A stretch of DNA of 64,000 nt from NCBI RefSeq assembly GCF_000384655.1, contig NZ_ARQI01000127.1, positions 1 to 64,000 of the forward strand. Reading direction: 5' to 3'. The number at the start of each line of letters is the position of its first letter. The first letter of the stretch is position 1. The notes under the pieces are model-generated. The model worked only from the letters and a program-made list of their open reading frames with translations. It ran no database searches and was not told the origin of the DNA. The stretch comes from Brachyspira innocens ATCC 29796. GTDB lineage: Bacteria > Spirochaetota > Brachyspiria > Brachyspirales > Brachyspiraceae. Both the position numbers and the translations under genes were made by a program. Below, piece after piece: positions 1 through 64,000 of the stretch.

Positions 1-95
1 TGTGTGTTGTGTGTTGTGTGTTGTGTGTTGTGTGTTGTGTGTTGTGTGTTGTGTGTTGTGTGTTGTGTGTTGTGTGTTGTGTGTTGTGTGTTGTG
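1..95. repeat. Heptanucleotide tandem repeat (TGTGTTG)n, about 13.5 copies
   Basis: The first 95 bases are an uninterrupted array of the 7-base unit TGTGTTG (CAACACA on the minus strand), and the array runs off the left edge. Seven is not a multiple of three, so each gain or loss of one copy shifts the reading frame of anything translated through it. The unit has no stop codon in any minus-strand frame. The array lies just inside the start of a minus-strand reading frame, as expected of a contingency locus. Confidence 0.95.
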
Positions 96-105
96 GTTTT
101 TTCAT
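1..105 (-). CDS. 5' end of a putative phase-variable gene (partial, leaves window)
   Basis: A minus-strand ATG at 105-103 is preceded by AGGAG seven bases upstream, and the frame stays open to the window edge. It reads M-K-K-P and then a heptapeptide Q-H-T-T-H-N-T repeated along the CAACACA array. A second ATG lies seven bases upstream (112-110) in another frame and also reads into the array, so two start codons could feed two frames. Most of the gene lies outside the window, so its product is unknown. That this is a slipped-strand switch is inferred from repeat length, position and the strong ribosome binding site. The alternative is a non-coding repeat that happens to follow an ATG. Confidence 0.55.
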   Translation of the reverse strand, partial: MKKPQHTTHNTQHTTHNTQHTTHNTQHTTHNTQHT

Positions 106-257
106 TAATCATCTCCTTATAATATAATATTACTACATATAAGTCAATATATTGAATAATATTATATTAAAATTCTTATATTTCTTATTGTGTATTTTAA
201 ACTTTTATAATATAATTTGCAATGTTATAATATTAATATGGAAGGATATAATTTTTT

Positions 258-1136
258 ATGAAAAAAATATATATTATTTTTAGTTTATTTTTCTTAAGTT
301 TTGCTTTATATTCTCAGGAAATTACAAATTCTGAACTTTTTACTAATTCCAATAATAATGGAGAAGAAACCATTAATTCTAACAGCATATTTTTTACTGC
401 TATAGAAAGCGGAGATATTTTTAAAGTTAGAGAACTTCTTAAAAATGGTACAGATGTTAATAGTACGAATGCTGAAGGCTGGTCAGCTTTGCATTTAGCC
501 GTGAAAGCTAATAAGCCTGCTATAGTAAAAGAATTATTATCACACAAAAAAATTAATATGAACCCTACACTTCCTGTTGACAGTGTATTTACAGATTCAG
601 ATACTAAATGGTATGCTGACGGACAAACACCTCTTTTGCTTGCGGCATATTACGGATATAGTGATATAGTAACTATGCTTTTGAGTTATGGGGCAGATAT
701 TTTAGCTAAAGACAGTATAGATGATGCTATGGCTATACATATTGCTTCAGCAAAAGGATATTATAAGGTTGTTGAGGCTATATTAGATTCTGCTGCTGCT
801 AGAAACTCTAAAATAGATATTGTTAATGTAGGTGATAATACTGGTACTACACCTTTAATGTGGGCTGCTATGAATAATCAGGTAACAGTCATATCTATTT
901 TAATTAGATATAAAGCCGATGTTAATATGCAAGATGATGACGGCTGGACTCCATTACATTTTGCTGCAGCTTCAGATAGTTATAGAGCTGTTGAGATTCT
1001 TTTAAATAATGGTGCTGATGCTAATATTGCTGATATAGAAGGTAAAAGAGCTGTTAATGTCACTAATGATACTGATATAGAAGCATTATTAAATAAATAT
1101 ATGACTGTAGATAATACCCAGCCTGCAAATCAATAA
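258..1136 (+). CDS. Exported ankyrin-repeat protein
   Basis: The 292-residue product starts with a typical signal peptide: Lys-Lys, a hydrophobic stretch, and a likely cut near Ala-Leu-Tyr-Ser-Gln around residue 20. It is therefore probably periplasmic. From about residue 45 to the end it is built of ankyrin repeats, seen as segments such as GWSALHLAVKANKPAIVKELL, GQTPLLLAAYYGYSDIV and GWTPLHFAAASDSYRAVEILL, with roughly six repeats, some irregular. Ankyrin repeats bind other proteins; no partner can be read here. GAAGGA sits about 11 bases before the ATG. The nuclease gene begins 25 bases after the stop on the same strand and could be co-transcribed. No catalytic domain is visible. Confidence 0.9.
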   Translation: MKKIYIIFSLFFLSFALYSQEITNSELFTNSNNNGEETINSNSIFFTAIESGDIFKVRELLKNGTDVNSTNAEGWSALHLAVKANKPAIVKELLSHKKINMNPTLPVDSVFTDSDTKWYADGQTPLLLAAYYGYSDIVTMLLSYGADILAKDSIDDAMAIHIASAKGYYKVVEAILDSAAARNSKIDIVNVGDNTGTTPLMWAAMNNQVTVISILIRYKADVNMQDDDGWTPLHFAAASDSYRAVEILLNNGADANIADIEGKRAVNVTNDTDIEALLNKYMTVDNTQPANQ

Positions 1137-1161
1137 TTTTTTATATTCTTTATATTGTTTT

Positions 1162-1992
1162 ATGGAAGCAAAAAAATTACAAAGATTTAGTGAATATAGT
1201 ATGTCTACATATTTGCTTTGTCCTAGAAAGTACAGATATACATATATTGAAAAGCCTTTTAAAAAACAAAAAAGAAGTGTTAATGTTTACTTTATCTTTG
1301 GTAATGCTATTCATTTGGCTTGTAAGGAGTTTTATGAGCAGAGGGCTGAGGAGAGAACATTAGAGAATTTATATACTATATTTAGAAATGTATGGAAAAG
1401 AAGCGGTATAAGAGCTTTCTTTAACAGCAGAGAAGAAGAAAAGGAATTGGGAGAGAGAGGACTTTATATGCTCTCTAATTTCTTTAATTCTTTCTCAAAT
1501 AAAGTGCCTTATAAAATGGAAAGCTATATGGAAAATAGGGTTAGAGATTATATTTTATTTGGCAGAATAGACAGAATAGATTTATCTGCTGACGGTACAT
1601 TACAAATAGTTGACTATAAAACAACCAAATATTATGATGTAGGCGAAGATAATGATGAAAGGGACAGAAAAACTATACAGTTAAAATTATATGCATGTAT
1701 ATTAGATGGTCTTAAATTCAAAGTTACAAGCGGATCTTATTATCATTTTGAAGATGATAAATTTGATACTGTAGAGTTTACTCCAGAATCTATTAATTAT
1801 TTAAGAGAATGGTTTGATGAAATAGTTGATGATATAAGATATGATAGAGCCTTTGATAAAAAAATGGGAAGGCATTGTGAGTTTTGCGATTTCTTTAAGT
1901 TATGTCAGGGAAAAGAAGATAATATTGAGGATTTAGTTCTTCCGTCAGATGAGCTTTTTATGGCTAATATAGAAAATTCTAATGACAATTAA
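1162..1992 (+). CDS. PD-(D/E)XK nuclease, RecB/Cas4-like with Fe-S cysteines
   Basis: The 276-residue product has the features of the RecB-type nuclease fold. An early Cys (residue 20, in LLCPRKYRY) and a late cluster CEFCDFFKLC (about 238-250) give the four-cysteine pattern that binds an iron-sulfur cluster in AddB and Cas4 relatives. Between them lie GRIDRIDL and IVDYKTTK (about 136-155), which match the catalytic D...(D/E)xK motif, and a Gln-rich motif-III-like IQLKLYA. It probably cuts or trims DNA in repair. It stands alone: no cas genes and no AddA/AddB helicase lie nearby, so a CRISPR role is not supported. The gene follows the ankyrin gene closely on the same strand. Confidence 0.8.
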   Translation: MEAKKLQRFSEYSMSTYLLCPRKYRYTYIEKPFKKQKRSVNVYFIFGNAIHLACKEFYEQRAEERTLENLYTIFRNVWKRSGIRAFFNSREEEKELGERGLYMLSNFFNSFSNKVPYKMESYMENRVRDYILFGRIDRIDLSADGTLQIVDYKTTKYYDVGEDNDERDRKTIQLKLYACILDGLKFKVTSGSYYHFEDDKFDTVEFTPESINYLREWFDEIVDDIRYDRAFDKKMGRHCEFCDFFKLCQGKEDNIEDLVLPSDELFMANIENSNDN

Positions 1993-2049
1993 TTTTTTAT
2001 AAAGACTCATTAATTCTGCATGTCATTAATTATAAAAAATAGGAACTTT

Positions 2050-3330
2050 ATGAGCAGTCATAATAAAAAAGAATATTCAAAAGAAAATATAATAAAAAGA
2101 AAAAAAGATAAGTTTAAAATAAGATATCTGACATTAGAAGATTTAGAAATGTTTAATAATCTTTTAAGATACGCGTTTCAGGTAAGCAATAATGAGCTTA
2201 TTACTTTAGGTTATGAAATAGATGAAATAAAACAGGCAAAATCAGCTGTATTGACTAAAGCTAAAGTACTTGGCTGGTTTGACGGAGAAAAACTAGCTTC
2301 TCAAATAGCTGTGTATCCTATGAAGATGAATATACATGGCGTTATATATAAAATGGCTGGTGTTACAGGTGTTGCTACATATCCAGAATATTCTAATCTT
2401 GGTCTTATGAATGATTTGATGATAAAAAGTATAGAGATTATGAAAAAGGAGGGTCAGACTATATCGGTGTTATATCCTTACTCTATACCTTTTTATAGGA
2501 GAAAGGGCTGGGAGATTATTTCAGATAAGATGAGTTTTGAAATTAAAGATACTCAGCTTCCAAAAACTATTACAAATAGCGGAAGGGTAGAGCGTGTTGC
2601 TTCAGATAGTAAAGATTTGAAAGAGCTTTATGATAAGTTTTCTCATATGAGGCATGGTGCATTGATTAGGGGTGATTTAGAGTGGGAAGAGTATTGGAGA
2701 TGGGACGTCGATGATACTATAGTTGCCATATATTATGATGAAAAAGATGAGGCTAAGGGTTTTTTAGTTTATGTTATAGAAAATGATATTTTTCATGTCA
2801 AAGAGATGGTTTATCTTAATTTTGAGGCAAGGCTTGGGCTTTGGAATTATATATCGGCACATTTTTCTATGGTTGATAAAGTTCATGGTTATAATTATAC
2901 AAATGAACCTATGGCATTTTTACTCGAAGACAGCGAGATAAAAGAAACTATAAGACCTTATATAATGGCTAGAATTACTGATGTTAAAGCGTTTATTATC
3001 AATTATCCTTTTTTAAGAAAGCCTAAAAATAAAAAAATTAATTTGATAATAAAAGATAATATGGCAAAATGGAATAATGGCAGCTTTCTAATATATTGGG
3101 ACGAAGATAGAAACACTATATGCAAAAGATTAAATAAAGAATATAAAAGAAACTCTAAAGACAGATATATTATAAAGATGAATATTCAGACACTTACAGC
3201 TATGCTTATGAGCTATAAAAGTCCGTCTTATTTATACAAAATAGGAAGAATAGAATCTAGTATAAAAGGTATTAATTTACTTGAATCTATTATACCAAAA
3301 GAGCAAGTTTACTTTTCTGATTATTTTTAA
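2050..3330 (+). CDS. GNAT acetyltransferase, Eis-like
   Basis: The product looks like an Eis-type N-acetyltransferase. An N-terminal GNAT domain (roughly residues 25-160) holds the acetyl-CoA loop in VTGVATYPEYSNLGLMNDLM and a following SVLYPYSIPFYRRKGWE strand typical of Eis and YkkB-like proteins. A second GNAT-like half and a C-terminal SCP2-like domain bring it to about 426 residues, the usual Eis size. An upstream ATG at 2020 is in frame, but the ATG at 2050 has AGGA about six bases before it and gives a family-like N-terminus, so I chose 2050. The natural substrate cannot be read; relatives acetylate amines on small molecules or lysines. The gene follows the nuclease by about 60 bases. 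Confidence 0.75.
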   Translation: MSSHNKKEYSKENIIKRKKDKFKIRYLTLEDLEMFNNLLRYAFQVSNNELITLGYEIDEIKQAKSAVLTKAKVLGWFDGEKLASQIAVYPMKMNIHGVIYKMAGVTGVATYPEYSNLGLMNDLMIKSIEIMKKEGQTISVLYPYSIPFYRRKGWEIISDKMSFEIKDTQLPKTITNSGRVERVASDSKDLKELYDKFSHMRHGALIRGDLEWEEYWRWDVDDTIVAIYYDEKDEAKGFLVYVIENDIFHVKEMVYLNFEARLGLWNYISAHFSMVDKVHGYNYTNEPMAFLLEDSEIKETIRPYIMARITDVKAFIINYPFLRKPKNKKINLIIKDNMAKWNNGSFLIYWDEDRNTICKRLNKEYKRNSKDRYIIKMNIQTLTAMLMSYKSPSYLYKIGRIESSIKGINLLESIIPKEQVYFSDYF

Positions 3331-3385
3331 GTTAATAATATTATGCCTCTTTGACAATTTATATTTATTTTAGTATAATAATACT

Positions 3386-3683
3386 ATGAAAGAGATCAAT
3401 AGGCTTAATGATTTATTCGTACGATACTTAATCGGTACTGAAGGCAATGAGGATATATTAGAAAATATTGTCAATGCTGTATGATGTTGGTTTTGAGTCT
3501 ATAGGAAATCTTGAAATAATTAATCCTTATAACTTGGCAGAAAATGAGAATTTAAAAGAGTCTATCCTCGATGTTAAAGCAAAAACTAAAGATGGTAAAA
3601 AGGTACTTGTTGAAATACAATTAGTAGGAAATAATAATTTTATAAAAAGAATATTGTATTATATTGCAAAAAATATTTATTAG
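3386..3683 (+). pseudogene. Broken Rpn-family (PD-(D/E)XK) nuclease/transposase relic
   Basis: The ATG at 3386 opens a frame reading MKEINRLNDLFVRYLIG and stopping at 3482. The homologous continuation lies in another frame (YDVGFESIGNLEIINPYN...DVKAKTKDGKKVLVEIQLV) and ends at 3683. The I-L-D-V-K-A and V-E-I-Q pair is the D...ExQ active-site pattern of Rpn-family recombination-promoting nucleases. These are normally about 280-310 residues, so the gene has both a frameshift near 3480 and loss of the C-terminal two thirds. Later bases up to about 3760 (reading L-S-V-P-A-I-C in one frame) may be a decayed remnant, but this is weak. The gene is almost certainly non-functional. Confidence 0.75.
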
Positions 3684-3799
3684 TGAATTAACAGTACTCA
3701 GTATATAAAAAATAAAAAACTTATCAGTGCCTGCCATTTGTAAGAATGATATGTATTGTTACGAACAAGTTTTTTATATTATAATGGATAAAATTTTTT

Positions 3800-4993
3800 A
3801 TGAAAGTTGAAATTATAGACACGGCTTACGGCGGATACGGAATTGCTAAAAATAATGATGGGAAAATTATATTTATTCCTCATAGTGTTGAGGGAGATGT
3901 ATTAGATATAAATATAACAAAAGAAAGTAAGAAATTTTCTTATGGATATATAGAAAAAATAATAGAGCCTTCCAAATACAGAATAAAACCAAGATGTAAA
4001 TATGCTGGTATTTGCGGAGGGTGTGTATTTAATCATATAGATTATAATAAACAGCTTTCTATAAAAAAGAATATAGTTTTAAATGCTGTTAGAAATATTG
4101 AATATAAAAAAGATATAAAGATTATTTATGATAAAAATTATAATTACAGACTTAGAGTAAATATGATAGCAATAAATGGCAGTATTGGTTTTTATAGATT
4201 TAAAACTAATGATTTTGCAGCAATTGATGAATGTATTATTTTGAAAGATAGTTTATTTAAAAGAATAAAAGATTTCTCAAAAGAAAATAATATTACAGGC
4301 AGTATTTATGCTATAGAAAATAATGATAGAGAGTCTCTTGCTTTTTTAGAGTGTAATAAAAAAATAAATATAAAATCTTTTGAAAAATATTTTAATGGCA
4401 TAACTGTAAAATATAATAAAACAGTTAGAAGTTTTGGCGATATGAGTATGACTTATAAAACTAAATATGGTAATATAGGCATAGGGCATAAAACATTTTT
4501 TCAGAGTAATTTATATTTACTTGATATTTTTCAAGATGAGGCTTTAAAATATATAACTCAAGATGATAATACTATAATAGAACTTTATGCAGGAAGCGGA
4601 TTTTTTACTGCAGCTATAGAAAGTAAATTAATAAGTTTTAATAAACAATATAAATTTATTTCTTCTGAGATAAGCAAGGATTCTGTATATATAGCAAACA
4701 AATATAATTTTAATATAAAGAATGAAGAATCTTTTATAACATTAAAAAATATTAATTATGATATTGATGTATTAGTATTAGACCCTCCAAGAGAAGGCAT
4801 TGATAAAAAAACTATAAAAGAAATAATAAGAATTAAGCCCAAAAAAATCATATATGTTTCATGCGATCCTATGACTTTTTCTCGTGATATTAATTTATTA
4901 AAAGACTATTACAAATTATTAGATTTAAGTATTGTAGATATGTTTGCTGATACTTATCATATAGAAGTTGTATCATATTTAGAGAGATGTTAA
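3800..4993 (+). CDS. Class I SAM-dependent RNA (uracil-5-)-methyltransferase, RlmD/TrmA family
   Basis: This 397-residue protein should methylate carbon 5 of a uridine in rRNA or tRNA. The N-terminal 55 residues form a TRAM-like RNA-binding domain. Cysteines in CKYAGICGGC (about 67-76) match the 4Fe-4S cluster of RlmD/RlmCD enzymes. The SAM-binding motif ELYAGSGFFT, the substrate-binding VLDPPREG and the catalytic cysteine in YVSCDPMTFSRD follow in family order, with the late catalytic base Glu in HIEVVSYLER. Length and motif order are complete. Whether it targets one or two rRNA sites or tRNA cannot be told by eye, so no symbol is given. A hairpin after the stop separates it from the convergent MerR-type gene. 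Confidence 0.9.
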   Translation: MKVEIIDTAYGGYGIAKNNDGKIIFIPHSVEGDVLDINITKESKKFSYGYIEKIIEPSKYRIKPRCKYAGICGGCVFNHIDYNKQLSIKKNIVLNAVRNIEYKKDIKIIYDKNYNYRLRVNMIAINGSIGFYRFKTNDFAAIDECIILKDSLFKRIKDFSKENNITGSIYAIENNDRESLAFLECNKKINIKSFEKYFNGITVKYNKTVRSFGDMSMTYKTKYGNIGIGHKTFFQSNLYLLDIFQDEALKYITQDDNTIIELYAGSGFFTAAIESKLISFNKQYKFISSEISKDSVYIANKYNFNIKNEESFITLKNINYDIDVLVLDPPREGIDKKTIKEIIRIKPKKIIYVSCDPMTFSRDINLLKDYYKLLDLSIVDMFADTYHIEVVSYLERC

Positions 4994-5006
4994 TTTAAAT
5001 AAAAGT

Positions 5007-5042
5007 GAATTATGAAGGATAAAATTATTATCTTCATAATTC
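5007..5042. terminator. Hairpin between convergent genes, likely bidirectional terminator
   Basis: A stem of about 15 bp (GAATTATGAAG-GATAA against TTATC-TTCATAATTC, with one bulged base) lies in the 64-base gap between the plus-strand methyltransferase and the minus-strand MerR-type gene. Neighbouring A/T-rich runs could serve as slippery tracts on either strand, though the T-run after it is imperfect. Confidence 0.55.
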
Positions 5043-5057
5043 AAACTATAATAATTT

Positions 5058-5408
5058 TTAATTAAAAAAATCTTTCTCTTCTAGTTTTTTGTTTAGCTTC
5101 TCTAATTTTATTTTTAATTCATTAAAATGTCTTTGCATTTCATCTCTTTCATTGATTAGTATTGATTTTCTTTCATTTATTGTATTTGTACCTTTTTTGT
5201 AAAGTTTAATATATTTTATAATGGAGTCTATTGATATGCCTAAATCACGCATTGATTTTGAAAACTCTATGCATTTCAAATTATATTCATTATAGTTTCT
5301 GATGCCGCTTTCGCTTCTTCCTATTTCTGGTATTACTCCTATTTTTTCGTAGTATCTTAAAGTGTCTTTGGTTAGTCCTGTTAATTGGCTTACTTCTGAT
5401 ATAGTCAT
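5058..5408 (-). CDS. MerR-family transcriptional regulator
   Basis: This is a 116-residue regulator with an N-terminal winged helix-turn-helix typical of MerR: ISEVSQLTGLTKDTLRYYEK followed by the wing with GIRNY and an Arg/Asp-rich segment. From about residue 75 a coiled coil (EMQRHFNELKIKLEKLNKK) forms the dimer helix. No C-terminal cysteine cluster for metal sensing is present, so it resembles the AdhR/NmlR-like electrophile or redox group rather than metal sensors. AAGGAG lies just before the ATG. It is divergent from the LysR-type gene at 5565. It is clearly related to the MerR-type protein at 13847-14236, with the same GRSESGIRNY wing. Its ligand is unknown. Confidence 0.88.
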   Translation of the reverse strand: MTISEVSQLTGLTKDTLRYYEKIGVIPEIGRSESGIRNYNEYNLKCIEFSKSMRDLGISIDSIIKYIKLYKKGTNTINERKSILINERDEMQRHFNELKIKLEKLNKKLEEKDFFN

Positions 5409-5460
5409 GATGTACTCCTTATTATTAATTATGAGCCTATTTTAATGTATTAATCTTAAT

Positions 5461-5506
5461 ATATCAAATACTTATATCTTATATTTAGTTATAATAAAAA
5501 AGTATT
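5461..5506. promoter_or_regulatory. Shared regulatory element, copy 1 (upstream of LysR-type gene)
   Basis: This 46-base stretch matches 14335-14380 at about 40 of 46 positions. Both copies begin ATATCAAATACTTAT and end with AAAAGTATT, so each carries an AATACTT...AAGTATT inverted repeat. Copy 1 lies in the divergent gap between the MerR-type and LysR-type genes. Copy 2 lies upstream of the second MerR-type gene's promoter. A binding site for the LysR-type protein encoded at 5565 is the simplest explanation. Confidence 0.55.
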
Positions 5507-5564
5507 ACTAAATATTGTTATATATGATATGATAAGTAAAAAATAATAATTGGAATATTTATTT

Positions 5565-6458
5565 ATGGATATAAAATCATTAAAATATTTTCTTACTTCA
5601 GCTAGAGAGGGAAGCATTACAAAAGCAGCAAATACTCTTAATCTTACTCAGCCTAATCTTTCAAGACAAATAAATAATTTAGAAAAAGAGATAGGAAAAA
5701 AACTTTTTGTAAGAAGCAATTATAGTATAAAACTTACTCCTGATGGAGTGCTTTTAAAAAAGAGAGCCGAAGAGATAATTGATTTAATAGAAAAAACTAA
5801 AATGGAGTTTAAGTCTTCTGAAGATGTAATCGCAGGAGACATTTATATAGGAAGCGGAGAGACATATTATATAAAAATTATAGCGGATATTATAAAAGAG
5901 TTAAGAGATTTATATCCAAATATAATATATCATATTCATAGCGGAGTATATTCAGATATTACAGAAAAGTTAGACAGAGGACTTGCTGATTTCGGACTAT
6001 TAATAGGAAGTTTTGATGATGCTAAATACGATTATATAGAAATGCCTTATAAAGAATTGTATGGTTTATTAATGAAAAAAGATTCTCATCTATCTAAAAA
6101 AAAGTATATAACTAAAGAGGATTTGTTAAATATTCCAATAATATGTCCCAAAAGATTTTTTAATAATAAATCAAAAAGTAATAAATTTTATGAATGGATT
6201 GGTGAAGATATTGATAAATTAAACATAGTTTTAACTTATAATCTTATTTATAATGCTGCTATTATGGTTGAAGAGGGTATAGGATATGCGGTTACTATGG
6301 ATAAACTTATAAATACAGTAAGTGAAAGTGAATTATGTTTTATACCTTTAAAACCCAAATTATATGTAACTTCAAGTATTATATGGAAGAAAAATCAAGT
6401 ATTTTCAAAAGCCTCTAAGATATTTTTAGATAAAGTTAAAGAAAAATTAGGCAATTAA
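5565..6458 (+). CDS. LysR-family transcriptional regulator
   Basis: The 297-residue protein has the LysR helix-turn-helix at its N-terminus (SLKYFLTSAREGSITKAAN followed by LNLTQPNLSRQI and GKKLFVR) and a two-lobed effector-binding domain from about residue 90. I chose the ATG at 5565, which gives the usual M-D-I-K-S-L-K-Y-F start, over an in-frame TTG at 5550. It is divergent from a MerR-type gene. It converges on the DUF4405-like gene, and the two stop codons overlap by three bases. The inverted repeat at 5461-5506 just upstream is a plausible autoregulatory site. Its placement suggests control of the oxidoreductase island downstream; its inducer is unknown. Confidence 0.9.
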   Translation: MDIKSLKYFLTSAREGSITKAANTLNLTQPNLSRQINNLEKEIGKKLFVRSNYSIKLTPDGVLLKKRAEEIIDLIEKTKMEFKSSEDVIAGDIYIGSGETYYIKIIADIIKELRDLYPNIIYHIHSGVYSDITEKLDRGLADFGLLIGSFDDAKYDYIEMPYKELYGLLMKKDSHLSKKKYITKEDLLNIPIICPKRFFNNKSKSNKFYEWIGEDIDKLNIVLTYNLIYNAAIMVEEGIGYAVTMDKLINTVSESELCFIPLKPKLYVTSSIIWKKNQVFSKASKIFLDKVKEKLGN

Positions 6459-7123
6459 TGTTTATTCATTTTTTTATTTATTTTGTATGAAACTATAAAA
6501 ATTAAATGTACTATTTGAGAAGCTCCTATAGTCATCATTATATACTGAAAATAAAAATATAAATCATAAAATGAATGATTTTCTTTAGGTATAAGGAATA
6601 TAGAGTTAATAATTCCGCTTATTATAAAAGAGTATAGTCCTAAAAATAAAATTATTAAAAATAAAACAATATAAATGTATTTTAAATATGTATCTTTCAC
6701 TTTTGTATATATGCTTATGAAAATATTATTGGTATGAAGTCCTAGATGAAATATCATAAGTACAAATCCAGACGATGTTGATACTACATGCAAATTTCTT
6801 GCAAACTGATTAGATATGAAAGGAGAGAATGCAAATATATCTCCAGACATCATGATAGAACTTACTGCCATTACAATCATATCAAAAAATAATAAAAAAT
6901 TAATAGTTATAAATAGTTTTTTTATAAATCCGTATTTTCCTTTTATAATGCTGCCATACCATTTTATATTTAATAGATGATGAAGTATAAATAAAATAAA
7001 TAGAGTAAAACCAAATATACCATGAAGAAATAAACCTCTTCCGGGTCTGTAGCTCATAAGATAAATAAATATAATGTACATTAGAATATCTATTATAATT
7101 TTTATTATTTTTTTTAATTTCAT
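6455..7123 (-). CDS. DUF4405-like integral membrane protein
   Basis: The 222-residue protein has about six hydrophobic segments: residues 5-22, 30-48, 65-90, 108-128, 145-170 and 190-212. Histidines sit in membrane segments (FILHHLLNIKW, ARNLHVVS, IFHLGLH), a pattern seen in DUF4405 and cytochrome b561-like proteins that may bind haem. It is the last gene of the minus-strand oxidoreductase series, 114 bases after the SUMF1-flavodoxin gene and separated from it by a hairpin. An electron-transfer role in the membrane, passing electrons to the exported flavodoxin domain next door, is an inference from context. Haem ligation cannot be shown by eye. Confidence 0.7.
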   Translation of the reverse strand: MKLKKIIKIIIDILMYIIFIYLMSYRPGRGLFLHGIFGFTLFILFILHHLLNIKWYGSIIKGKYGFIKKLFITINFLLFFDMIVMAVSSIMMSGDIFAFSPFISNQFARNLHVVSTSSGFVLMIFHLGLHTNNIFISIYTKVKDTYLKYIYIVLFLIILFLGLYSFIISGIINSIFLIPKENHSFYDLYFYFQYIMMTIGASQIVHLIFIVSYKINKKMNKH

Positions 7124-7154
7124 TAGCAGTCTGCCTTATTAAATTTTTTACTTA

Positions 7155-7184
7155 ACTCCCAATACCTTTATAAATATTGGGAGT
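7155..7184. terminator. Perfect 10-bp hairpin in the flavodoxin-fusion/DUF4405 gap
   Basis: ACTCCCAATA and TATTGGGAGT form a perfect 10-bp stem around a 10-base loop. No clear T-run follows on the minus strand, so it may be an attenuator or mRNA-stabilising hairpin that lowers DUF4405 expression rather than a full terminator. Confidence 0.5.
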
Positions 7185-7237
7185 ATATAAACTATATAAA
7201 TAAAAGTAAAATAAAAAAATTTTACCTAAAATTTCAA

Positions 7238-8707
7238 TTATATTTCATTTATAGCATTTAATTTTAACCACTCAGAAATTCTATTTTCTAATTCTCTTCC
7301 TCCAGAATAATTAAACTCTAAAGCTAATCCTACATAAGCATCTGGTATAAGTTTAGCCAAATCAGAAACGCTTTCTCCAAACATAGTACCTCCATGACTG
7401 CTGAATGTAATAACACTTTTTCCAGAAAAATCATATTCTTTTATAAATGAAAATACAGGCATTGGCATAGTAGCCCACCAAGTAGGGTAGCCTAAAAGTA
7501 TGACATCGTACTCTTCCATATTTTGAACATGATCTGTTAATTCTGGATATACATTATTATTTAAATCTATCTGAGATGTTTCGTATATGTTTCCTCTTCC
7601 TCTGTATGGGGTCTTCATTTTTATTTCTATTATATCAGCCCCAGTTTTTTCTTTTATAATCTCAGCAGCGTTTCTGGTATTTCCAGAATAAGAAAAATAA
7701 GCTATTAATATTTTAGGGTTTTGAGGTATTTTTATATTTAGAGAATAAACTGTTTCTATAATGTCATTAATAGGTTTGGCATTTCTTGCTATTCTAAATC
7801 CTGTATTTCTGTCTGTGCTTAAAGGATTGCATGCAGAACGGTATGCAGCTCTTAAATGTTTGGCAAAGTCAATATAGCTTCCTCCTCTGCTTACTCTTAA
7901 AGAACCGTTTTGACTACCGAAGGGATTATGATTATTTTCTGTATCATATTCCCCGTAATAATCAAAGCACCATTCTGATACATTTCCATGCATATTATAA
8001 AGCCCGAATTGATTAGGACTTAAACTATTTACTTCTAATGTTCTTCCTCTATAACGGCTTGTTTTTACATCAGGGTTATGAGGGTTAACATAATTTTCTT
8101 CTATAAGATACGGATAGCTTCCTTCAAAATTGGCATTGTCGCTTGTAATATGATTAAGAGAATTAAATACTGTTCTTGTAGCAGCTCTTGCTGCATATTC
8201 CCATTCTGCTTCAGTTAAAAGTCTGTATCCATTAGCATTTCTATTCCATTTTACTGTATTTCCCTCTATAGTATATGCTGGAGTAAGTCCTTTGGCCTTG
8301 CTTAAAGCATTGCAGTACTCTATAGCATCATACCAAGTAACATTTTCTACTGGAAGATTTTCACCTTTAAAATGGCTTGGATTTTTACCCATAATATTTT
8401 GATAATCCTTTTGAGTAACTTCATACGGATCTATGTAAAATGGATTTAGTGTAACTTCATGTAAAACTTCATCTTTATCACGCTGTCTTTCACTATCTGG
8501 GCTTCCCATCATGAAAGTTCCGCCTTCTAATAATATCAAATTATCATTTATCATTTTTTCATCTCCTGAATTATTTACCTGTTTGTTTACTTCCTGAGCA
8601 AAAACCTGCTGATTTTGAATTATATTATTCTCTGATTTGTTTAATGTATAAAAAACTATTACGGCTATAACCAGAACAGATATTGATATTATTTTTTTAT
8701 TTTTCAT
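7238..8707 (-). CDS. SUMF1/FGE-like domain fused to flavodoxin, exported
   Basis: The 489-residue product has an N-terminal hydrophobic segment (about 5-21) that should export or anchor it. Residues about 55-315 form a SUMF1-type domain: LEGGTFMMGSPDSE, YEVTQKDYQ, PVENVTWYDAIEYCN, YRLLTEAEWEYAAR, GNVSEWCFDYY, SRGGSY and TGFRIARN. The two copper-binding cysteines that follow GGSY in true formylglycine-generating enzymes are absent (SYIDFAKHL instead), so it should not make formylglycine. Residues about 330-485 are a flavodoxin (ILIAYFSYSGNTRNAAEII, LLGYPTWWATMPMP). The join is in one frame with no break. The role is unknown; exported electron transfer is an inference. Confidence 0.85.
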   Translation of the reverse strand: MKNKKIISISVLVIAVIVFYTLNKSENNIIQNQQVFAQEVNKQVNNSGDEKMINDNLILLEGGTFMMGSPDSERQRDKDEVLHEVTLNPFYIDPYEVTQKDYQNIMGKNPSHFKGENLPVENVTWYDAIEYCNALSKAKGLTPAYTIEGNTVKWNRNANGYRLLTEAEWEYAARAATRTVFNSLNHITSDNANFEGSYPYLIEENYVNPHNPDVKTSRYRGRTLEVNSLSPNQFGLYNMHGNVSEWCFDYYGEYDTENNHNPFGSQNGSLRVSRGGSYIDFAKHLRAAYRSACNPLSTDRNTGFRIARNAKPINDIIETVYSLNIKIPQNPKILIAYFSYSGNTRNAAEIIKEKTGADIIEIKMKTPYRGRGNIYETSQIDLNNNVYPELTDHVQNMEEYDVILLGYPTWWATMPMPVFSFIKEYDFSGKSVITFSSHGGTMFGESVSDLAKLIPDAYVGLALEFNYSGGRELENRISEWLKLNAINEI

Positions 8708-8810
8708 AATTTCCTCCTTTTAATTAAAAATGAAGTTTATAATATATTTTACTAATATTTATTTAAGATGAAAAAGTATGTAGAAAAAGTTATAGAATAA
8801 AAATCACATA

Positions 8811-9260
8811 TTATTTTTTATTATTTTTATAAGCATTATATTCTTCATCAGTAACATGCTCTAACCAAGTAACATTATTACCGTCTTTATCTCCTGTTAT
8901 TGCAATATGCTTCATTCTGCAGTCTGGAGATGCTCCATGCCAATGTTTTTTATCTTTAGGGCAGTAAAGTGCTTCTCCCTCATAAAACTCTAAAATCTCT
9001 CCTCCTTCTTCCTGAGTAAGTCCTATGCCTTCAACTACTATCAAATGCTGACCGCAAGGGTGAGTATGCCATGCAGTTCTTGCACCCGCTTCAAATGTTA
9101 CATATGCTACAGAAAAATGAGAATCTTCATTAGCATCTGTCAATAATTCTACTTCAACATCGCCTGTGAAACATTCTTTTGAACCTTTGAATTTTCTTCC
9201 TTCGCCTTTTTTTATAAATACTGTTTTTTCTGGTGCTTTTTGGTATTCATAATCTGACAT
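8811..9260 (-). CDS. Cupin-domain protein
   Basis: This 149-residue single-domain cupin carries both conserved motifs. Motif 1 is WHTHPCGQHLIVVEGIG (about 60-78), with two His and a Gln as metal ligands. Motif 2 is YCPKDKKHWHGASPD, with the last metal-binding His near residue 106. Such small cupins occur beside aldo/keto reductases and flavodoxins and include carboxymuconolactone-decarboxylase-linked and hydroxynitrile-lyase-like enzymes; the substrate cannot be read. It has no signal peptide and should be cytoplasmic. The gene lies 45 bases downstream of the flavodoxin gene and about 100 bases before the SUMF1-flavodoxin gene, all on the minus strand, which suggests one operon. Confidence 0.88.
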   Translation of the reverse strand: MSDYEYQKAPEKTVFIKKGEGRKFKGSKECFTGDVEVELLTDANEDSHFSVAYVTFEAGARTAWHTHPCGQHLIVVEGIGLTQEEGGEILEFYEGEALYCPKDKKHWHGASPDCRMKHIAITGDKDGNNVTWLEHVTDEEYNAYKNNKK

Positions 9261-9305
9261 TTTATTTCTCCTTATTTTTTAATTATTTTTTAATTATTAA
9301 ATTTT

Positions 9306-9815
9306 TTATTTTACATTTATTTTTATATTTTTAATCCACTTTTCTATTTCACTTTCTGAATTATTTATACTGCTTGTATTTCCATATATGCTCAATATTT
9401 TTCCAACCTGTTTTGATTTAGTTAATTTTTCTATATCTGCTCTGATAATACCAGCTCCGCCTCCTCCATGCGTACAGAAAGGCATAATAATTTTATTAGA
9501 AAAGTCAAAACTGCTTATAAAAGATACTACAGGACTTGCCATTGTATTCCACCAATTAGGACTTCCTATAAATATAATATCATAATCATCTATGCTTCCA
9601 ATATTGTTTTTTAATTTGGGTTTATGATTATTTTTTATATCTCTTTTAGCTTCGTCTAGTACTTTATTATAGTTTGATGAGTATGGTTTTTCTGGTTCAG
9701 TATAGAAGAAGTCTATTTTTACATTTTGAAATTCTGATTTTAAAACTTTTCCTATAAGTTCAGCAAGTTTTTTAGTATTTGCTGAATGCGAATAATATGC
9801 TATTAATATTTTCAT
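9306..9815 (-). CDS. Flavodoxin
   Basis: The 169-residue protein is a stand-alone flavodoxin. The FMN phosphate loop is in ILIAYYSHSANTKKLAELI (residues 3-21), and the flavin-stacking loops match IFIGSPNWWNTMASPV and PFCTHGGGGAG. It has no signal peptide, unlike the flavodoxin domain encoded at 7238-8707, to which it is clearly similar in the Trp-Trp loop. It likely carries electrons for reductases in the same island. It follows the AKR gene at 10065 on the minus strand, separated by about 250 bases filled with hairpin repeats. Confidence 0.9.
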   Translation of the reverse strand: MKILIAYYSHSANTKKLAELIGKVLKSEFQNVKIDFFYTEPEKPYSSNYNKVLDEAKRDIKNNHKPKLKNNIGSIDDYDIIFIGSPNWWNTMASPVVSFISSFDFSNKIIMPFCTHGGGGAGIIRADIEKLTKSKQVGKILSIYGNTSSINNSESEIEKWIKNIKINVK

Positions 9816-9838
9816 TTTAAGCTCCTATTATTGTTACC

Positions 9839-10030
9839 AATAAACTCGCTTGAATTCTCTAGCAACTAAAGTTGCTAGAGGCTCGTTTATTTTTTATTGT
9901 TGCTAATAAAAATTGTTCGCCCCAAGTATCTGCCAAATAAATTTAGCAGATGTTCACAATTTTTATGGTTATTGCTAATAAAAATTTCTGGCTTAAAGGC
10001 TCCTAAAATACACCAAAAATTTTTATATTT
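9839..10030. repeat. Cluster of three dispersed hairpin cassettes
   Basis: Three stem-loops fill most of the gap between the flavodoxin and AKR genes. The first (9839-9891) has AATAAAC outer arms and the perfect inner stem CTCTAGCAAC/GTTGCTAGAG. The second (about 9902-9967) has outer arms TAAAAATTGT/ACAATTTTTA and inner arms ATCTGCCAAAT/ATTTAGCAGAT with one mismatch. The third (about 9973-10030) has TAAAAATTT/AAATTTTTA arms. Related cassettes occur at 11060-11112, 13119-13258 and 51565-51623. They look like a non-coding mobile or structural repeat family. Confidence 0.8.
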
Positions 10031-10064
10031 ACTCTTATAAATAAACTTGTTTTTAATTAATTCT

Positions 10065-11112
<1,048 letters not shown>

Positions 11113-11235
11113 TTTTTTGCTATCAATAAACTCATTTAAAATGAGATATTAACCAAATTTACTATATAATTTTTTATTTACTTAAAAAATATGTACTTTA
11201 AAAACTCTATATATAAACCACATCTCAATTAATTT

Positions 11236-12156
11236 TTAATACCAATCATGTTTTTCATCACGGTTTAATGCTGCTATTTTCTTCATATCTTCATCACTTA
11301 ATTCAAAATCGTATATCTCTGTATTTTCTATTATATGTTCTATATTACTAGAGCCCGGTATTACAATTACTTCTCTTTGTAAATTCCATCTTAATATAAT
11401 TTGTGCAGCTGACTTATCATATTTTTGAGCAATATCTTTTAATACTTTATCATTTAAAAGTTCCTTCTGATGTCCTCTTCCTCCCAAAGGATACCAGCCT
11501 TGAACAGCTACACCCAAACTTTGAATATACTCTATAACATCACTATCCTGATAATATGGGTGTATTTCATTCTGAACTAAAGCAGGAATTATATTTATTT
11601 TAGGAAGAAACTCTTTTAATTCTTTAATGTACCAATTAGAAAGTCCAATAGATCGAATCTTTCCTTCTTTTACCGCTTTCTCAATAGCCTTGTATGCTTC
11701 AACATCATTTTGTCCTGGGTGATGAAGAAGCATCATATCAATATATTCAACATCTAACTTTTTTAATGCCTCATTTATAGCATTTTCTGCATAGCTGTAT
11801 TGATTGGGATATAATTTTGTAATAATAAAAATATCTTTTCTATCAACCTTTGAGTCTTTCACAGCTTTTCCAACTTCTTCTTCATTTCTGTATATATAAG
11901 CTGTATCGATTAATCTGACACCATTTTGTAAAGCAAATAGTATAGAATTGTAGCATTCATCATTTAATAGACTATATGTACCTATGCCGTTTAATGGTAT
12001 TTCATATCCGCTGTTTAATTTTGCTGTTTTTGTATTAAAGTTAAAAACTACTTTATTGTTTTCCATATTAGTATTTGCCTCTGCTTTATTATTTAATGAA
12101 AATATTGTTATAATTAAAATAAAAGTAAATAACAAACCAAAAAATACTTTTTTCAT
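11236..12156 (-). CDS. Aldo/keto reductase with N-terminal export signal
   Basis: This 306-residue reductase begins with a signal peptide-like stretch: Lys-Lys, about 17 hydrophobic residues, and Lys-Ala-Glu-Ala near residue 28. The rest is an AKR5-like (2,5-diketogluconate reductase type) barrel with RLIDTAYIYRNEEEVG, Lys in FIITKLYP and His in MMLLHHPG, plus VIPGSSNIEHIIEN at the cofactor site. All tetrad residues are present. Export is surprising because NADPH is not expected outside the cytoplasm; the segment could instead anchor the enzyme, or another cofactor may be used. The gene lies about 100 bases downstream of the AKR gene at 12255 and is probably co-transcribed with it. Confidence 0.88.
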   Translation of the reverse strand: MKKVFFGLLFTFILIITIFSLNNKAEANTNMENNKVVFNFNTKTAKLNSGYEIPLNGIGTYSLLNDECYNSILFALQNGVRLIDTAYIYRNEEEVGKAVKDSKVDRKDIFIITKLYPNQYSYAENAINEALKKLDVEYIDMMLLHHPGQNDVEAYKAIEKAVKEGKIRSIGLSNWYIKELKEFLPKINIIPALVQNEIHPYYQDSDVIEYIQSLGVAVQGWYPLGGRGHQKELLNDKVLKDIAQKYDKSAAQIILRWNLQREVIVIPGSSNIEHIIENTEIYDFELSDEDMKKIAALNRDEKHDWY

Positions 12157-12254
12157 TGTTTATCCTTTTTATTAATTTATAAACTATACACCTATAATGC
12201 ATTACGATATTTGTTTATTTCTATGGAAGAAATTTATAATTAAATTACAAAATA

Positions 12255-13100
12255 TTAAATTTTATAGTTGCATAAATATTTTACAGTTTCAATATCAGTA
12301 TGCGATAAAAATAAACTCTTTTTTGTATCAAGTTTTAATATCTCATTCATATCATTATCATCTAATTCAAAATCAAACACATTAAAGTTTTCTATAATTC
12401 TTTCTTTATGAACACTTTTAGGTATGACAACAACATTTCTTTTTATAAGCCAATTTAATATAACCTGAGCAACAGTTTTATTATGTTTTTTTGCTATTTT
12501 TGTAAGGGTTTCATTAGTAAACATATTATTTTTTCCTTCAGCAAAAGGTCCCCAAGATTCTATTTGAATGCCATATTCTTTCATAAGTTTATTATCCTTT
12601 TCCCTTTGAAAAAATGGATGAGTTTCTATTTGATTAATCATAGGAGCCATTTTATTATGCATAACTAAATCTAATAATCTATCTGGATAAAAATTGCATA
12701 CACCTATAGCTTTAATTTTTCCTTCACTATATAAATCTTCCATAGCTCTCCAAGAACCATAATAATCACCGAAAGGCTGATGTATCAAATATAAATCCAA
12801 ATAATCTAAACCTAGTTTTTCCATAGATACTTCAAAAGCCTTTTTGGCATTATCATATCCTGCATCTGTTATCCATAATTTAGTAGTGATGAATAATTCT
12901 TTTCTATCAATACCGCTTTCTTTTATAGCATCACCTACAGCTTTTTCATTAAAATATGCTGAGGCAGTATCTACCAATCTGTATCCTGCTTCTATGGCAT
13001 TTAATACTGATTTTTTACATTCTTCATAATCTGGTATTTGAAAAACACCGAATCCTAATATAGGCATTTCAAGTCCATTATTTAATTTTACAGTTTTCAT
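12255..13100 (-). CDS. Aldo/keto reductase
   Basis: A 281-residue AKR5-like reductase and the first gene after the MerR-type promoter at 13324-13354. Catalytic residues lie in [16 protein letters not shown] (Asp, Tyr), LFITTKLWI (Lys) and [13 protein letters not shown] (His). The NADPH site is in [15 protein letters not shown]. No export signal is present, unlike the neighbouring AKR at 11236. The leader between promoter and start is over 200 bases and contains two hairpin cassettes, which may affect translation or mRNA stability. The likely role is reduction of reactive aldehydes or ketones under MerR control, inferred from its regulator. Confidence 0.93.
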
Positions 13101-13118
13101 ACTTGCTCCTATTATTGT

Positions 13119-13258
13119 TAATAAAAATTGTTCGCTCCAAGTATCTGCTAAATAAATTTAGCAGATGCTCACAATTTTTATGGTTATTGCTAATAAAAAT
13201 TGTTCACCTTTGGCAGATTATCTTTTAAATAAATTTAACACATTCTCATAATTTTTAT
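13119..13258. repeat. Two tandem dispersed hairpin cassettes in AKR leader
   Basis: The first cassette (about 13119-13184) has outer arms TAAAAATTGT/ACAATTTTTA and a perfect inner stem ATCTGCTAAAT/ATTTAGCAGAT. The second (about 13189-13258) starts with the same GCTAATAAAAATTGTTC but its inner arms have drifted. Both lie in the 5' leader of the AKR gene that starts at 13100. Confidence 0.75.
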
Positions 13259-13323
13259 ATTTGTTGCTATCAATAAACTCACTTATAATAAAATTTACAT
13301 TCAACATTATTAATTGTCTTCAA

Positions 13324-13354
13324 ATTATAGCATTAGAGTTCACTCCAATGTCAA
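13324..13354 (-). promoter_or_regulatory. MerR-type promoter for AKR genes (19-bp spacer, dyad)
   Basis: Read on the minus strand, TTGACA (13354-13349) and TATAAT (13329-13324) are both perfect consensus boxes, separated by 19 bases instead of the usual 17. The spacer contains the near-palindrome TTGGAGTGAACTCTAA. An over-long spacer with a central dyad is the hallmark of promoters that MerR proteins activate by DNA distortion. A near-identical promoter stands before the MerR-type gene itself at 14266-14296. Confidence 0.88.
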
Positions 13355-13373
13355 TAGTCATTCTTATAATTTT

Positions 13374-13835
13374 TTAATTTACAGTAAAAGTTATTTCAAT
13401 GTTCCCTCTTCCAAGTGCTTCTTTTAAACCTTCTGTATTTTCTATATATCCAAGTCTTGTATAACTGTATGAAGTTCTAAAACTCTCATAGAATAATACT
13501 ATGCAGTTATTACCGTATAGTAAGAAATCACCTGTTTTTATACTGCCTATATTTTCAGTTTTAGTTGTAAGGTTTTTGCTCAAGTTATAATATTTTTCAT
13601 TTCTGTTTAAATCATTCATATTAACAGTCAAAGGAAGAAGAGTTAAAAAATCTTTTGCTGTTTGATTATCATATAATTTTAATTTGTATTCTTTATCTTT
13701 TATTTTTACATTAATTGTAGTATTCAAAGTATTTAAATTTTCCATAGTTGTATTATCTCCATAAACTGAATTGCATGCTATAGATGACATAATAGAAAAA
13801 ATTAATAAACTTAAAAAATATTTTTTTATTTTCAT
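13374..13835 (-). CDS. Cyclophilin-like-fold lipoprotein or exported protein
   Basis: The 153-residue product has an N-terminal signal (Lys-Ile-Lys-Lys and a hydrophobic core) ending in SSIACNS, a possible relaxed spirochaetal lipobox with Cys at residue 21. The mature part resembles the cyclophilin-like beta-barrel family (PF18050 type): INVKIKDKEYKLKLYDNQTA, DFLTLLPLTVNMNDL, KTGDFLLYG and CIVLFYESFRTSYSYTRLG. These proteins commonly sit beside AKR, flavodoxin and cupin genes, as here; their function is unknown. The gene lies 11 bases after the MerR-type gene's stop, so the two form an operon. It ends just before the AKR promoter. Confidence 0.8.
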   Translation of the reverse strand: MKIKKYFLSLLIFSIMSSIACNSVYGDNTTMENLNTLNTTINVKIKDKEYKLKLYDNQTAKDFLTLLPLTVNMNDLNRNEKYYNLSKNLTTKTENIGSIKTGDFLLYGNNCIVLFYESFRTSYSYTRLGYIENTEGLKEALGRGNIEITFTVN

Positions 13836-13846
13836 AATATTTATCC

Positions 13847-14236
13847 TTAATCATTTTTATTTTTAAGCATATCTTTTTCATGTACTGACATTTGATGTCC
13901 GTAATTTTCTATTTTTTTATTTAGTTTATCTAAAGTAGCCTGAAGTTCATTTAATTTTTCCTGCATAACATCTCTCTGACTTACTAAAAGCTGTTTTCTA
14001 GCTTCTAATGTAACATCACCTTTATTGTAGAGCTTTATATATTCTATTATAGATTCTATAGACATACCTGAGTTTCGCATACATTTTGAAAACTCTATCC
14101 AACCCAAATCATAATCAGTATAGTTTCTTATTCCGCTTTCGCTTCTTCCTACTTCAGGTATTAGCCCTATTCTTTCATAATACCTTAAAGTGTCGGCAGA
14201 TAATTCAGTTTTTTTGCTAACTTCTGCTATTGTCAT
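13847..14236 (-). CDS. MerR-family transcriptional regulator (AdhR/NmlR-like)
   Basis: This 129-residue MerR-type activator has the helix-turn-helix IAEVSKKTELSADTLRYYER, the wing segment GRSESGIRNYTDYDLG and a long C-terminal coiled coil (EKLNELQATLDKLNKKIEN). It has Cys in FSKCMRNSGMS, a position similar to the cysteine used by AdhR/NmlR-type electrophile sensors, but no metal-binding cluster. AGGAGG precedes the ATG. Its own promoter (14266-14296) and that of the AKR operon (13324-13354) share the same long-spacer dyad, so it very probably controls both. A related MerR-type gene at 5058-5408 lacks that operator upstream. Confidence 0.92.
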   Translation of the reverse strand: MTIAEVSKKTELSADTLRYYERIGLIPEVGRSESGIRNYTDYDLGWIEFSKCMRNSGMSIESIIEYIKLYNKGDVTLEARKQLLVSQRDVMQEKLNELQATLDKLNKKIENYGHQMSVHEKDMLKNKND

Positions 14237-14265
14237 AATATTAATTACCTCCTTTATTTTTGTAT

Positions 14266-14296
14266 ATTATAGCATTAGAGTGCACTCCAATGTCAA
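14266..14296 (-). promoter_or_regulatory. MerR-type autoregulated promoter (19-bp spacer, dyad)
   Basis: On the minus strand TTGACA (14296-14291) and TATAAT (14271-14266) flank a 19-base spacer containing TTGGAGTGCACTCTAA, a dyad with one mismatch. It differs from the promoter at 13324-13354 at one base within the boxes and spacer. It drives the MerR-type gene and the cyclophilin-like gene. Confidence 0.9.
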
Positions 14297-14334
14297 TATT
14301 TATTTATTAAAAAATTATAGTATTAGTATCAAAT

Positions 14335-14380
14335 ATATCAAATACTTATGTATTATAATTATTTATAACATAAAAGTATT
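14335..14380. promoter_or_regulatory. Shared regulatory element, copy 2 (upstream of MerR promoter)
   Basis: This copy matches 5461-5506 at about 40 of 46 positions and has a better inverted repeat, AATACTTATGT...ACATAAAAGTATT. It lies about 40 bases upstream of the -35 box of the MerR-type promoter, a suitable place for a LysR-type activator. It may alternatively be the leftover intergenic region of a lost divergent LysR gene. Confidence 0.5.
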
Positions 14381-14387
14381 GAATAAT

Positions 14388-14640
14388 TAAACTTAAATAG
14401 TTTTAAGATCAGCAGTACATATTTTGATATTTTCTTCTTCCAATAATAAAGTTCTTATAATAATATTAAATTTGAGAGCTTGTACTCTTTTATTTTTAGC
14501 TTTATTAATAATTAATACTATCTTTTTTCATGATTTGTATTATTTCATAGATATTCCTTTTTTGTTTAAGGAATGCATGCTTTTTTTACTAAAAAGAATA
14601 TCTATTGCTCTTAAACAATCTTATTATATACTTTATATTG
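14388..14640 (-). pseudogene. Possible decayed minus-strand gene of unknown family
   Basis: The stretch between the MerR-type promoter and the TIR gene has no intact gene. On the minus strand one frame reads a protein-like sequence (NKAKNKRVQALKFNIIIRTL, then LLEEENIKICTADLKTI) ending at a stop near 14395. An adjacent frame upstream reads KKHAFLKQKRNIYEIIQIM before a frameshift and stops. This could be the tail of a broken gene. I recognise no family, and AT-rich DNA can look like this by chance. A hairpin with arms GATATTC.TTTTT and AAAAAGAATATC spans 14550-14602. Confidence 0.25.
14550..14602. repeat. Inverted repeat hairpin
   Basis: GATATTCCTTTTTT (14550-14563) pairs with AAAAAGAATATC (14591-14602) over about 12 bp. 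The loop contains the palindrome GCATGC. It lies in the gene-free stretch before the TIR gene; function unknown. Confidence 0.55.
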
Positions 14641-14757
14641 CCTAAATTTACAATTATGATATAATCAGATGAATAACTGAATTGATTCTATACACTCATA
14701 TTATCATATTACTAATTTTGTATTATTAAATATTATATTTGATTAGGATACATTATA

Positions 14758-17103
14758 ATGATTGATGAAGAAGCTATATATAATTATGATGTCTTTATAA
14801 GCTCTAGAAATACAGATTTAGACAGAAAATGGGCTAATTGGCTTATTAAAGAATTTGAAAATTGGAGTGTGCCTAAAGAATTAATAAAAAAAGGTTTTCA
14901 AAAAAGAATAGGAAGGGTATTTAAAGACAGTGAAGAATCCTCAAAAGATATCAATATAAACATAGAAAAAGCATTAATACATTCAAAATATTTAGTGGTA
15001 ATATGTTCAAAGAATAGTAAAAAATCTGAAAGAATAGAAAATGAAATAAAGATATTTAAAGAATTAGGCCGTTCTGAAAGAATAGTTGCTTTATTAATAG
15101 ACGGAGAGCCTTATGAAGCTTTTCCTGATGAATTAACATTTATAGAAGAAAACGGTACAATAAAAAAAATAGAACCGCTTGCTGCTGATGTAAGAAATAA
15201 AACGGATCAAAAAGAAAAAGAAACTAAAAAAATAGCATTATTAAAAATATTATCATGTATATTGGCCTGTAATTTTGATGATTTAAGACAAAGAGAAAAA
15301 ATAAGAGAAAAGAGAAAATTTAGAAATAAATTTATAATATTATCATGTTTTTTTGCGGCATTATCGTTAGCTGTTATTTTGATATGGGATTATAATAGAT
15401 TAAAAATTACTTACTATAATAATTTTGTATATCAATACGGACTTCCTAAAGGCATAGGAAAATTAAAAAAGTCTATGTATTTAAAAAGAGCTGTTACATA
15501 TATATTTGAAGAGCAAAGGCGTGTTTTAAAGCAGGTAAGGAGAGTTAATAGTTTTGGAAGATTAAGAGATGATGAAAATAATTTTAATATAAGTGTATGG
15601 ATTCCAGAAACTGATGTGTCTGGAAATGTAAAAAGAATAATATGCAAAGATCATAATAATAAAATAGTAATGATTAGAGAATACAGCTCTGATTTAAAAA
15701 TAATAGAGTTTCAAAATGAATTTAATCTTCCATTTGTATCTGACGAAAGTTCTATAGTAAGATATGAGGTAGAATATAATGATAAAGGATATATTACAAA
15801 TGAATTTTTTTATAGGGATTCTTGGAACACATTTGTATCAGATATAGACGGCTTTTACGGAAAAAGATATGAAGTTGATAATAATGGTATGATAATAACA
15901 GAATATGGTATTAATATGGAAGGAGAAACCATCATAAATAGAAACGGTGTATTTAAAATAAAATTCTACTATAACAGACTATACAGTATTATAAAAGAAG
16001 AATTCTTGGATAGTGAAAATAATTTGTTTTATAATATGCATGATGATTACGGATATTCATATATAGAAAAAGAATATGATAAATACGGCAATTTAATAAA
16101 AAAATCATTTTTTGACAATAATCATAATAGGATAATACCTTTAAATAATTTTTATTCTTCTGTATATTATGAATTAGACAGTTTCGGAAATATATCTTGT
16201 GCAAATTATTTGGATTCTAAAGATGAATATATACATTTCTCATACTCAAAATGTTATTTCAAATATGATGAATTAGGCAATAATATATATACATATTTTC
16301 AGAATATGAGCAATCAAAATGCTTATAATACAAATGGTTATTCTATATGTTCTATAAAATATGATAATAATGATAATATAATAGAAAAAACATATTATGA
16401 TGCCAATACAAATATTTCTTTTATAAAAGACGGGTATTCTATAAAAAGAATAGAATATGATAATAATTTTAATAAAAGCTCTGTTTCATACTACGGAAAC
16501 TATACAAATAAGATTTTAAATAATTATAATTATCATAAAAAATTAGTAATGTATAATGATCATAATAGGATTACTAATATTTCATATTATGATATTAGCG
16601 ATAATAAAATAAATGCCTATGTATATAGCCATGAATATTTAGGCTATGAAAGTTATGCTTCTCATTTAATAGAATATGATAAAAAAGGCAACATTATAGA
16701 AAATGCCTATTTAGATGAAAACGGAAATTATAAAAATATATCATCAGGATATGCAATATGCAGATACAGTTATAATGATATAGGACTGCCTGTAGAAGAA
16801 ACTTATTATGACAGTAATGAAAATAAAACATTATATAATAACACAAAAAAATGCTTTTACGGATTTCATAAACTTACACGTGAATATGATAATAATGGTA
16901 ATGTTATAAAAATTTTATTTTATGATGCAGATAATAATTTATGTATGGCAGATGTAAAATATAAATATTCAGCTTTTGACAAAGTAAAATGTGCTGGAAT
17001 TATGTATGAATATGATAACTCTAAAATAACTAAAATTATATATTTGGGAACTAATCAAAAAGCAATAGATGTTACTAAAGGTATATCTATAATAAAATTT
17101 TAA
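14758..17103 (+). CDS. TIR-domain / transmembrane / YD-like-repeat protein (paralog A)
   Basis: The 781-residue protein has an N-terminal TIR domain (about 1-165: YDVFISSRNTDLDRKWANWL, RIGRVFKDSEESS, LVVICSKNSKK). One transmembrane helix follows at about 190-212 (FIILSCFFAALSLAVILIW), then a conserved segment VYQYGLPKGIGKLKK. From about residue 330 it is made of 30-35-residue repeats such as EYDKYGNLIKKSFFDNN and KYDNNDNIIEKTYYDAN, resembling RHS/YD repeats. Where its paralogs have W-V-x-x-E, it reads R-I-E-N-E, so the glutamate is kept but the tryptophan is lost. It stands alone on the plus strand, away from the minus-strand cluster. The TIR domain should be cytoplasmic and the repeats extracytoplasmic; enzymatic activity is uncertain. 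Confidence 0.9.
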   Translation: MIDEEAIYNYDVFISSRNTDLDRKWANWLIKEFENWSVPKELIKKGFQKRIGRVFKDSEESSKDININIEKALIHSKYLVVICSKNSKKSERIENEIKIFKELGRSERIVALLIDGEPYEAFPDELTFIEENGTIKKIEPLAADVRNKTDQKEKETKKIALLKILSCILACNFDDLRQREKIREKRKFRNKFIILSCFFAALSLAVILIWDYNRLKITYYNNFVYQYGLPKGIGKLKKSMYLKRAVTYIFEEQRRVLKQVRRVNSFGRLRDDENNFNISVWIPETDVSGNVKRIICKDHNNKIVMIREYSSDLKIIEFQNEFNLPFVSDESSIVRYEVEYNDKGYITNEFFYRDSWNTFVSDIDGFYGKRYEVDNNGMIITEYGINMEGETIINRNGVFKIKFYYNRLYSIIKEEFLDSENNLFYNMHDDYGYSYIEKEYDKYGNLIKKSFFDNNHNRIIPLNNFYSSVYYELDSFGNISCANYLDSKDEYIHFSYSKCYFKYDELGNNIYTYFQNMSNQNAYNTNGYSICSIKYDNNDNIIEKTYYDANTNISFIKDGYSIKRIEYDNNFNKSSVSYYGNYTNKILNNYNYHKKLVMYNDHNRITNISYYDISDNKINAYVYSHEYLGYESYASHLIEYDKKGNIIENAYLDENGNYKNISSGYAICRYSYNDIGLPVEETYYDSNENKTLYNNTKKCFYGFHKLTREYDNNGNVIKILFYDADNNLCMADVKYKYSAFDKVKCAGIMYEYDNSKITKIIYLGTNQKAIDVTKGISIIKF

Positions 17104-17601
17104 GATGCGGAAATAAAAAAATAATATATAAAAATATAAAATGTAATAGCTTTTAAAAATAAGACTGTTTTTTATAAAAATCATTTTTATTAACCTTAAT
17201 TTCATTATGATATTTTTTGAAATTTAATATACAGAATTATATAGAAATATGATAATAGTAACATAATAATTAAACGAGTTTCTATGATATTAAATAATAA
17301 TCTCACTGAAATCAGATTTGTATATGCCAAAATGACTATTGATTATTACTATACTGGAAAATCATATACAAATTACTACAACAAAAATAATGCCATAATA
17401 AAACAATTATAAATAAAAATTATGAATATTTGAGATTTTGTATAATAATTTATTTAATCATAAAATTACATAAATAAAATATTTTACTTGAAGTTTTATA
17501 AAAATATGTTAATTAATATATAAAGATATTTAATTAAATACACTATAATACTATTTAATATATTTAATTAAATATAGTTTTTGACAAAGGTATTATATAA
17601 T
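17104..17601. other. Gene-poor stretch with a 42-codon frame and an inverted repeat
   Basis: About 500 AT-rich bases separate the TIR gene from the GAF gene. A small plus-strand frame (17284-17412, 42 codons, starting MILNNNLTEIRFVYAK) has no ribosome binding site. It contains an 11-base inverted repeat, ATTTGTATATG (17314-17324) against CATATACAAAT (17372-17382). I see no conserved domain and do not call a gene. It may be a relic or a structured RNA. Confidence 0.35.
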
Positions 17602-18357
17602 ATGGATAGTTTGGATCTGGATTCACTTATAAAGCAGATAGATCTTGCACTTTTAATTACAGCTTCACAGCAGGAAGAGGATTGTTTTAATATAATCATA
17701 GATACTGCTGTATCAATAACAGATGCTGAGGCTGGACATTTGCTTTTATTAGATGATGATATGGAGTATTTGGTATTAAAAGCATATAAGACAATAAACA
17801 ATGAAAAGGTTGAAGATTTTAAAGTACATATAGGCAGAGGTATTACAGGAAATGTATTTATGTCTGGACAGGCTTTAAACATTGCCGATGTATCAGAAAA
17901 CAGAGAGATGTATAAATCTGTAAGTGCTGCTTTGCATGATACAGAAAACACTATAAAAATAGAAATAGATGATATAGCAATAGTACCTATAAAAATAAAA
18001 AATGAAGTTATAGGAGTTTTGGAAGTTATAAATAAAAAGGATAATTCTCATTTTTCGCAGCAGGACATGAATCATTTATATTCATTTGCAAAAATAGCCT
18101 CTATTGTTATTGAAGATAATTATACTGATAGAAATATAAGGGAAATATTAGCTTCATCACTTAAAGATGTTTCTCAAAAAGAAAAAGTTATTAAACAGCT
18201 TGATGAGTATACTAAAAACCCAATATTAAAAGAGGCACTAGAAATTTCAAATCTTTTAAATAAAATAGGAAATATCAATGAAAGAGAATTAGCTTTCTGC
18301 AAACAATTTTTAAATAATTATTTAGTTCATTTGGAAAAAATGATCTTAAGGAAATAA
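17602..18357 (+). CDS. GAF-domain protein
   Basis: The product of about 251 residues has one GAF domain (roughly residues 10-165). The segments AGHLLLLDDDMEYLVLKAY, GRGITGNVFMSGQALNIAD and VPIKIKNEVIGVLEVINKKD are typical of ligand-binding GAF sensors. A helical, acidic C-terminal part follows, and no output domain (kinase, GGDEF or HTH) is seen. I chose ATG 17602, with AAAGG about 11 bases upstream; an in-frame TTG at 17581 has no ribosome binding site. The subtilase gene starts three bases after its stop, so the two are translationally coupled and the GAF protein probably senses or regulates for the protease. Ligand unknown. Confidence 0.82.
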   Translation: MDSLDLDSLIKQIDLALLITASQQEEDCFNIIIDTAVSITDAEAGHLLLLDDDMEYLVLKAYKTINNEKVEDFKVHIGRGITGNVFMSGQALNIADVSENREMYKSVSAALHDTENTIKIEIDDIAIVPIKIKNEVIGVLEVINKKDNSHFSQQDMNHLYSFAKIASIVIEDNYTDRNIREILASSLKDVSQKEKVIKQLDEYTKNPILKEALEISNLLNKIGNINERELAFCKQFLNNYLVHLEKMILRK

Positions 18358-18360
18358 ATT

Positions 18361-19119
18361 ATGAAGTCTGAAATATTCCATATAGATAAAGATGACATAT
18401 TAAAAGGTTTAAGCGGAAAGGGAGTAAAAATAGGAATTATAGACAGCGGTATAGAAGCCTCTCATGATGCATTTAAAGATAATAACCCAATAAAAGGCGG
18501 GGTTGTAGTAGAATACGAAAATGATGAAGCTGTTATTAAAGATTATAAAGGATATGATCAGTACGGACATGGAACTGCATGTGCTGGAATAATACATTCT
18601 ATAGCTAAAGATGCAGAACTCTACAGCATACAGGTATTGGGAAATAGATTGTATGGAAAAGTAGATGTATTTTTAAAAGGTTTAGAGTGGGCTATAGAAA
18701 ATAAAATGGATATTATAAATTTGAGTTTAGGAACTACAAATCAGACATACAGCAGCAATTTTTATAATTTATTAGACAAGGCATATTATGAAAACATAAC
18801 TTTAGTTGCCGCTGATAATAATGAACCTATACCCAGCATACCGTCAATATTTTCTTCAGTGATATCTGTTGAAGCTATAGCAAGCGATGATAAATATGAG
18901 TTTTATTTCAGAGACAGTAACTGCATAGAGTTTTTGGCAAGAGGTTTATATGTAAAAGTACCTTGGGTTAACAATTCATATATGACAATGCTTGGAAATA
19001 GTTTTGCTGCTCCGCATATATCAGGGATAGTTGCTCTTCTCAAAGAAAAAAATAAAAATCTCTCCCCATTTGAAATAAAGAGTATATTAAAAAATATAAG
19101 CAGTAATGACAGCAGATAA
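18361..19119 (+). CDS. Small cytoplasmic S8-family (subtilisin-like) peptidase
   Basis: At 252 residues this is a minimal subtilase without signal peptide or propeptide. The catalytic triad is complete: Asp in IGIIDSGIEASHD, His in YGHGTACAGI and Ser in GNSFAAPHISG. The oxyanion Asn is probably in VAADNNEP. Compact subtilases of this kind often process small peptides or act in regulated proteolysis. It is coupled to the upstream GAF gene with a three-base gap. No precursor peptide or modifying enzyme is visible nearby, so its substrate is unknown. tsaD follows after 75 bases with its own ribosome binding site. Confidence 0.88.
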   Translation: MKSEIFHIDKDDILKGLSGKGVKIGIIDSGIEASHDAFKDNNPIKGGVVVEYENDEAVIKDYKGYDQYGHGTACAGIIHSIAKDAELYSIQVLGNRLYGKVDVFLKGLEWAIENKMDIINLSLGTTNQTYSSNFYNLLDKAYYENITLVAADNNEPIPSIPSIFSSVISVEAIASDDKYEFYFRDSNCIEFLARGLYVKVPWVNNSYMTMLGNSFAAPHISGIVALLKEKNKNLSPFEIKSILKNISSNDSR

Positions 19120-19194
19120 CTTTTACATCAATAAAAAACTATTTGCAAATATAAATATATATATTATAATCACTAAAAATATATTGGAGAACAT

Positions 19195-20217
19195 ATGAAA
19201 ATATTAGGTATAGATACTTCCTGTGATGATACTTCTGTGGCAATAGTTGAAGATGGAAATAAAGTTTTATCATCAGTGTTAAGCTCATCAATAGACGCTC
19301 ATAAAGATTTTCAAGGAGTAGTTCCAGAAATTGCTGCAAGAAAACATTTGGAAGCTATACTTTATGTAATAGATAAAGCTATAAAAGATGCTGATACATC
19401 ATTAGATGAAATAGATTTATTTGCTGTTACAAACAGACCGGGGCTTTTAGGCTCTCTTCTTGTGGGAGTAGGAAGTGCAAAGGCATTGGCTTTTTCATTA
19501 AATAAACCATTACTAGCATTAGACCATATAGCAGCACATATTTACTCACCTCATCTTACAAATAATATAGAGTTTCCATATATAGCATTGGTTGTATCTG
19601 GAGGGCATACTATAATAACAGAAGTTCATGACTACGGGGAATATAAAGTTGTAGGCACCACATTAGATGATGCTGTAGGTGAAGCTTTTGATAAAGTAGC
19701 TAAGTTTTTAAATCTAGGATACCCGGGCGGCCCTATAATAGACAGACTTGCGAAAGAAGGAAATAAAGAAGCCATAAAATACCCTGTTATTTTACTTAAT
19801 GGCATAGATGAATATAATTTCTCATACAGCGGACTTAAAACAGCTTGCGTATACTCTACTAAAAAATATTTAAAAGAAGGATACGAAGCCACAAATGAAA
19901 ATATAGCTGCAGCCTTTCAAATAAGTGCCATAGAGCCTTTATATATAAAAACTCTTAAATACTCACAAAAAATCGGTATAAAAAGAGTTACATTATCTGG
20001 AGGGGTTGCCTGCAATAGTTATCTTCGTGAGAGATTTGGAAACTCAAAAGATTTCGAGTGCTATCTTCCAGCTTTAAAATATACTACTGACAATGCCGCT
20101 ATGGTAGCAGGACTTGCATATTATATGAAAGATAAAGAAAGTTTTGCTGATTATAGTTTGGACTGCTCTTCTAGAGTACTTAATAAAAAGTATAATAAAA
20201 ACAAGAGTATTAAATAA
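19195..20217 (+). CDS. tsaD: tRNA N6-adenosine threonylcarbamoyltransferase TsaD
   Basis: The 340-residue enzyme transfers the threonylcarbamoyl group to A37 of ANN-decoding tRNAs, an essential modification made with TsaB, TsaC and TsaE. Diagnostic motifs are ILGIDTSCDDTSVA at the N-terminus, the metal-binding histidines in LDHIAAHIYSPH, LVVSGGHTII, GEAFDKVAKFLNLGYPGGP and the ATPase motif VTLSGGVACNSYLRE. Length is normal. GGAG lies seven bases before the ATG. The gene is followed by a GC-rich hairpin block rather than a partner gene. Confidence 0.97.
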   Translation: MKILGIDTSCDDTSVAIVEDGNKVLSSVLSSSIDAHKDFQGVVPEIAARKHLEAILYVIDKAIKDADTSLDEIDLFAVTNRPGLLGSLLVGVGSAKALAFSLNKPLLALDHIAAHIYSPHLTNNIEFPYIALVVSGGHTIITEVHDYGEYKVVGTTLDDAVGEAFDKVAKFLNLGYPGGPIIDRLAKEGNKEAIKYPVILLNGIDEYNFSYSGLKTACVYSTKKYLKEGYEATNENIAAAFQISAIEPLYIKTLKYSQKIGIKRVTLSGGVACNSYLRERFGNSKDFECYLPALKYTTDNAAMVAGLAYYMKDKESFADYSLDCSSRVLNKKYNKNKSIK

Positions 20218-20354
20218 ATATTTATTATAGTATTTTTTGAATTTATAATTAAGACTTTATCATTATCATAAATACATTAATTTTTGTATCTGTTATAATG
20301 TAAAGCCTTAAATGTTATATACTGAAAATTTTTAAGTTTGTCAATTTTTTTATT

Positions 20355-20567
20355 GTTCTTTTTCCCGCCTTCGCTCTGCGGGCTTCACCAAAAGAACCAA
20401 AAAGTGAAAGTATAAAAATAATACTAAATAGTACTAATTCATGTTTTACATGTAGAATAAATTACTAAATTCAGACTGAAATGTAGCCTTTTTGCTTCTT
20501 TGTGGCAATACCACAGGCACTTCCTACGGTCGCAAAAGAAGTGGGGGTTCGGGGGCTATTCCCCGAA
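20355..20567. repeat. GC-rich block of three hairpins between convergent genes
   Basis: This 400-base gap contains a block far richer in G+C than its surroundings. Hairpin 1 has arms GTTCTTTT/AAAAGAAC (20355-20362 and 20390-20397) with an inner CCCGC/GCGGG. Hairpin 2 has CTTCTTT/AAAGAAG with an inner GTGG/CCAC. Hairpin 3 has TTCGGGG/CCCCGAA (20548-20554 and 20561-20567). No gene is visible. It is probably a dispersed intergenic repeat and may also terminate tsaD and the convergent lipoprotein gene. Confidence 0.7.
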
Positions 20568-20639
20568 AATAATAAAAACATAAAAACTAATTTTTACAAA
20601 TTATAATTGTTTAGGTATATACTATTTGTTCATGTTTAT

Positions 20640-22115
20640 TTATTTTTCAATAAGCCACTCATCGCCATATTTTTTAACCTCTAAAATTACAGACTCTCCT
20701 GCATCGCTCCTTATGCATAGAGAATCTCCATCATAATTTACTATATCTTTAAGCGTCATTTCATTAGTTATAATATTAAGATAATAATCAATCTCCTGTG
20801 TAGCTAAAAACCAGTCTGCTTCCATACCCTCAACAGCTCCATCATTTTGTTTATTTTCTTCCAAATAATTTTTTATTTCTTCAAAACGATTTTCTAAATT
20901 TTTAATATAATTGTCAGAAAAATATCCAGAGTTCTCAAATTTGGATATATAGAGATAAACATTCTCCATATTAATCTCATAATATCCGCCGCCCTCAAAA
21001 TCAAAATCTACAATTTTATTAAAAATATCATTTAATTCACTGTAATTTTCAGCATACCATCTGCAAGCATTATAATACGCCTTTTCTTTAGTGCTTTTAT
21101 CATTAGCATTTATTATTTCAGGAGCTTTTTTATATATACCAGTAAATCCATAGCTTCCGTTAGGCTCTGTTACTATAATAGTATCAGCACTTATAGGCTG
21201 AATAGATATAATATAACCTCCATCAGCACCTACAGTCTCTTCATAATCTAAAGTCTGAGAACCTATACCGCAATAAGGTTCAACATACTGATTTTCTTGT
21301 AATACCATTTTATTTGTATCTGTACTTTGAATATTAGTTACTGTCTGTCCGTTTTCGTCTGTAGTTATATTAATAGCGTATAAATAGAATGTCCCGTCAT
21401 CATTTTTCTTTAATTCTATAGAAGAATTATTATTTGAATATACCCCATCAAAATTATAAGTATTAATATCGCCTACTTCTTCTGGTCTGTAATCTGATTC
21501 TGATATTAATATACCTTCCATTCTTTCATTATATTTCTGAAAAGTTACATCTGCTTTATTCTCATAAGGGAAATTATCAAAGTTAGGATTTTCTTTTACT
21601 TCTCTGTAATAGTAATTAGAATAATAATTTTCTTTTTCCCATTTAGTAATTATAGTTTCATTAGGGTCGCTTTCATAACCTTGATAATTATCTTCATAAA
21701 GAATTCCGTTTTTTACAGAAAATCCTTTATAATTTGTAGCAATATTACTTGGTCCTTTTTCGTACTTATCTTGTATATTATAAAGTTCATAATAATAGGC
21801 ATTAGTTGAGTCTTTTGAAGATTCAAAGATATAATTTTTATCTTCTCTATAACTTCCATGCTCAAATACATACTCTATATCACCATTATCTTTGAAAGTG
21901 TATTTAGCACTGCCGCTTATAATTATTTTATTTTTTACCTTATCCAAAAATGCAGAATCTTCCTGTGATAATATTTTTGTTGCTGGTATAGTTTCATTTG
22001 ACTGTACTGCTTCATTTGTATTAACAGTATTTGTATTAGTTTGATTATCAGTTTTATTACCGCATTGAATTATAATTAAAGACATTATTGTAATGAGTAA
22101 AAATATTTTCTTCAT
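20640..22115 (-). CDS. Putative lipoprotein of unknown function
   Basis: The 491-residue product starts with a signal peptide and lipobox (LIIIQCGNK, Cys at residue 19), followed by an Asn/Thr-rich linker to about residue 40. The mature protein is rich in Tyr, Asn and acidic residues, with segments such as AKYTFKDNGDIEYVFEHGSY and NFDGVYSNNNSSIELKKNDD. The latter suggests a beta-rich middle domain, and the C-terminal third is helical. I recognise no catalytic motif. It should be anchored to a membrane. The gene has a ribosome binding site and stands alone, convergent with tsaD. Confidence 0.8.
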   Translation of the reverse strand: MKKIFLLITIMSLIIIQCGNKTDNQTNTNTVNTNEAVQSNETIPATKILSQEDSAFLDKVKNKIIISGSAKYTFKDNGDIEYVFEHGSYREDKNYIFESSKDSTNAYYYELYNIQDKYEKGPSNIATNYKGFSVKNGILYEDNYQGYESDPNETIITKWEKENYYSNYYYREVKENPNFDNFPYENKADVTFQKYNERMEGILISESDYRPEEVGDINTYNFDGVYSNNNSSIELKKNDDGTFYLYAINITTDENGQTVTNIQSTDTNKMVLQENQYVEPYCGIGSQTLDYEETVGADGGYIISIQPISADTIIVTEPNGSYGFTGIYKKAPEIINANDKSTKEKAYYNACRWYAENYSELNDIFNKIVDFDFEGGGYYEINMENVYLYISKFENSGYFSDNYIKNLENRFEEIKNYLEENKQNDGAVEGMEADWFLATQEIDYYLNIITNEMTLKDIVNYDGDSLCIRSDAGESVILEVKKYGDEWLIEK

Positions 22116-22498
22116 AGTTTTTCCTTAAATCATATTATAAAAACAAGTATACTATGTAGATGTATTTATTTCAATATATACATAAACAACTATATGTTTA
22201 AATGCCATAGATATTCTTTTTAGTTTTAAAAAATAGGTATTCTTTCTGAATGTACACAGGCATTAGAGTATATGTTATTTTTTATAAAGAATCATATTAA
22301 AAGAGTTGATAACCATCATAAAAATTGCTGTATTGAAATCTTTATATTGGCAGAGGCTCGTATATATAACCAAGACTAAAAATAATTTTATGATTTTTGT
22401 AATAATGAACTAACTTTATAAAAATAAATCAAAAATTAAATATAGTATTATTTTATCATATACAATTTTTTATCTATATTATAATATGGAATGAAATA
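22116..22498. other. Gene-free AT-rich gap
   Basis: About 380 bases lie between the start of the lipoprotein gene and the end of the TIR paralog B gene. The lipoprotein gene does not point into it, so the gap must hold any terminator of the TIR cluster and the promoter of the lipoprotein gene. I see short AT-rich inverted repeats but no convincing terminator and no open frame. Confidence 0.4.
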
Positions 22499-25400
22499 CT
22501 ATTTATAAGGATATATTTGATTTCCTTTATCATCGTAATAGTTTGTAGTAGTATTTCCGTATTCATCATAATATATTCTTATGCTGGAATATCCTAAATT
22601 AATCATAGTAGGTTTTCTGTTTGTACCATAATAGAATGCCGCTGTATTTTTATTATCTTCATCATATTCTAAATGCAGTACTGAATAGTTTAATTTTTTT
22701 GAAAGTACAAGATCATTATTTGTACCATGAAGTTCCTGTGTTACCCAATTTACATTTTCATCATAAGTATTTGTCATAATAAAATATCCTTTGCTTCCGA
22801 TAATTGGTTCTTCATTAATACCATAATTTTCAATGGAGCATATATAGTATTTATCATTAAATCTTACTATCTGTTTAAAATAATTTTCATAATTAAGTAT
22901 AGGTTCATTATTTGTACCGAAAGTTTTTGTAACTCTGGTTCTTGTTCCCTCTTTTAGATAGTATGTAATTACATATGCTTTTTTCTGGAAATTGATAGTA
23001 AGTCTATTATTGGTGTTGCAGAAGATATATACTTCATTATTATAATTAGAGCCTTCATATTTTGTATGATAATTCATCTCATCTAATATTATAGGGTTTA
23101 GGTATTTATCGTAATATGAAGTTTTTGTTATGCTTAAATTGCTGATAGTATTATACTTTATAAAATTTGTAACATCAGTGTAATTTAAATAATCATATTT
23201 TACAGTTCCCAAATTATGATATGCATTTATCGGTTCTCCGTTAATTCCGTAATATGATTCTTTAATGAGAATAGAATTTGAATATTCATATTTTATTTTG
23301 GCAGTATTAATATAAATAATTTCCCACATATTATATGTAGCTATATGAGAGCCGTCTATTTTTGATATTATAGGTTTTCCATCTGTGCCGTAAAAAGATT
23401 TTTCTATTATATTGCCTTTAGAATCATATTCATATTTTATTTTCTGCATTCCAGATTGGTATTTATTTGTATTAAAAAATCATATGTATCAGTTATAAGA
23501 ATAGGTTCTTCATTTGTTCCGTAGAAACTTTCATCTATTTTGAGACCTTTATCATTATAGTTTATTTTTCTTACAGCATAATTTTTAGAGTTTAATATAA
23601 GGTTATTGAAATCATCATAATATCTTTCTTCTATAACATTTCCTATTCTGTCATATTTTATTCTCGTATCTGCAAATTTAGAATTAAAGCCATAAAACCC
23701 AAGTACCAATTTATTGCTTGGACCATAATATTTTTTATTTGTAATTTGATTGTATTTGTCATATTTATATTCTGCTAAATGATAATATTCCTCCTGAATA
23801 GTAGGCTTACCATTTGCATCATAATAACTTTCTTCTATTAGATTATAGTTTTTCATCGTATTTTCTTTTATATATAGAGTAATTACTATCACATATTATT
23901 AAATTATCATCTTTATCATAATAGCTTTCTTCTATTAAGTTATCATTATCATCATATTTTCTTCTGTATTTATGGTATATTTCGCCTGTAATATATTTGT
24001 TTGTATTGACATCATAGAATGCACCTTCTATAATATTTCCATTATTATCGTATTTCATTGTATGTATGCAGTATGTGATAAAATTATCAATTATATAGGG
24101 AATCAAAAACAATTTTCCATTTTCATCATAGCTTATTATATTTGTAATATTTCCTTTGCTGTCTGGATTATAAACTATAGAAGCACTTCCAAAATAGTTG
24201 GATAATATGCTTTGTTTATTTTCATTGAAGAAAGATTTTTTTATCAAATTACCATTTTTATCATATTCTTTTTCTATATAAGAGTACCCGTAATTATCTC
24301 CTATATATATTAAGTTATTATTATAATCCAAAAACTCTTCTTTTATTATATTGTATTTACTGTCATAACTTATCTGTAATTTAAATATTCCGTATCTGTT
24401 TTCTTCTATATTTCCGTCTGAGTTTATACCATATTCAGCAGTAACAGCTCCATTATTATCGACTTCATATATTTTTCCGTAGAATCCGTCCTTATTTGCA
24501 ATAGGAGTATTCCATAAATCTCTGTAATAAAGTTCATTAGTTACATATCCGTTTTTATTGTATTCTACTTCATATCTTATTATCTCATTGCCTGATGCAA
24601 TAAAAGGCAGATTAAATTCATTTTTAAACTCTATTATTTTTAAATTAGAACTATACTCTCTAATCATAACTATTCTATTATTATGATCCTTGCATATTAC
24701 TCTTTTTGCTTCTCCGTTTATATCTATATTTGGTATCCATATACTTATATTAAAGTTTTCTATATCATCTCTCAATCTTCCATAACTATTAACTCTTTTT
24801 ACTTGTTTTAATATACCTCTTTTGCTTTCAAATACATAGCTTACATTACGATGCAAATATTGTTTTTTTGTTAATTTTCCAATACCTTTTGGAATGCCGT
24901 ACTGATATACAAAAGTATTATAGTATTCAATTTTTGTTCTGTTATAATCCCATATAAAAAATGATGCAGAAGATAAAATTATAAATAATGATAATAAAGC
25001 AAGTATAATATTTCTGACTCTCTTTTTATATCTCGATTTTTCTATATTCATCAAATAATCAAAACTGCATGACAAAATACAAGATAATATTTTTATTAAT
25101 GCTGTTTGTTTAATTTCTTTATCTTTTTGAAATTTATTATTTCTCACATCAGCATAAAACGGCTCTGTTTCTTTTATAATTCCGTTTTCTTCTATAAAAG
25201 TTAATTCCTTATTAAATGATTTGTTAGGCTCACCATCTATAAGAAGAACTATTATTCTGTCAAATCTTCCAAGTTCTTTAAATATTTTTATTTCACGCTC
25301 TACCCAAACCGACTGTGCTGTATCTTTGGAACATATAACAACTAGATATTTAGAATGTATTAATGCTTTTTCTATACTTTTACTTAGATTAGAGCTTGTA

Positions 25401-25585
25401 GATAATTCTTCTTCATCTCTGAATACTCTTCCTATTCTTTGAGGAAATCCTTTTTTTATTAATTCTTTGGGAGCTCTCCAAGTTTCAAGAGATTCTAATA
25501 ACCATTTAGCCCATTTCTTATCACTACTAAGATGTCTGTAGCTTATAAATACGTCATAATTATAAATTATTTCTCTATCTGTCAT
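22499..25585 (-). pseudogene. TIR / transmembrane / YD-like-repeat protein (paralog B), two frameshifts
   Basis: One gene is split into three frames. The first part (25585 to about 23860) encodes the TIR domain (YDVFISYRHLSSDKKWAKWL, RVFRDEEELS, WVEREI), a transmembrane helix near residue 195 and YD-like repeats. The repeats continue in a second frame (to about 23460) and a third (to 22499), which is again the original frame. Comparison with paralog C places a +1 change in an A5 run near 23860 and a -1 change in a T/A6 run near 23470. Restored, the protein is about 1029 residues. The W-V-x-x-E-I segment is intact. The shifts may be phase variation, decay or sequencing error. The gene follows paralog C by about 66 bases. 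Confidence 0.8.
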
Positions 25586-25651
25586 AATATAAGTAAATAA
25601 AGAATGTTTTAGTTTATCATATATAATTAGTATTGTAGCATAATTGAAAAA

Positions 25652-28600
25652 TTAATCAATAATGCTTATTTCTTTTCCTTTATCATCATAGTAATTAGTA
25701 ACAGCATTTTCTTTACTGTCATAAGTTATTTTATAAGAGGCATATCCCCATATATTCATTATAGGCTTTTCATTAGTTCCATAGTATTTTGCTGATATTT
25801 TTCTGTTATTTTTGTCATATTTATAATCCACTCTGGCATAGTTGTTTTTAAATAACGTTAATTGATTATTAGTACCATATAGTCTGTATGATACAAGATT
25901 ATAATTATCATCATATATACCTTCATACTTAAAATATCCGTTTCTGCCTAATATAGGTTCATTGTTTGTTCCATAGCATTCACTTTCTGCTATATCATAA
26001 TTTCCAAAATATTTTGTAACGAATTTAAAGCAATGATTATTATAAATAACAGGCTCATTATTAGTACCGAATGTCCTTAAAGTTCTTACTTTATAATTAT
26101 TGCTGTCATAATATGTATTTTCTATAGAGTAGGATATATTGCCTTCATTGTTTATAACTAATTCATTGTTAGTGCCGCAATATATATTTATTTCACTGTC
26201 ATTATCTTTTCCTATGTATTTTGCATGATAATTATATTTATTAAGTATAGGTTTTTCATCTTTGTCATAATATGAAGTTTTTATAATATTTTTTATTTTT
26301 ATAGTTTCATCTTTTATTAAATTTGTAATTGCACTGTAATCTGTATATTCATATTTAATCATACCTAAATTACTATAGGCATTTATTGGTTCATTATTTG
26401 TTCCATAATAAGATTCTTTTGTAAGATTAAAATTTGAATATTCATATTTTATTTTGGCTGCATTTATAAACATAGAGTCATGTTCTAATTCTGTTATGAT
26501 TAATTTATCATTTGTATCATAATAGGAAATTTCTATATTATTTCCTAAGTCATCATATTTGTATTTTATTTTATGATATGTGTAATCATCTTTACCTATA
26601 TAATATGACTGCTTAAAAAAAAGAACTGCTTCATTATTTGTTCCGTAATATCTTTCTTCTGTTTTTAGTCCTATTTCATTGTATTCGATTTTTTTTAGTG
26701 CGTATTTATTATTATTGAGAATAAGTTTTCCATTTTGATCATTATAACTTTCTTCTATAATATTCCCTCTTTTATCGTAATTTATTTTTATTTCATATCC
26801 TTCATTACCGTATTTATTTAGTACTACTAATTTTCCGTCAATATCAAAATATCTTTTTTCTATAAGATTATTATAATCATCATATTCATATTCTATTTTA
26901 TGGTAATTATCATTCCTATATACAGTAGGTTCATTATTAGTGTTATAATAGCTTTCTTCTACGAGGTTATAATTAGAGTCATATTTCATCTTTAAAATAG
27001 AGTATTTGTTAAAGCAGTTTACCAAATTATTATCTTTATCATAATAACTTTTTTCAATTATGTTATTATTGTCATCATATATCATTTTGTATTTACTTGA
27101 ACTTATAGGAGAAACATATTCATCATTGCTTAAATTATAAAAAGAAGTTTCTATAATATTTCCTCTATTATCATATGACATACTGCAGGTATGATATTGT
27201 ATTTGGTCATAATTTATATCTAAAAATAGTTTTTTCTTTTCATCATAATTTATTATATTTGTTGTATTTCCCCTATTGTCTATGTTGTAAACTATACATG
27301 AAGGTTTATCATTATCTTTTAATATTCTTTGTTTATTTTCATTGAAGTATGATTTTTTTATTAGGTTTCCGTTTATGTCATAATCTCTTATTATATAAGA
27401 ATATCCGTAATCATATCCAGCTATATAAATTAAATTATCATTTTTATCAACAAATTCTTCTTTTATAAGATTATAACTATCATCATATGTGTATTTTATT
27501 TTATATATTCCTTCTTTATTAGGAATAATATTTCCGTTGGAATTAATTCCGTATTCCGCTGTAATAACTCCGCTTTCATCAACCTCGTATTGTTTGCCGT
27601 AAAAACCATTCTTGTCTGATATCGGAGTATTCCATGAATCCTTATAATAAAGTTCATTTGTTATATAACCATTTTCATTATATTCTGCTTTGTATCTTAC
27701 GGTAGAATTTCCATTAAATATGAATGGAAAATTAAATTCATTTTGGAATGTAATTATTTTTAAATCTGAACTGTATTCTTTAATCATTACTATTTTATTA
27801 TTATGGTCTTTGCATATTATTCTTTTTATATTTCCTTTTGAATCTATTTCTGGTATCCATATACTTATATTATAATTTTTATCTAATATACCGTAACTGT
27901 TTACTCTTTTTACACGTTTTAAAATACCTTTTTGATGTTCAAAGATATATGTACTTGCCCTTTGATGATATTGTTTTTTTGTTAATTTTCCTATTCCTTT
28001 AGGCACCCCATACTGATATACAAAATCATTATAATATGACAATTTTACTTTATTATGTTTCCATATGAGTACTATAGAAAATATGATAATAATAAGAATG
28101 CATAACAATATAGTTATTTTATTTATTAATATTATTTTTTCTCTTATTTTTTCTTTTTCAATTAGGTCTTCAAAATCGCATGCCAAAACACATGATAATA
28201 TCTGGATCAATGCTTTTTGTTTTGTCTCTTTTTTATTTTCTTTATCTCTTACATCAGCAATTATCGGGTTTAATGGGATTTTTTTATCAGTATCTATATA
28301 TCTTAATTCTTCGCTTATAGATTCTTTACCGTCTATAAGCATAACGATTATTCTATCAGAGCGTCCTAATTCTTTGAATATTTTTATTTCAGCTTCTACC
28401 CACTTAGATTTTGATGTTTCTTTCGAGCAAATAACTACTAAATATTTTGACTGAATTAATGCTTTTTCTATGCTTTTAGTTAGATTAGAGCTTGAGGATA
28501 ATTCTTCTTCATCTCTGAATACTCTTCCTATTCTTTCAGGGAAGCCTTTTTTTACTAGTTCTTTAGGTACTTTCCAAGTTTCAAGAGATTCTAAAAGCCA

Positions 28601-28675
28601 CTTTGCCCATTCATCATCAAGATGTCTATAGCTTATGAATACATCATAATTATAAATTACTTCTTTGTTTATCAT
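25652..28675 (-). CDS. TIR / transmembrane / YD-like-repeat protein (paralog C)
   Basis: This intact 1007-residue protein starts with a TIR domain (YDVFISYRHLDDEWAKWL, RIGRVFRDEEELSSSSNL, LVVICSKETSKSKWVEAEI). The W-V-x-x-E-I segment matches the part of SARM1-type TIR NADases that holds the catalytic glutamate. A single transmembrane helix (about 178-197) is followed by the conserved VYQYGVPKGIGKLTKKQYHQR segment. About 650 residues of YD-like repeats follow (for example KYDDYNNLIEKRYFDIDGK), and many repeats contain YYGTNNEP. The TIR part should be cytoplasmic and the repeats outside. It starts 25 bases after the sigma factor gene's stop, so it is in the same operon. NAD cleavage is predicted, not shown. 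Confidence 0.92.
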   Translation of the reverse strand: MINKEVIYNYDVFISYRHLDDEWAKWLLESLETWKVPKELVKKGFPERIGRVFRDEEELSSSSNLTKSIEKALIQSKYLVVICSKETSKSKWVEAEIKIFKELGRSDRIIVMLIDGKESISEELRYIDTDKKIPLNPIIADVRDKENKKETKQKALIQILSCVLACDFEDLIEKEKIREKIILINKITILLCILIIIIFSIVLIWKHNKVKLSYYNDFVYQYGVPKGIGKLTKKQYHQRASTYIFEHQKGILKRVKRVNSYGILDKNYNISIWIPEIDSKGNIKRIICKDHNNKIVMIKEYSSDLKIITFQNEFNFPFIFNGNSTVRYKAEYNENGYITNELYYKDSWNTPISDKNGFYGKQYEVDESGVITAEYGINSNGNIIPNKEGIYKIKYTYDDSYNLIKEEFVDKNDNLIYIAGYDYGYSYIIRDYDINGNLIKKSYFNENKQRILKDNDKPSCIVYNIDNRGNTTNIINYDEKKKLFLDINYDQIQYHTCSMSYDNRGNIIETSFYNLSNDEYVSPISSSKYKMIYDDNNNIIEKSYYDKDNNLVNCFNKYSILKMKYDSNYNLVEESYYNTNNEPTVYRNDNYHKIEYEYDDYNNLIEKRYFDIDGKLVVLNKYGNEGYEIKINYDKRGNIIEESYNDQNGKLILNNNKYALKKIEYNEIGLKTEERYYGTNNEAVLFFKQSYYIGKDDYTYHKIKYKYDDLGNNIEISYYDTNDKLIITELEHDSMFINAAKIKYEYSNFNLTKESYYGTNNEPINAYSNLGMIKYEYTDYSAITNLIKDETIKIKNIIKTSYYDKDEKPILNKYNYHAKYIGKDNDSEINIYCGTNNELVINNEGNISYSIENTYYDSNNYKVRTLRTFGTNNEPVIYNNHCFKFVTKYFGNYDIAESECYGTNNEPILGRNGYFKYEGIYDDNYNLVSYRLYGTNNQLTLFKNNYARVDYKYDKNNRKISAKYYGTNEKPIMNIWGYASYKITYDSKENAVTNYYDDKGKEISIID

Positions 28676-28700
28676 GTTATTATACCAAGATATCTTATTT

Positions 28701-29345
28701 TTATATATTTTTATTAGTAAGTTTTTTTATGCAGTCTTTTATTTTATTATTATATGCTGATTTTATTTTATCTAAAATATGACCTGATATATTATATTTT
28801 GTTTTTATGTCTTTTTGTTTTAAGTCTTTATGAAGAAAAGAGAAAACATACTCTTTGTATATAATAAAACTATCCTCTATTAATTGTGATTTTTTATTTT
28901 TTACCTCTATAAGATTTGAGAGTCTTTGATCGCACATATTACATTCTTGGCATATAGTATCCATACTTTGTTTTGTAATGGCTTCAAGAAATAGAAATAG
29001 TCCCTCTTTGTACTCTTGGTATAAATCATTTATTTCATCATCGGGTATTACTAAATTAAGAAGCTCATCATTCAATCCCTGCAGTTTGTATTTTTTCTTC
29101 ATTTTACTTTTTTTCTTTCTAATATAATCTATTACCCTAGAGTTGATCATTATGTATATATATCCGTCTATTAGTTCATAGCCTTCTTTTTCAAAACCGT
29201 TTCCTATTTTGTTTAACAATTCCACATAAATTTCCTGCATAATATCTTTAGCGTCTTCATAGTTGCCTATTTTTGAATACACTCTGCTGATATAGTTTTT
29301 ATAATTTCTGTCAATGGAATCGATTAAGTCAATTATTTCCCACAT
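28701..29345 (-). CDS. Sigma-70-family (ECF-like) RNA polymerase sigma factor
   Basis: The 214-residue protein has sigma region 2 near its N-terminus: YEDAKDIMQEIYVELLNKI, then YIYIMINSRVIDYIRKKKSK, the core-binding and -10 recognition helices. A C-terminal helix-turn-helix-like segment (LKQKDIKTKYNISGHILDKI) could be region 4. The middle contains an unusual CQECNMCDQR cysteine cluster. The start lies two bases after the stop of the SLOG/TrkA/RyR gene, and the TIR paralog C gene follows within 25 bases, so it is embedded in the TIR operon. It probably drives expression of this operon or repeats elsewhere. No anti-sigma factor is recognisable, but the membrane RyR protein could take that role. 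Confidence 0.78.
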   Translation of the reverse strand: MWEIIDLIDSIDRNYKNYISRVYSKIGNYEDAKDIMQEIYVELLNKIGNGFEKEGYELIDGYIYIMINSRVIDYIRKKKSKMKKKYKLQGLNDELLNLVIPDDEINDLYQEYKEGLFLFLEAITKQSMDTICQECNMCDQRLSNLIEVKNKKSQLIEDSFIIYKEYVFSFLHKDLKQKDIKTKYNISGHILDKIKSAYNNKIKDCIKKLTNKNI

Positions 29346-29347
29346 AA

Positions 29348-31837
29348 TTAATAACTTTTACCTATTTTGTATTTTATAAAAGAACCTAACTCTCTGTTAT
29401 TAAGAAGAAGGTATCTCATTTTATCAATCAGTTCATAATTAAGAATAAAACTTCCTGATAAACTTCTGTTTTTTGTATTGTTATCCTCCAAAATATAATG
29501 TTCATTCACAAACTCTCTATCTTTAGTATCTAAATTTTTTATAATCATTTCATATTCATCATTATTGATTGTTATAGGTATATCTATAAGCCCCATAGAA
29601 TCTTTATATAATTCTTCATCGGATAGCTCTTCAAATGGTACTAATAGATTGTGAAGTCTCATATGTGATTTAATAAATGATAAAGTTTCTTTAGGATAAT
29701 CAGAGCCTATGCTGTCAAAACCTGATAATATTTTTGATACATACCATCTTTTATGTTCTAGTCTGGCTAGTAAATCTATATTTTTTATATCTTTCAAATT
29801 TGCATGTTTTCTTTTATCATTAAAATCCAATATTGATAATCCCAAATAATCAAGTTTTATAGCTAAAAATCTTGCTGCATATCTGTTATCATTTTTTTCG
29901 CCTTCTGATATATTATTCCAAGCTCCGTTATTATTGGCAGTAGGCATTTTGCAGTATTCAGAGTATATTTTTTGTGCTATAGTATCCAAATCATTATACT
30001 GAAGTGAATAATCTATAGATGAAAGATAGTTTATAGATGGGAAAATTTCTATTCCTATTTTATAGTATTTATTGTAGAGGTCTGGATTAGTTTCTAATAT
30101 ATTTGTAGCTGAATCTAAAAATACAAATATTTTAGGTTCATCTTTGATAGATAGATTTTTAAATAGTATTTGTCTTGTTTCAATAGCCCAATTTAATGAG
30201 TTTTCTTCATTATCTGCATAAATTAAACAGGAAGATAATCTGCTAAGCAGAGAAGCTATATTATCAGGTATTTCATTGTTAATAAAAGACGGATAATCCA
30301 AAAAATGAAGCGATGCAATTCTGCTTAATTCTGGAAGCTTATTTATAAGTACATTATTATAAAACTCCTGATTTTTATCTACAAATATGAGATTAATATT
30401 ACTCTCTTTTCCTACAACAAGAAGAATAAGCTCTCTTATTACATCTATAACATTATCATTAATTCCAAATATAAGTATTATAGGGGCATTCCCTTCATTG
30501 ATGTTAATATTTCGTATTACAGAGTATTTTGAAATTTTATCAATAAAGAAACGTATAGCATTCTTTTTAAATGATGAAAAACGTACATAAACTGGGTCTT
30601 TACTGTATGAGACTGGAAGTATTTTTTCATAATTTTTATATTTATTATTATCTTCTATATCTACTACTAATTCTATAGTATGATTTATTTTATATGTTCT
30701 TATTATTTTAGAAGCTATATTCATAGTTTCTATATTTTTATCATCATATTCAGAAATACAAAATATTTCACTGCATTTTAATATTCCAGCATTAAATAGG
30801 GTAGAAGCCTGAGTATAATCTCCTTTAAGTTTTATTACATTTTTATTGAAAATATCTTTTGTATTAACTTCATCTTCATTGCATATAAGCACAATTTTTT
30901 TATCTTTGGACATTCCATTTAATACGCATAATGATTTAACATTACAGCCGCATATAATAGTATGTTTTTTAAAAAATATTGATATAACAGTTCTAGTTAT
31001 TAAATCAGAAAAAAGATTTTTTATAACTTGAAATAAAGCACCTGCTAATGTTATAGGGGCAAGAAATCTTACTAAGTTTAATAGGGGAGGCAACTCTTCC
31101 ATATCAAAACTAGCTTCTAATTGAAATATCTGCAAAGTTTTATAAAATGCTGTGAATATGCTTATATTTTCTCCGTATTCTTTTAAACAAAACTCTTTCC
31201 AAGCAAAAATTCCAAGTACAGATACAAAAAGAAAGGATAAAACCCAAGCTACAGTCATACTTAAATATGATGCTTTTTTAGGGATCTTTTCTCCTATTAC
31301 TTTTGAGCATTTATCGCTGTTAATATTATTTAAAATATAATCTTCTATTTCATTTATATCTTTATTTAAATCTATGCTTAATGTGAAAGGAGTATTATAA
31401 TAATTTTGAAATGATAGTACAGGTATATTATAATCTTTTTTAGTATTATTTTTTATATAGCTGTTTATATTTACATTATTGTCACATATAAATAGAGATA
31501 TATCTGTTTTATGCGATATTAATGATATTAATTGCTGATTAGAAATGTCTTCATTAATAATGAAACTTGAATTTGCTCTTTTTAATATATATTCTATATC
31601 TTCATTATTTTTATTTATAATATTTTGTGTTATTATTTCTATAACTATTTGATATTCAGCAGCCAATTTAGCCATTGCAATTTCTAAATCTGTATATAAA
31701 GTTGTATGCAATTTTATTAATCTTTTAGGATATATTCTTCTTAGATGATTAATCATAAAAGATAAACTTTCAAGTGCTTTTGTTTTATTTGTACTTTTTT
31801 GTAAATCCGAAATATATATAGTTATAGGGTGATTCAT
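29348..31837 (-). CDS. SLOG-like / transmembrane / TrkA-N / RyR-domain protein
   Basis: An 829-residue multidomain protein. Residues about 1-175 look like a Rossmann-type SLOG-family domain (TLYTDLEIAMAKLAAEYQIV at the place of the usual LA-GAD segment). Two or three membrane segments follow (about 190-215 and 255-280), with FYKTLQIFQLEASFD between them. A TrkA-N nucleotide-binding domain begins at TIICGCNVKSLCVLNGM (about 292), and a second Rossmann-like unit at APIILIFGINDNVIDVI (about 445). The C-terminal part holds a bacterial RyR domain: LLARLEHKRWYVSKILSGF, then RLHNLLVPFEELSDEELYKD. Such domains are linked with nucleotide-signal sensing in conflict systems. The sigma gene starts two bases after its stop. 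It probably senses a nucleotide at the membrane. Confidence 0.82.
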   Translation of the reverse strand: MNHPITIYISDLQKSTNKTKALESLSFMINHLRRIYPKRLIKLHTTLYTDLEIAMAKLAAEYQIVIEIITQNIINKNNEDIEYILKRANSSFIINEDISNQQLISLISHKTDISLFICDNNVNINSYIKNNTKKDYNIPVLSFQNYYNTPFTLSIDLNKDINEIEDYILNNINSDKCSKVIGEKIPKKASYLSMTVAWVLSFLFVSVLGIFAWKEFCLKEYGENISIFTAFYKTLQIFQLEASFDMEELPPLLNLVRFLAPITLAGALFQVIKNLFSDLITRTVISIFFKKHTIICGCNVKSLCVLNGMSKDKKIVLICNEDEVNTKDIFNKNVIKLKGDYTQASTLFNAGILKCSEIFCISEYDDKNIETMNIASKIIRTYKINHTIELVVDIEDNNKYKNYEKILPVSYSKDPVYVRFSSFKKNAIRFFIDKISKYSVIRNININEGNAPIILIFGINDNVIDVIRELILLVVGKESNINLIFVDKNQEFYNNVLINKLPELSRIASLHFLDYPSFINNEIPDNIASLLSRLSSCLIYADNEENSLNWAIETRQILFKNLSIKDEPKIFVFLDSATNILETNPDLYNKYYKIGIEIFPSINYLSSIDYSLQYNDLDTIAQKIYSEYCKMPTANNNGAWNNISEGEKNDNRYAARFLAIKLDYLGLSILDFNDKRKHANLKDIKNIDLLARLEHKRWYVSKILSGFDSIGSDYPKETLSFIKSHMRLHNLLVPFEELSDEELYKDSMGLIDIPITINNDEYEMIIKNLDTKDREFVNEHYILEDNNTKNRSLSGSFILNYELIDKMRYLLLNNRELGSFIKYKIGKSY

Positions 31838-31928
31838 AAATAACCTTTATTTGTAATTTTTTAAAAATAATTTAATCTTATAAATGAAAATATATTTTAT
31901 ATAGTACATATATAAATACGTAATTTTT

Positions 31929-32540
31929 TTAAGAAGTATACTTTTTTATTAAAAAAATTTTATTTTTTTCATAAAAAATATTTTCATAGTTATAATTTGA
32001 AAATAAAGAACGATTAAATGTACATAATTTTATTTTTTCCTTGTTTTTCAAGTTTATTATTAATAAATCTGATATAATATTTTCGATATTTTCTGTATTT
32101 CCAGTGATATATACTTTAGAATCATCAAAAGTTAGATATGCAGGTAAGTTGCTATCAACATAGTTTAATTTTATAGTTCTTTCATTAGAATAATTTTTAC
32201 TAAATCCTACAACTTTATTATCATCTTCATCATATTCCTCATATTCTTCATGTAATATAAAATTATGATTGGGTATTGAAAAACATATGATATCTTTTAT
32301 TTCTAAATATTTATCAAGGTAATCATGTGTGATATTCTTTATAATGGAACATTTTTCATCAAGGAATGATTTACTATCATTACTATTTGAAGAATCTATT
32401 ATTATTTTATCGAACATAGTTAAATTTTTCTTTGTCATATTTTTTTGTTTAAAAATATCTGTAAAATATTCCATTATTATTTCCTCTAATTTTTTTTTAT
32501 TGTCTCCAGTTTTTTTATTATCTCCCATAACCTCTTCCAT
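31929..32540 (-). CDS. Unknown protein, first gene of TIR operon
   Basis: The 203-residue protein (199 if the second ATG at 32528 is used, which has GGAAGAGG just before it) is not recognised. It is charged, has no signal or transmembrane helix, begins with a Lys/Asn-rich segment, and its second half looks beta-rich (RTIKLNYVDSNLPAYLTFDD, KVYITGNTENIENII). It precedes the SLOG/RyR gene by about 90 bases on the same strand. It may be a cytoplasmic partner of that system. No known family is claimed. Confidence 0.65.
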   Translation of the reverse strand: MEEVMGDNKKTGDNKKKLEEIIMEYFTDIFKQKNMTKKNLTMFDKIIIDSSNSNDSKSFLDEKCSIIKNITHDYLDKYLEIKDIICFSIPNHNFILHEEYEEYDEDDNKVVGFSKNYSNERTIKLNYVDSNLPAYLTFDDSKVYITGNTENIENIISDLLIINLKNKEKIKLCTFNRSLFSNYNYENIFYEKNKIFLIKKYTS

Positions 32541-33113
32541 TATATAATACGTAAATTATTAATATTTCCCGTTTTTTTATTATTTTTTTATTTATTATTT
32601 TGCAAAAAATATGATTATATTGTTTTAATGATTATCGGTATGTTCTTAAATCTGCAAATGATTATTATTTTATCACCTCCTTTATATAAAACATATTAAT
32701 TTAAAGAATGTTATTTTTTGTATTGTTAATAATTACATGTTTTTTGAATTTATTTAAAAAAATTTTTATTTTTATAAAAAATAATATATTTGTCTAAAAA
32801 CTGATAAATACTGCACTATTAAAATATTTTTATAATTGATACTTGCCTCAAACTTTTTATTTATATACATTATATATCATTATAATTTCTCATATATATA
32901 AATCCAGTATAAAATATAATAACATGTTTTAATCTCATATGAAAATACCATCAAATTTTTAAAAAGACGTAAAAAATGTTATATGTTGCAATGTTTTTAA
33001 CGATATTAATTAAAATATTTGAGAAAAGATAAGAATTCTTATTGAAAATATTAAAAAAATTGTGTAAATTATTTTCTATAATTTTCACTAATTTATTATA
33101 GTATTTTATTGTA
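32541..33113. other. AT-rich divergent intergenic region with orphan Shine-Dalgarno
   Basis: About 570 bases separate the start of the TIR operon from the pheS promoter. No open frame of note exists. On the minus strand AAAGGAGGTGAT (about 32672-32683) is a perfect ribosome binding site, but no ATG, GTG or TTG follows at a usable distance. It may belong to a leader peptide with an unusual start or to a lost gene. The promoter of the TIR operon should lie here but is not obvious. Confidence 0.45.
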
Positions 33114-33142
33114 TTGAAAATAATTTTATGTTATATTATAAT
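33114..33142 (+). promoter_or_regulatory. Promoter of pheS-pheT
   Basis: TTGAAA (33114-33119) and TATAAT (33137-33142) are 17 bases apart, a near-perfect vegetative promoter. The predicted transcript has a leader of only about 25 bases, so no T-box or attenuator fits in it. Confidence 0.8.
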
Positions 33143-33173
33143 AGAATAGTTAATTTTAGTTTAGGGAAAAACA

Positions 33174-34193
33174 ATGGATAATTTAGAGGAGCTTTACAGT
33201 TTTTTAAAAAACAGCATAGAAAATTCTAATACTCAGGCAGAAATAGATGATATAAGAATTAATTATCTTGGACGTAAAGGAAAAATTACAGAGCTTTTAA
33301 AAAGTTTATCATCTATAGAAAGTATAGAAGAAAAAAAAGAATTTGGAAAAAAGATTAATGAAATAAAAAATTATTGTGAAAACGCTTTATCTGAAAAGAA
33401 GAATGAAATTGCAGAAAGAGAATTCCTTTTATCTTTGGAAAAAAATAAAATAGACATTACTATGCCCGGCAGAAGACCTAAAGCAGCAAGTGTCAATCTT
33501 CTTACAAGAGTAGAAGAAGAAATAGTGTCTATTTTAACTGAGATAGGTTTCAGAGTAGTTGAGGGCAATGAAATAGAAGATGATTTTCATAATTTTGAAG
33601 CTTTAAATATCCCTTATTATCACCCTTCAAGAGACAGCCATGATTCATTCTTTATATCTAAAGAAAATGTACTAAGAACTCATACATCTGGCATGCAGAT
33701 AAGAACTATGCTTGAAACTCCTCCTCCTATAGCTGTTGTTTCTCCAGGTAAATGTGCAAGAAGAGATTCTATAGATTCAAAGCACTCACCTGTATTTCAT
33801 CAGGTAGAAGGTATTATGGTTGATAATGGTATAAGTTTTAATGATTTGAAAGGAATATTAGAATTATTCTGTAAAAAGATGTTTGGAGATAAAACACAGA
33901 TAAGATTAAGACCAGATTATTTCCCATTTGTTGAACCAGGTGCCGATTTGAGTGCTACTTGTGTAATATGCGGCGGCAGCGGATGTAAAACTTGCGGCGG
34001 TGAAGGCTGGCTTGAGCTTATGGGAGCAGGTATGATTCACCCTAATGTGTTTAAACATGTCGGTTATGACATAACAAAATATACAGGTTTTGCTTTCGGT
34101 ATGGGTATAGAACGTGTAGCTATGATTAAGTACGGTATAACCGATATAAGAATGTTCTATGAAAATGATATAGATTTCTTAAAACAATGGTAA
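33174..34193 (+). CDS. pheS: Phenylalanyl-tRNA synthetase alpha subunit
   Basis: The 339-residue alpha subunit charges tRNA-Phe together with PheT. The N-terminal coiled coil (residues 1-90) binds tRNA. The class II core shows motif 1 around VEEEIVSILTEIGFRVVEG, motif 2 in PGKCARRDSIDSKHSPVFHQ and motif 3 in GFAFGMGIERVAMIKYGI, and MLETPPP lies at the usual place. A CVICGGSGCKTCGGEGW segment suggests a zinc-ribbon-like insertion seen in many bacterial PheS. AGGG precedes the ATG. pheT follows after 63 bases. Confidence 0.97.
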   Translation: MDNLEELYSFLKNSIENSNTQAEIDDIRINYLGRKGKITELLKSLSSIESIEEKKEFGKKINEIKNYCENALSEKKNEIAEREFLLSLEKNKIDITMPGRRPKAASVNLLTRVEEEIVSILTEIGFRVVEGNEIEDDFHNFEALNIPYYHPSRDSHDSFFISKENVLRTHTSGMQIRTMLETPPPIAVVSPGKCARRDSIDSKHSPVFHQVEGIMVDNGISFNDLKGILELFCKKMFGDKTQIRLRPDYFPFVEPGADLSATCVICGGSGCKTCGGEGWLELMGAGMIHPNVFKHVGYDITKYTGFAFGMGIERVAMIKYGITDIRMFYENDIDFLKQW

Positions 34194-34256
34194 TTAATAT
34201 TTAATGTTTACAGCATTTTTAATATAGATTTATTGAATTAATTAGAGGATATAATA

Positions 34257-36680
34257 ATGAGAGTTCCATTAAGTTGGCTTAAAGAATTTGTTAATTTAGA
34301 CGGTTTTACTGTAGAAGAAATCGCCAAAAAAATAACGCTTGCAGGAAGTGAAATTTCATCAATAGAAACAACAGGCGGAGATATTCCTAGTGTTATAATT
34401 GGTAAAATAATATCTGTTCATAAACACCCTGATGCGGATAAATTAAGCGTTTGTAAAGTTGATGTTGGAGATGGAGATACACTCTCAATAGTATGCGGAG
34501 CTCCTAATGTAAGAGAGGGCATATATGTTCCTATTGCTATGATAGGTGCTAAATTGCCTAACGGACTTACCATAAAAAAGGCTTCTATACGCGGTTTTGA
34601 AAGTAATGGTATGATATGTTCAAGATCCGAATTAGGATATGAAGAAATAGAAGGTGTTTATGGTATTTGGATACTTGATGATGATATAGAAAAAGTTAAT
34701 GCTGATAAAGATAGTATTTTGGGAAATTCTCTTTCTACAATAGTTGGAAGTACAGATCATATATTTAATGTGGAAATTACTGCCAACAGAGGAGATTTGG
34801 TTAGTATTATAGGTTTTGCCCGCGAATGTTCTTTGGTATTAGAAAGAAGAGTAAGCATTCCTTCGGTTAATACTTATGATGCTGCGGGAGGAAATATTGA
34901 TATAACCGTAGAAAATCAGGAAAGCTGTTACAAATATGTAGGCAGACTTATAAAAGATATAACAGTTGGTCCTTCTCCAGACTGGATGCAGAAAAGACTT
35001 ATAATGTGCGGAATCAATCCTATCAATAATATAGTTGATGTTACAAATTATGTTATGTTAGAATATGGTCAGCCTTTGCATGCTTATGATTTTGATAAAG
35101 TTAAAGATGGTAAAATCATAGTTAGAAATGCCAGAAATGGAGAGAAAATAAAATTACTTGATGGAAGAGATGTTGATCTTACTGATGAAGTGTTGGTTAT
35201 AGCAGATAGTGAAAAACCTATAGGTGTTGCTGGTGTTATGGGTGGAGATTCTACTAAAATAGAGCCTGAAACCAAAACTATTTTAATAGAAAGTGCATAT
35301 TTTGATCATATAGCTGTAAAAAAATCTACCATAATTACCAATACAAAAACAGATGCTTCATACAGATTTGAAAGAGAGATAGATCATACTTTAACTCTTG
35401 CTGCTTTAAATAGAGTAGTTGATTTAATAGTTACTTTGGATAATGGCTGTAAAATAGCTTCAAGGTCTAAAGAACTTAATGTAAGACAATTTGACTCTAC
35501 TATTATAGTATTTGACTGCGGACTTGTAAAAAGATATTTAGGTCTTAATATGAATAAAATGGAAATATCTTCCATATTTAAAAGATATGGTTTTAAGGCA
35601 GTTGCACTTGGTGAAAATAATTTAAAAGTTGAAATACCTTATTATAGACATGATTTATCTATAGCCGAAGACTTGATAGAAGAAATAGCCAGAGTTTACG
35701 GATATAATAATATAGAATCGAATGTACCTCATATAAAATGTAATCCTATAAAAACTGATTATAAAGAAGTAAGTTTTGTAAAACATAGAATGGCTTCTTA
35801 CGGACTTTATGAAACTAAGCAGTATTCTATGGGCGACAGTAATGTATTTAAATCAATAGGCATAGAAGAAGAAAAATTAATCAAAGTTGTTAATCCTCTT
35901 ACAAGCGAAATGGACGTTTTAAGACCTACTACTTTGGTATCTCTTCTTGATAGTGTTGTTTATAATCAGAATCATAGACATAAAAACGGAGCTTTATTTG
36001 AGGTTGGAAATATATTCTATAAAGAAAATGATAATTTTGTAGAAGAAAAGCATCTTTCAGCTGTTATGTTCGGGCTTTATCAGGAAAAATTATGGAATAA
36101 AGATTCAAGACCTTATGATTTCTTTGATATGAGCGGGGTTGTTGAAGAGCTTTTGATTAAAGATTTGAGATGCACCGATTATAATTTGATACCTAAAGAA
36201 CATAAATGGTTTGTACCTACAATGTCTGCTGAGATAATGATATTCGGAGAGAGAATCGGTATAATAGGAAGGCTTCATCCAAAACTATTATCTATTTTTG
36301 ATATAAATACAGAAGTATATTTCTTTGATATTGATATTAGAAAAACTTTAAAACTTGTTAAAGAAAGAGTTAAAAAACAAAAATTAAAAGATATTGGTAA
36401 ATATCCTGCAGTATTTAGAGATTTGGCTTTGGTATGCGATAATAATATAGAGTTTAATAAAGTTATAAAATCAATAAGCAGATTCAATAATATTATACAA
36501 AATGTTGATGTTGTTGATAGATATGTAGGAGAACAGGTAGGAGAAGGCAAGCAGTCTATAGCCATATCTATTACATACTATGATCCTAATAAAACATTAA
36601 GAGAAGAAGATATTAATAATGCTGAAAAATCTTTGCTTGAAATGCTTAAAACAAGATTTAATATTAGTTTACGTTCTTAA
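34257..36680 (+). CDS. pheT: Phenylalanyl-tRNA synthetase beta subunit
   Basis: This 807-residue subunit has the full bacterial domain order. The OB-fold tRNA-binding domain (about 40-150) has IISVHKHPDADKLSVCKVD and SNGMICSRSELG, followed by the B3/B4 editing domain (INPINNIVDVTNYVMLEYGQ), the B5 domain, a catalytic-like core, and the C-terminal FDX-ACB domain (KYPAVFRDLALVCD...GKQSIAISITYYDPNKTL). It pairs with pheS directly upstream. GAGG lies about eight bases before the ATG. Nothing is missing. Confidence 0.97.
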   Translation: MRVPLSWLKEFVNLDGFTVEEIAKKITLAGSEISSIETTGGDIPSVIIGKIISVHKHPDADKLSVCKVDVGDGDTLSIVCGAPNVREGIYVPIAMIGAKLPNGLTIKKASIRGFESNGMICSRSELGYEEIEGVYGIWILDDDIEKVNADKDSILGNSLSTIVGSTDHIFNVEITANRGDLVSIIGFARECSLVLERRVSIPSVNTYDAAGGNIDITVENQESCYKYVGRLIKDITVGPSPDWMQKRLIMCGINPINNIVDVTNYVMLEYGQPLHAYDFDKVKDGKIIVRNARNGEKIKLLDGRDVDLTDEVLVIADSEKPIGVAGVMGGDSTKIEPETKTILIESAYFDHIAVKKSTIITNTKTDASYRFEREIDHTLTLAALNRVVDLIVTLDNGCKIASRSKELNVRQFDSTIIVFDCGLVKRYLGLNMNKMEISSIFKRYGFKAVALGENNLKVEIPYYRHDLSIAEDLIEEIARVYGYNNIESNVPHIKCNPIKTDYKEVSFVKHRMASYGLYETKQYSMGDSNVFKSIGIEEEKLIKVVNPLTSEMDVLRPTTLVSLLDSVVYNQNHRHKNGALFEVGNIFYKENDNFVEEKHLSAVMFGLYQEKLWNKDSRPYDFFDMSGVVEELLIKDLRCTDYNLIPKEHKWFVPTMSAEIMIFGERIGIIGRLHPKLLSIFDINTEVYFFDIDIRKTLKLVKERVKKQKLKDIGKYPAVFRDLALVCDNNIEFNKVIKSISRFNNIIQNVDVVDRYVGEQVGEGKQSIAISITYYDPNKTLREEDINNAEKSLLEMLKTRFNISLRS

Positions 36681-36698
36681 ATTTACAGGGGCTTTTAT

Positions 36699-37097
36699 AT
36701 GGAATATGATGTAATTTCTTGGGCAGATATAGATGAAGCTATTGAGATTTTGGCTAAACAGATAGAAGATTCAAAAATACATTATGAAGTAATTTACGGT
36801 TTGGCAAGAGGCGGATTAGTTCCTGCTGTTATGCTTTCACATAGACTTAAAATTCCTATGGTTCTCAATATGGAAGAGGTTTGGAGATTAAAGGTAAAAA
36901 ATAAGGCTGCTTTAATAGTTGATGATATATCAGATACTGGAGAAACTCTAAAATATTTTGATGACCAAAAATTTGACATAGCAACTCTTTTTGTGAGAGA
37001 GCATACAAGTAAAATAAAGCCTAGATACAATTATAAAAATATTAATCATGATAATTGGCTCTTATTTCCTTGGGAAACTAAATCTTCAAGCAAATAA
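36699..37097 (+). CDS. Phosphoribosyltransferase (PRTase) domain protein
   Basis: A short 132-residue type I phosphoribosyltransferase. The PRPP-binding motif is AALIVDDISDTGET (about 68-81), and VIYGLARGGLVPAVMLSHRL near residue 35 is the other cofactor loop, as in xanthine/hypoxanthine PRTases. It is shorter than HPRT (about 180 residues) and lacks the usual hood. GGGG precedes the start, 18 bases after pheT, so it is probably in the pheST operon. The base used cannot be told by eye. Confidence 0.85.
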   Translation: MEYDVISWADIDEAIEILAKQIEDSKIHYEVIYGLARGGLVPAVMLSHRLKIPMVLNMEEVWRLKVKNKAALIVDDISDTGETLKYFDDQKFDIATLFVREHTSKIKPRYNYKNINHDNWLLFPWETKSSSK

Positions 37098-37104
37098 TAT
37101 TTTT

Positions 37105-37818
37105 TTAGTTTAAAAAATCTGGAGGGTATTTTTTTACTCTTTCCTTGAATAAAAACTCTATTAGTTTTCTAGTACGTGTCAATAAAAAATATGACCATAA
37201 CTCTATAGAGCTTTGTCCTATTGTATAAGTATTTATTTCATCAACTGGTATTTGTATAGTCTTGGTGGTATTGTAGCTTAAATTTATTTTTAATTCTGCT
37301 TCATAATATTGACCATTTATATTAAATTGAGGAAGCATGTCATGAACTACGCAGTTTCTTACAGATTGAAGTGTTTTAGCCAAATTATATTCATTTTTTG
37401 GAAGCATTCTGTAATTATTAACTATAGATATCAGCATTCCTATATTGCATTGTGCCAAGTCTTCTATATTTGTTATTTTTTCTTCATACTTCTTTCCATT
37501 ATTAAATTTCTGTATAGAAATAAATCCATTTTCTTCTATTTTTTCTTCTAAAAGGATCATAAGTGATTGTTCAAACATACTTCCAACAAGTGTGCAGCTT
37601 GCTTCAAAGTATCCGAAATAATAATTTTGATGAACTTGATAAAGAAGTTTAAGCATATGTTCAATTCTTTTGTTATTTATCTGACCTACATGCATTCTCT
37701 GATATTTCAGAGCTTTTCTTCTAAGTTCTGCTTTTTCCAAAAAATCATCATTGTATCTTTCTTTTAGGCTTAATTTAGGCTGTTTTATTTTTTTATTTTC
37801 ATTTGTATTATCGCTCAT
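37105..37818 (-). CDS. Unknown helical protein with HEPN-like R-x4-H motif
   Basis: The 237-residue protein is cytoplasmic and mostly helical. One segment (FGYFEASCTLVGSMFEQSLM, about 68-87) resembles helix 1 of HEPN-related proteins. Further on, SVRNCVVHDML (about 158-168) contains R-x4-H as in HEPN ribonucleases. No catalytic partner gene sits nearby: it is convergent with the PRTase gene, seven bases away. I recognise no named family. HEPN-type RNase or a structural HEPN are the readings I find most plausible, but this is a motif-level guess. Confidence 0.6.
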   Translation of the reverse strand: MSDNTNENKKIKQPKLSLKERYNDDFLEKAELRRKALKYQRMHVGQINNKRIEHMLKLLYQVHQNYYFGYFEASCTLVGSMFEQSLMILLEEKIEENGFISIQKFNNGKKYEEKITNIEDLAQCNIGMLISIVNNYRMLPKNEYNLAKTLQSVRNCVVHDMLPQFNINGQYYEAELKINLSYNTTKTIQIPVDEINTYTIGQSSIELWSYFLLTRTRKLIEFLFKERVKKYPPDFLN

Positions 37819-37975
37819 AATTTATATCCAAGTTAATTTTTGTATGTATTTTAACATTATTCAAAGTTTATACAAGTTTTATTATAAAAAATAATTTTTC
37901 ATACAGTAAGAAAATAGGTTTAAATTTATTATATATAATATATAATATATTAATTATGAAGCACAAGGAGATGTT

Positions 37976-39286
37976 TTGAGATTAGAGTTAATGCTTGGCG
38001 TCAGATATTTAAGAGCCAAAAAAAAATTTTCGTTTGTTTCAGTTATTACAATTATATGTGTTCTTGGTATATTAGTAGGCGATATGGTAATGATTACTGT
38101 GCTTTCTGTTATGAATGGTTTTCAGGACGATATTAGAGATAAAATACTTGGAATGCGTGCCCATATAAATATTAGTTCTTATAACGATGGGGCTCTCAGT
38201 GATTATAAATATGTTGTTGATAATATAATGGACAATAAAGAGATAACCAGTGCATATCCGTATATAGTTATTCCTTGTATAATGCGTTCTTATAATTTTA
38301 CTATCTTAATTACTGTAAGAGCATTTGAAGATAATATATTTTCTACTGATAAAGATTTCATAAAATATTTTAATTTTGTTGAAGGCAATAACAAAGATAT
38401 GAAAACTAATGAGGCATTAATAGGTTCAGAAATGGCAAAAGATTATGCCTTATCAGTTGGAGATACTATAGATATAATCTCTGCTTCGGGCAGTTTTGAT
38501 AGAGGATTTAAACCTCAAAAAACAACTTTTACAATTAAGGGGGTGTATAAAACAGGATATTATGAATATGATAGCAGAATGGTTATAGTACCGCTTTCTG
38601 CAGGTCAGTCTATGGTTGGCTATAATAATGCTGTTACTGGTGTGGCAGTTAAGGTAAAAAATTTTTTTGATGCTGATAAAGTAGCCAAACAAATAGACAG
38701 TGATTTAAAAGAGTTTTATAATGTTATGCCTTGGATGCTTTTTGACAGGAATTTCTTTCAGGCACTTCATACTGAAAAATTGATGCTTGCTTTGATCCTT
38801 TCTTTTATAATATTAATAGCCGCTTTAAATATTGCTTCAAGCCAGATAATATTTGTAAAAGATAAAAGGCGTGATATTGCTATAATAAAGACATTAGGTT
38901 TGAGACCTTCAAATGTTGCTAAAGTTTTCTTTTTGGAAGGGGCTATAATAGGTGTAATAGGTACGGTGCTTGGTGTGATATTCGGTGTACTTCTTGCCAA
39001 TTATGTAAATGAGGCTTTGGAGGGTATAAGAATAATACTGCAGGTTATAGTTAATATTATTTGGTTTATACCGTCAGCTATTAGCCCTAATATATCAATA
39101 CCTATAGTTCCAGACTTTTTCCCTTCAGATATATACTATGTAAGCGGCGGTCTTCCTTCTATAATACATGCTTCTCAGGTTATAATGGTAGCTTGTATTT
39201 CATTTTTACTTTCAGTATTATTTGCTATAATACCTGCTTATATCGCAAGCAGATATAAACCTGCGGAGGTACTAAGGTATGAGTGA
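37976..39286 (+). CDS. LolC/LolE-type ABC transporter permease
   Basis: The 436-residue permease has the MacB/LolCE layout. One transmembrane helix near the N-terminus (FSFVSVITIICVLGILVGD) is followed by a large periplasmic domain (about 50-265) and three C-terminal helices (about 270-430). The family segment KDKRRDIAIIKTLGLRPSNV marks the cytoplasmic coupling loop. It probably releases lipoproteins from the inner membrane with the ATPase encoded next. The start is TTG at 37976: AAGGAG lies five bases upstream, and an ATG at 37971 runs directly into a stop. The stop overlaps the ATPase gene by eight bases. Confidence 0.9.
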   Translation: MRLELMLGVRYLRAKKKFSFVSVITIICVLGILVGDMVMITVLSVMNGFQDDIRDKILGMRAHINISSYNDGALSDYKYVVDNIMDNKEITSAYPYIVIPCIMRSYNFTILITVRAFEDNIFSTDKDFIKYFNFVEGNNKDMKTNEALIGSEMAKDYALSVGDTIDIISASGSFDRGFKPQKTTFTIKGVYKTGYYEYDSRMVIVPLSAGQSMVGYNNAVTGVAVKVKNFFDADKVAKQIDSDLKEFYNVMPWMLFDRNFFQALHTEKLMLALILSFIILIAALNIASSQIIFVKDKRRDIAIIKTLGLRPSNVAKVFFLEGAIIGVIGTVLGVIFGVLLANYVNEALEGIRIILQVIVNIIWFIPSAISPNISIPIVPDFFPSDIYYVSGGLPSIIHASQVIMVACISFLLSVLFAIIPAYIASRYKPAEVLRYE

Positions 39287-39959
39287 TGTTATAATTAGTA
39301 TAGAAAACTTAAAAAAAACTTATGTTGGTCCTCCTAAAGTTGAGGTATTAAAGTCATTGAATCTTAAAGTATATAAGAATGAAATACTTGCTATAACAGG
39401 AGAGTCTGGAAGCGGAAAAACTACGCTTTTAAATTTAATAGGCGGAATAGACAATATAACAGACGGTATTATAAATATAGCTGGAAATAACATAGGAAAA
39501 ATGAATGAAGGTCAGCTTGCTCATTTTAGAAATAGTTCACTTGGATATGTGTTTCAGTTTCATAATCTGCTTGGAGAGTTTAGTGCTGTAGAAAATGTTA
39601 TGATACCTTCTTTAATGCTTAAATATAACAAAAAAGAAGCCAAACAAAAGGCTGAATATTTACTTGAAACAGTTGGATTAAAAGATAGAATGGATCATCG
39701 AATAGGGGAGCTTTCTGGAGGAGAGGCTCAGAGAGTTGCTATAGCTAGGGCATTAATAAATAAACCAAGTGTTGTATTAGCTGATGAGCCTACAGGAAAT
39801 TTAGATAAAAAAAATGCTGAGCTTGTAAGAGAGCTTTTATGGAATATGACCAAACAGAGTAATGCTTCTTTAATAATTGTTACTCATTCAGTATCTATAG
39901 CCAATATGGCTGATAGAAAACTGCGTTTGGAGTATGGTGAAAATTTAATAGAATATTAA
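39279..39959 (+). CDS. lolD: LolD/MacB-type ABC transporter ATPase
   Basis: The 226-residue ATPase contains Walker A GESGSGKTTLLNLIGG, a Q-loop near LGYVFQFHNLL, the signature LSGGEAQRVAIARALI, Walker B VVLADEPTGNLD and the His switch VTHS. Spacing is that of LolD and MacB partners. The gene overlaps the permease gene by eight bases, so the two products form one complex, most likely the lipoprotein-releasing LolCD type. The symbol rests on partner and family pattern rather than direct proof. Confidence 0.88.
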   Translation: MSDVIISIENLKKTYVGPPKVEVLKSLNLKVYKNEILAITGESGSGKTTLLNLIGGIDNITDGIINIAGNNIGKMNEGQLAHFRNSSLGYVFQFHNLLGEFSAVENVMIPSLMLKYNKKEAKQKAEYLLETVGLKDRMDHRIGELSGGEAQRVAIARALINKPSVVLADEPTGNLDKKNAELVRELLWNMTKQSNASLIIVTHSVSIANMADRKLRLEYGENLIEY

Positions 39960-40002
39960 TCATTAAGAAAATTACAAAATATTAAAAATAGGATATTAGT
40001 TT

Positions 40003-41958
40003 ATGTTAATAAAAAAAGTAAAAGAATTTTTTAAAAAGGATAATAGACCATTTGATTATGGTGCTGTTACTGAAGAGCATAGAAAAAAATATTATTCTAA
40101 TCCTGAAAAACATCCTTATAGAAGAATGTTTTCTTACGCTATGAGGCATAAAAAATTATTTATACCTTCTTTTGTTTTAAGTGTTGGTTATACAATAATA
40201 AATATACTTCCTCCGTTTTTCGGACAAATGGCGATAGCTATAACAGGAGGAAAAAGAGTTGATATTTTGGATAAAATACCATTTGTTGCGGATTTAACGG
40301 CTAAATTTAGTAATATAAATACAAAAGATTTGGCACAGCAGTTTTTAACTACTGACTCTATTGCAAATCCTGTTATAATAGCACAGTTTACATTTATTAT
40401 TATAATAGGATTTATTTATGTTTTATTTAGAGTAGGTTTTGACTATGTAAAGACTTTTCTTTTTGCTTTCACTGCTCAGGAAATAGGAAAAGATGTACGT
40501 GCTGATATGATGAAAGGTCTTCTTAATACTGACATAGCATATTTTAAACAGGAAAAAGAAGGTGATTTAATGAGCAGAGTTATTAATGAATCTGGTACGA
40601 TAGAAAGTTTTTTATCTGGTACATTGCCTAATATGATAACTGTGCCTTTAACTTTAATACTTACATTATGTATGCTTTTGATATTAAATGTAAAACTTAC
40701 TATAGCCTGTTTTGTGGCAGCACCTTTGATAGCTTTGGGTATAGACAAGGTTTCAAAACTAATAAGAACAAGAGTTACAGCACAGCAGAATTTTTTGGGA
40801 AGTACAACTTCTATTATTCAGGAAGATATAAGGGGAATAGAGGTTATAAAAATATTTTCTAAAGAGGATGCCGAAGTTTCAAGATATAAAACTTTATACA
40901 GTGAGCTTATTAATTTAATGAGAAAAATTAGTTTGCTTACTTCATTAAATAGACCTATGACAGAACTTGTAATGATAGTCGCTATGCTTATAATACTTGC
41001 TTACGGTGGATTTTTGATATTTAAAGGGGAAATGCCTTTTGAGTTTTTATGGGGATTTTTGCTTTATATGCTTAATATATCTACTCCTGTAAGGGATTTA
41101 TCTGGTATAATTATAAATTTGCAAATGACTAAAATGATAGCTATGAGAGTTTTTGAAATTATAGATTTACCTGCAGAAAATGTTAATGATCCTACTAAAA
41201 AACAGATGAAACCTATAGAACATTCTATTACTTTTGAAAATGTAAATTTTGAATATCCTAGAAGAAGTGATGCAAAACCTTTTCATTTGGGACCTATTAG
41301 TTTTAATGTGAAGAAAGGAGATGTGGTTGCTTTTGTGGGTAATTCTGGAGGCGGTAAAACTACACTTATAAGTTTAATACCTAAATTATTTACTCCAAGC
41401 AGCGGAGTTATAAGATTTGATGGTATTGATATAAATGAATTAAATACTAGAAGTGTAAGAAATCAGATAGGCGTTGTATCACAGGAAAATATTTTATTTT
41501 ACGGCACTGTAAGAGAAAATATTCTGTATGCTAATCCTGATGCTACCGATGATGATTTAGTGAGAGCAGCAAAAATAGCACATGCTGATGAGTTTATTCT
41601 TAAACTTCCTAATGGTTATGATACACATATAGGTCCTAGAGGTGTAATGTTATCTGGAGGTCAGCGTCAGCGTATAGCTTTGGCAAGAGCAGTAGTAAAA
41701 AAACCTTCTATACTTATACTTGATGAAGCTACTAGTGCATTAGATACAGAGAGTGAAATGTATGTTCAGAAAGCTTTAAATGAGATTATTAATCTTCAAA
41801 CTACATTTGTTATAGCACACAGACTTTCTACTATAAAAAACGCTACTTATATATGTGTTGTTGAAAATGGTAAAATAATAGAGTCTGGAACACATGAAGA
41901 ATTAATGAAAAGAGGCGGTAAGTATCAGTATTTATATTCTTTACAGTTTAGAGAATAG
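40003..41958 (+). CDS. MsbA-like ABC exporter (permease-ATPase fusion)
   Basis: A 651-residue half-transporter. Six transmembrane helices lie at about residues 55-390, with an extra soluble loop near 75-120 (ITGGKRVDILDKIPF). The ATPase (about 405-650) has Walker A VAFVGNSGGGKTTLISL, signature LSGGQRQRIALARAVV, Walker B SILILDEATSALD and the His in VIAHRLST. Homodimeric exporters of this type flip lipids or oligosaccharides. It lies between the Lol-type genes and the rhamnose genes on the same strand, about 30 bases before rfbC, so a role in lipid or surface-polysaccharide export fits. The exact substrate is unknown. Confidence 0.9.
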   Translation: MLIKKVKEFFKKDNRPFDYGAVTEEHRKKYYSNPEKHPYRRMFSYAMRHKKLFIPSFVLSVGYTIINILPPFFGQMAIAITGGKRVDILDKIPFVADLTAKFSNINTKDLAQQFLTTDSIANPVIIAQFTFIIIIGFIYVLFRVGFDYVKTFLFAFTAQEIGKDVRADMMKGLLNTDIAYFKQEKEGDLMSRVINESGTIESFLSGTLPNMITVPLTLILTLCMLLILNVKLTIACFVAAPLIALGIDKVSKLIRTRVTAQQNFLGSTTSIIQEDIRGIEVIKIFSKEDAEVSRYKTLYSELINLMRKISLLTSLNRPMTELVMIVAMLIILAYGGFLIFKGEMPFEFLWGFLLYMLNISTPVRDLSGIIINLQMTKMIAMRVFEIIDLPAENVNDPTKKQMKPIEHSITFENVNFEYPRRSDAKPFHLGPISFNVKKGDVVAFVGNSGGGKTTLISLIPKLFTPSSGVIRFDGIDINELNTRSVRNQIGVVSQENILFYGTVRENILYANPDATDDDLVRAAKIAHADEFILKLPNGYDTHIGPRGVMLSGGQRQRIALARAVVKKPSILILDEATSALDTESEMYVQKALNEIINLQTTFVIAHRLSTIKNATYICVVENGKIIESGTHEELMKRGGKYQYLYSLQFRE

Positions 41959-41985
41959 TTTTATTAATATTAAAAAGAGTTTGAA

Positions 41986-42564
41986 ATGCCATTTATTTTT
42001 GAAAAATTAGATATAGAGGGGCTTTTTATAGCAGAGCCTAGAGTTTTTGGAGACAGCAGGGGATATTTTTTAGAAACTTATAGCGAAAAAGATTTTTTTG
42101 AAGCTGGTATTAATGAAAAATTTGTTCAGGATAATCAGTCAAAATCTACTAAAAATGTATTAAGAGGACTTCATTATCAGAAAAAATTCTGTCAGGCTAA
42201 ATTGGTTAGAGTTTTGGAAGGCGAAGTATTTGATATTGCAGTAGATTTAAGAAATGATTCTACTACTTTTGGAAAATATTATGGAGTATTACTTACAGAA
42301 GAAAATAAAAAACAATTTTTTATTCCAAAGGGGTTTGCTCATGGTTTTATTGTTTTAAGTGAAACAGCAGTTTTTGCATATAAGTGTTCTGATTTTTATC
42401 ACCCCGAAGATGAGGGCGGTATAATTTATAATGATAAAACTATTAATATAGACTGGACTTGTGATATTAATAATCTAATTGTTTCTGATAAGGATTTAAA
42501 ATTGCCAAAGTTTGATAAAAATAAAAAATATTTCTCATTAGACGGTACTTGGATTGGAGAATAA
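41986..42564 (+). CDS. rfbC: dTDP-4-dehydrorhamnose 3,5-epimerase
   Basis: A 192-residue RmlC-type epimerase of the dTDP-L-rhamnose pathway. It shows GDSRGYFLETYSEKDF, the substrate-binding FVQDNQSKSTKNVLRGLHYQ with the catalytic His, and FFIPKGFAHGFIVLSE with further active-site residues. Length is normal. It is the first of four contiguous rhamnose genes. Its end overlaps the longest possible form of rfbD, but the real rfbD start lies after it. Confidence 0.95.
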   Translation: MPFIFEKLDIEGLFIAEPRVFGDSRGYFLETYSEKDFFEAGINEKFVQDNQSKSTKNVLRGLHYQKKFCQAKLVRVLEGEVFDIAVDLRNDSTTFGKYYGVLLTEENKKQFFIPKGFAHGFIVLSETAVFAYKCSDFYHPEDEGGIIYNDKTINIDWTCDINNLIVSDKDLKLPKFDKNKKYFSLDGTWIGE

Positions 42565-42569
42565 TTTTT

Positions 42570-43427
42570 ATGATTTGGATTATTGGTAAAAATGGAATGC
42601 TTGCTAATGATATAATTAATGTATTTAATAAAAATAATACAGAATACATAGCAACAGCTTCAGATATAGATATTACGAATATAGATATACTTAATGATTT
42701 TGTAAAAGATAAAAATATCAAAACTATTATTAATTGTTCTGCTTATACAAAGGTTGATTTAGCAGAAGATGAAAAGGATATTTGTTATAAAGTTAATGGT
42801 GATGGCGTTAAAAATATATCTGAAATAGCATCAAATATTAAAGCTGATTTAATTCATTTTTCTACTGATTATGTATTTGATGGCGAAGCTAATAAACCAT
42901 ACACAGAGGAAGATAAAACTAATCCTATTAATGTTTATGGTAAAAGTAAACTTGAAGGTGAAAAATATGCATTATCATTAGAAAATTCTATTGTCATTAG
43001 AATATCTTGGCTTTATGGTATATATGGAAAAAACTTTGTATATACTATGATAAATTTGATGAACAGTAAAGATAGTATAAAAGTAGTTAATGATCAATTC
43101 GGTTCTCCAACACATACATTAGATGTAGCTTATACAGTTTTTGATATAATAAATAAAAAGAATTTTGATTATGGACTTTATCATTATACTAATGATGGTA
43201 ATATTTCTTGGTATGATTTTGCAAAGGCTATATATAAAAAAGGAAAAGAGTTTAATATTATAAGTAATGACTGCATAGTAAATCAGTGTAATAGTGAAGA
43301 ATATCCTACCAAAGCACAAAGACCAAAATATAGTGTTTTATCTATAGAAAAAATTAGAAAATATGCTAAAATATATGATTATGAGTATAGCTTAAATAAA
43401 TTTTTTGATATATATAAAAATAAATAG
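42570..43427 (+). CDS. rfbD: dTDP-4-dehydrorhamnose reductase
   Basis: The approximately 285-residue RmlD-type reductase makes dTDP-L-rhamnose. It shows the Rossmann motif [46 protein letters not shown] and the catalytic Tyr/Lys in [12 protein letters not shown] chose ATG 42570 because GGAGA lies about ten bases before it and the protein then begins right at the Rossmann strand; an in-frame TTG at 42549 overlaps rfbC. It is followed by rfbA after 14 bases. Confidence 0.95.
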
Positions 43428-43441
43428 TTATTGGAGTTTTT

Positions 43442-44305
43442 ATGAAAGGAATAGTGTTAGCGGGAGGAAGCGGTACAAGGCTTTATCCTATGACAAATGT
43501 TATATCAAAACAGTTATTACCTGTATATGATAAGCCTATGATATATTATCCTTTATCTGTTTTGATGCTTGCTGGAATTAGGGATATACTTGTAATTTCA
43601 ACTGAAAACGATACGCCTCTTTTCAAAAGATTATTACAGGACGGCAGTCAATGGGGTATTAATATAGAATATGCTATACAAAAGGAACCTAATGGACTTG
43701 CTGAGGCATTTATTATAGGTAAATATTTTATATCTAAAGATAATGTTTCTATGATACTTGGAGATAATATATTTTTTGGACAAAGTTTTACTCATATATT
43801 AGAAAGAAGTTCTAAAATTAATGATGGAGCTGTTATATTTGCTTATAGAGTTAAAGATCCAGAACGTTTTGGTATTGTAGAGATAGATGAAAATAATAAT
43901 GCTATTTCAATAGAAGAAAAACCTAAAAATCCAAAATCGCCTTATGCTGTTACAGGCCTTTATTTTTATGATAATGATGTAATTAATATAGCTAAAAATA
44001 TAAAACCATCTTCCAGAGGAGAATTAGAGATAACTGATGTTAATAAAGTTTATTTAGAAAATAAGAAATTAAAAGTTGAGGTATTAGGAAGAGGATTTGC
44101 TTGGCTTGATACTGGTACTAGAGATAGTTTATTAAGAGCTTCTGAGTTTGTTTCATCAGTTGAAAATGTTGAAGGTATGCAGATTGCCTGTCTTGAAGAG
44201 ATAGCTTATAATAACGAATGGATTAATAAAGAAGATATTGATAAAATTGCTTTTAGATTAAAAAATACAGAATATGGAAATTATTTATTTAATTTAATAA
44301 AATAG
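43442..44305 (+). CDS. rfbA: Glucose-1-phosphate thymidylyltransferase
   Basis: A 287-residue RmlA-type nucleotidyltransferase that makes dTDP-glucose. It shows the N-terminal signature [36 protein letters not shown], the metal-binding Asp in [10 protein letters not shown], and [16 protein letters not shown] near the allosteric region. GGAG precedes the ATG. It is the third gene of the rhamnose operon. Confidence 0.97.
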
Positions 44306-44318
44306 TTATGGAGAATGT

Positions 44319-45377
44319 ATGAGAAAGTTTGATACTGTTTTGGTAACTGGCGGATGCGGTTTTATAGGCACTAATTTTATTAAATATATTTTTGATAAAA
44401 CTAATTATAAAATTATCAATATAGATGCCTTAACTTATGCTGGTAATATAAAAAATTTAATAGATATAGAAAATAAAGATAGATACTTTTTTGAGAGAGT
44501 AAATATTTGTGATGCTAAAAAAGTTAATAGTATATTTGAAAAGTATAAACCAGACTGTATAGTGCATTTTGCAGCAGAAAGTCATGTTGATCGTTCAATA
44601 TTCGGTCCTAAAAATTTTATAGATACTAATATTATTGGTACATTTACATTATTAGAAGCTGCACGTAATTTATGGAAGGATAATTCAGACGGAAAACTTT
44701 TTCATCATATAAGTACAGATGAAGTTTACGGTTCATTATCAGATACTGGTTATTTTTATGAAACAACAGCATATGATCCTAGAAGCCCTTACTCTGCTTC
44801 AAAGGCTTCAAGCGATCATATTGTAAAAGCATATTATCATACTTATAATTTACCTGTTACAATATCTAATTGCAGCAATAATTACGGACCGTATCAATTC
44901 CCTGAAAAATTAATACCGCTTATGATATCAAATATTATTGAAGAAAAAGATTTGCCTGTTTATGGAGATGGTAAGAATATAAGAGACTGGATATTTGTTG
45001 AAGATCATAATAATGCTGTATTTGATATTATACATAATGGCAGAGTAGGTGAGACTTATAATATTGGCGGAGAAAATGAAATTACCAATATTGATATGGT
45101 AAATATTTTATGCGAAAAATTAGCTTATAAAATGAATAAAGATAAAGATTATTATAAAAAGTTAATAAAGTTTGTGAAAGATAGAGCAGGCCATGACAGG
45201 AGATATGCCATTAACTGCGATAAAATAAAAAAAGAATTAGGCTGGCAAAGACAATATGATTTTAATACTGCTATCGATATAACTATAGATTGGTATTTAA
45301 ATAATAAAGAATGGGTATATGATGTCAAAAGCGGCGAATACCAAAAATGGATAGAATTAAATTATTCATCTAAGTAA
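44319..45377 (+). CDS. rfbB: dTDP-glucose 4,6-dehydratase
   Basis: A 352-residue RmlB-type short-chain dehydrogenase. The NAD site is VTGGCGFIGTNFIKYI. HISTDEVYGSL holds the Thr and catalytic Asp/Glu, and SPYSASKASSDH the Tyr-x3-Lys-type pair. NNYGPYQFPEKLIPLMI and GDGKNIRDWIFVEDH are family landmarks. The order C-D-A-B makes a complete dTDP-L-rhamnose pathway in one operon, followed by the RgpF-like gene. Confidence 0.97.
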   Translation: MRKFDTVLVTGGCGFIGTNFIKYIFDKTNYKIINIDALTYAGNIKNLIDIENKDRYFFERVNICDAKKVNSIFEKYKPDCIVHFAAESHVDRSIFGPKNFIDTNIIGTFTLLEAARNLWKDNSDGKLFHHISTDEVYGSLSDTGYFYETTAYDPRSPYSASKASSDHIVKAYYHTYNLPVTISNCSNNYGPYQFPEKLIPLMISNIIEEKDLPVYGDGKNIRDWIFVEDHNNAVFDIIHNGRVGETYNIGGENEITNIDMVNILCEKLAYKMNKDKDYYKKLIKFVKDRAGHDRRYAINCDKIKKELGWQRQYDFNTAIDITIDWYLNNKEWVYDVKSGEYQKWIELNYSSK

Positions 45378-45403
45378 AATAATAATATATGTGAGATATG
45401 ATT

Positions 45404-46381
45404 ATGAAAAAAAGAATAGCTATATTTGCTGGGTATGATAAAGACGGTATAGTAGATGATTATGTTGTTTATTATATAAAAGAACTTAAAAAAATAGCAG
45501 ATATAATTTATGTATCTGATTGCAATATGCTTGATAGTGAATTAGAAAAAATATCTGATTATTGTATACATATAATAAATGGCAGGCATGAAGAATATGA
45601 TTTTGGCTCTTATAAAAGAGGATATTTATACGCTAAAGAAAATAATATATTAAAAAACTATGACTATTTAATACTTTGTAATGATTCTTGTTATGGCCCT
45701 TTTTTTAATTTCCAAGAAATAGTAGAAAATATGGAAGGTAAAAATACTGATGTTTGGGGTATGTTTAAATTTTTAAAATGTGAAGGTTATGAAGAGCATT
45801 TACAAAGTTATTTTGTTTCAATGAAACAAAAAGTTTTTTTATCAAATTGGTATGAATATTTTATTCGTTCTATAAAAAAAGAATTGTCTAAAATTGATAT
45901 TGTAAAAAAATATGAGATAGGTATGAGTGTATTATTCAAAGAACATGGATGCAGTATGTCATCATTTTTAGATTCTTCTATAAAAGAAAATGAAAATGAT
46001 TGGAATGATTTAGTTTATACTAATGTGATTAAAACAATTATGTATGGGTTCCCGTTTTTAAAAGTTGGAAGAATGAAATATTATTCCATTGATGGATATT
46101 ATATAGATTATATTAAAAATATTATTAGTTATATTAAGCATTCTTATGATATAAGCCTTATATGCAACAATTTAAATAGAACAGTAAAAATAAGATATGC
46201 TTGTATTTTTAAAAATAATATCTGCTTTGGTAATAAAATATTTAATATAAATGCAGCCTACAATAATATGAGATATAAAATAGTTTTTACTATTTTTAAT
46301 AAAATGAAAATAACTATTTTTTTACCTAAATCATTAGTTTATAGAAAGAAGAAAGATTTTAATTTTTTATTAGATTTATAA
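45404..46381 (+). CDS. Rhamnan synthesis protein F (RgpF)-like
   Basis: The 325-residue protein matches the RgpF family: IAIFAGYDKDGIVDDYVVYY, DFGSYKRGYLYAKEN, DYLILCNDSCYGPFFNF and VWGMFKF. Such proteins take part in making rhamnose-containing surface polymers and may be glycosyltransferase-like. It is the last gene of the rhamnose operon, which supports the role. I chose the second ATG (45404), eight bases after GAG; the ATG at 45398 is also possible. The C-terminal 80 residues are basic and may contact the membrane. Confidence 0.85.
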   Translation: MKKRIAIFAGYDKDGIVDDYVVYYIKELKKIADIIYVSDCNMLDSELEKISDYCIHIINGRHEEYDFGSYKRGYLYAKENNILKNYDYLILCNDSCYGPFFNFQEIVENMEGKNTDVWGMFKFLKCEGYEEHLQSYFVSMKQKVFLSNWYEYFIRSIKKELSKIDIVKKYEIGMSVLFKEHGCSMSSFLDSSIKENENDWNDLVYTNVIKTIMYGFPFLKVGRMKYYSIDGYYIDYIKNIISYIKHSYDISLICNNLNRTVKIRYACIFKNNICFGNKIFNINAAYNNMRYKIVFTIFNKMKITIFLPKSLVYRKKKDFNFLLDL

Positions 46382-46789
46382 TTATTCCTGCTTAGTTTCA
46401 GTTGCTATGCTTAATCTTGTAAACCCAGCATTTTTTACACTGTCTATTACTGATATTAAAACCTGAGTTCTTACATCTTCGTCAGAGCGTATTTCTACAG
46501 GCTTTTCCAGTTCTCCTTCTGTACTTGCTAATTCTTTAAGGTTATTATCAAGATTTTCTACTTCATATCCGTTGATATACTGCTTGCCATCTTTGGATAT
46601 GCTTATTATTATAGTTTCGTTTTTTTCAGCACCTACAGCTGAAGTAGATTTTGGCAGACTTATCTCTATTTGAGGAGTTTCTATGATAGTAGTACCCACC
46701 ATGAAAAATATAAGTAAATTAAATACTATATCTATCATGGGGGTTAAATCTATTCCGCTTTTTATATCAAATCTTCTTCTGAACTTCAT
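46382..46789 (-). CDS. ExbD/TolR-family biopolymer transport protein
   Basis: A 135-residue inner-membrane protein with one transmembrane helix containing the key Asp: IDLTPMIDIVFNLLIFFMV (about 14-32). A periplasmic domain follows. ExbD uses the proton gradient with ExbB to energise outer-membrane or cell-envelope machines. No exbB (motA/tolQ-like) gene lies next to it in the window, so its partner must be elsewhere. The stop directly abuts the convergent RgpF-like gene. Confidence 0.9.
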   Translation of the reverse strand: MKFRRRFDIKSGIDLTPMIDIVFNLLIFFMVGTTIIETPQIEISLPKSTSAVGAEKNETIIISISKDGKQYINGYEVENLDNNLKELASTEGELEKPVEIRSDEDVRTQVLISVIDSVKNAGFTRLSIATETKQE

Positions 46790-46825
46790 TTATAATTTTC
46801 CGTTTAAAGATATTTATTTGAATAT

Positions 46826-47599
46826 TTATTCTACAGTTATAGTTCTTACATTGCTTAAAAAATGCTGACCTTTATATAGTATAGAAATTTTATAATCTCC
46901 TTTTCCATATTCAGCTTTAAAAGTTCTTCCTAATATACTGTTTCCCATATCTTTAACATCATATATAACATTTCCTATATAAGTTTTTCCGTCATCTCCA
47001 GTAATGCGTGCTTCTTTATCAGCCATTTCAACTGCAATTTTAAAATCAGTAAAAGCAGCACCATTTAATATTCTGTATTTCACAGTGATATCATCTTCAT
47101 ATTTGGCAGTAGGTGTAAAATCAACAGACTCAGCAACTATATCAGCAAATGTTACAGTAACGTATACTCCCACACCTCTTTTTACAGATCCTACTCCTAT
47201 AGCATTAAAATTTTTATCTAATATATTTTTTTTGCTGTCTGGCGAAGCCATTAAATTTTTCACTATACTTTCAGCTGCTTTTTTATCTGTGAAAGGTATA
47301 ACATCTAATTTTCCAAAACTCTCGCTTATATTTCCAACCATTTCTGGATATAATTTTACTTGTCTTGCTTTGGAATCTAATCCGTCTAAATCTATATTGC
47401 TGAAAAATTTATTTTTGGCCATATTATCAGCATGGTATAAAGCTAAAGAGTGAAGTCTTTGATTATTAGGAAGAGGAGGGAGAGATACTTTGCTTCTTTC
47501 TAAATTAATTAATCTGAATACTTCATCTTCTATTGTGTCGGCACTAAGTATTAAAGTTGATAAAAATATAAATATTACTACTAAACTTAACTTTTTCAT
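46826..47599 (-). CDS. CAP/SCP-domain exported protein
   Basis: The 257-residue product has a signal peptide (MKKLSLVVIFIFLSTLILSA) and a CAP/SCP domain (about 25-150). Family landmarks are FRLINLERSKVSLPPLPNN, LHSLALYHADNMAKNKFFSN and VGVYVTVTFAD; the first His of the usual pair appears in ALYHADNM. A C-terminal beta domain (about 160-257) follows. Bacterial CAP proteins are secreted or periplasmic, and their role here is unknown. It lies 36 bases upstream of exbD on the same strand, and co-transcription is likely. Confidence 0.85.
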   Translation of the reverse strand: MKKLSLVVIFIFLSTLILSADTIEDEVFRLINLERSKVSLPPLPNNQRLHSLALYHADNMAKNKFFSNIDLDGLDSKARQVKLYPEMVGNISESFGKLDVIPFTDKKAAESIVKNLMASPDSKKNILDKNFNAIGVGSVKRGVGVYVTVTFADIVAESVDFTPTAKYEDDITVKYRILNGAAFTDFKIAVEMADKEARITGDDGKTYIGNVIYDVKDMGNSILGRTFKAEYGKGDYKISILYKGQHFLSNVRTITVE

Positions 47600-47889
47600 T
47601 TTGTAATCTCCAATTTGATTATTTTTTTATAAAAAATATATCTTTATTATATAAATGCTATTTTACAGCAACATTGTAAAAAATAAAAGATAAAAAATAA
47701 TAAAATGAGTAATAATAGATATATATTTATTATAGATAAAATTTATAATAAAAATTATACCATATATTTTTAATTTTACATGTATAAAAATACAAATTTT
47801 AGTATGTATGAAATATTTACGAATTGATTTTTTATATTTATAATGTATTATATTATGTAAAGTTTTATCTTATTTTTATTGGAGGGATT

Positions 47890-49131
47890 GTGAGGAAATA
47901 TATTATATTGTTTATTTTTTCTATTATATTTTTAAACTCATGCGGGGTTGTGAGCAGTATACTTGGTGGAGATTATAATAATGCTGTATATGATGACGGA
48001 GTATTAACTTACTATGATGAATATAGTTCTTCTATGAAAGTATTCAAGGTTATAAATGAAAATAATAGAACAGAAACAAAAATATTTAGAGTATATGCAG
48101 AATCCGATAATTTGGCAATCTATGTGGAAAACGGAGCTAATGTACAAAGGAGTTCTGTGTCAAAAATAGGATCTGATTTTAATAAATATTATAGTGATTT
48201 AGTAAGTATATATGGAAATCATACAGATGTTGATAGGAATGGTAAAATAAATATTTTGCTATTTTCTATGAATCCTGCAGGAGCGTCTACTGTTACATTA
48301 GGTTATTTTTATGGAGCAGATTTATTATCAGGTTATTTTAATGATGCAGAAATATTATATATGGACTTAAATTATGTTAATAATTATCCTGAAATAATGT
48401 CTGGTACAATACTCCATGAGCTTCAGCATTTAATTAATTTTAATGTTAATGATATAAACAAAGGAAGATCTATGGACTTATGGCTAAATGAGTCACTTTC
48501 AGAATCTACTTCTATATTGTATAGCCCTACAACAACTTCTTCAAGAATAGATGAATTTAATTCTATGGGAGGATATTACTGTTTTTATACTTGGGAGCTT
48601 CCTATAAATGTATTTGCAAATTATCCTTCAGCTTCTGTGTTTATGAATTGGCTTTATAGTGCAAGCGGAAATGATAAAACTGTATTTAGAGATATAGCCT
48701 CTTCATCTCAGGTTAATGATTATAATAAAGTTATTAGTTCAGTTTCTAGCAGAGGTATAGCAAGCAGCTGGGAAGAATTATTATTGAACTGGATGGAAGG
48801 AGTATTTAGTTATCAGGTATCTGGTGTAAATCCAGTTTTGAGACATTCTGGTGAAACAGTGGCATTATATCCGGGTGCTTTGGTTGTTTATTATGGAACT
48901 TTGGGAAGTATTAGCGATAATAATTTGTCTACAAGAAAATTAAATTCTAATATTGAAATAGCTTTAAATAAAGATACATATGTAGGAGATAGTCCAAGTG
49001 CAGTAAATATACAAATACCAAATAGTATAAATGCTATGCAGTATAAATCATCTTCTCAAAGCAGTAAGCCGTATGTTCCTAAATATAGAAATATATTGTT
49101 TGATAAAGACGGAAATGTTAAGAAATATTAA
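47890..49131 (+). CDS. Lipoprotein zinc metallopeptidase (M30-like)
   Basis: The 413-residue product begins with GTG at 47890, preceded by GGAGG about four bases upstream. The frame extends 22 codons further to a TTG at 47824 with no ribosome binding site. It has a signal and lipobox ending in FLNSCGVV (Cys 18). The mature part contains a zinc site GTILHELQHLINFN with downstream Glu in NESLSESTS, as in M30/hyicolysin-like peptidases. It is likely a surface-exposed protease. A terminator (49180-49220) follows, and no partner gene is coupled. Confidence 0.85.
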   Translation: MRKYIILFIFSIIFLNSCGVVSSILGGDYNNAVYDDGVLTYYDEYSSSMKVFKVINENNRTETKIFRVYAESDNLAIYVENGANVQRSSVSKIGSDFNKYYSDLVSIYGNHTDVDRNGKINILLFSMNPAGASTVTLGYFYGADLLSGYFNDAEILYMDLNYVNNYPEIMSGTILHELQHLINFNVNDINKGRSMDLWLNESLSESTSILYSPTTTSSRIDEFNSMGGYYCFYTWELPINVFANYPSASVFMNWLYSASGNDKTVFRDIASSSQVNDYNKVISSVSSRGIASSWEELLLNWMEGVFSYQVSGVNPVLRHSGETVALYPGALVVYYGTLGSISDNNLSTRKLNSNIEIALNKDTYVGDSPSAVNIQIPNSINAMQYKSSSQSSKPYVPKYRNILFDKDGNVKKY

Positions 49132-49179
49132 TGATATATTATTTCTTCGTTTAGAAAGTAAATAATAAAATAATATAAT

Positions 49180-49220
49180 AAGACTTTAGATATTTATAAT
49201 ATTTAAAGTCTTTTTATTTT
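49180..49220 (+). terminator. Rho-independent terminator
   Basis: AAGACTTTA and TAAAGTCTT form a nine-base stem, extended by further A/T pairs, directly followed by TTTTATTTT. It ends the metallopeptidase transcript. Confidence 0.85.
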
Positions 49221-49425
49221 ATTATGAACAACTATAATTTCTTAAAAATTAATTTTTTAAATTTAAAAGTTTGTATGGTTTTTGTATATCTAGTATGTGA
49301 TTTTAAAAGACAAAACTATAATTAAAAAATTACAAATTAAAAACTATTAATAATTTTTTAAACTTTTAAATGCTTTTTATTGTATTTTTTGTTATATTTA
49401 ATTAATGCAATAAAATAAAAATTCA

Positions 49426-49453
49426 TTGATAAATATATACATTATGTTATAAT
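49426..49453 (+). promoter_or_regulatory. Promoter of ackA
   Basis: TTGATA (49426-49431) and TATAAT (49448-49453) are spaced by 16 bases in front of ackA, whose ATG is at 49494. The gene-free stretch from 49132 holds the upstream terminator and this promoter, and nothing else of note. Confidence 0.75.
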
Positions 49454-49493
49454 AAGCTCAAATTATAATTATTAAAAACTATGGAGTCATTAT

Positions 49494-50684
49494 ATGAACG
49501 TATTGGTAATTAATTCAGGCAGTTCTAGCATTAAATATCAATTATTTGCTATGCCGGAAGCAAAAGTTTTAGCTAAAGGTCTTTTAGAAAAGATAGGCGA
49601 AGAAACAAGTGCATTAAAACACACAGCTGTAGAAAAAGGCAAAGAAAAAAAATTGGAACAAAAAGTTGCTGACCATAAAGCAGGTATGTCTTTGATTTTC
49701 TCTCTTCTAACAGATAAGGAAGTTGGCGTTATATCTGATATGAGCGAAATATCAGGTGTAGGTCACAGAGTTGTACATGGAGGAGAATCATTCAGCAAAA
49801 GTACTTTGATTACAGATGAAGCTATAAAAGCTATAGAAGCATGCTGTGATATAGCTCCTTTACATAATCCAGCTGGTTTGCAGGGTATAGCTGCTTGTAA
49901 AGAAATATTAAAAGATGTAAAAATGGTTGCTGTTTTTGATACTAGTTTCCATCAAACAATACCAGAATATGCCTATATGTATGCTGTTCCTCATGAATGG
50001 TATGATAAATATAAAATACGCCGTTATGGTTTCCATGGTACTTCACATAGATATGTTTACGGAGAGTTCTGCAAAGCTGTAAACAAACCTAATGCTAATG
50101 TTATAGTTTGCCATTTAGGTAATGGTGCAAGTGTAACTGCTGTAAAAAACGGAGAATCAGTAGATACAAGTATGGGTTTAACTCCATTAGAAGGTTTAGT
50201 AATGGGTACTAGATCTGGAGATATGGATCCTGCTGTTGCTACTTTTGTTATGGCTAAAGAAAATTTATCTCCAAAAGAAATGGATAATATTTTAAATAAA
50301 AAAAGCGGACTTTTAGGAGTTTCTGGAGTAAGCAATGATATGAGAAACTTGGAAGAGGCTTCTAAAACCAATCATAAAGCTGAACTTGCTATACAAATGT
50401 TCTGCTACAGAGTAAAAAAATACATAGGTGCTTATATGGCTGCTCTTGGTCATCTTGACGGTATTGTATTTACTGGCGGTATAGGTGAAAATAGTGCCAG
50501 CATTAGAGGAAGAATACTTGAAGGTTTAGATGAGCTTGGTATTAAATGCGATGCTGATAAAAACTCTAAAGCTAGAGGATGTGCTAGTTTTGAAAAAGAC
50601 GGTGCTGCTATTAAACTTTATGTTATAGCTACTGATGAAGAAAAAGCTATAGCTATGGATACTTATAATATAGCATTGAAATAA
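49494..50684 (+). CDS. ackA: Acetate kinase
   Basis: The 396-residue enzyme makes ATP from acetyl phosphate. Landmarks are VLVINSGSSSIKYQLF, GVGHRVVHGGE, VFDTSFHQTIPEYAY, RYGFHGTSHRYVYGE, ICHLGNGASVTAVKNG-type phosphate site, DTSMGLTPLEGLVMGTRSGD and FTGGIGENSASIR. GGAG lies eight bases before the ATG. A strong promoter precedes it and a terminator hairpin follows. pta is not visible in the window. The gene fits acetate-producing fermentation. Confidence 0.98.
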   Translation: MNVLVINSGSSSIKYQLFAMPEAKVLAKGLLEKIGEETSALKHTAVEKGKEKKLEQKVADHKAGMSLIFSLLTDKEVGVISDMSEISGVGHRVVHGGESFSKSTLITDEAIKAIEACCDIAPLHNPAGLQGIAACKEILKDVKMVAVFDTSFHQTIPEYAYMYAVPHEWYDKYKIRRYGFHGTSHRYVYGEFCKAVNKPNANVIVCHLGNGASVTAVKNGESVDTSMGLTPLEGLVMGTRSGDMDPAVATFVMAKENLSPKEMDNILNKKSGLLGVSGVSNDMRNLEEASKTNHKAELAIQMFCYRVKKYIGAYMAALGHLDGIVFTGGIGENSASIRGRILEGLDELGIKCDADKNSKARGCASFEKDGAAIKLYVIATDEEKAIAMDTYNIALK

Positions 50685-50724
50685 TTTTTGTTTATAAAAA
50701 TATAAATAATAAATATTAAAATTG

Positions 50725-50761
50725 ATAGGGTATCTTTTATTATGAAAGATGCCCTATTTTT
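50725..50761 (+). terminator. Rho-independent terminator of ackA
   Basis: ATAGGGTATCTTT and AAAGATGCCCTAT form a 13-bp stem with one mismatch, followed by TTTTT. The hairpin ends 10 bases before the HEPN-like gene's ATG, so read-through could couple ackA with the toxin-antitoxin-like pair. Confidence 0.85.
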
Positions 50762-50771
50762 AAGGTTTTTT

Positions 50772-51185
50772 ATGATATTAAATTTAGATAGTCTGAAAAA
50801 ATCTATAGTGGCATTAGAAAAATCAATCAATGTATATAATAGAATTAAAACAGATGATGAAGATTTAATACTTACAATAAGATCTGGAGTAATAAAGAAC
50901 TTTGAAATAGCTTTTGAACAAAGTTGGAAATTTATACAAAGATGGCTCAATGAGAATATAAATCCAGACATAACTAGCGGCATAACTAAAAAAGAATTAT
51001 TCAGATTGGCAGCTAAACATTTACTTATAGATGATGTTGAAAAATGGATAAGATTTAAAGATGCTAGAAATTCTACTTCTCATATTTATTCAAATGAAGT
51101 TTCTATGGAAGTAATTAATGAAGCAGTAGCATTTTTACCTTATGCCAAATATCTTTTAAAACGTTTAGAGGAAAATAATGAATGA
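50772..51185 (+). CDS. HEPN-domain protein (HI0074/HepT-like, NTase partner)
   Basis: A helical protein of about 137 residues that matches the nucleotidyltransferase substrate-binding (HI0074) family. RFKDARNSTSHIY holds an R-x4-H motif as in HEPN toxins. An in-frame ATG at 50742 lies inside the ackA terminator; ATG 50772, with AAGG nearby, is better. The stop overlaps the MNT gene by four bases (ATGA), the usual arrangement of HEPN-MNT type VII toxin-antitoxin pairs. It may be the toxin RNase, kept inactive by its partner. Confidence 0.85.
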   Translation: MILNLDSLKKSIVALEKSINVYNRIKTDDEDLILTIRSGVIKNFEIAFEQSWKFIQRWLNENINPDITSGITKKELFRLAAKHLLIDDVEKWIRFKDARNSTSHIYSNEVSMEVINEAVAFLPYAKYLLKRLEENNE

Positions 51186-51484
51186 TTAGCCTAACTGAAA
51201 ATGAAATTCAAATTATCAAAGATATTCTAAAAAAACATATAAAATACGGAAAAGTATATTTATTTGGTTCAAGAGTAAAAGGTACAAATAAAAAATTTTC
51301 AGATATTGATATAGTTATAGATATTAATACCAAATTATCATTAAATGAGATGTCAAGAATAAAAGATGATTTTGAGGAAAGTGATTTAATTTATATTGCT
51401 GATATCATTGATTATAATACTGTAGATAATAGTTTTAAGAGCATTATAGATAATGAAAAAGTATTAATATATGAAACTATCTAA
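51182..51484 (+). CDS. Minimal nucleotidyltransferase (MNT), HEPN partner
   Basis: A 100-residue minimal nucleotidyltransferase with the family signature VYLFGSRVKGTNKKFSDIDI, where GSR and the D-x-D catalytic pair are clear. In HEPN-MNT pairs this antitoxin transfers AMP to the HEPN partner. It overlaps the HEPN gene by four bases, so both are translated together. The region after it holds a hairpin cassette at 51565-51623. Confidence 0.88.
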   Translation: MISLTENEIQIIKDILKKHIKYGKVYLFGSRVKGTNKKFSDIDIVIDINTKLSLNEMSRIKDDFEESDLIYIADIIDYNTVDNSFKSIIDNEKVLIYETI

Positions 51485-51564
51485 AATTAAAATATTTTAA
51501 TTAGTTAATCATATTTTTTTTCGATATTAAAAAATAATAATTTTTAATATTATAAAGCCAATTA

Positions 51565-51623
51565 TAAAAATTGTGAGCATATAGCAAATTCATTTGCTAT
51601 ATATTTTTAGCGAACAATTTTTA
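51565..51623. repeat. Dispersed hairpin cassette, inverted copy
   Basis: Outer arms TAAAAATTGTGAGC (51565-51578) and GCGAACAATTTTTA (51610-51623) enclose a perfect 11-bp stem ATATAGCAAAT/ATTTGCTATAT. Read on the minus strand the outer parts match the cassettes at 9902 and 13119, but the inner stem differs in sequence while still pairing fully. It lies in the gap before the peptide-binding lipoprotein gene. Confidence 0.8.
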
Positions 51624-51669
51624 TTAGCAATAATAAAAAATAATAATTTTAAGTTGGGAATATGATTTT

Positions 51670-53286
51670 ATGAGAAAGAATATATTAATCACTGTTTTTT
51701 TATTTATAATAATTTGTTTTTCTGTATCTTGCGGTAAAGAACCTAAAAATATTTTAAATGAAATAACAGTTTCTGTAGGTCCAGAACCCCAGACAATAGA
51801 TCCTACTATAAACTCAGCAGTAGATGCCATGATATATACAACGCATTTATTTGAAAATCTCACAATTAAAGATGAAAATGGCAATATAATACCAGGTGCT
51901 GCTGAAAGCTGGACATCATCAAATAATAACACAATATATATATTTAATATTAGAAGCAATGCTAAATGGTGCGATGGAATGGACGTAACTGCAGATGACT
52001 TTGTTTATGCTTGGAAAAGAATAGTTGATCCTAAAAACGGAGCATCGTATTCTATACTTTTAGATGTTATAAAGAATGCAAGCGATATTATGATGGAAAA
52101 TAAAGATAAAGATACATTAGCAGTTAAGGCATTAGATGATAAAACTTTATATGTAGAGTTAGAATATCCAGTACCATATTTTCCAGAGATGGCGGCTCAT
52201 ACTGCATATACACCTTTGCGTGAAGATATTGTAAGTCAAGATGAAGACGGCTGGACTTTAAAAACGGATACTATGGTTGGCAACGGAGCTTTTCAGATTG
52301 TACGATGGGAACATAATTCAAGATTAGTAGTACGAAAAAATACTGATTATTGGAATTATAAAGAGATTAAGCCTGATATAATAAATTTTGAGTTTATAGA
52401 TAATGATAATACAGCAATGTCTGCAATTTTAAACGGAGAGATCTCTTTTTATCATAATGCCCCTATTAATGACAGAGCAAAACTTATTGAAGATGGAGTT
52501 GCTAGGGTAGTTCCTAATGTATCACTTTATTTTTATGAAGTTAATCATAAAAAAGCACCTTTTAATGATGCTAGAGTGAGGAAAGCTATTTCTTTAGCTA
52601 TAGATAGGGAATATATAGTAAATAATATAATGAATGCTGGAGAGAAACCTGCAGCTGCTATAGTACCTTATAATATAAAAGATGTTTATGGTACTAATGA
52701 TTTCAGATATCAAAAAGACGGATATTTTTCTGTTAATAGTGAAGATTATCAGAAAAATGTTGAAGAGGCTAGGGCTTTGCTTGCAGAGGCTGGATATCCT
52801 AATGGTGAGGGTTTTCCAGTATTTGAATTTTTAACTAATCCCGGATTTCATGTAACTATTGCAGAAAGTGTGCAGTCTATGCTTAAAGAGGCACTTAATA
52901 TAGATATGGTAATAAGGCAGGAAGAATGGGCTGTACTGCTTCAGACTAGAAGAGATGGAAATTTTGATATGGCTAGACAGGGCTGGATAGGCGGATATAA
53001 CAGTCCTCAGGCATTTTTATCTTTGGTAAAAACAGGTTATGTTCTTAATGAGGGAAGATATAGTAATGCTGAATTTGATAAGGCATTGTATGATGCGGCA
53101 TTCTCTCAAAGTGATTTAGAGCGAAGCGAATATCTGCATAAAGCCGAAAGCATAGCTATGGACGATATGGCTATTATACCTATATTCTATTATTCTGGTA
53201 CTGTTATGCAAAGTAAAAATCTTAATGATGTGATTTATGATATATTTGGAATATATAATTTTAGTAAGGCATATATGTCAGAGTAA
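51670..53286 (+). CDS. Oligopeptide ABC transporter substrate-binding lipoprotein (OppA-like)
   Basis: The 538-residue product has a signal and lipobox (FSVSCGKE, Cys about 21). It belongs to the SBP family 5: NEITVSVGPEPQTIDPTINS, WCDGMDVTADDFVYAWKRI, NGAFQIVRWEHNSRLVVRKN and DARVRKAISLAIDREYIV are diagnostic. No transporter permease or ATPase genes are next to it, so it is an orphan binding protein that must use a complex encoded elsewhere. It is likely attached to the membrane and binds oligopeptides. Confidence 0.95.
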   Translation: MRKNILITVFLFIIICFSVSCGKEPKNILNEITVSVGPEPQTIDPTINSAVDAMIYTTHLFENLTIKDENGNIIPGAAESWTSSNNNTIYIFNIRSNAKWCDGMDVTADDFVYAWKRIVDPKNGASYSILLDVIKNASDIMMENKDKDTLAVKALDDKTLYVELEYPVPYFPEMAAHTAYTPLREDIVSQDEDGWTLKTDTMVGNGAFQIVRWEHNSRLVVRKNTDYWNYKEIKPDIINFEFIDNDNTAMSAILNGEISFYHNAPINDRAKLIEDGVARVVPNVSLYFYEVNHKKAPFNDARVRKAISLAIDREYIVNNIMNAGEKPAAAIVPYNIKDVYGTNDFRYQKDGYFSVNSEDYQKNVEEARALLAEAGYPNGEGFPVFEFLTNPGFHVTIAESVQSMLKEALNIDMVIRQEEWAVLLQTRRDGNFDMARQGWIGGYNSPQAFLSLVKTGYVLNEGRYSNAEFDKALYDAAFSQSDLERSEYLHKAESIAMDDMAIIPIFYYSGTVMQSKNLNDVIYDIFGIYNFSKAYMSE

Positions 53287-53356
53287 ATTATATTATAATT
53301 TTTTACAATTATAATTACATAGTGTTTTTATATAAAAATGATAATAGAGAATACAT

Positions 53357-54118
53357 ATGAATGAAGATATTAAGTTTATAACAGATTTTCTAAAATGCGA
53401 TTATGAGATACTTGAGGGCGGACTTGAAGATGATACTGATATAATGAATTGGTATAAAGAAAATCTTGAAAAAGGAAAAAAAGAAGGATATACCCCTTTA
53501 ATTATAATACCAAGTGAGGTGCTTACTGAGGCAATAGAGTGTTTTTTGGAAGATAATGACTGCGATATAGAAGATTCAAGAAAATTAATAAATGAGTATA
53601 TAGAAAAGTCAAAGTATATAGACTATAAAAAATATTTAAATCAAAATATAGAAGATATTTATGAGGATAAAGAATATATTGAAGAGATAAACAAATCATT
53701 CAATGCCCCTATAGAAGGTGGATTTGAAGTATTTGATAGTTTTGGTTCATATTATGATTATGAAACTAAAAGTACTGTTGATTTAATATTAGCAAAAATT
53801 CCTACTCTTAATCCTTATGAATTGGCATGTTATATCCCTATGGGAGGCTTTAATGATTGTCCTAACCCAGAGACACAGACAGCTATTTTCAAATATTGGT
53901 ATGAAAAATATAATGCTTATCCTGCAGTAGTAGGATATGATACTTGGGAGATTTTTGTTCAAAAACTTCCTAATACAGAAGAAGAGGCTAGAGAGCTTGC
54001 TATAGAACATTATTATTTTTGTTTGGATAGGATTGATCAATACAGCGAAAATTATGATCATGGAAAATTGGCAGGCACATTATTAAAATCTAATGTTTGG
54101 TATTTTTGGTGGGATTAA
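53357..54118 (+). CDS. DUF4253-domain protein
   Basis: The 253-residue protein has no signal. Its N-terminal half is acidic. The C-terminal half matches DUF4253: KIPTLNPYELACYIPMGGFN, CPNPETQTAIFKYWYEKY, PAVVGYDTWEIFVQKLP and AIEHYYFCLDRID, ending in NVWYFWWD. No function is known for the family; immunity or anti-toxin-like roles have been suggested from context in other genomes but nothing here shows it. It follows the peptide-binding gene by about 70 bases on the same strand. Confidence 0.8.
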   Translation: MNEDIKFITDFLKCDYEILEGGLEDDTDIMNWYKENLEKGKKEGYTPLIIIPSEVLTEAIECFLEDNDCDIEDSRKLINEYIEKSKYIDYKKYLNQNIEDIYEDKEYIEEINKSFNAPIEGGFEVFDSFGSYYDYETKSTVDLILAKIPTLNPYELACYIPMGGFNDCPNPETQTAIFKYWYEKYNAYPAVVGYDTWEIFVQKLPNTEEEARELAIEHYYFCLDRIDQYSENYDHGKLAGTLLKSNVWYFWWD

Positions 54119-54325
54119 TATTTAATATACTTGTTTTAAAACATATTGACATATATATTTTGTAATTTTTTAAATTATATATTTAAGCTTTTAAAATCCA
54201 GTTTTTTCAATGACTATAACTATATTTGTTTGAAGATATTTTGTATTCTTCAAATATTAAAAAACATATATAATTCACTAAATTAAAAATAATATGAATA
54301 AGTTTTAAAACAAGTTTGATATATT

Positions 54326-54994
54326 TTATGTATATTTTCTTATATTTGAATAAACTGTATGAACTGAAATATGAAGTTTTTCAGCTAATGCTTCCACAGA
54401 ACCTTTTAATTGAAAAAATCCTATTTTATGAAGTTTTAATATGATCTGTTTATTTTTTTCCTGATTTGGTATCGACATATCAAGTATTATATCATTAATA
54501 TTTTTATTAAGTATAGATTTTATCATATCATCAATATTTGAACTATAGTTTTCAGAATGAGTATGTTCTTCACTTTCATTTTTATTTATAGAAAATTGTT
54601 TCATAAAATCTATGAGACTTACTTCCATATTTATATTGATGCATAGTAAGCCGATTAATTTGTCTTTATTTTTTATAGGTATTGTAACGGATTTGCATCT
54701 GTCTCCATTTGGAAATTTTGATTCATAAGATTCTAAAAATTTTTTATCTTTATGTACTGAATTTATGAGCTCTAAAGCTAAATCGGTTATTGGAGCTCCT
54801 ACATCTCTTGAAGAATTATGCCCGTTTTCTATGAATAAAACAGCATGTTCATAATTATCTAATGAATGAACTAATACCTCGCAATATGTTCCAAATATAT
54901 TTGCTATTCCTTTTACAGCATTTTCATATGATTGTATTATAGCTCTATCCGTATCATCTAATACTACAGAACCAGACTTAGTATAATTATCCAT
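54326..54994 (-). CDS. YheO/DauR-type transcriptional regulator (PAS-like + HTH)
   Basis: The 222-residue protein has the YheO-like PAS domain (about 20-130: IIQSYENAVKGIANIFGTYC, CEVLVHSLDNYEHAVLFIEN, SVTIPIKNKDKLIGLLCINI). A C-terminal helix-turn-helix follows (GFFQLKGSVEALAEKLHISV then HTVYSNIRK). It is divergent from the MalY-type and symporter genes, with a dyad overlapping their promoter (55117-55139), so it likely regulates them. DauR relatives control D-amino-acid use; here the ligand is unknown but amino-acid-like substrates fit. Confidence 0.88.
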   Translation of the reverse strand: MDNYTKSGSVVLDDTDRAIIQSYENAVKGIANIFGTYCEVLVHSLDNYEHAVLFIENGHNSSRDVGAPITDLALELINSVHKDKKFLESYESKFPNGDRCKSVTIPIKNKDKLIGLLCININMEVSLIDFMKQFSINKNESEEHTHSENYSSNIDDMIKSILNKNINDIILDMSIPNQEKNKQIILKLHKIGFFQLKGSVEALAEKLHISVHTVYSNIRKYT

Positions 54995-55111
54995 AAAATT
55001 ACCCCATTAATTATTATTAAATGTATTATATCTTATAATTATATAAAAAACAAATATGCCATACGTTTTTATGATAAAATATAAAAATAATATATAAACT
55101 ATCAAATTTTG

Positions 55112-55139
55112 TTGACAGTATAAACTATTTGTATATACT
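55112..55139 (+). promoter_or_regulatory. Promoter with overlapping dyad before MalY-type gene
   Basis: TTGACA (55112-55117) and TATACT (55134-55139) are 16 bases apart. The dyad AGTATA (55117-55122) and TATACT overlaps the -35 end and the -10 box exactly. Such a site could bind a regulator, most simply the YheO-type protein encoded divergently, and block RNA polymerase. Confidence 0.65.
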
Positions 55140-55178
55140 ATATTATATATATTGATATATTTAATTAAGGAATATTTT

Positions 55179-56378
55179 ATGACAATAGAAGAATTTAACA
55201 GCAAGTATTTAGTAAACAGAGAAGGTACAAACTCTCAAAAATGGGACACAATAAAGGACAGGAGATTTAAAGTAGGCGGACTTATACCTATGTGGGTGGC
55301 AGATATGGAATTCAGAGCTCCTGATGAAGTAATAGAGGCTTTAAACAAGAGAGTAAATCATGGGGTTTTTGGATATACTGTTTTGTGGGACAGTTATTTT
55401 GAAGCATTTTTTAACTGGCAGAAGAAAAGATATAATATAGACTTAAAAGAAGAATGGATAAATTTTTCAACTGGACTTGTAACAGCATTATATTGGCTAG
55501 TTAATGCATATACAAATAAAGGCGACAGTGTAGTAATACTTACTCCTGTTTATTATCCTTTTCATAATGCAGTTAAAGATAATGAAAGAAATTTGATTAA
55601 ATGCGAGCTAAAAAATGATAACGGAGTATTTTCTATAGATTTTGAAAAGTTAGAAGATGATATAGTAAAAAATAATGTAAAATTAATGATATTCTGCAAT
55701 CCTCATAATCCGGCTGGAAGGGTATGGACTGATGAAGAAATAGATAAAACTTTTGATATATGTAAAAGACATAATGTGTATATTGTTTCTGATGAAATTC
55801 ACCAAGATATAAATTTGGGTTATCGTCCTTTTATTTCAGCACTTTCTATAAAAAATAAAGATAAATATATGGACAGATTAGTTGTTTTAACTTCTCCTTC
55901 AAAAACATTTAATTTGGCATGTCTTTTAAACTCTCATATAGTTATACCAGATGAGAAAATGAGAGAAAAATATAATAAATTTGTAAATACGGTTAATAGA
56001 ACAGAATTAAGTTTACTTGGTATGGTAGCAGCAGAAGCAGCATACAGATACGGAGAAGATTGGGTTGACGGACTTTTAAAAACAATAAGACGCAATTATG
56101 AATATATAAGAGATGAATTAAAAGCAAAAGTTCCAGAAATAATAACAAGCCCTTTGGAAGGTACTTATTTGCCTTTTATAGATTTAAGAAAAGTTGTTAA
56201 TCCAGATAGAGTAAAAGAGTTTATACAAGATGACTGTAAAATAGCTATAGATTTTGGTGAATGGTTTTCTGATAATTGTAAGGGATTTATAAGAGTTAAT
56301 GTGGCAACTGATTTTAAATATATAGAAGAGTTTGTAAATAAAGTATCTTCACAATTAAAAAATAAAAATTATAAATAA
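55179..56378 (+). CDS. MalY/PatB-type PLP-dependent aminotransferase / C-S lyase
   Basis: A 399-residue fold-type I PLP enzyme. Landmarks are PMWVADMEFRAPDEV, GVFGYTVLWDSYFEA, NPHNPAGRVWTDEE, YIVSDEIHQDI with the PLP-binding Asp, and SPSKTFNLACLLNSHIVI with the Schiff-base Lys. It belongs to the MalY/PatB group of cystathionine beta-lyases and related C-S lyases. The ATG at 55179 has AAGGA seven bases before it; an upstream TTG (55152) is not needed. The symporter gene follows after 17 bases, so uptake and cleavage of an amino-acid substrate such as cystine or cystathionine are a plausible pair. Confidence 0.92.
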   Translation: MTIEEFNSKYLVNREGTNSQKWDTIKDRRFKVGGLIPMWVADMEFRAPDEVIEALNKRVNHGVFGYTVLWDSYFEAFFNWQKKRYNIDLKEEWINFSTGLVTALYWLVNAYTNKGDSVVILTPVYYPFHNAVKDNERNLIKCELKNDNGVFSIDFEKLEDDIVKNNVKLMIFCNPHNPAGRVWTDEEIDKTFDICKRHNVYIVSDEIHQDINLGYRPFISALSIKNKDKYMDRLVVLTSPSKTFNLACLLNSHIVIPDEKMREKYNKFVNTVNRTELSLLGMVAAEAAYRYGEDWVDGLLKTIRRNYEYIRDELKAKVPEIITSPLEGTYLPFIDLRKVVNPDRVKEFIQDDCKIAIDFGEWFSDNCKGFIRVNVATDFKYIEEFVNKVSSQLKNKNYK

Positions 56379-56395
56379 AAAATAGGAGGCATAAT

Positions 56396-57631
56396 ATGAA
56401 AAGTTCTTTCTGGAAAAATTACAGATTTCCTATACTTTTAGTTTCTGGAGTAGTAATCGGAAGTATATTGGGTATAATACTAAAGGAAAAAGCTGCCGTA
56501 TTAAAACCTTTTGGGGATGTTTTTATTAATATACTTTTCACAGTAGTTGTTCCTTTAATATTTTTATCTATTACCAACTCTATCATTCAGATGGACGATA
56601 TGAAAAGATTAGGAAAAATAGTGGCTTCAATGTTTGTAGTGTTTATTATTACTGGACTTATTGCCGCAACTATAATGATAATTACAGTAAGAGTATTTAA
56701 TCCAGCTGAAGGTTTCCAAATTCCTATAACTCAGGTAGAAGAGCCTAATCCTCCTAAAGTATCAGAACAGTTGGTAAAAATGATAACAGTTACAGATTTT
56801 AAAGATTTGCTTTCTATAAGCAACATGCTTCCTCTTATAGTATTTTCTTTATTCTTTGGTTTTTCTATAAAGCTAGTAGGAGAAAAAGCCAAACCACTTG
56901 TTGCTGTTATTGACGGTGCTACATTGGCATTGATGAAATTGGTAAGTATTATAATGTATTATGCTCCTATAGGTTTGGGTGCTTATTTTGCCAATTTAGT
57001 AGGAAAGTTCGGACCAGAATTGATAGGTACTTATGCCAGAGCATGTGCGGTTTATTATCCTGCTGCATTTTTATATTTTATTATTTTCTTCCCTATATAC
57101 GGTTATATTGCCGCTGGAAAATATGGTGTAAAATCTATGAAGCATTTGATAACTCCTATGATAACATCATTATCAACTCAAAGTTCTATTGCTACACTTC
57201 CTATAAACTTGGAAGCATCTGAAAAAATAGGAATAAGTGAAGATGTTAGAAATATAGTTTTACCTATAGGTGCAACTGCTCATATGGACGGAACTTGTTT
57301 GAGCGGAATCTTAAAAATAGCTTTTCTTTACGGTGTATTTGGAATGAATTTTACAGGTATTGATGTTTGGGTTGGTTCTATAGTATTTGTAGTGCTTGCT
57401 GGTATGGCTAACGGTGCAATACCGGGCGGAGGACTTATCAGTGAAATGTTAATAGTTTCTATATACGGTTTTCCTCCAGAGGCTTTCCCTCTAATAGCTA
57501 CTATTGGTATACTAGTTGACCCTCCTGCTACTATGGTTAATTCTGTTGGTGATAATGTGGCTGGTATGTTAGTTTCAAGAATAGTTGAAGGAAAAGATTG
57601 GTTTAAACATGCTATTAATGGCTCTAATTAA
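56396..57631 (+). CDS. Dicarboxylate/amino acid:cation symporter (DAACS family)
   Basis: The 411-residue protein has the eight-helix and hairpin layout of glutamate/aspartate symporters. TSLSTQSSIATLP is the serine-rich HP1 loop, and GATAHMDGTCLSG resembles the conserved Asn/Met-Asp-Gly-Thr segment of TM7. MANGAIPGGGL and DPPATMVNSVGDNVAGMLVS are HP2 and TM8, the latter with the Asp/Asn ligands. AGGAGG lies just before the ATG. It is co-transcribed with the MalY-type gene. A hairpin terminator (57704-57737) follows. The exact substrate cannot be told by eye. Confidence 0.93.
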   Translation: MKSSFWKNYRFPILLVSGVVIGSILGIILKEKAAVLKPFGDVFINILFTVVVPLIFLSITNSIIQMDDMKRLGKIVASMFVVFIITGLIAATIMIITVRVFNPAEGFQIPITQVEEPNPPKVSEQLVKMITVTDFKDLLSISNMLPLIVFSLFFGFSIKLVGEKAKPLVAVIDGATLALMKLVSIIMYYAPIGLGAYFANLVGKFGPELIGTYARACAVYYPAAFLYFIIFFPIYGYIAAGKYGVKSMKHLITPMITSLSTQSSIATLPINLEASEKIGISEDVRNIVLPIGATAHMDGTCLSGILKIAFLYGVFGMNFTGIDVWVGSIVFVVLAGMANGAIPGGGLISEMLIVSIYGFPPEAFPLIATIGILVDPPATMVNSVGDNVAGMLVSRIVEGKDWFKHAINGSN

Positions 57632-57703
57632 GAAATAAATATTTATTGCTATTATTTTTTATGTGTTTACTTTTATAATATATCCTATAAAAAGTTATTA
57701 AAA

Positions 57704-57737
57704 AAGCGGCTTAAGATTAATTAATATCTTGGCCGCT
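57704..57737. terminator. Bidirectional terminator hairpin
   Basis: AAGCGGC..AAGAT and ATCTT..GCCGCTT form a strong stem with an AT loop in the gap between the symporter gene and the convergent PepSY-like gene. A-rich sequence before and T-rich after would serve both strands. Confidence 0.85.
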
Positions 57738-57761
57738 TATTTAATTTATAATAGATTAAAA

Positions 57762-58193
57762 TTAGTCGTCAAATTTTTGTCCCATAATTTGACCATTGCC
57801 TGATACCATAACTTCCATCATATTATTTAATTTTATTTTGTAGTTTCCCCATTCTTTTTCAGCATCTATTATAGCAGCCTGAGGATAAGCATTTTTTACA
57901 GCCTGCACAACAGCAGGTGGAAAAGCAGCATCTGGTATAGGAGCATATTCACTGTCTATATTTTCCCAATCACCATTTCCTAAAAAGTCTATAGATACTC
58001 CGTTTGATAATTTAACGTCAAATTTTCTTCCGTCTCTTTCCACTTTCCATATCTGAACACCAGGAAATACTCTCTGTATAAATGATGTAGCATTTGCAGG
58101 TAAAGCAGAAGGTGGAACTACCCAGTCATCAGCAAAAAGACTTGAAGCTGATAATACCATTAATGATAAAAATAAAATAGATAATTTTTTCAT
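57762..58193 (-). CDS. Exported PepSY-like (DUF2874) protein
   Basis: The 143-residue product has a clear signal peptide (SILFLSLMVLSASSLFADD). The mature part consists of two PepSY-like units: LPANATSFIQRVFPGVQIWK-type followed by KLSNGVSIDFLGNGDWENID, and FPPAVVQAVKNAYPQAAIID-type followed by IKLNNMMEVMVSGNGQIMG. Such proteins are periplasmic and often bind or inhibit other proteins. It stands alone with its own ribosome binding site. Confidence 0.85.
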   Translation of the reverse strand: MKKLSILFLSLMVLSASSLFADDWVVPPSALPANATSFIQRVFPGVQIWKVERDGRKFDVKLSNGVSIDFLGNGDWENIDSEYAPIPDAAFPPAVVQAVKNAYPQAAIIDAEKEWGNYKIKLNNMMEVMVSGNGQIMGQKFDD

Positions 58194-58324
58194 GAGTTAC
58201 TCTCCTTAATTTGTTATTTATAGTCTGTAAATTATCTTTACAATTATAAGTATAGCATTTTTTCAATAATTGTCAAGTTTATTTACAATTATTTTACTAT
58301 TTTTTACATAAAATTTTATTTTTG

Positions 58325-59335
58325 TTATATATTTTTTATCTTTTTTATAAATTCTCTTAAATCTTTTGCTAGAGGAGCTTTCACTTTTATTAATTTATCA
58401 GTAATAGGGTGATTAAACTCCAAACTATAAGCATGCAAAGCCTGTCTATGAAAAAATCCCTCAGGTATAATATCTTTTTCTATAAAATCATCAAAAACTT
58501 TTGGACCATATTTCCCGTATATTTTATCCCCAACCATATAAAGATTTTTTGAATAAAGATGAACCCTAATCTGATGCATTCTTCCAGTATATAATCTTGC
58601 CATAACAACAGCATAATCACCAAAACGTTTGATAGTTTTGAATGCAGTTTTTGAATATTTTGAACCTTCTATATTTTCTTTATGCAAAGTTTGAAAACGT
58701 CTGTAATATTTATGTCCGCTTTCAAGCATATATCCTTCTACTATAAAATTATCTTCAATATTCTGAGCATTTTCTACTACAGCAATATAAGTTTTTTTTA
58801 TTTTCTTTTTAGTATTTTTTCTCCTTGCAATCATAGCACAGAATTTAGATGCTGTTTCATGTCCTCTTGACATAACAACACAGCCGCTTGTTTCTCTGTC
58901 TATTCTATTTAACATGTTTATATTGCAATTAAGCATTTGTTTGACAATGGTATGAAGTGTATTATGATAATATTTACCAGATGGTATGACTGGAAGATTA
59001 GCTGGTTTATTTGCTATTATTAGATCTCCATCATCATATATGATAGTAACATTTTTATCAACTTCAGGTTCTTTCATTCCTATAATATGGTACTCTATTT
59101 CATCACCTTTGTTTACAGTTCTAGTATATTTTACTTTTCTTCCGTTTAAAAGTACCAAACCTTGTCCTATTAAATCCTGCCATTTATTTCTTGAATAATA
59201 AGAAAATCTATCGCCCATATATTTATCTAATCTTATACTATAATCAATATTTTCTTCTATACGGCATTTTCTTACAACAGATTTTTGGTATATGTCTTCT
59301 GTGTTTAAATGCAATTTATTTTTAGCTTTTTTCAT
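58325..59335 (-). CDS. RluA-family pseudouridine synthase
   Basis: The approximately 336-residue enzyme has an S4 RNA-binding domain near its N-terminus (MGDRFSYYSRNKWQDLIGQ, LVLLNGRKVKYTRTVNKGDE). The catalytic domain follows with NMLNRIDRETSGCVVMSRGH, which holds the catalytic Asp, then YTGRMHQIRVHLYSKNLYMV and LHAYSLEFNHP. It modifies uridines in rRNA or tRNA; the exact site is not readable. I chose the second start (ATG 59335) because the first 12 residues of the longer frame look non-coding. It lies about 100 bases downstream of glgC on the same strand. Confidence 0.93.
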   Translation of the reverse strand: MKKAKNKLHLNTEDIYQKSVVRKCRIEENIDYSIRLDKYMGDRFSYYSRNKWQDLIGQGLVLLNGRKVKYTRTVNKGDEIEYHIIGMKEPEVDKNVTIIYDDGDLIIANKPANLPVIPSGKYYHNTLHTIVKQMLNCNINMLNRIDRETSGCVVMSRGHETASKFCAMIARRKNTKKKIKKTYIAVVENAQNIEDNFIVEGYMLESGHKYYRRFQTLHKENIEGSKYSKTAFKTIKRFGDYAVVMARLYTGRMHQIRVHLYSKNLYMVGDKIYGKYGPKVFDDFIEKDIIPEGFFHRQALHAYSLEFNHPITDKLIKVKAPLAKDLREFIKKIKNI

Positions 59336-59439
59336 ATTATTTATTATACTTAAAAAATAATATTCTGTCAAAACATTATAAAAACGGGCAGAAGCTAGAA
59401 TTAAGCCCCGCCCGCAACAAACAAACTTTAAACAAACTT

Positions 59440-60726
59440 TTATATTATTGTACCGCTTTTTACTATTGTATTTTTTGGAATTATTACTATACCGTCTCTT
59501 ATACAGTAAAATTCACTGTCCTGATGCTGTATTTTCTTTTTATTGGTAATAACAACATCATTTCCTATTCTAACATTTTTATCTATTATTACATTTTTAA
59601 GAGTGCATTTTTTACCTATACCTATTTTAGGGATATGACGCACATTAAGTCTTTCAATATCATCATTGTCTTCATAATAGTCACTTCCCATCATAACAAC
59701 TCTTTCCAAAGTAGAGCCGCTTTGAACAACAGAACGTACACCTATTACACATTCTTTAATAGTTGCATTCTCTATTCTGCATCCATCAGCTATTATACTT
59801 GAAGTTACATTTGCTTTTTCAACTTTTGAAGGTGATAAGTAGCGTACATGAGTATATATAGGGGCATTTTCATCATAAAAATCAAATGGAGGATTTTTAC
59901 TTCCAAAAGATATATTAGCCTCAAAATATGCCTTAATAGTTCCTACATCTTCCCAATATCCTTGGAATGCATAGCTGTAAACTTTATATTTTTTAATAGC
60001 TTCAGGTATTATATCTTTACCAAAATCTATCATAGATACATCGGCTAAAAGTTCTTTAAGTACGCTGTGTCTGAATACATAAATACCCATAGAAGCCAAA
60101 TATTCTTTATTAGGGTCTTCTATGTTAAACATTTTCTTTTGTTCTTCGCTTAGTTTTAAAGCATCAAGGGCTTCATCTTCTTTAGGTTTTTCATGGAAAT
60201 TGGTGATTTGACCTCTTTTATTAACAAGCATAACACCAAAACCTTTAGCATCTTCTCTTACTACTGGAACAGTACCTACTACTATATCGGCACCAGTTTC
60301 TAGCATATGCTGAAGCATAACATTATAATTCATACGGTAAACTTGGTCGCCTGAAAGTATAACAACATTATTAACAAATTCATTGTCAAAGTGAGCAAGA
60401 TTTTTTCTAACAGCATCAGCAGTACCTTGATACCAGTCTATATTAGTATCAGTCTGCTCAGCTGCAAGTATACTTACATGACCGCCAGAGAAGTTATCGA
60501 ATCTATAAGCATTGTATATGTGATTGTTTAAAGAAGCACTATTAAATTGTGTAATTACATAAATATTTCTAAATCCGCTGTTAATACAGTTGGATACTGG
60601 TATGTCTATCATTCTGTATTGACCGCCTAAAGATACTGCAGGTTTAGAGCGTGCTTTTACTAATGGATAAAGTCTTGTTCCCCTTCCTCCTCCGAGTATC
60701 AAGGCAACAGTATTAAATGCTCTCAT
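59440..60726 (-). CDS. glgC: Glucose-1-phosphate adenylyltransferase
   Basis: This 428-residue enzyme makes ADP-glucose for glycogen. It shows VALILGGGRGTRLYPLVKAR, SKPAVSLGGQYRMIDIPVSN, WYQGTADAVRKN, ILSGDQVYRMNY and FHEKPKEDEALD, plus a C-terminal left-handed beta-helix with VIGVRSVVQSGSTLERVV. GGAG lies six bases before ATG 60726; the longer frame begins with TTG four codons upstream and has no site. It has its own promoter (60772-60800). It works with glgA at the right edge of the window. Confidence 0.97.
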   Translation of the reverse strand: MRAFNTVALILGGGRGTRLYPLVKARSKPAVSLGGQYRMIDIPVSNCINSGFRNIYVITQFNSASLNNHIYNAYRFDNFSGGHVSILAAEQTDTNIDWYQGTADAVRKNLAHFDNEFVNNVVILSGDQVYRMNYNVMLQHMLETGADIVVGTVPVVREDAKGFGVMLVNKRGQITNFHEKPKEDEALDALKLSEEQKKMFNIEDPNKEYLASMGIYVFRHSVLKELLADVSMIDFGKDIIPEAIKKYKVYSYAFQGYWEDVGTIKAYFEANISFGSKNPPFDFYDENAPIYTHVRYLSPSKVEKANVTSSIIADGCRIENATIKECVIGVRSVVQSGSTLERVVMMGSDYYEDNDDIERLNVRHIPKIGIGKKCTLKNVIIDKNVRIGNDVVITNKKKIQHQDSEFYCIRDGIVIIPKNTIVKSGTII

Positions 60727-60771
60727 AAAAAACTCCAATATTTGTTTTATACTAAAAATTCATATATTATA

Positions 60772-60800
60772 AGTATAGTAAAAAAAATATAACTTTTCAA
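60772..60800 (-). promoter_or_regulatory. Promoter of glgC
   Basis: On the minus strand TTGAAA (60800-60795) and TATACT (60777-60772) are 17 bases apart. The start codon is at 60726. The -35 box lies in the 3' gap after the upstream HAD gene, so glgC is transcribed independently. Confidence 0.75.
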
Positions 60801-60804
60801 GATT

Positions 60805-61590
60805 TTACAATATATTAAAATGTTTTAAGGCATTATAAATACCGTCATTATCAACATCATCAGTAATATAGTCAGCCACAAGTTTTACTTCTTTATTGGC
60901 ATTACCCATAGCTACACCTATAGCAGAATGCTCTATCATAGTGATATCGTTACCTCCGTCCCCGAAAGCCATAGTTTCAGATATATCTATTTTATAATGT
61001 TCTATAATCTTATCCATTCCTATATGCTTTCCGCCGCCTTTGGTATTAACATCAGTAAAAGCTGGGTGCCATCTGCTGGATTCGCAGTTTTTGAATATAT
61101 TTTTCATAAGTTCTTTTTCTTTTTTTTCATCTACAAATAAATTTATCTGCAAAATATCATCTATATTTTGTTCTAAAAACTCATAATAATTGTCTACAGC
61201 AGGTATTGGGAGGTTTATTGATTTTGAAACTTCTTCTACTTCTTTTGTAACATAATTAATAAATATTCCGCTATTCATCATAATAGAGCAGGGGAACTTT
61301 TCTTTATTTTTTAGATAATCTATTAAAGAATAAATTTCCTCTCTTGCTATAGAATGTCTGTAAATGGACTTTTCTCCTATATAGCAGTCAAAACCATTTG
61401 CTGTTATATAGCCGTCAAACTCTAAATTATCCAAATTATTTATATGCTTTTTTATTCTTCCAGTTGCTATAAATATTTTTATTCCTTTATCTTTTAATTG
61501 TCTTATAGCTTCTTTTGAAGAATCTGAAACTTTATGCGTATTAAAACTAACCAAAGTACCGTCTATATCAAAAAATACTGCTTTTATCAT
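60805..61590 (-). CDS. Cof-type HAD phosphatase (tandem copy 2)
   Basis: The 261-residue Cof/YidA-type HAD hydrolase has motif I AVFFDIDGTLVSF, motif II ATGRI, the Lys of motif III, and motif IV MAFGDGGNDITMI, with GVAMGNANKEVK after it. The type IIB cap (about 75-185) is present. It dephosphorylates sugar phosphates or similar small molecules; its substrate is unknown. It is a close paralog of the gene directly upstream, and the motif-rich ends are nearly identical. Confidence 0.94.
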   Translation of the reverse strand: MIKAVFFDIDGTLVSFNTHKVSDSSKEAIRQLKDKGIKIFIATGRIKKHINNLDNLEFDGYITANGFDCYIGEKSIYRHSIAREEIYSLIDYLKNKEKFPCSIMMNSGIFINYVTKEVEEVSKSINLPIPAVDNYYEFLEQNIDDILQINLFVDEKKEKELMKNIFKNCESSRWHPAFTDVNTKGGGKHIGMDKIIEHYKIDISETMAFGDGGNDITMIEHSAIGVAMGNANKEVKLVADYITDDVDNDGIYNALKHFNIL

Positions 61591-61615
61591 AATAAAAAAT
61601 CCTTAAATTATATAA

Positions 61616-62413
61616 CTAATCTATTAAATTAAAATGCTTAAGTGCTTTATAAACCCCTTCATCATCAACACTTTCTGTAATATAGTCAGCTGCTTCTTTT
61701 ACATTATCATTAGCATTTCCCATAGCTACACCTATAGCGGCATGCTTAATCATTCCTAAATCATTTCCTCCGTCTCCGAAAGCCATTGTTTCGGATAAGT
61801 CTATTTTATAATGCTCTATAATCTTATCTATCCCTATATCTTTTCCGCCGCCTTTAGGATTAACATCAGCAAATGAAAAATGCCATCTGCTTGATATGCT
61901 GTTTTTTAGTATGTTGTCCATTAAATATTTTTCTTTATTCTCATCTACAAATATATTAAGCTGAACAATTTTTTCATAATTATTTTTTATATATTCATTA
62001 AAATCTATAGTTTTTGGAACTTTTACATTAGCCATACCATAAAGCATATTGATAACATCATCAGCATAATTGAGAAATATGTTATCGGTTGTTATAACAG
62101 TGCAAGGAAATCTGTCATTATTAAGATAGTTCATCAAAGAAAATAAATCATCTTTATTTATTGAAACTTTATATATTTCTTTCATACTGTTATTTTCTTT
62201 AACTATACAACTGCATCCGTTAAGTAATATAAATCCATCAAACTCTAAATCATCTAAATTATCTATTTGAAATAAAGCTCTGCCGCTTGCTATAAAAATT
62301 TTTATACCTTTTTCTCTAAGTTCTCTAATAGCTTTTTTAGATAGTTCAGATATTTTGTGTGTATTAAAACTAACTAAAGTACCGTCTATATCAAAAAATA
62401 CTGCTTTTATCAT
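61616..62413 (-). CDS. Cof-type HAD phosphatase (tandem copy 1)
   Basis: The 265-residue paralog of the previous protein shows AVFFDIDGTLVSF, ASGRALFQ, MAFGDGGNDLGMI and GVAMGNANDNVK, with a full cap domain that differs more than the core. The first 20 residues of the two paralogs are almost identical, which indicates recent tandem duplication followed by cap divergence. Divergent caps suggest different sugar-phosphate substrates. The genes are 25 bases apart and co-transcribed. Confidence 0.94.
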   Translation of the reverse strand: MIKAVFFDIDGTLVSFNTHKISELSKKAIRELREKGIKIFIASGRALFQIDNLDDLEFDGFILLNGCSCIVKENNSMKEIYKVSINKDDLFSLMNYLNNDRFPCTVITTDNIFLNYADDVINMLYGMANVKVPKTIDFNEYIKNNYEKIVQLNIFVDENKEKYLMDNILKNSISSRWHFSFADVNPKGGGKDIGIDKIIEHYKIDLSETMAFGDGGNDLGMIKHAAIGVAMGNANDNVKEAADYITESVDDEGVYKALKHFNLID

Positions 62414-62560
62414 TGTAATAACCCATCATATTATTTATTTTTTCGAGAAATATTATAATACAAGAGAAAAAGTTTTTCAAATATTTTTTAGGAATAAAAT
62501 ATATTAAATTTATTTAACAATTATTTTTTTGATTATTAAAATAAAATTGATTATAAAATA

Positions 62561-62588
62561 AAAGACCTAAAATTATTTAGGTCTTTTA
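62561..62588 (-). terminator. Rho-independent terminator of DJ-1-like gene
   Basis: AAAAGACCTAAA and TTTAGGTCTTTT form a perfect 12-bp stem with a four-base loop. On the minus strand a T-rich stretch follows. It lies directly after the DJ-1-like gene's stop. Confidence 0.9.
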
Positions 62589-62608
62589 TAAAAATGGCAG
62601 AATATTAT

Positions 62609-63133
62609 TTAAGATAAACTGTTTAATACTCCAACAACAGCATTAGCAAAATCTTTAGAAGATGCAGGTCCATTTGCAGTAACTATATTTCCAGATACAA
62701 CAACATTTTCAGACATTATATTAGCATTACCATGTCTTACATGCGATTCATCGGCAGGCAGACAGCTAACATTAATTCCCTCTAATATTTTAGCATTAGC
62801 CATAATAACAACTCCGCTACCTATACCTGCAACTATCTTTTGATTATCCAAAAATAATTTAGCAAGCCCCTGAGTACGCCAATCGTCCCATAAAGTAATA
62901 CAGCCTATACCTCCTACAAATACAACAGCATCAAATTCTACAGCATCAACCTCACTAAATAGTAAATCTATATTAGTAATACCTCCCAATTTTCCCTGAG
63001 CAGTACCTATAAATGTAGATGATACTTCTGTTTTATATCCAGCACTTTCAAAAATTTTCTTGCTTTCAAAATATTCCTCATCTTGAAAATTCTGACCAGA
63101 CATTACATATAAAATATTATTAGTTTTTCCCAT
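62609..63133 (-). CDS. DJ-1/PfpI-family protein without the usual nucleophile Cys
   Basis: The 174-residue protein has the DJ-1/PfpI fold: ILYVMSGQNFQDEEYFESKK, YKTEVSSTFIGTAQGKLGG, DAVVFVGGIGCITLWDD and ANGPASSKDFANAVVGVL. At the nucleophile elbow, where relatives have A-I-C-x-G-P, it reads AGIGSGVVIMAN, so the catalytic cysteine is replaced by glycine. Two other Cys (in GGIGCITL and NVSCLPAD) are elsewhere. It may be a non-catalytic or differently acting member. It lies 31 bases after the glgA stop on the same strand. Confidence 0.87.
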   Translation of the reverse strand: MGKTNNILYVMSGQNFQDEEYFESKKIFESAGYKTEVSSTFIGTAQGKLGGITNIDLLFSEVDAVEFDAVVFVGGIGCITLWDDWRTQGLAKLFLDNQKIVAGIGSGVVIMANAKILEGINVSCLPADESHVRHGNANIMSENVVVSGNIVTANGPASSKDFANAVVGVLNSLS

Positions 63134-63164
63134 TAATTAATTTCTCCAGTTATTAATATTATTT

Positions 63165-64000
63165 TTATAAACCGCAATTTTTGTCATAGTTGTTTTTGTT
63201 TAAAATAGCAAGTTCATATGCTTTAACATATTCTTTAGCACTTTTTTCCCAAGAGTTATCTATTTTCATTCCTCTTTGCTGCATTTGATTAAATCTGTCT
63301 CTATGATCATAATAAACACTTACAGCCCAGCCTATAGTATTATACAATGCTGAAGGGTTAGAATCATAGAATTTAAAACCAGTACCTTCTCCAGTCTGTT
63401 CATTATAATTTTCAACTGTATCTTCAAGTCCTCCAGTAGCATGTACAATAGGTAAAGTACCATATCTTAAAGAATACATCTGATTAAGTCCGCAAGGCTC
63501 AAATAAAGAAGGCATTACAAACAAATCGCATCCTGCTTCTATTAAGTGAGATAATTCATTACTGTATCCTATATAAGAGCCAACTCTGCCCGGATATCTT
63601 TTAGGCAAATCACCGAAGAAACTTTCCAATCCCTTGTCTCCAGTACCTAGTATGCAGAACTGAACTTTCATATTATTAACTAAAGGATCTATTATAGAAG
63701 CTATAAAGTGATATCCTTTTTGATCAACAAATCTGCCGATAGCACCTATTAATACAACATCATCATCTTCTTCAAGAAGAAATCTCTTTTGAAGTTCTTT
63801 TTTGCATATTTTTTTACCTTCCATTTTATCAGCAGAATAATTAGCAGGTATAAATTTATCTTTTTCAGGTGACCAAACATTTTCGTCAATACCATTAAGT
63901 ATTCCAAAGAAACTTGTAGTTTTATTTTGTAAATAAGGAGCCATACCATGACCGCCATAAGGAGAAGAAATTTCTTTGGCATAAGTAGGGCTTACTGTTG
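63165..64000 (-). CDS. glgA: Glycogen synthase, C-terminal part (partial)
   Basis: The frame is open to the right edge and encodes the C-terminal 278 residues of a GT5 glycogen synthase that adds glucose from ADP-glucose. The part near the edge reads TVSPTYAKEISSPYGGHG, then NGIDENVWSPEKD, IGRFVDQKGYHFIA and MPSLFEPCGLNQMYSLRYGT, with GGLEDTV near the end. The N-terminal KTGGL segment is outside the window. An internal ATG at 63944 is not the true start. With glgC it forms the glycogen branch. Confidence 0.95.
   Translation of the reverse strand, partial: TVSPTYAKEISSPYGGHGMAPYLQNKTTSFFGILNGIDENVWSPEKDKFIPANYSADKMEGKKICKKELQKRFLLEEDDDVVLIGAIGRFVDQKGYHFIASIIDPLVNNMKVQFCILGTGDKGLESFFGDLPKRYPGRVGSYIGYSNELSHLIEAGCDLFVMPSLFEPCGLNQMYSLRYGTLPIVHATGGLEDTVENYNEQTGEGTGFKFYDSNPSALYNTIGWAVSVYYDHRDRFNQMQQRGMKIDNSWEKSAKEYVKAYELAILNKNNYDKNCGL

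Follow-up and report, generated by a model that had tools for sequence, protein, structure and literature searches.

Described systems closest to the locus

In Thoeris, a TIR gene lies beside a gene for a protein able to bind the ADPR signals made by TIRs; the ThsB TIR is accompanied by a ThsA effector of SIR2-SLOG or Macro-TM architecture, and further types have been described. SPARTA contains Argonaute and a TIR-APAZ protein, and its TIRs kill by NAD depletion. RyR and TrkA-N domains were reportedly found by Burroughs and co-workers in 2015 in nucleotide-centred operons, in conflict systems with SLOG domains, and TIR-based signalling systems are said, going by the title, to have been systematically catalogued by Yirmiya and co-workers in a bioRxiv preprint of December 2025. 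A literature search found no prior description of a TIR gene paired with a RyR-domain channel; these last two works may overlap with such a pair.

RyR domains of the R12 type also occur in phages, as stand-alone anti-defence proteins. According to a preprint of May 2026, these either bind the Thoeris TIR signals 2'/3'cADPR at nanomolar Kd, as sponges, or cleave them by hydrolysis (PMC13232231). In RyDEP, cADPR is contacted by His75, Trp78, His100 and Asp117, with H75 and D117 forming the catalytic dyad, whereas the eight further phage homologues put to the same test, although highly conserved, did not cleave the signals (PMC13232231).

The locus described here, from Brachyspira innocens ATCC 29796, resembles several of these systems in part. 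As in Thoeris, a TIR gene adjoins a gene whose product may, by analogy, bind TIR-made signals. Unlike in Thoeris, the partner is a protein with two transmembrane (TM) helices, tandem RCK units and a RyR domain, in which searches with Pfam, PDB profiles and hhalign found no match to SIR2, SLOG or Macro; the TIR forms one protein with a TM helix and a large domain of repeats, and an ECF-type sigma factor is added. The TIR model matches the TIR fold of SPARTA TIR-APAZ, but the cluster is without Argonaute or APAZ. The combination of RyR with TrkA-N is reportedly also that of the 2015 conflict systems. Overall, the cluster gives the impression of a cell-defence system based on TIR that has so far gone undescribed, a variant of TIR signalling rather than a new category.

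Gene content and conservation within the genus

The window, the whole stretch of 64,000 nucleotides that was analysed, lies on contig C127 of a 3.28 Mb genome. A check of its open reading frames gave a row of five genes on the minus strand at 22499-32540, which runs from ORF1 through the genes for a membrane protein and a sigma factor to two TIR-TM-repeat genes:

31929-32540, minus strand: ORF1, first gene of the cluster, 203 aa
29348-31837, minus strand: channel-like membrane protein, 829 aa
29558-29920, minus strand: RyR domain of the membrane protein, residues about 640-760
28701-29345, minus strand: sigma-70/ECF-type sigma factor with Sigma70_r2, 214 aa
25652-28675, minus strand: TIR copy C, 1007 aa, with TIR, TM helix and YD/RHS-like repeats
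23843-25585, minus strand: N-terminal part of TIR copy B, 580 aa, with TIR, TM helix and first repeats
22499-23892, minus strand: rest of the repeat half of TIR copy B, at 23437-23892 in one further frame and at 22499-23449 in another

The order and strand that had been read from the letters alone were reproduced, as were the gaps of two bases between the RyR and sigma genes (29346-29347) and 25 bases between the sigma gene and TIR copy C (28676-28700). The fifth gene, TIR copy B, is broken in two places, and its coding sequence runs through three frames. Its homologues in two other genomes of the genus (G014 and G022) are intact, and it could be either a pseudogene or a draft-assembly error. 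ORF1, for which no known family had been claimed, indeed had no Pfam or NCBIfam match. PADLOC, whose models cover neither the membrane protein nor the sigma factor, gave only weak TIR matches, and membership of a PADLOC system was not retained.

Two neighbouring genes of the window are of separate note. A solo TIR-TM-repeat paralogue of 781 aa, with its repeats cut short, lies on the plus strand about 5 kb from the cluster (14758-17103); its repeats are 63% identical to those of the second TIR copy of G022, against about 41% to those of copy C. A 237-aa protein encoded near pheT on the minus strand (37105-37818) has no Pfam family above cut-off and a weak HEPN_Swt1 match.

The sequence-only reading was to be refuted if the genes co-occurred in no other genome; they do co-occur, the cluster being syntenic in four genomes of the genus. 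In these four of the 26 genus genomes (G000, G014, G015 and G022, of which G015 carries long runs of N), the cluster lies between subtilase/GAF genes and pheS. Two more genomes, G002 and G020, have kept ORF1 and the sigma gene, with the RyR gene mostly deleted and TIR absent, bringing the cluster to six of 26 genomes, eroded in two of the six. ORF1 is kept in five of the six sigma-bearing genomes, the sixth (G015) having masked bases there, and was not found in the remaining genomes of the 26. The RyR gene has a dN/dS of 0.05-0.14, and sigma and RyR genes together gave 0.04-0.14 in most comparisons, the cluster being syntenic in four genomes. The conservation of the cluster exceeds chance. The RyR gene of G014 contains one in-frame stop; together with the broken TIR copy B of the window, this implies that selection for the system is not uniform.

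The TIR-TM-repeat proteins

Both TIR genes were matched by TIR_2 of Pfam (8e-14 and 6e-13), and a ThsB_TIR match (1.2e-11) places the TIR among those of the ThsB kind. In copy C, the TIR domain spans residues about 9-165 and is followed by one TM helix at about 183-205 and by YD/RHS-like repeats to the C-terminus. Its putative catalytic residue is E96, within WVEAEI; the glutamate at this position of the WVxxEI motif is presumably equivalent to the catalytic glutamate of SARM1. The predicted structure consists of a TIR domain, one long membrane helix and about 20 two-strand beta-hairpin repeats. In a Foldseek search, the repeats matched RHS/YD proteins best (RhsA, E 3.8e-23) at TM-scores of 0.1-0.2, which reflects local similarity to an RHS-type beta strip and not a closed cocoon. 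The earlier assignment of both last genes as TIR-TM-YD-like proteins thus stands for the domains, and for copy B with the reservation that its frame is broken.

In G022, the two TIR copies share 98% identity over the TIR part (dS 0.09) and about 40% over the repeats (dS 1.0). Near-identity of the one and divergence of the other are what would be expected of a common signalling head kept alike by gene conversion and of sensor ends that vary.

The channel-like membrane protein

The second protein of the cluster had been read as a SLOG-like domain, membrane helices, two nucleotide-binding Rossmann units and a RyR domain. Its parts were assigned as follows:

residues 1-185: unassigned N-terminus, where the model is unreliable
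residues about 187-221 and 251-275: two TM helices, separated by a short helix (AlphaFold)
residues about 290-445: first RCK/TrkA-N unit (Pfam and model)
residues about 450-600: second Rossmann unit (model)
residues about 640-755: RyR domain (family profile and model)

Pfam gave a TrkA_N match of 1.4e-5. Structure prediction, which had been proposed as a check, returned the following arrangement in an AlphaFold model built with 17 sequences: two TM helices with a helix between them, Rossmann/RCK units in tandem and, at the C-terminus, a helical region, just as the model of the TIR protein returned repeats behind the TIR. The pLDDT was about 65-85 in the TM helices and mostly below 50 in the N-terminal 185 residues. 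The SLOG part of the reading was not supported, no match having been found there by Pfam, PDB profile or hhalign, in a region where the model is poor; the membrane helices and TrkA-N/Rossmann units were retained, as was the RyR domain through its family profile.

The best PDB match of the model in Foldseek was GsuK (E 1.4e-7, with a low overall TM-score), followed soon after by the gating ring of CASTOR. GsuK is a tandem-RCK channel whose structures have been solved with NAD and with ADP. The order of two TM helices followed by tandem RCK units is common to the window protein and the RCK-gated channels GsuK, MthK, CASTOR and POLLUX, and the predicted pore helices and tandem RCK agree with the architecture of RCK-gated K+ channels. 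Unlike these channels, the window protein is without a TxGYG-type filter and has an added RyR domain and N-terminal domain. A motif search found no TxG[YF]G selectivity filter anywhere in the membrane protein, and any conduction by it is therefore putative.

RyR domain and putative ligand residues

The TrkA-N, sigma-70 region 2 and TIR profiles predicted by the sequence-only reading were found directly, whereas the RyR domain was recovered just through its family profile. Pfam found no direct PF02026 match in the window sequence, and that direct assignment was dropped. Three relatives from the spirochaete phylum, found by family-profile search, match PF02026 at 1.3e-4 to 8.6e-3, and in a further relative (L118) RyR (3.8e-11) and TrkA_N (6e-11) are both matched by Pfam in one protein. 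A profile of six channel-fused RyR domains, including that of the window and leaving out members with strong Pfam matches, found its closest PDB counterparts in ryanodine receptors (E 6.7e-7, then 0.0015). RyR membership is thus established at the profile level, through relatives and the family profile and not by the single sequence.

Residues H695, W698, H729 and D746 of the window protein match H75, W78, H100 and D117 of RyDEP in kind, so that the R12-type set of His, Trp, His and Asp contact residues is common to the window and to RyDEP and the phage sponges. The spacings of three residues from His to Trp and of 17 from the second His to Asp are identical in the two, by position and not by alignment of the RyDEP sequence itself, and the loop from Trp698 to His729 is longer in the window protein. 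H695, W698 and D746 are invariant in a 17-row alignment of channels and in a 13-row alignment with canonical RyR domains. Whereas the phage proteins stand alone and counter defence, the window RyR domain is built into a bacterial membrane protein encoded beside a TIR gene.

TIR genes beside RyR channels outside the genus

A profile search of genome contigs gave 28 loci, mainly from Bacteroidales. When the class Bacteroidia was searched across 295 genomes, three more RyR-bearing loci were added, together with twelve channel relatives that lack RyR, CASTOR/POLLUX-like and other, which were kept as a control. A TIR gene was found within 3 kb at 18 of 33 RyR-bearing channel loci and at none of the 12 RyR-less relatives of the same sample (Fisher p = 6e-4, ignoring relatedness). 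Of the 21 RyR-channel loci flanked on each side by 2.5 kb or more, 13 have such a neighbour, as do 9 of the 20 sequence clusters of RyR channels; TIR genes are scarce, each of 12 of these genomes having just 0-3. Some of the loci scored with the TIR, solo-RyR and sigma profiles had also served to train them, and the TIR calls therefore rely on Pfam wherever it was consulted. TIR thus recurs beside RyR channels in other phyla. The arrangement varies, with the TIR gene upstream or downstream and on the same or opposite strand, and the intergenic distance is 7-33 bp at some pairs (L064, L089, L118 and L122).

The second halves of the partner TIR proteins also vary. They are WD40-like propellers at L064 (Spirochaetales) and L118 and Sel1 repeats at L089, and at L122 a TIR-DUF4062 protein neighbours an nSTAND1 ATPase. 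The closest approach to the window set is a run in Prevotellaceae (L070) of an ECF-like sigma factor, TPR, RCK channel, solo RyR (3.5e-33) and TIR; the sigma calls at L070 (Pfam 0.008) and L088 (Pfam 0.09) are weak.

Some loci are worth recording in their own right. At L122 (5139-11220), the RyR-family channel, TIR-DUF4062 and nSTAND1 ATPase form one run, possibly a version with a STAND-type sensor. At L061 (6065-9826), the RyR channel lies beside a TPR-S, SLOG-like, guanylate-cyclase protein, possibly a cyclic-nucleotide version. A stand-alone RyR protein of about 100 aa is encoded beside the channel gene at L078, L079, L082-L084, L070, L073 and L108, all from Bacteroidales; it resembles the RyR proteins of phages and may serve as a brake or a subunit. 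RyR-domain genes were also found on Arcobacter and Methylobacterium plasmids (L123 and L124).

How might the system work?

The proposal of a nucleotide-centred system is supported, in that the locus combines TIR with repeat domains and with a membrane protein that carries TrkA-N and RyR. We lean, by a modest measure, towards a TIR-signalling module for defence or cell suicide, Thoeris-like and with an ion-channel-like effector. The repeat half of the TIR-TM-repeat protein, probably outside the membrane, would act as the sensor and recognise a variable ligand, for example a phage or envelope signal. The activated cytosolic TIR would convert NAD into a cyclic-ADPR-type molecule, which on the simplest view would be the ligand bound by the RyR domain of the neighbouring 2TM-RCK-RCK-RyR protein; the signal-bound RyR domain would then open or deregulate a membrane pore, and growth would stop. 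ORF1 and the sigma factor would be an add-on regulatory pair. Several observations weigh against such a module, among them the missing K+ filter motif, the weakness of the PADLOC matches and the broken state of one RyR gene (G014) and one TIR copy (window). In addition, about half of the RyR-channel loci are without TIR within 3 kb, some of them on short contigs, which leaves room for other partners such as the cyclase at L061 and the PrsW neighbour of the RyR channel at L062; and the window locus sits among housekeeping genes, with no evident defence island.

The order of events proposed here reverses that of the earlier account, in which the membrane protein sensed and the TIR proteins acted as effectors. 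That assignment is disfavoured by the phage-type cADPR-binding residues of the RyR domain (PMC13232231), which make the membrane protein more likely a receiver and effector and the TIR-repeat protein a sensor and signal maker. If the membrane protein instead sensed a nucleotide or ionic signal, its RyR domain sensing and not receiving the TIR product, and activated TIR killing by NAD depletion, this would fit the common binding of nucleotides, NAD or ions by RCK domains, the GsuK match, the resemblance of SPARTA TIRs to the window TIR model, and the membrane anchoring of the TIR proteins, which could act locally. Such a scheme is unlikely, as it leaves unexplained why the neighbour has a domain that binds TIR products (PMC13232231) and why each TIR carries a large, variable repeat or propeller domain.

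Alternatively, the RyR domain could hydrolyse or sequester the TIR signal as RyDEP does, guarding against accidental activation, with the RCK units doing something else. H695 and D746 are counterparts of the RyDEP dyad, and Bacteroidales loci encode, beside the pair, a further RyR protein that stands alone and has about 100 aa. This role is quite unlikely, given that cleavage was confined to RyDEP among the phage homologues tested (PMC13232231) and that fusion to a 2TM-RCK body in relatives favours gating over a soluble brake.

If the preferred reading, in which repeats sense, TIR signals and the RyR channel responds, is correct, TIR signalling would gain a further class of effector, a RyR-gated membrane protein, in at least Spirochaetota and Bacteroidota. 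Bacterial RyR domains would gain a job, phage RyR-domain proteins that mop up cADPR would be explained, and the long-standing question of a direct action of cADPR on RyR-type domains could be tested in a two-gene bacterial operon. A bolder and at present doubtful extension is a widespread and not yet described bacterial immune class, with cyclic ADP-ribose as the messenger between a TIR enzyme and a RyR-domain channel, as a counterpart, possibly the source, of the animal control of RyR by cADPR.

Sigma factor and ORF1

The third protein was called sigma-70-like from the letters alone, and Sigma70_r2 (PF04542) matches it at 8e-7, above the Pfam cut-off. A TIGR02937 match (1.5e-7) is below that family's cut-off, and no Pfam profile of region 4 matched the protein; a match to PF20285 (CTD9) was discarded as below cut-off. 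After region 2 it carries the motif C132-x2-C135-x2-C138, invariant in six of six orthologues and a possible metal or redox site.

That the sigma factor drives the operon is weakened by its dN/dS, 0.04-0.19 in genus comparisons, being 0.06 between G002 and G020, where RyR is mostly deleted and TIR absent. If these losses predate the split of the two genomes, this purifying selection implies a role of the sigma factor without RyR and TIR, and it suggests that ORF1 and sigma have a separate function as a pair. An autoregulated promoter was considered and rejected: just one short block, rich in A and T, is common to the upstream regions, and shuffled sequences gave no fewer promoter-like sites.

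The chromosomal position next to pheS, the vertical conservation of the cluster across four genomes and the ECF type and persistence of the sigma factor with ORF1 could all suit a phage-unrelated housekeeping or envelope-stress unit of an atypical K+ or osmotic channel, ECF sigma and surface-sensing TIR, yet this is very unlikely in view of the patchy and partly eroded distribution in the genus, the TIR pairing in distant phyla, the variable repeats, and the mobile, defence-like context of the plasmid relatives, which adjoin type I restriction, SIR2, integrase, recombinase and transposase genes. ORF1 and the sigma gene persist without an intact RyR gene and without TIR at 8906-10643 of L046 and at 9031-10455 of L047.
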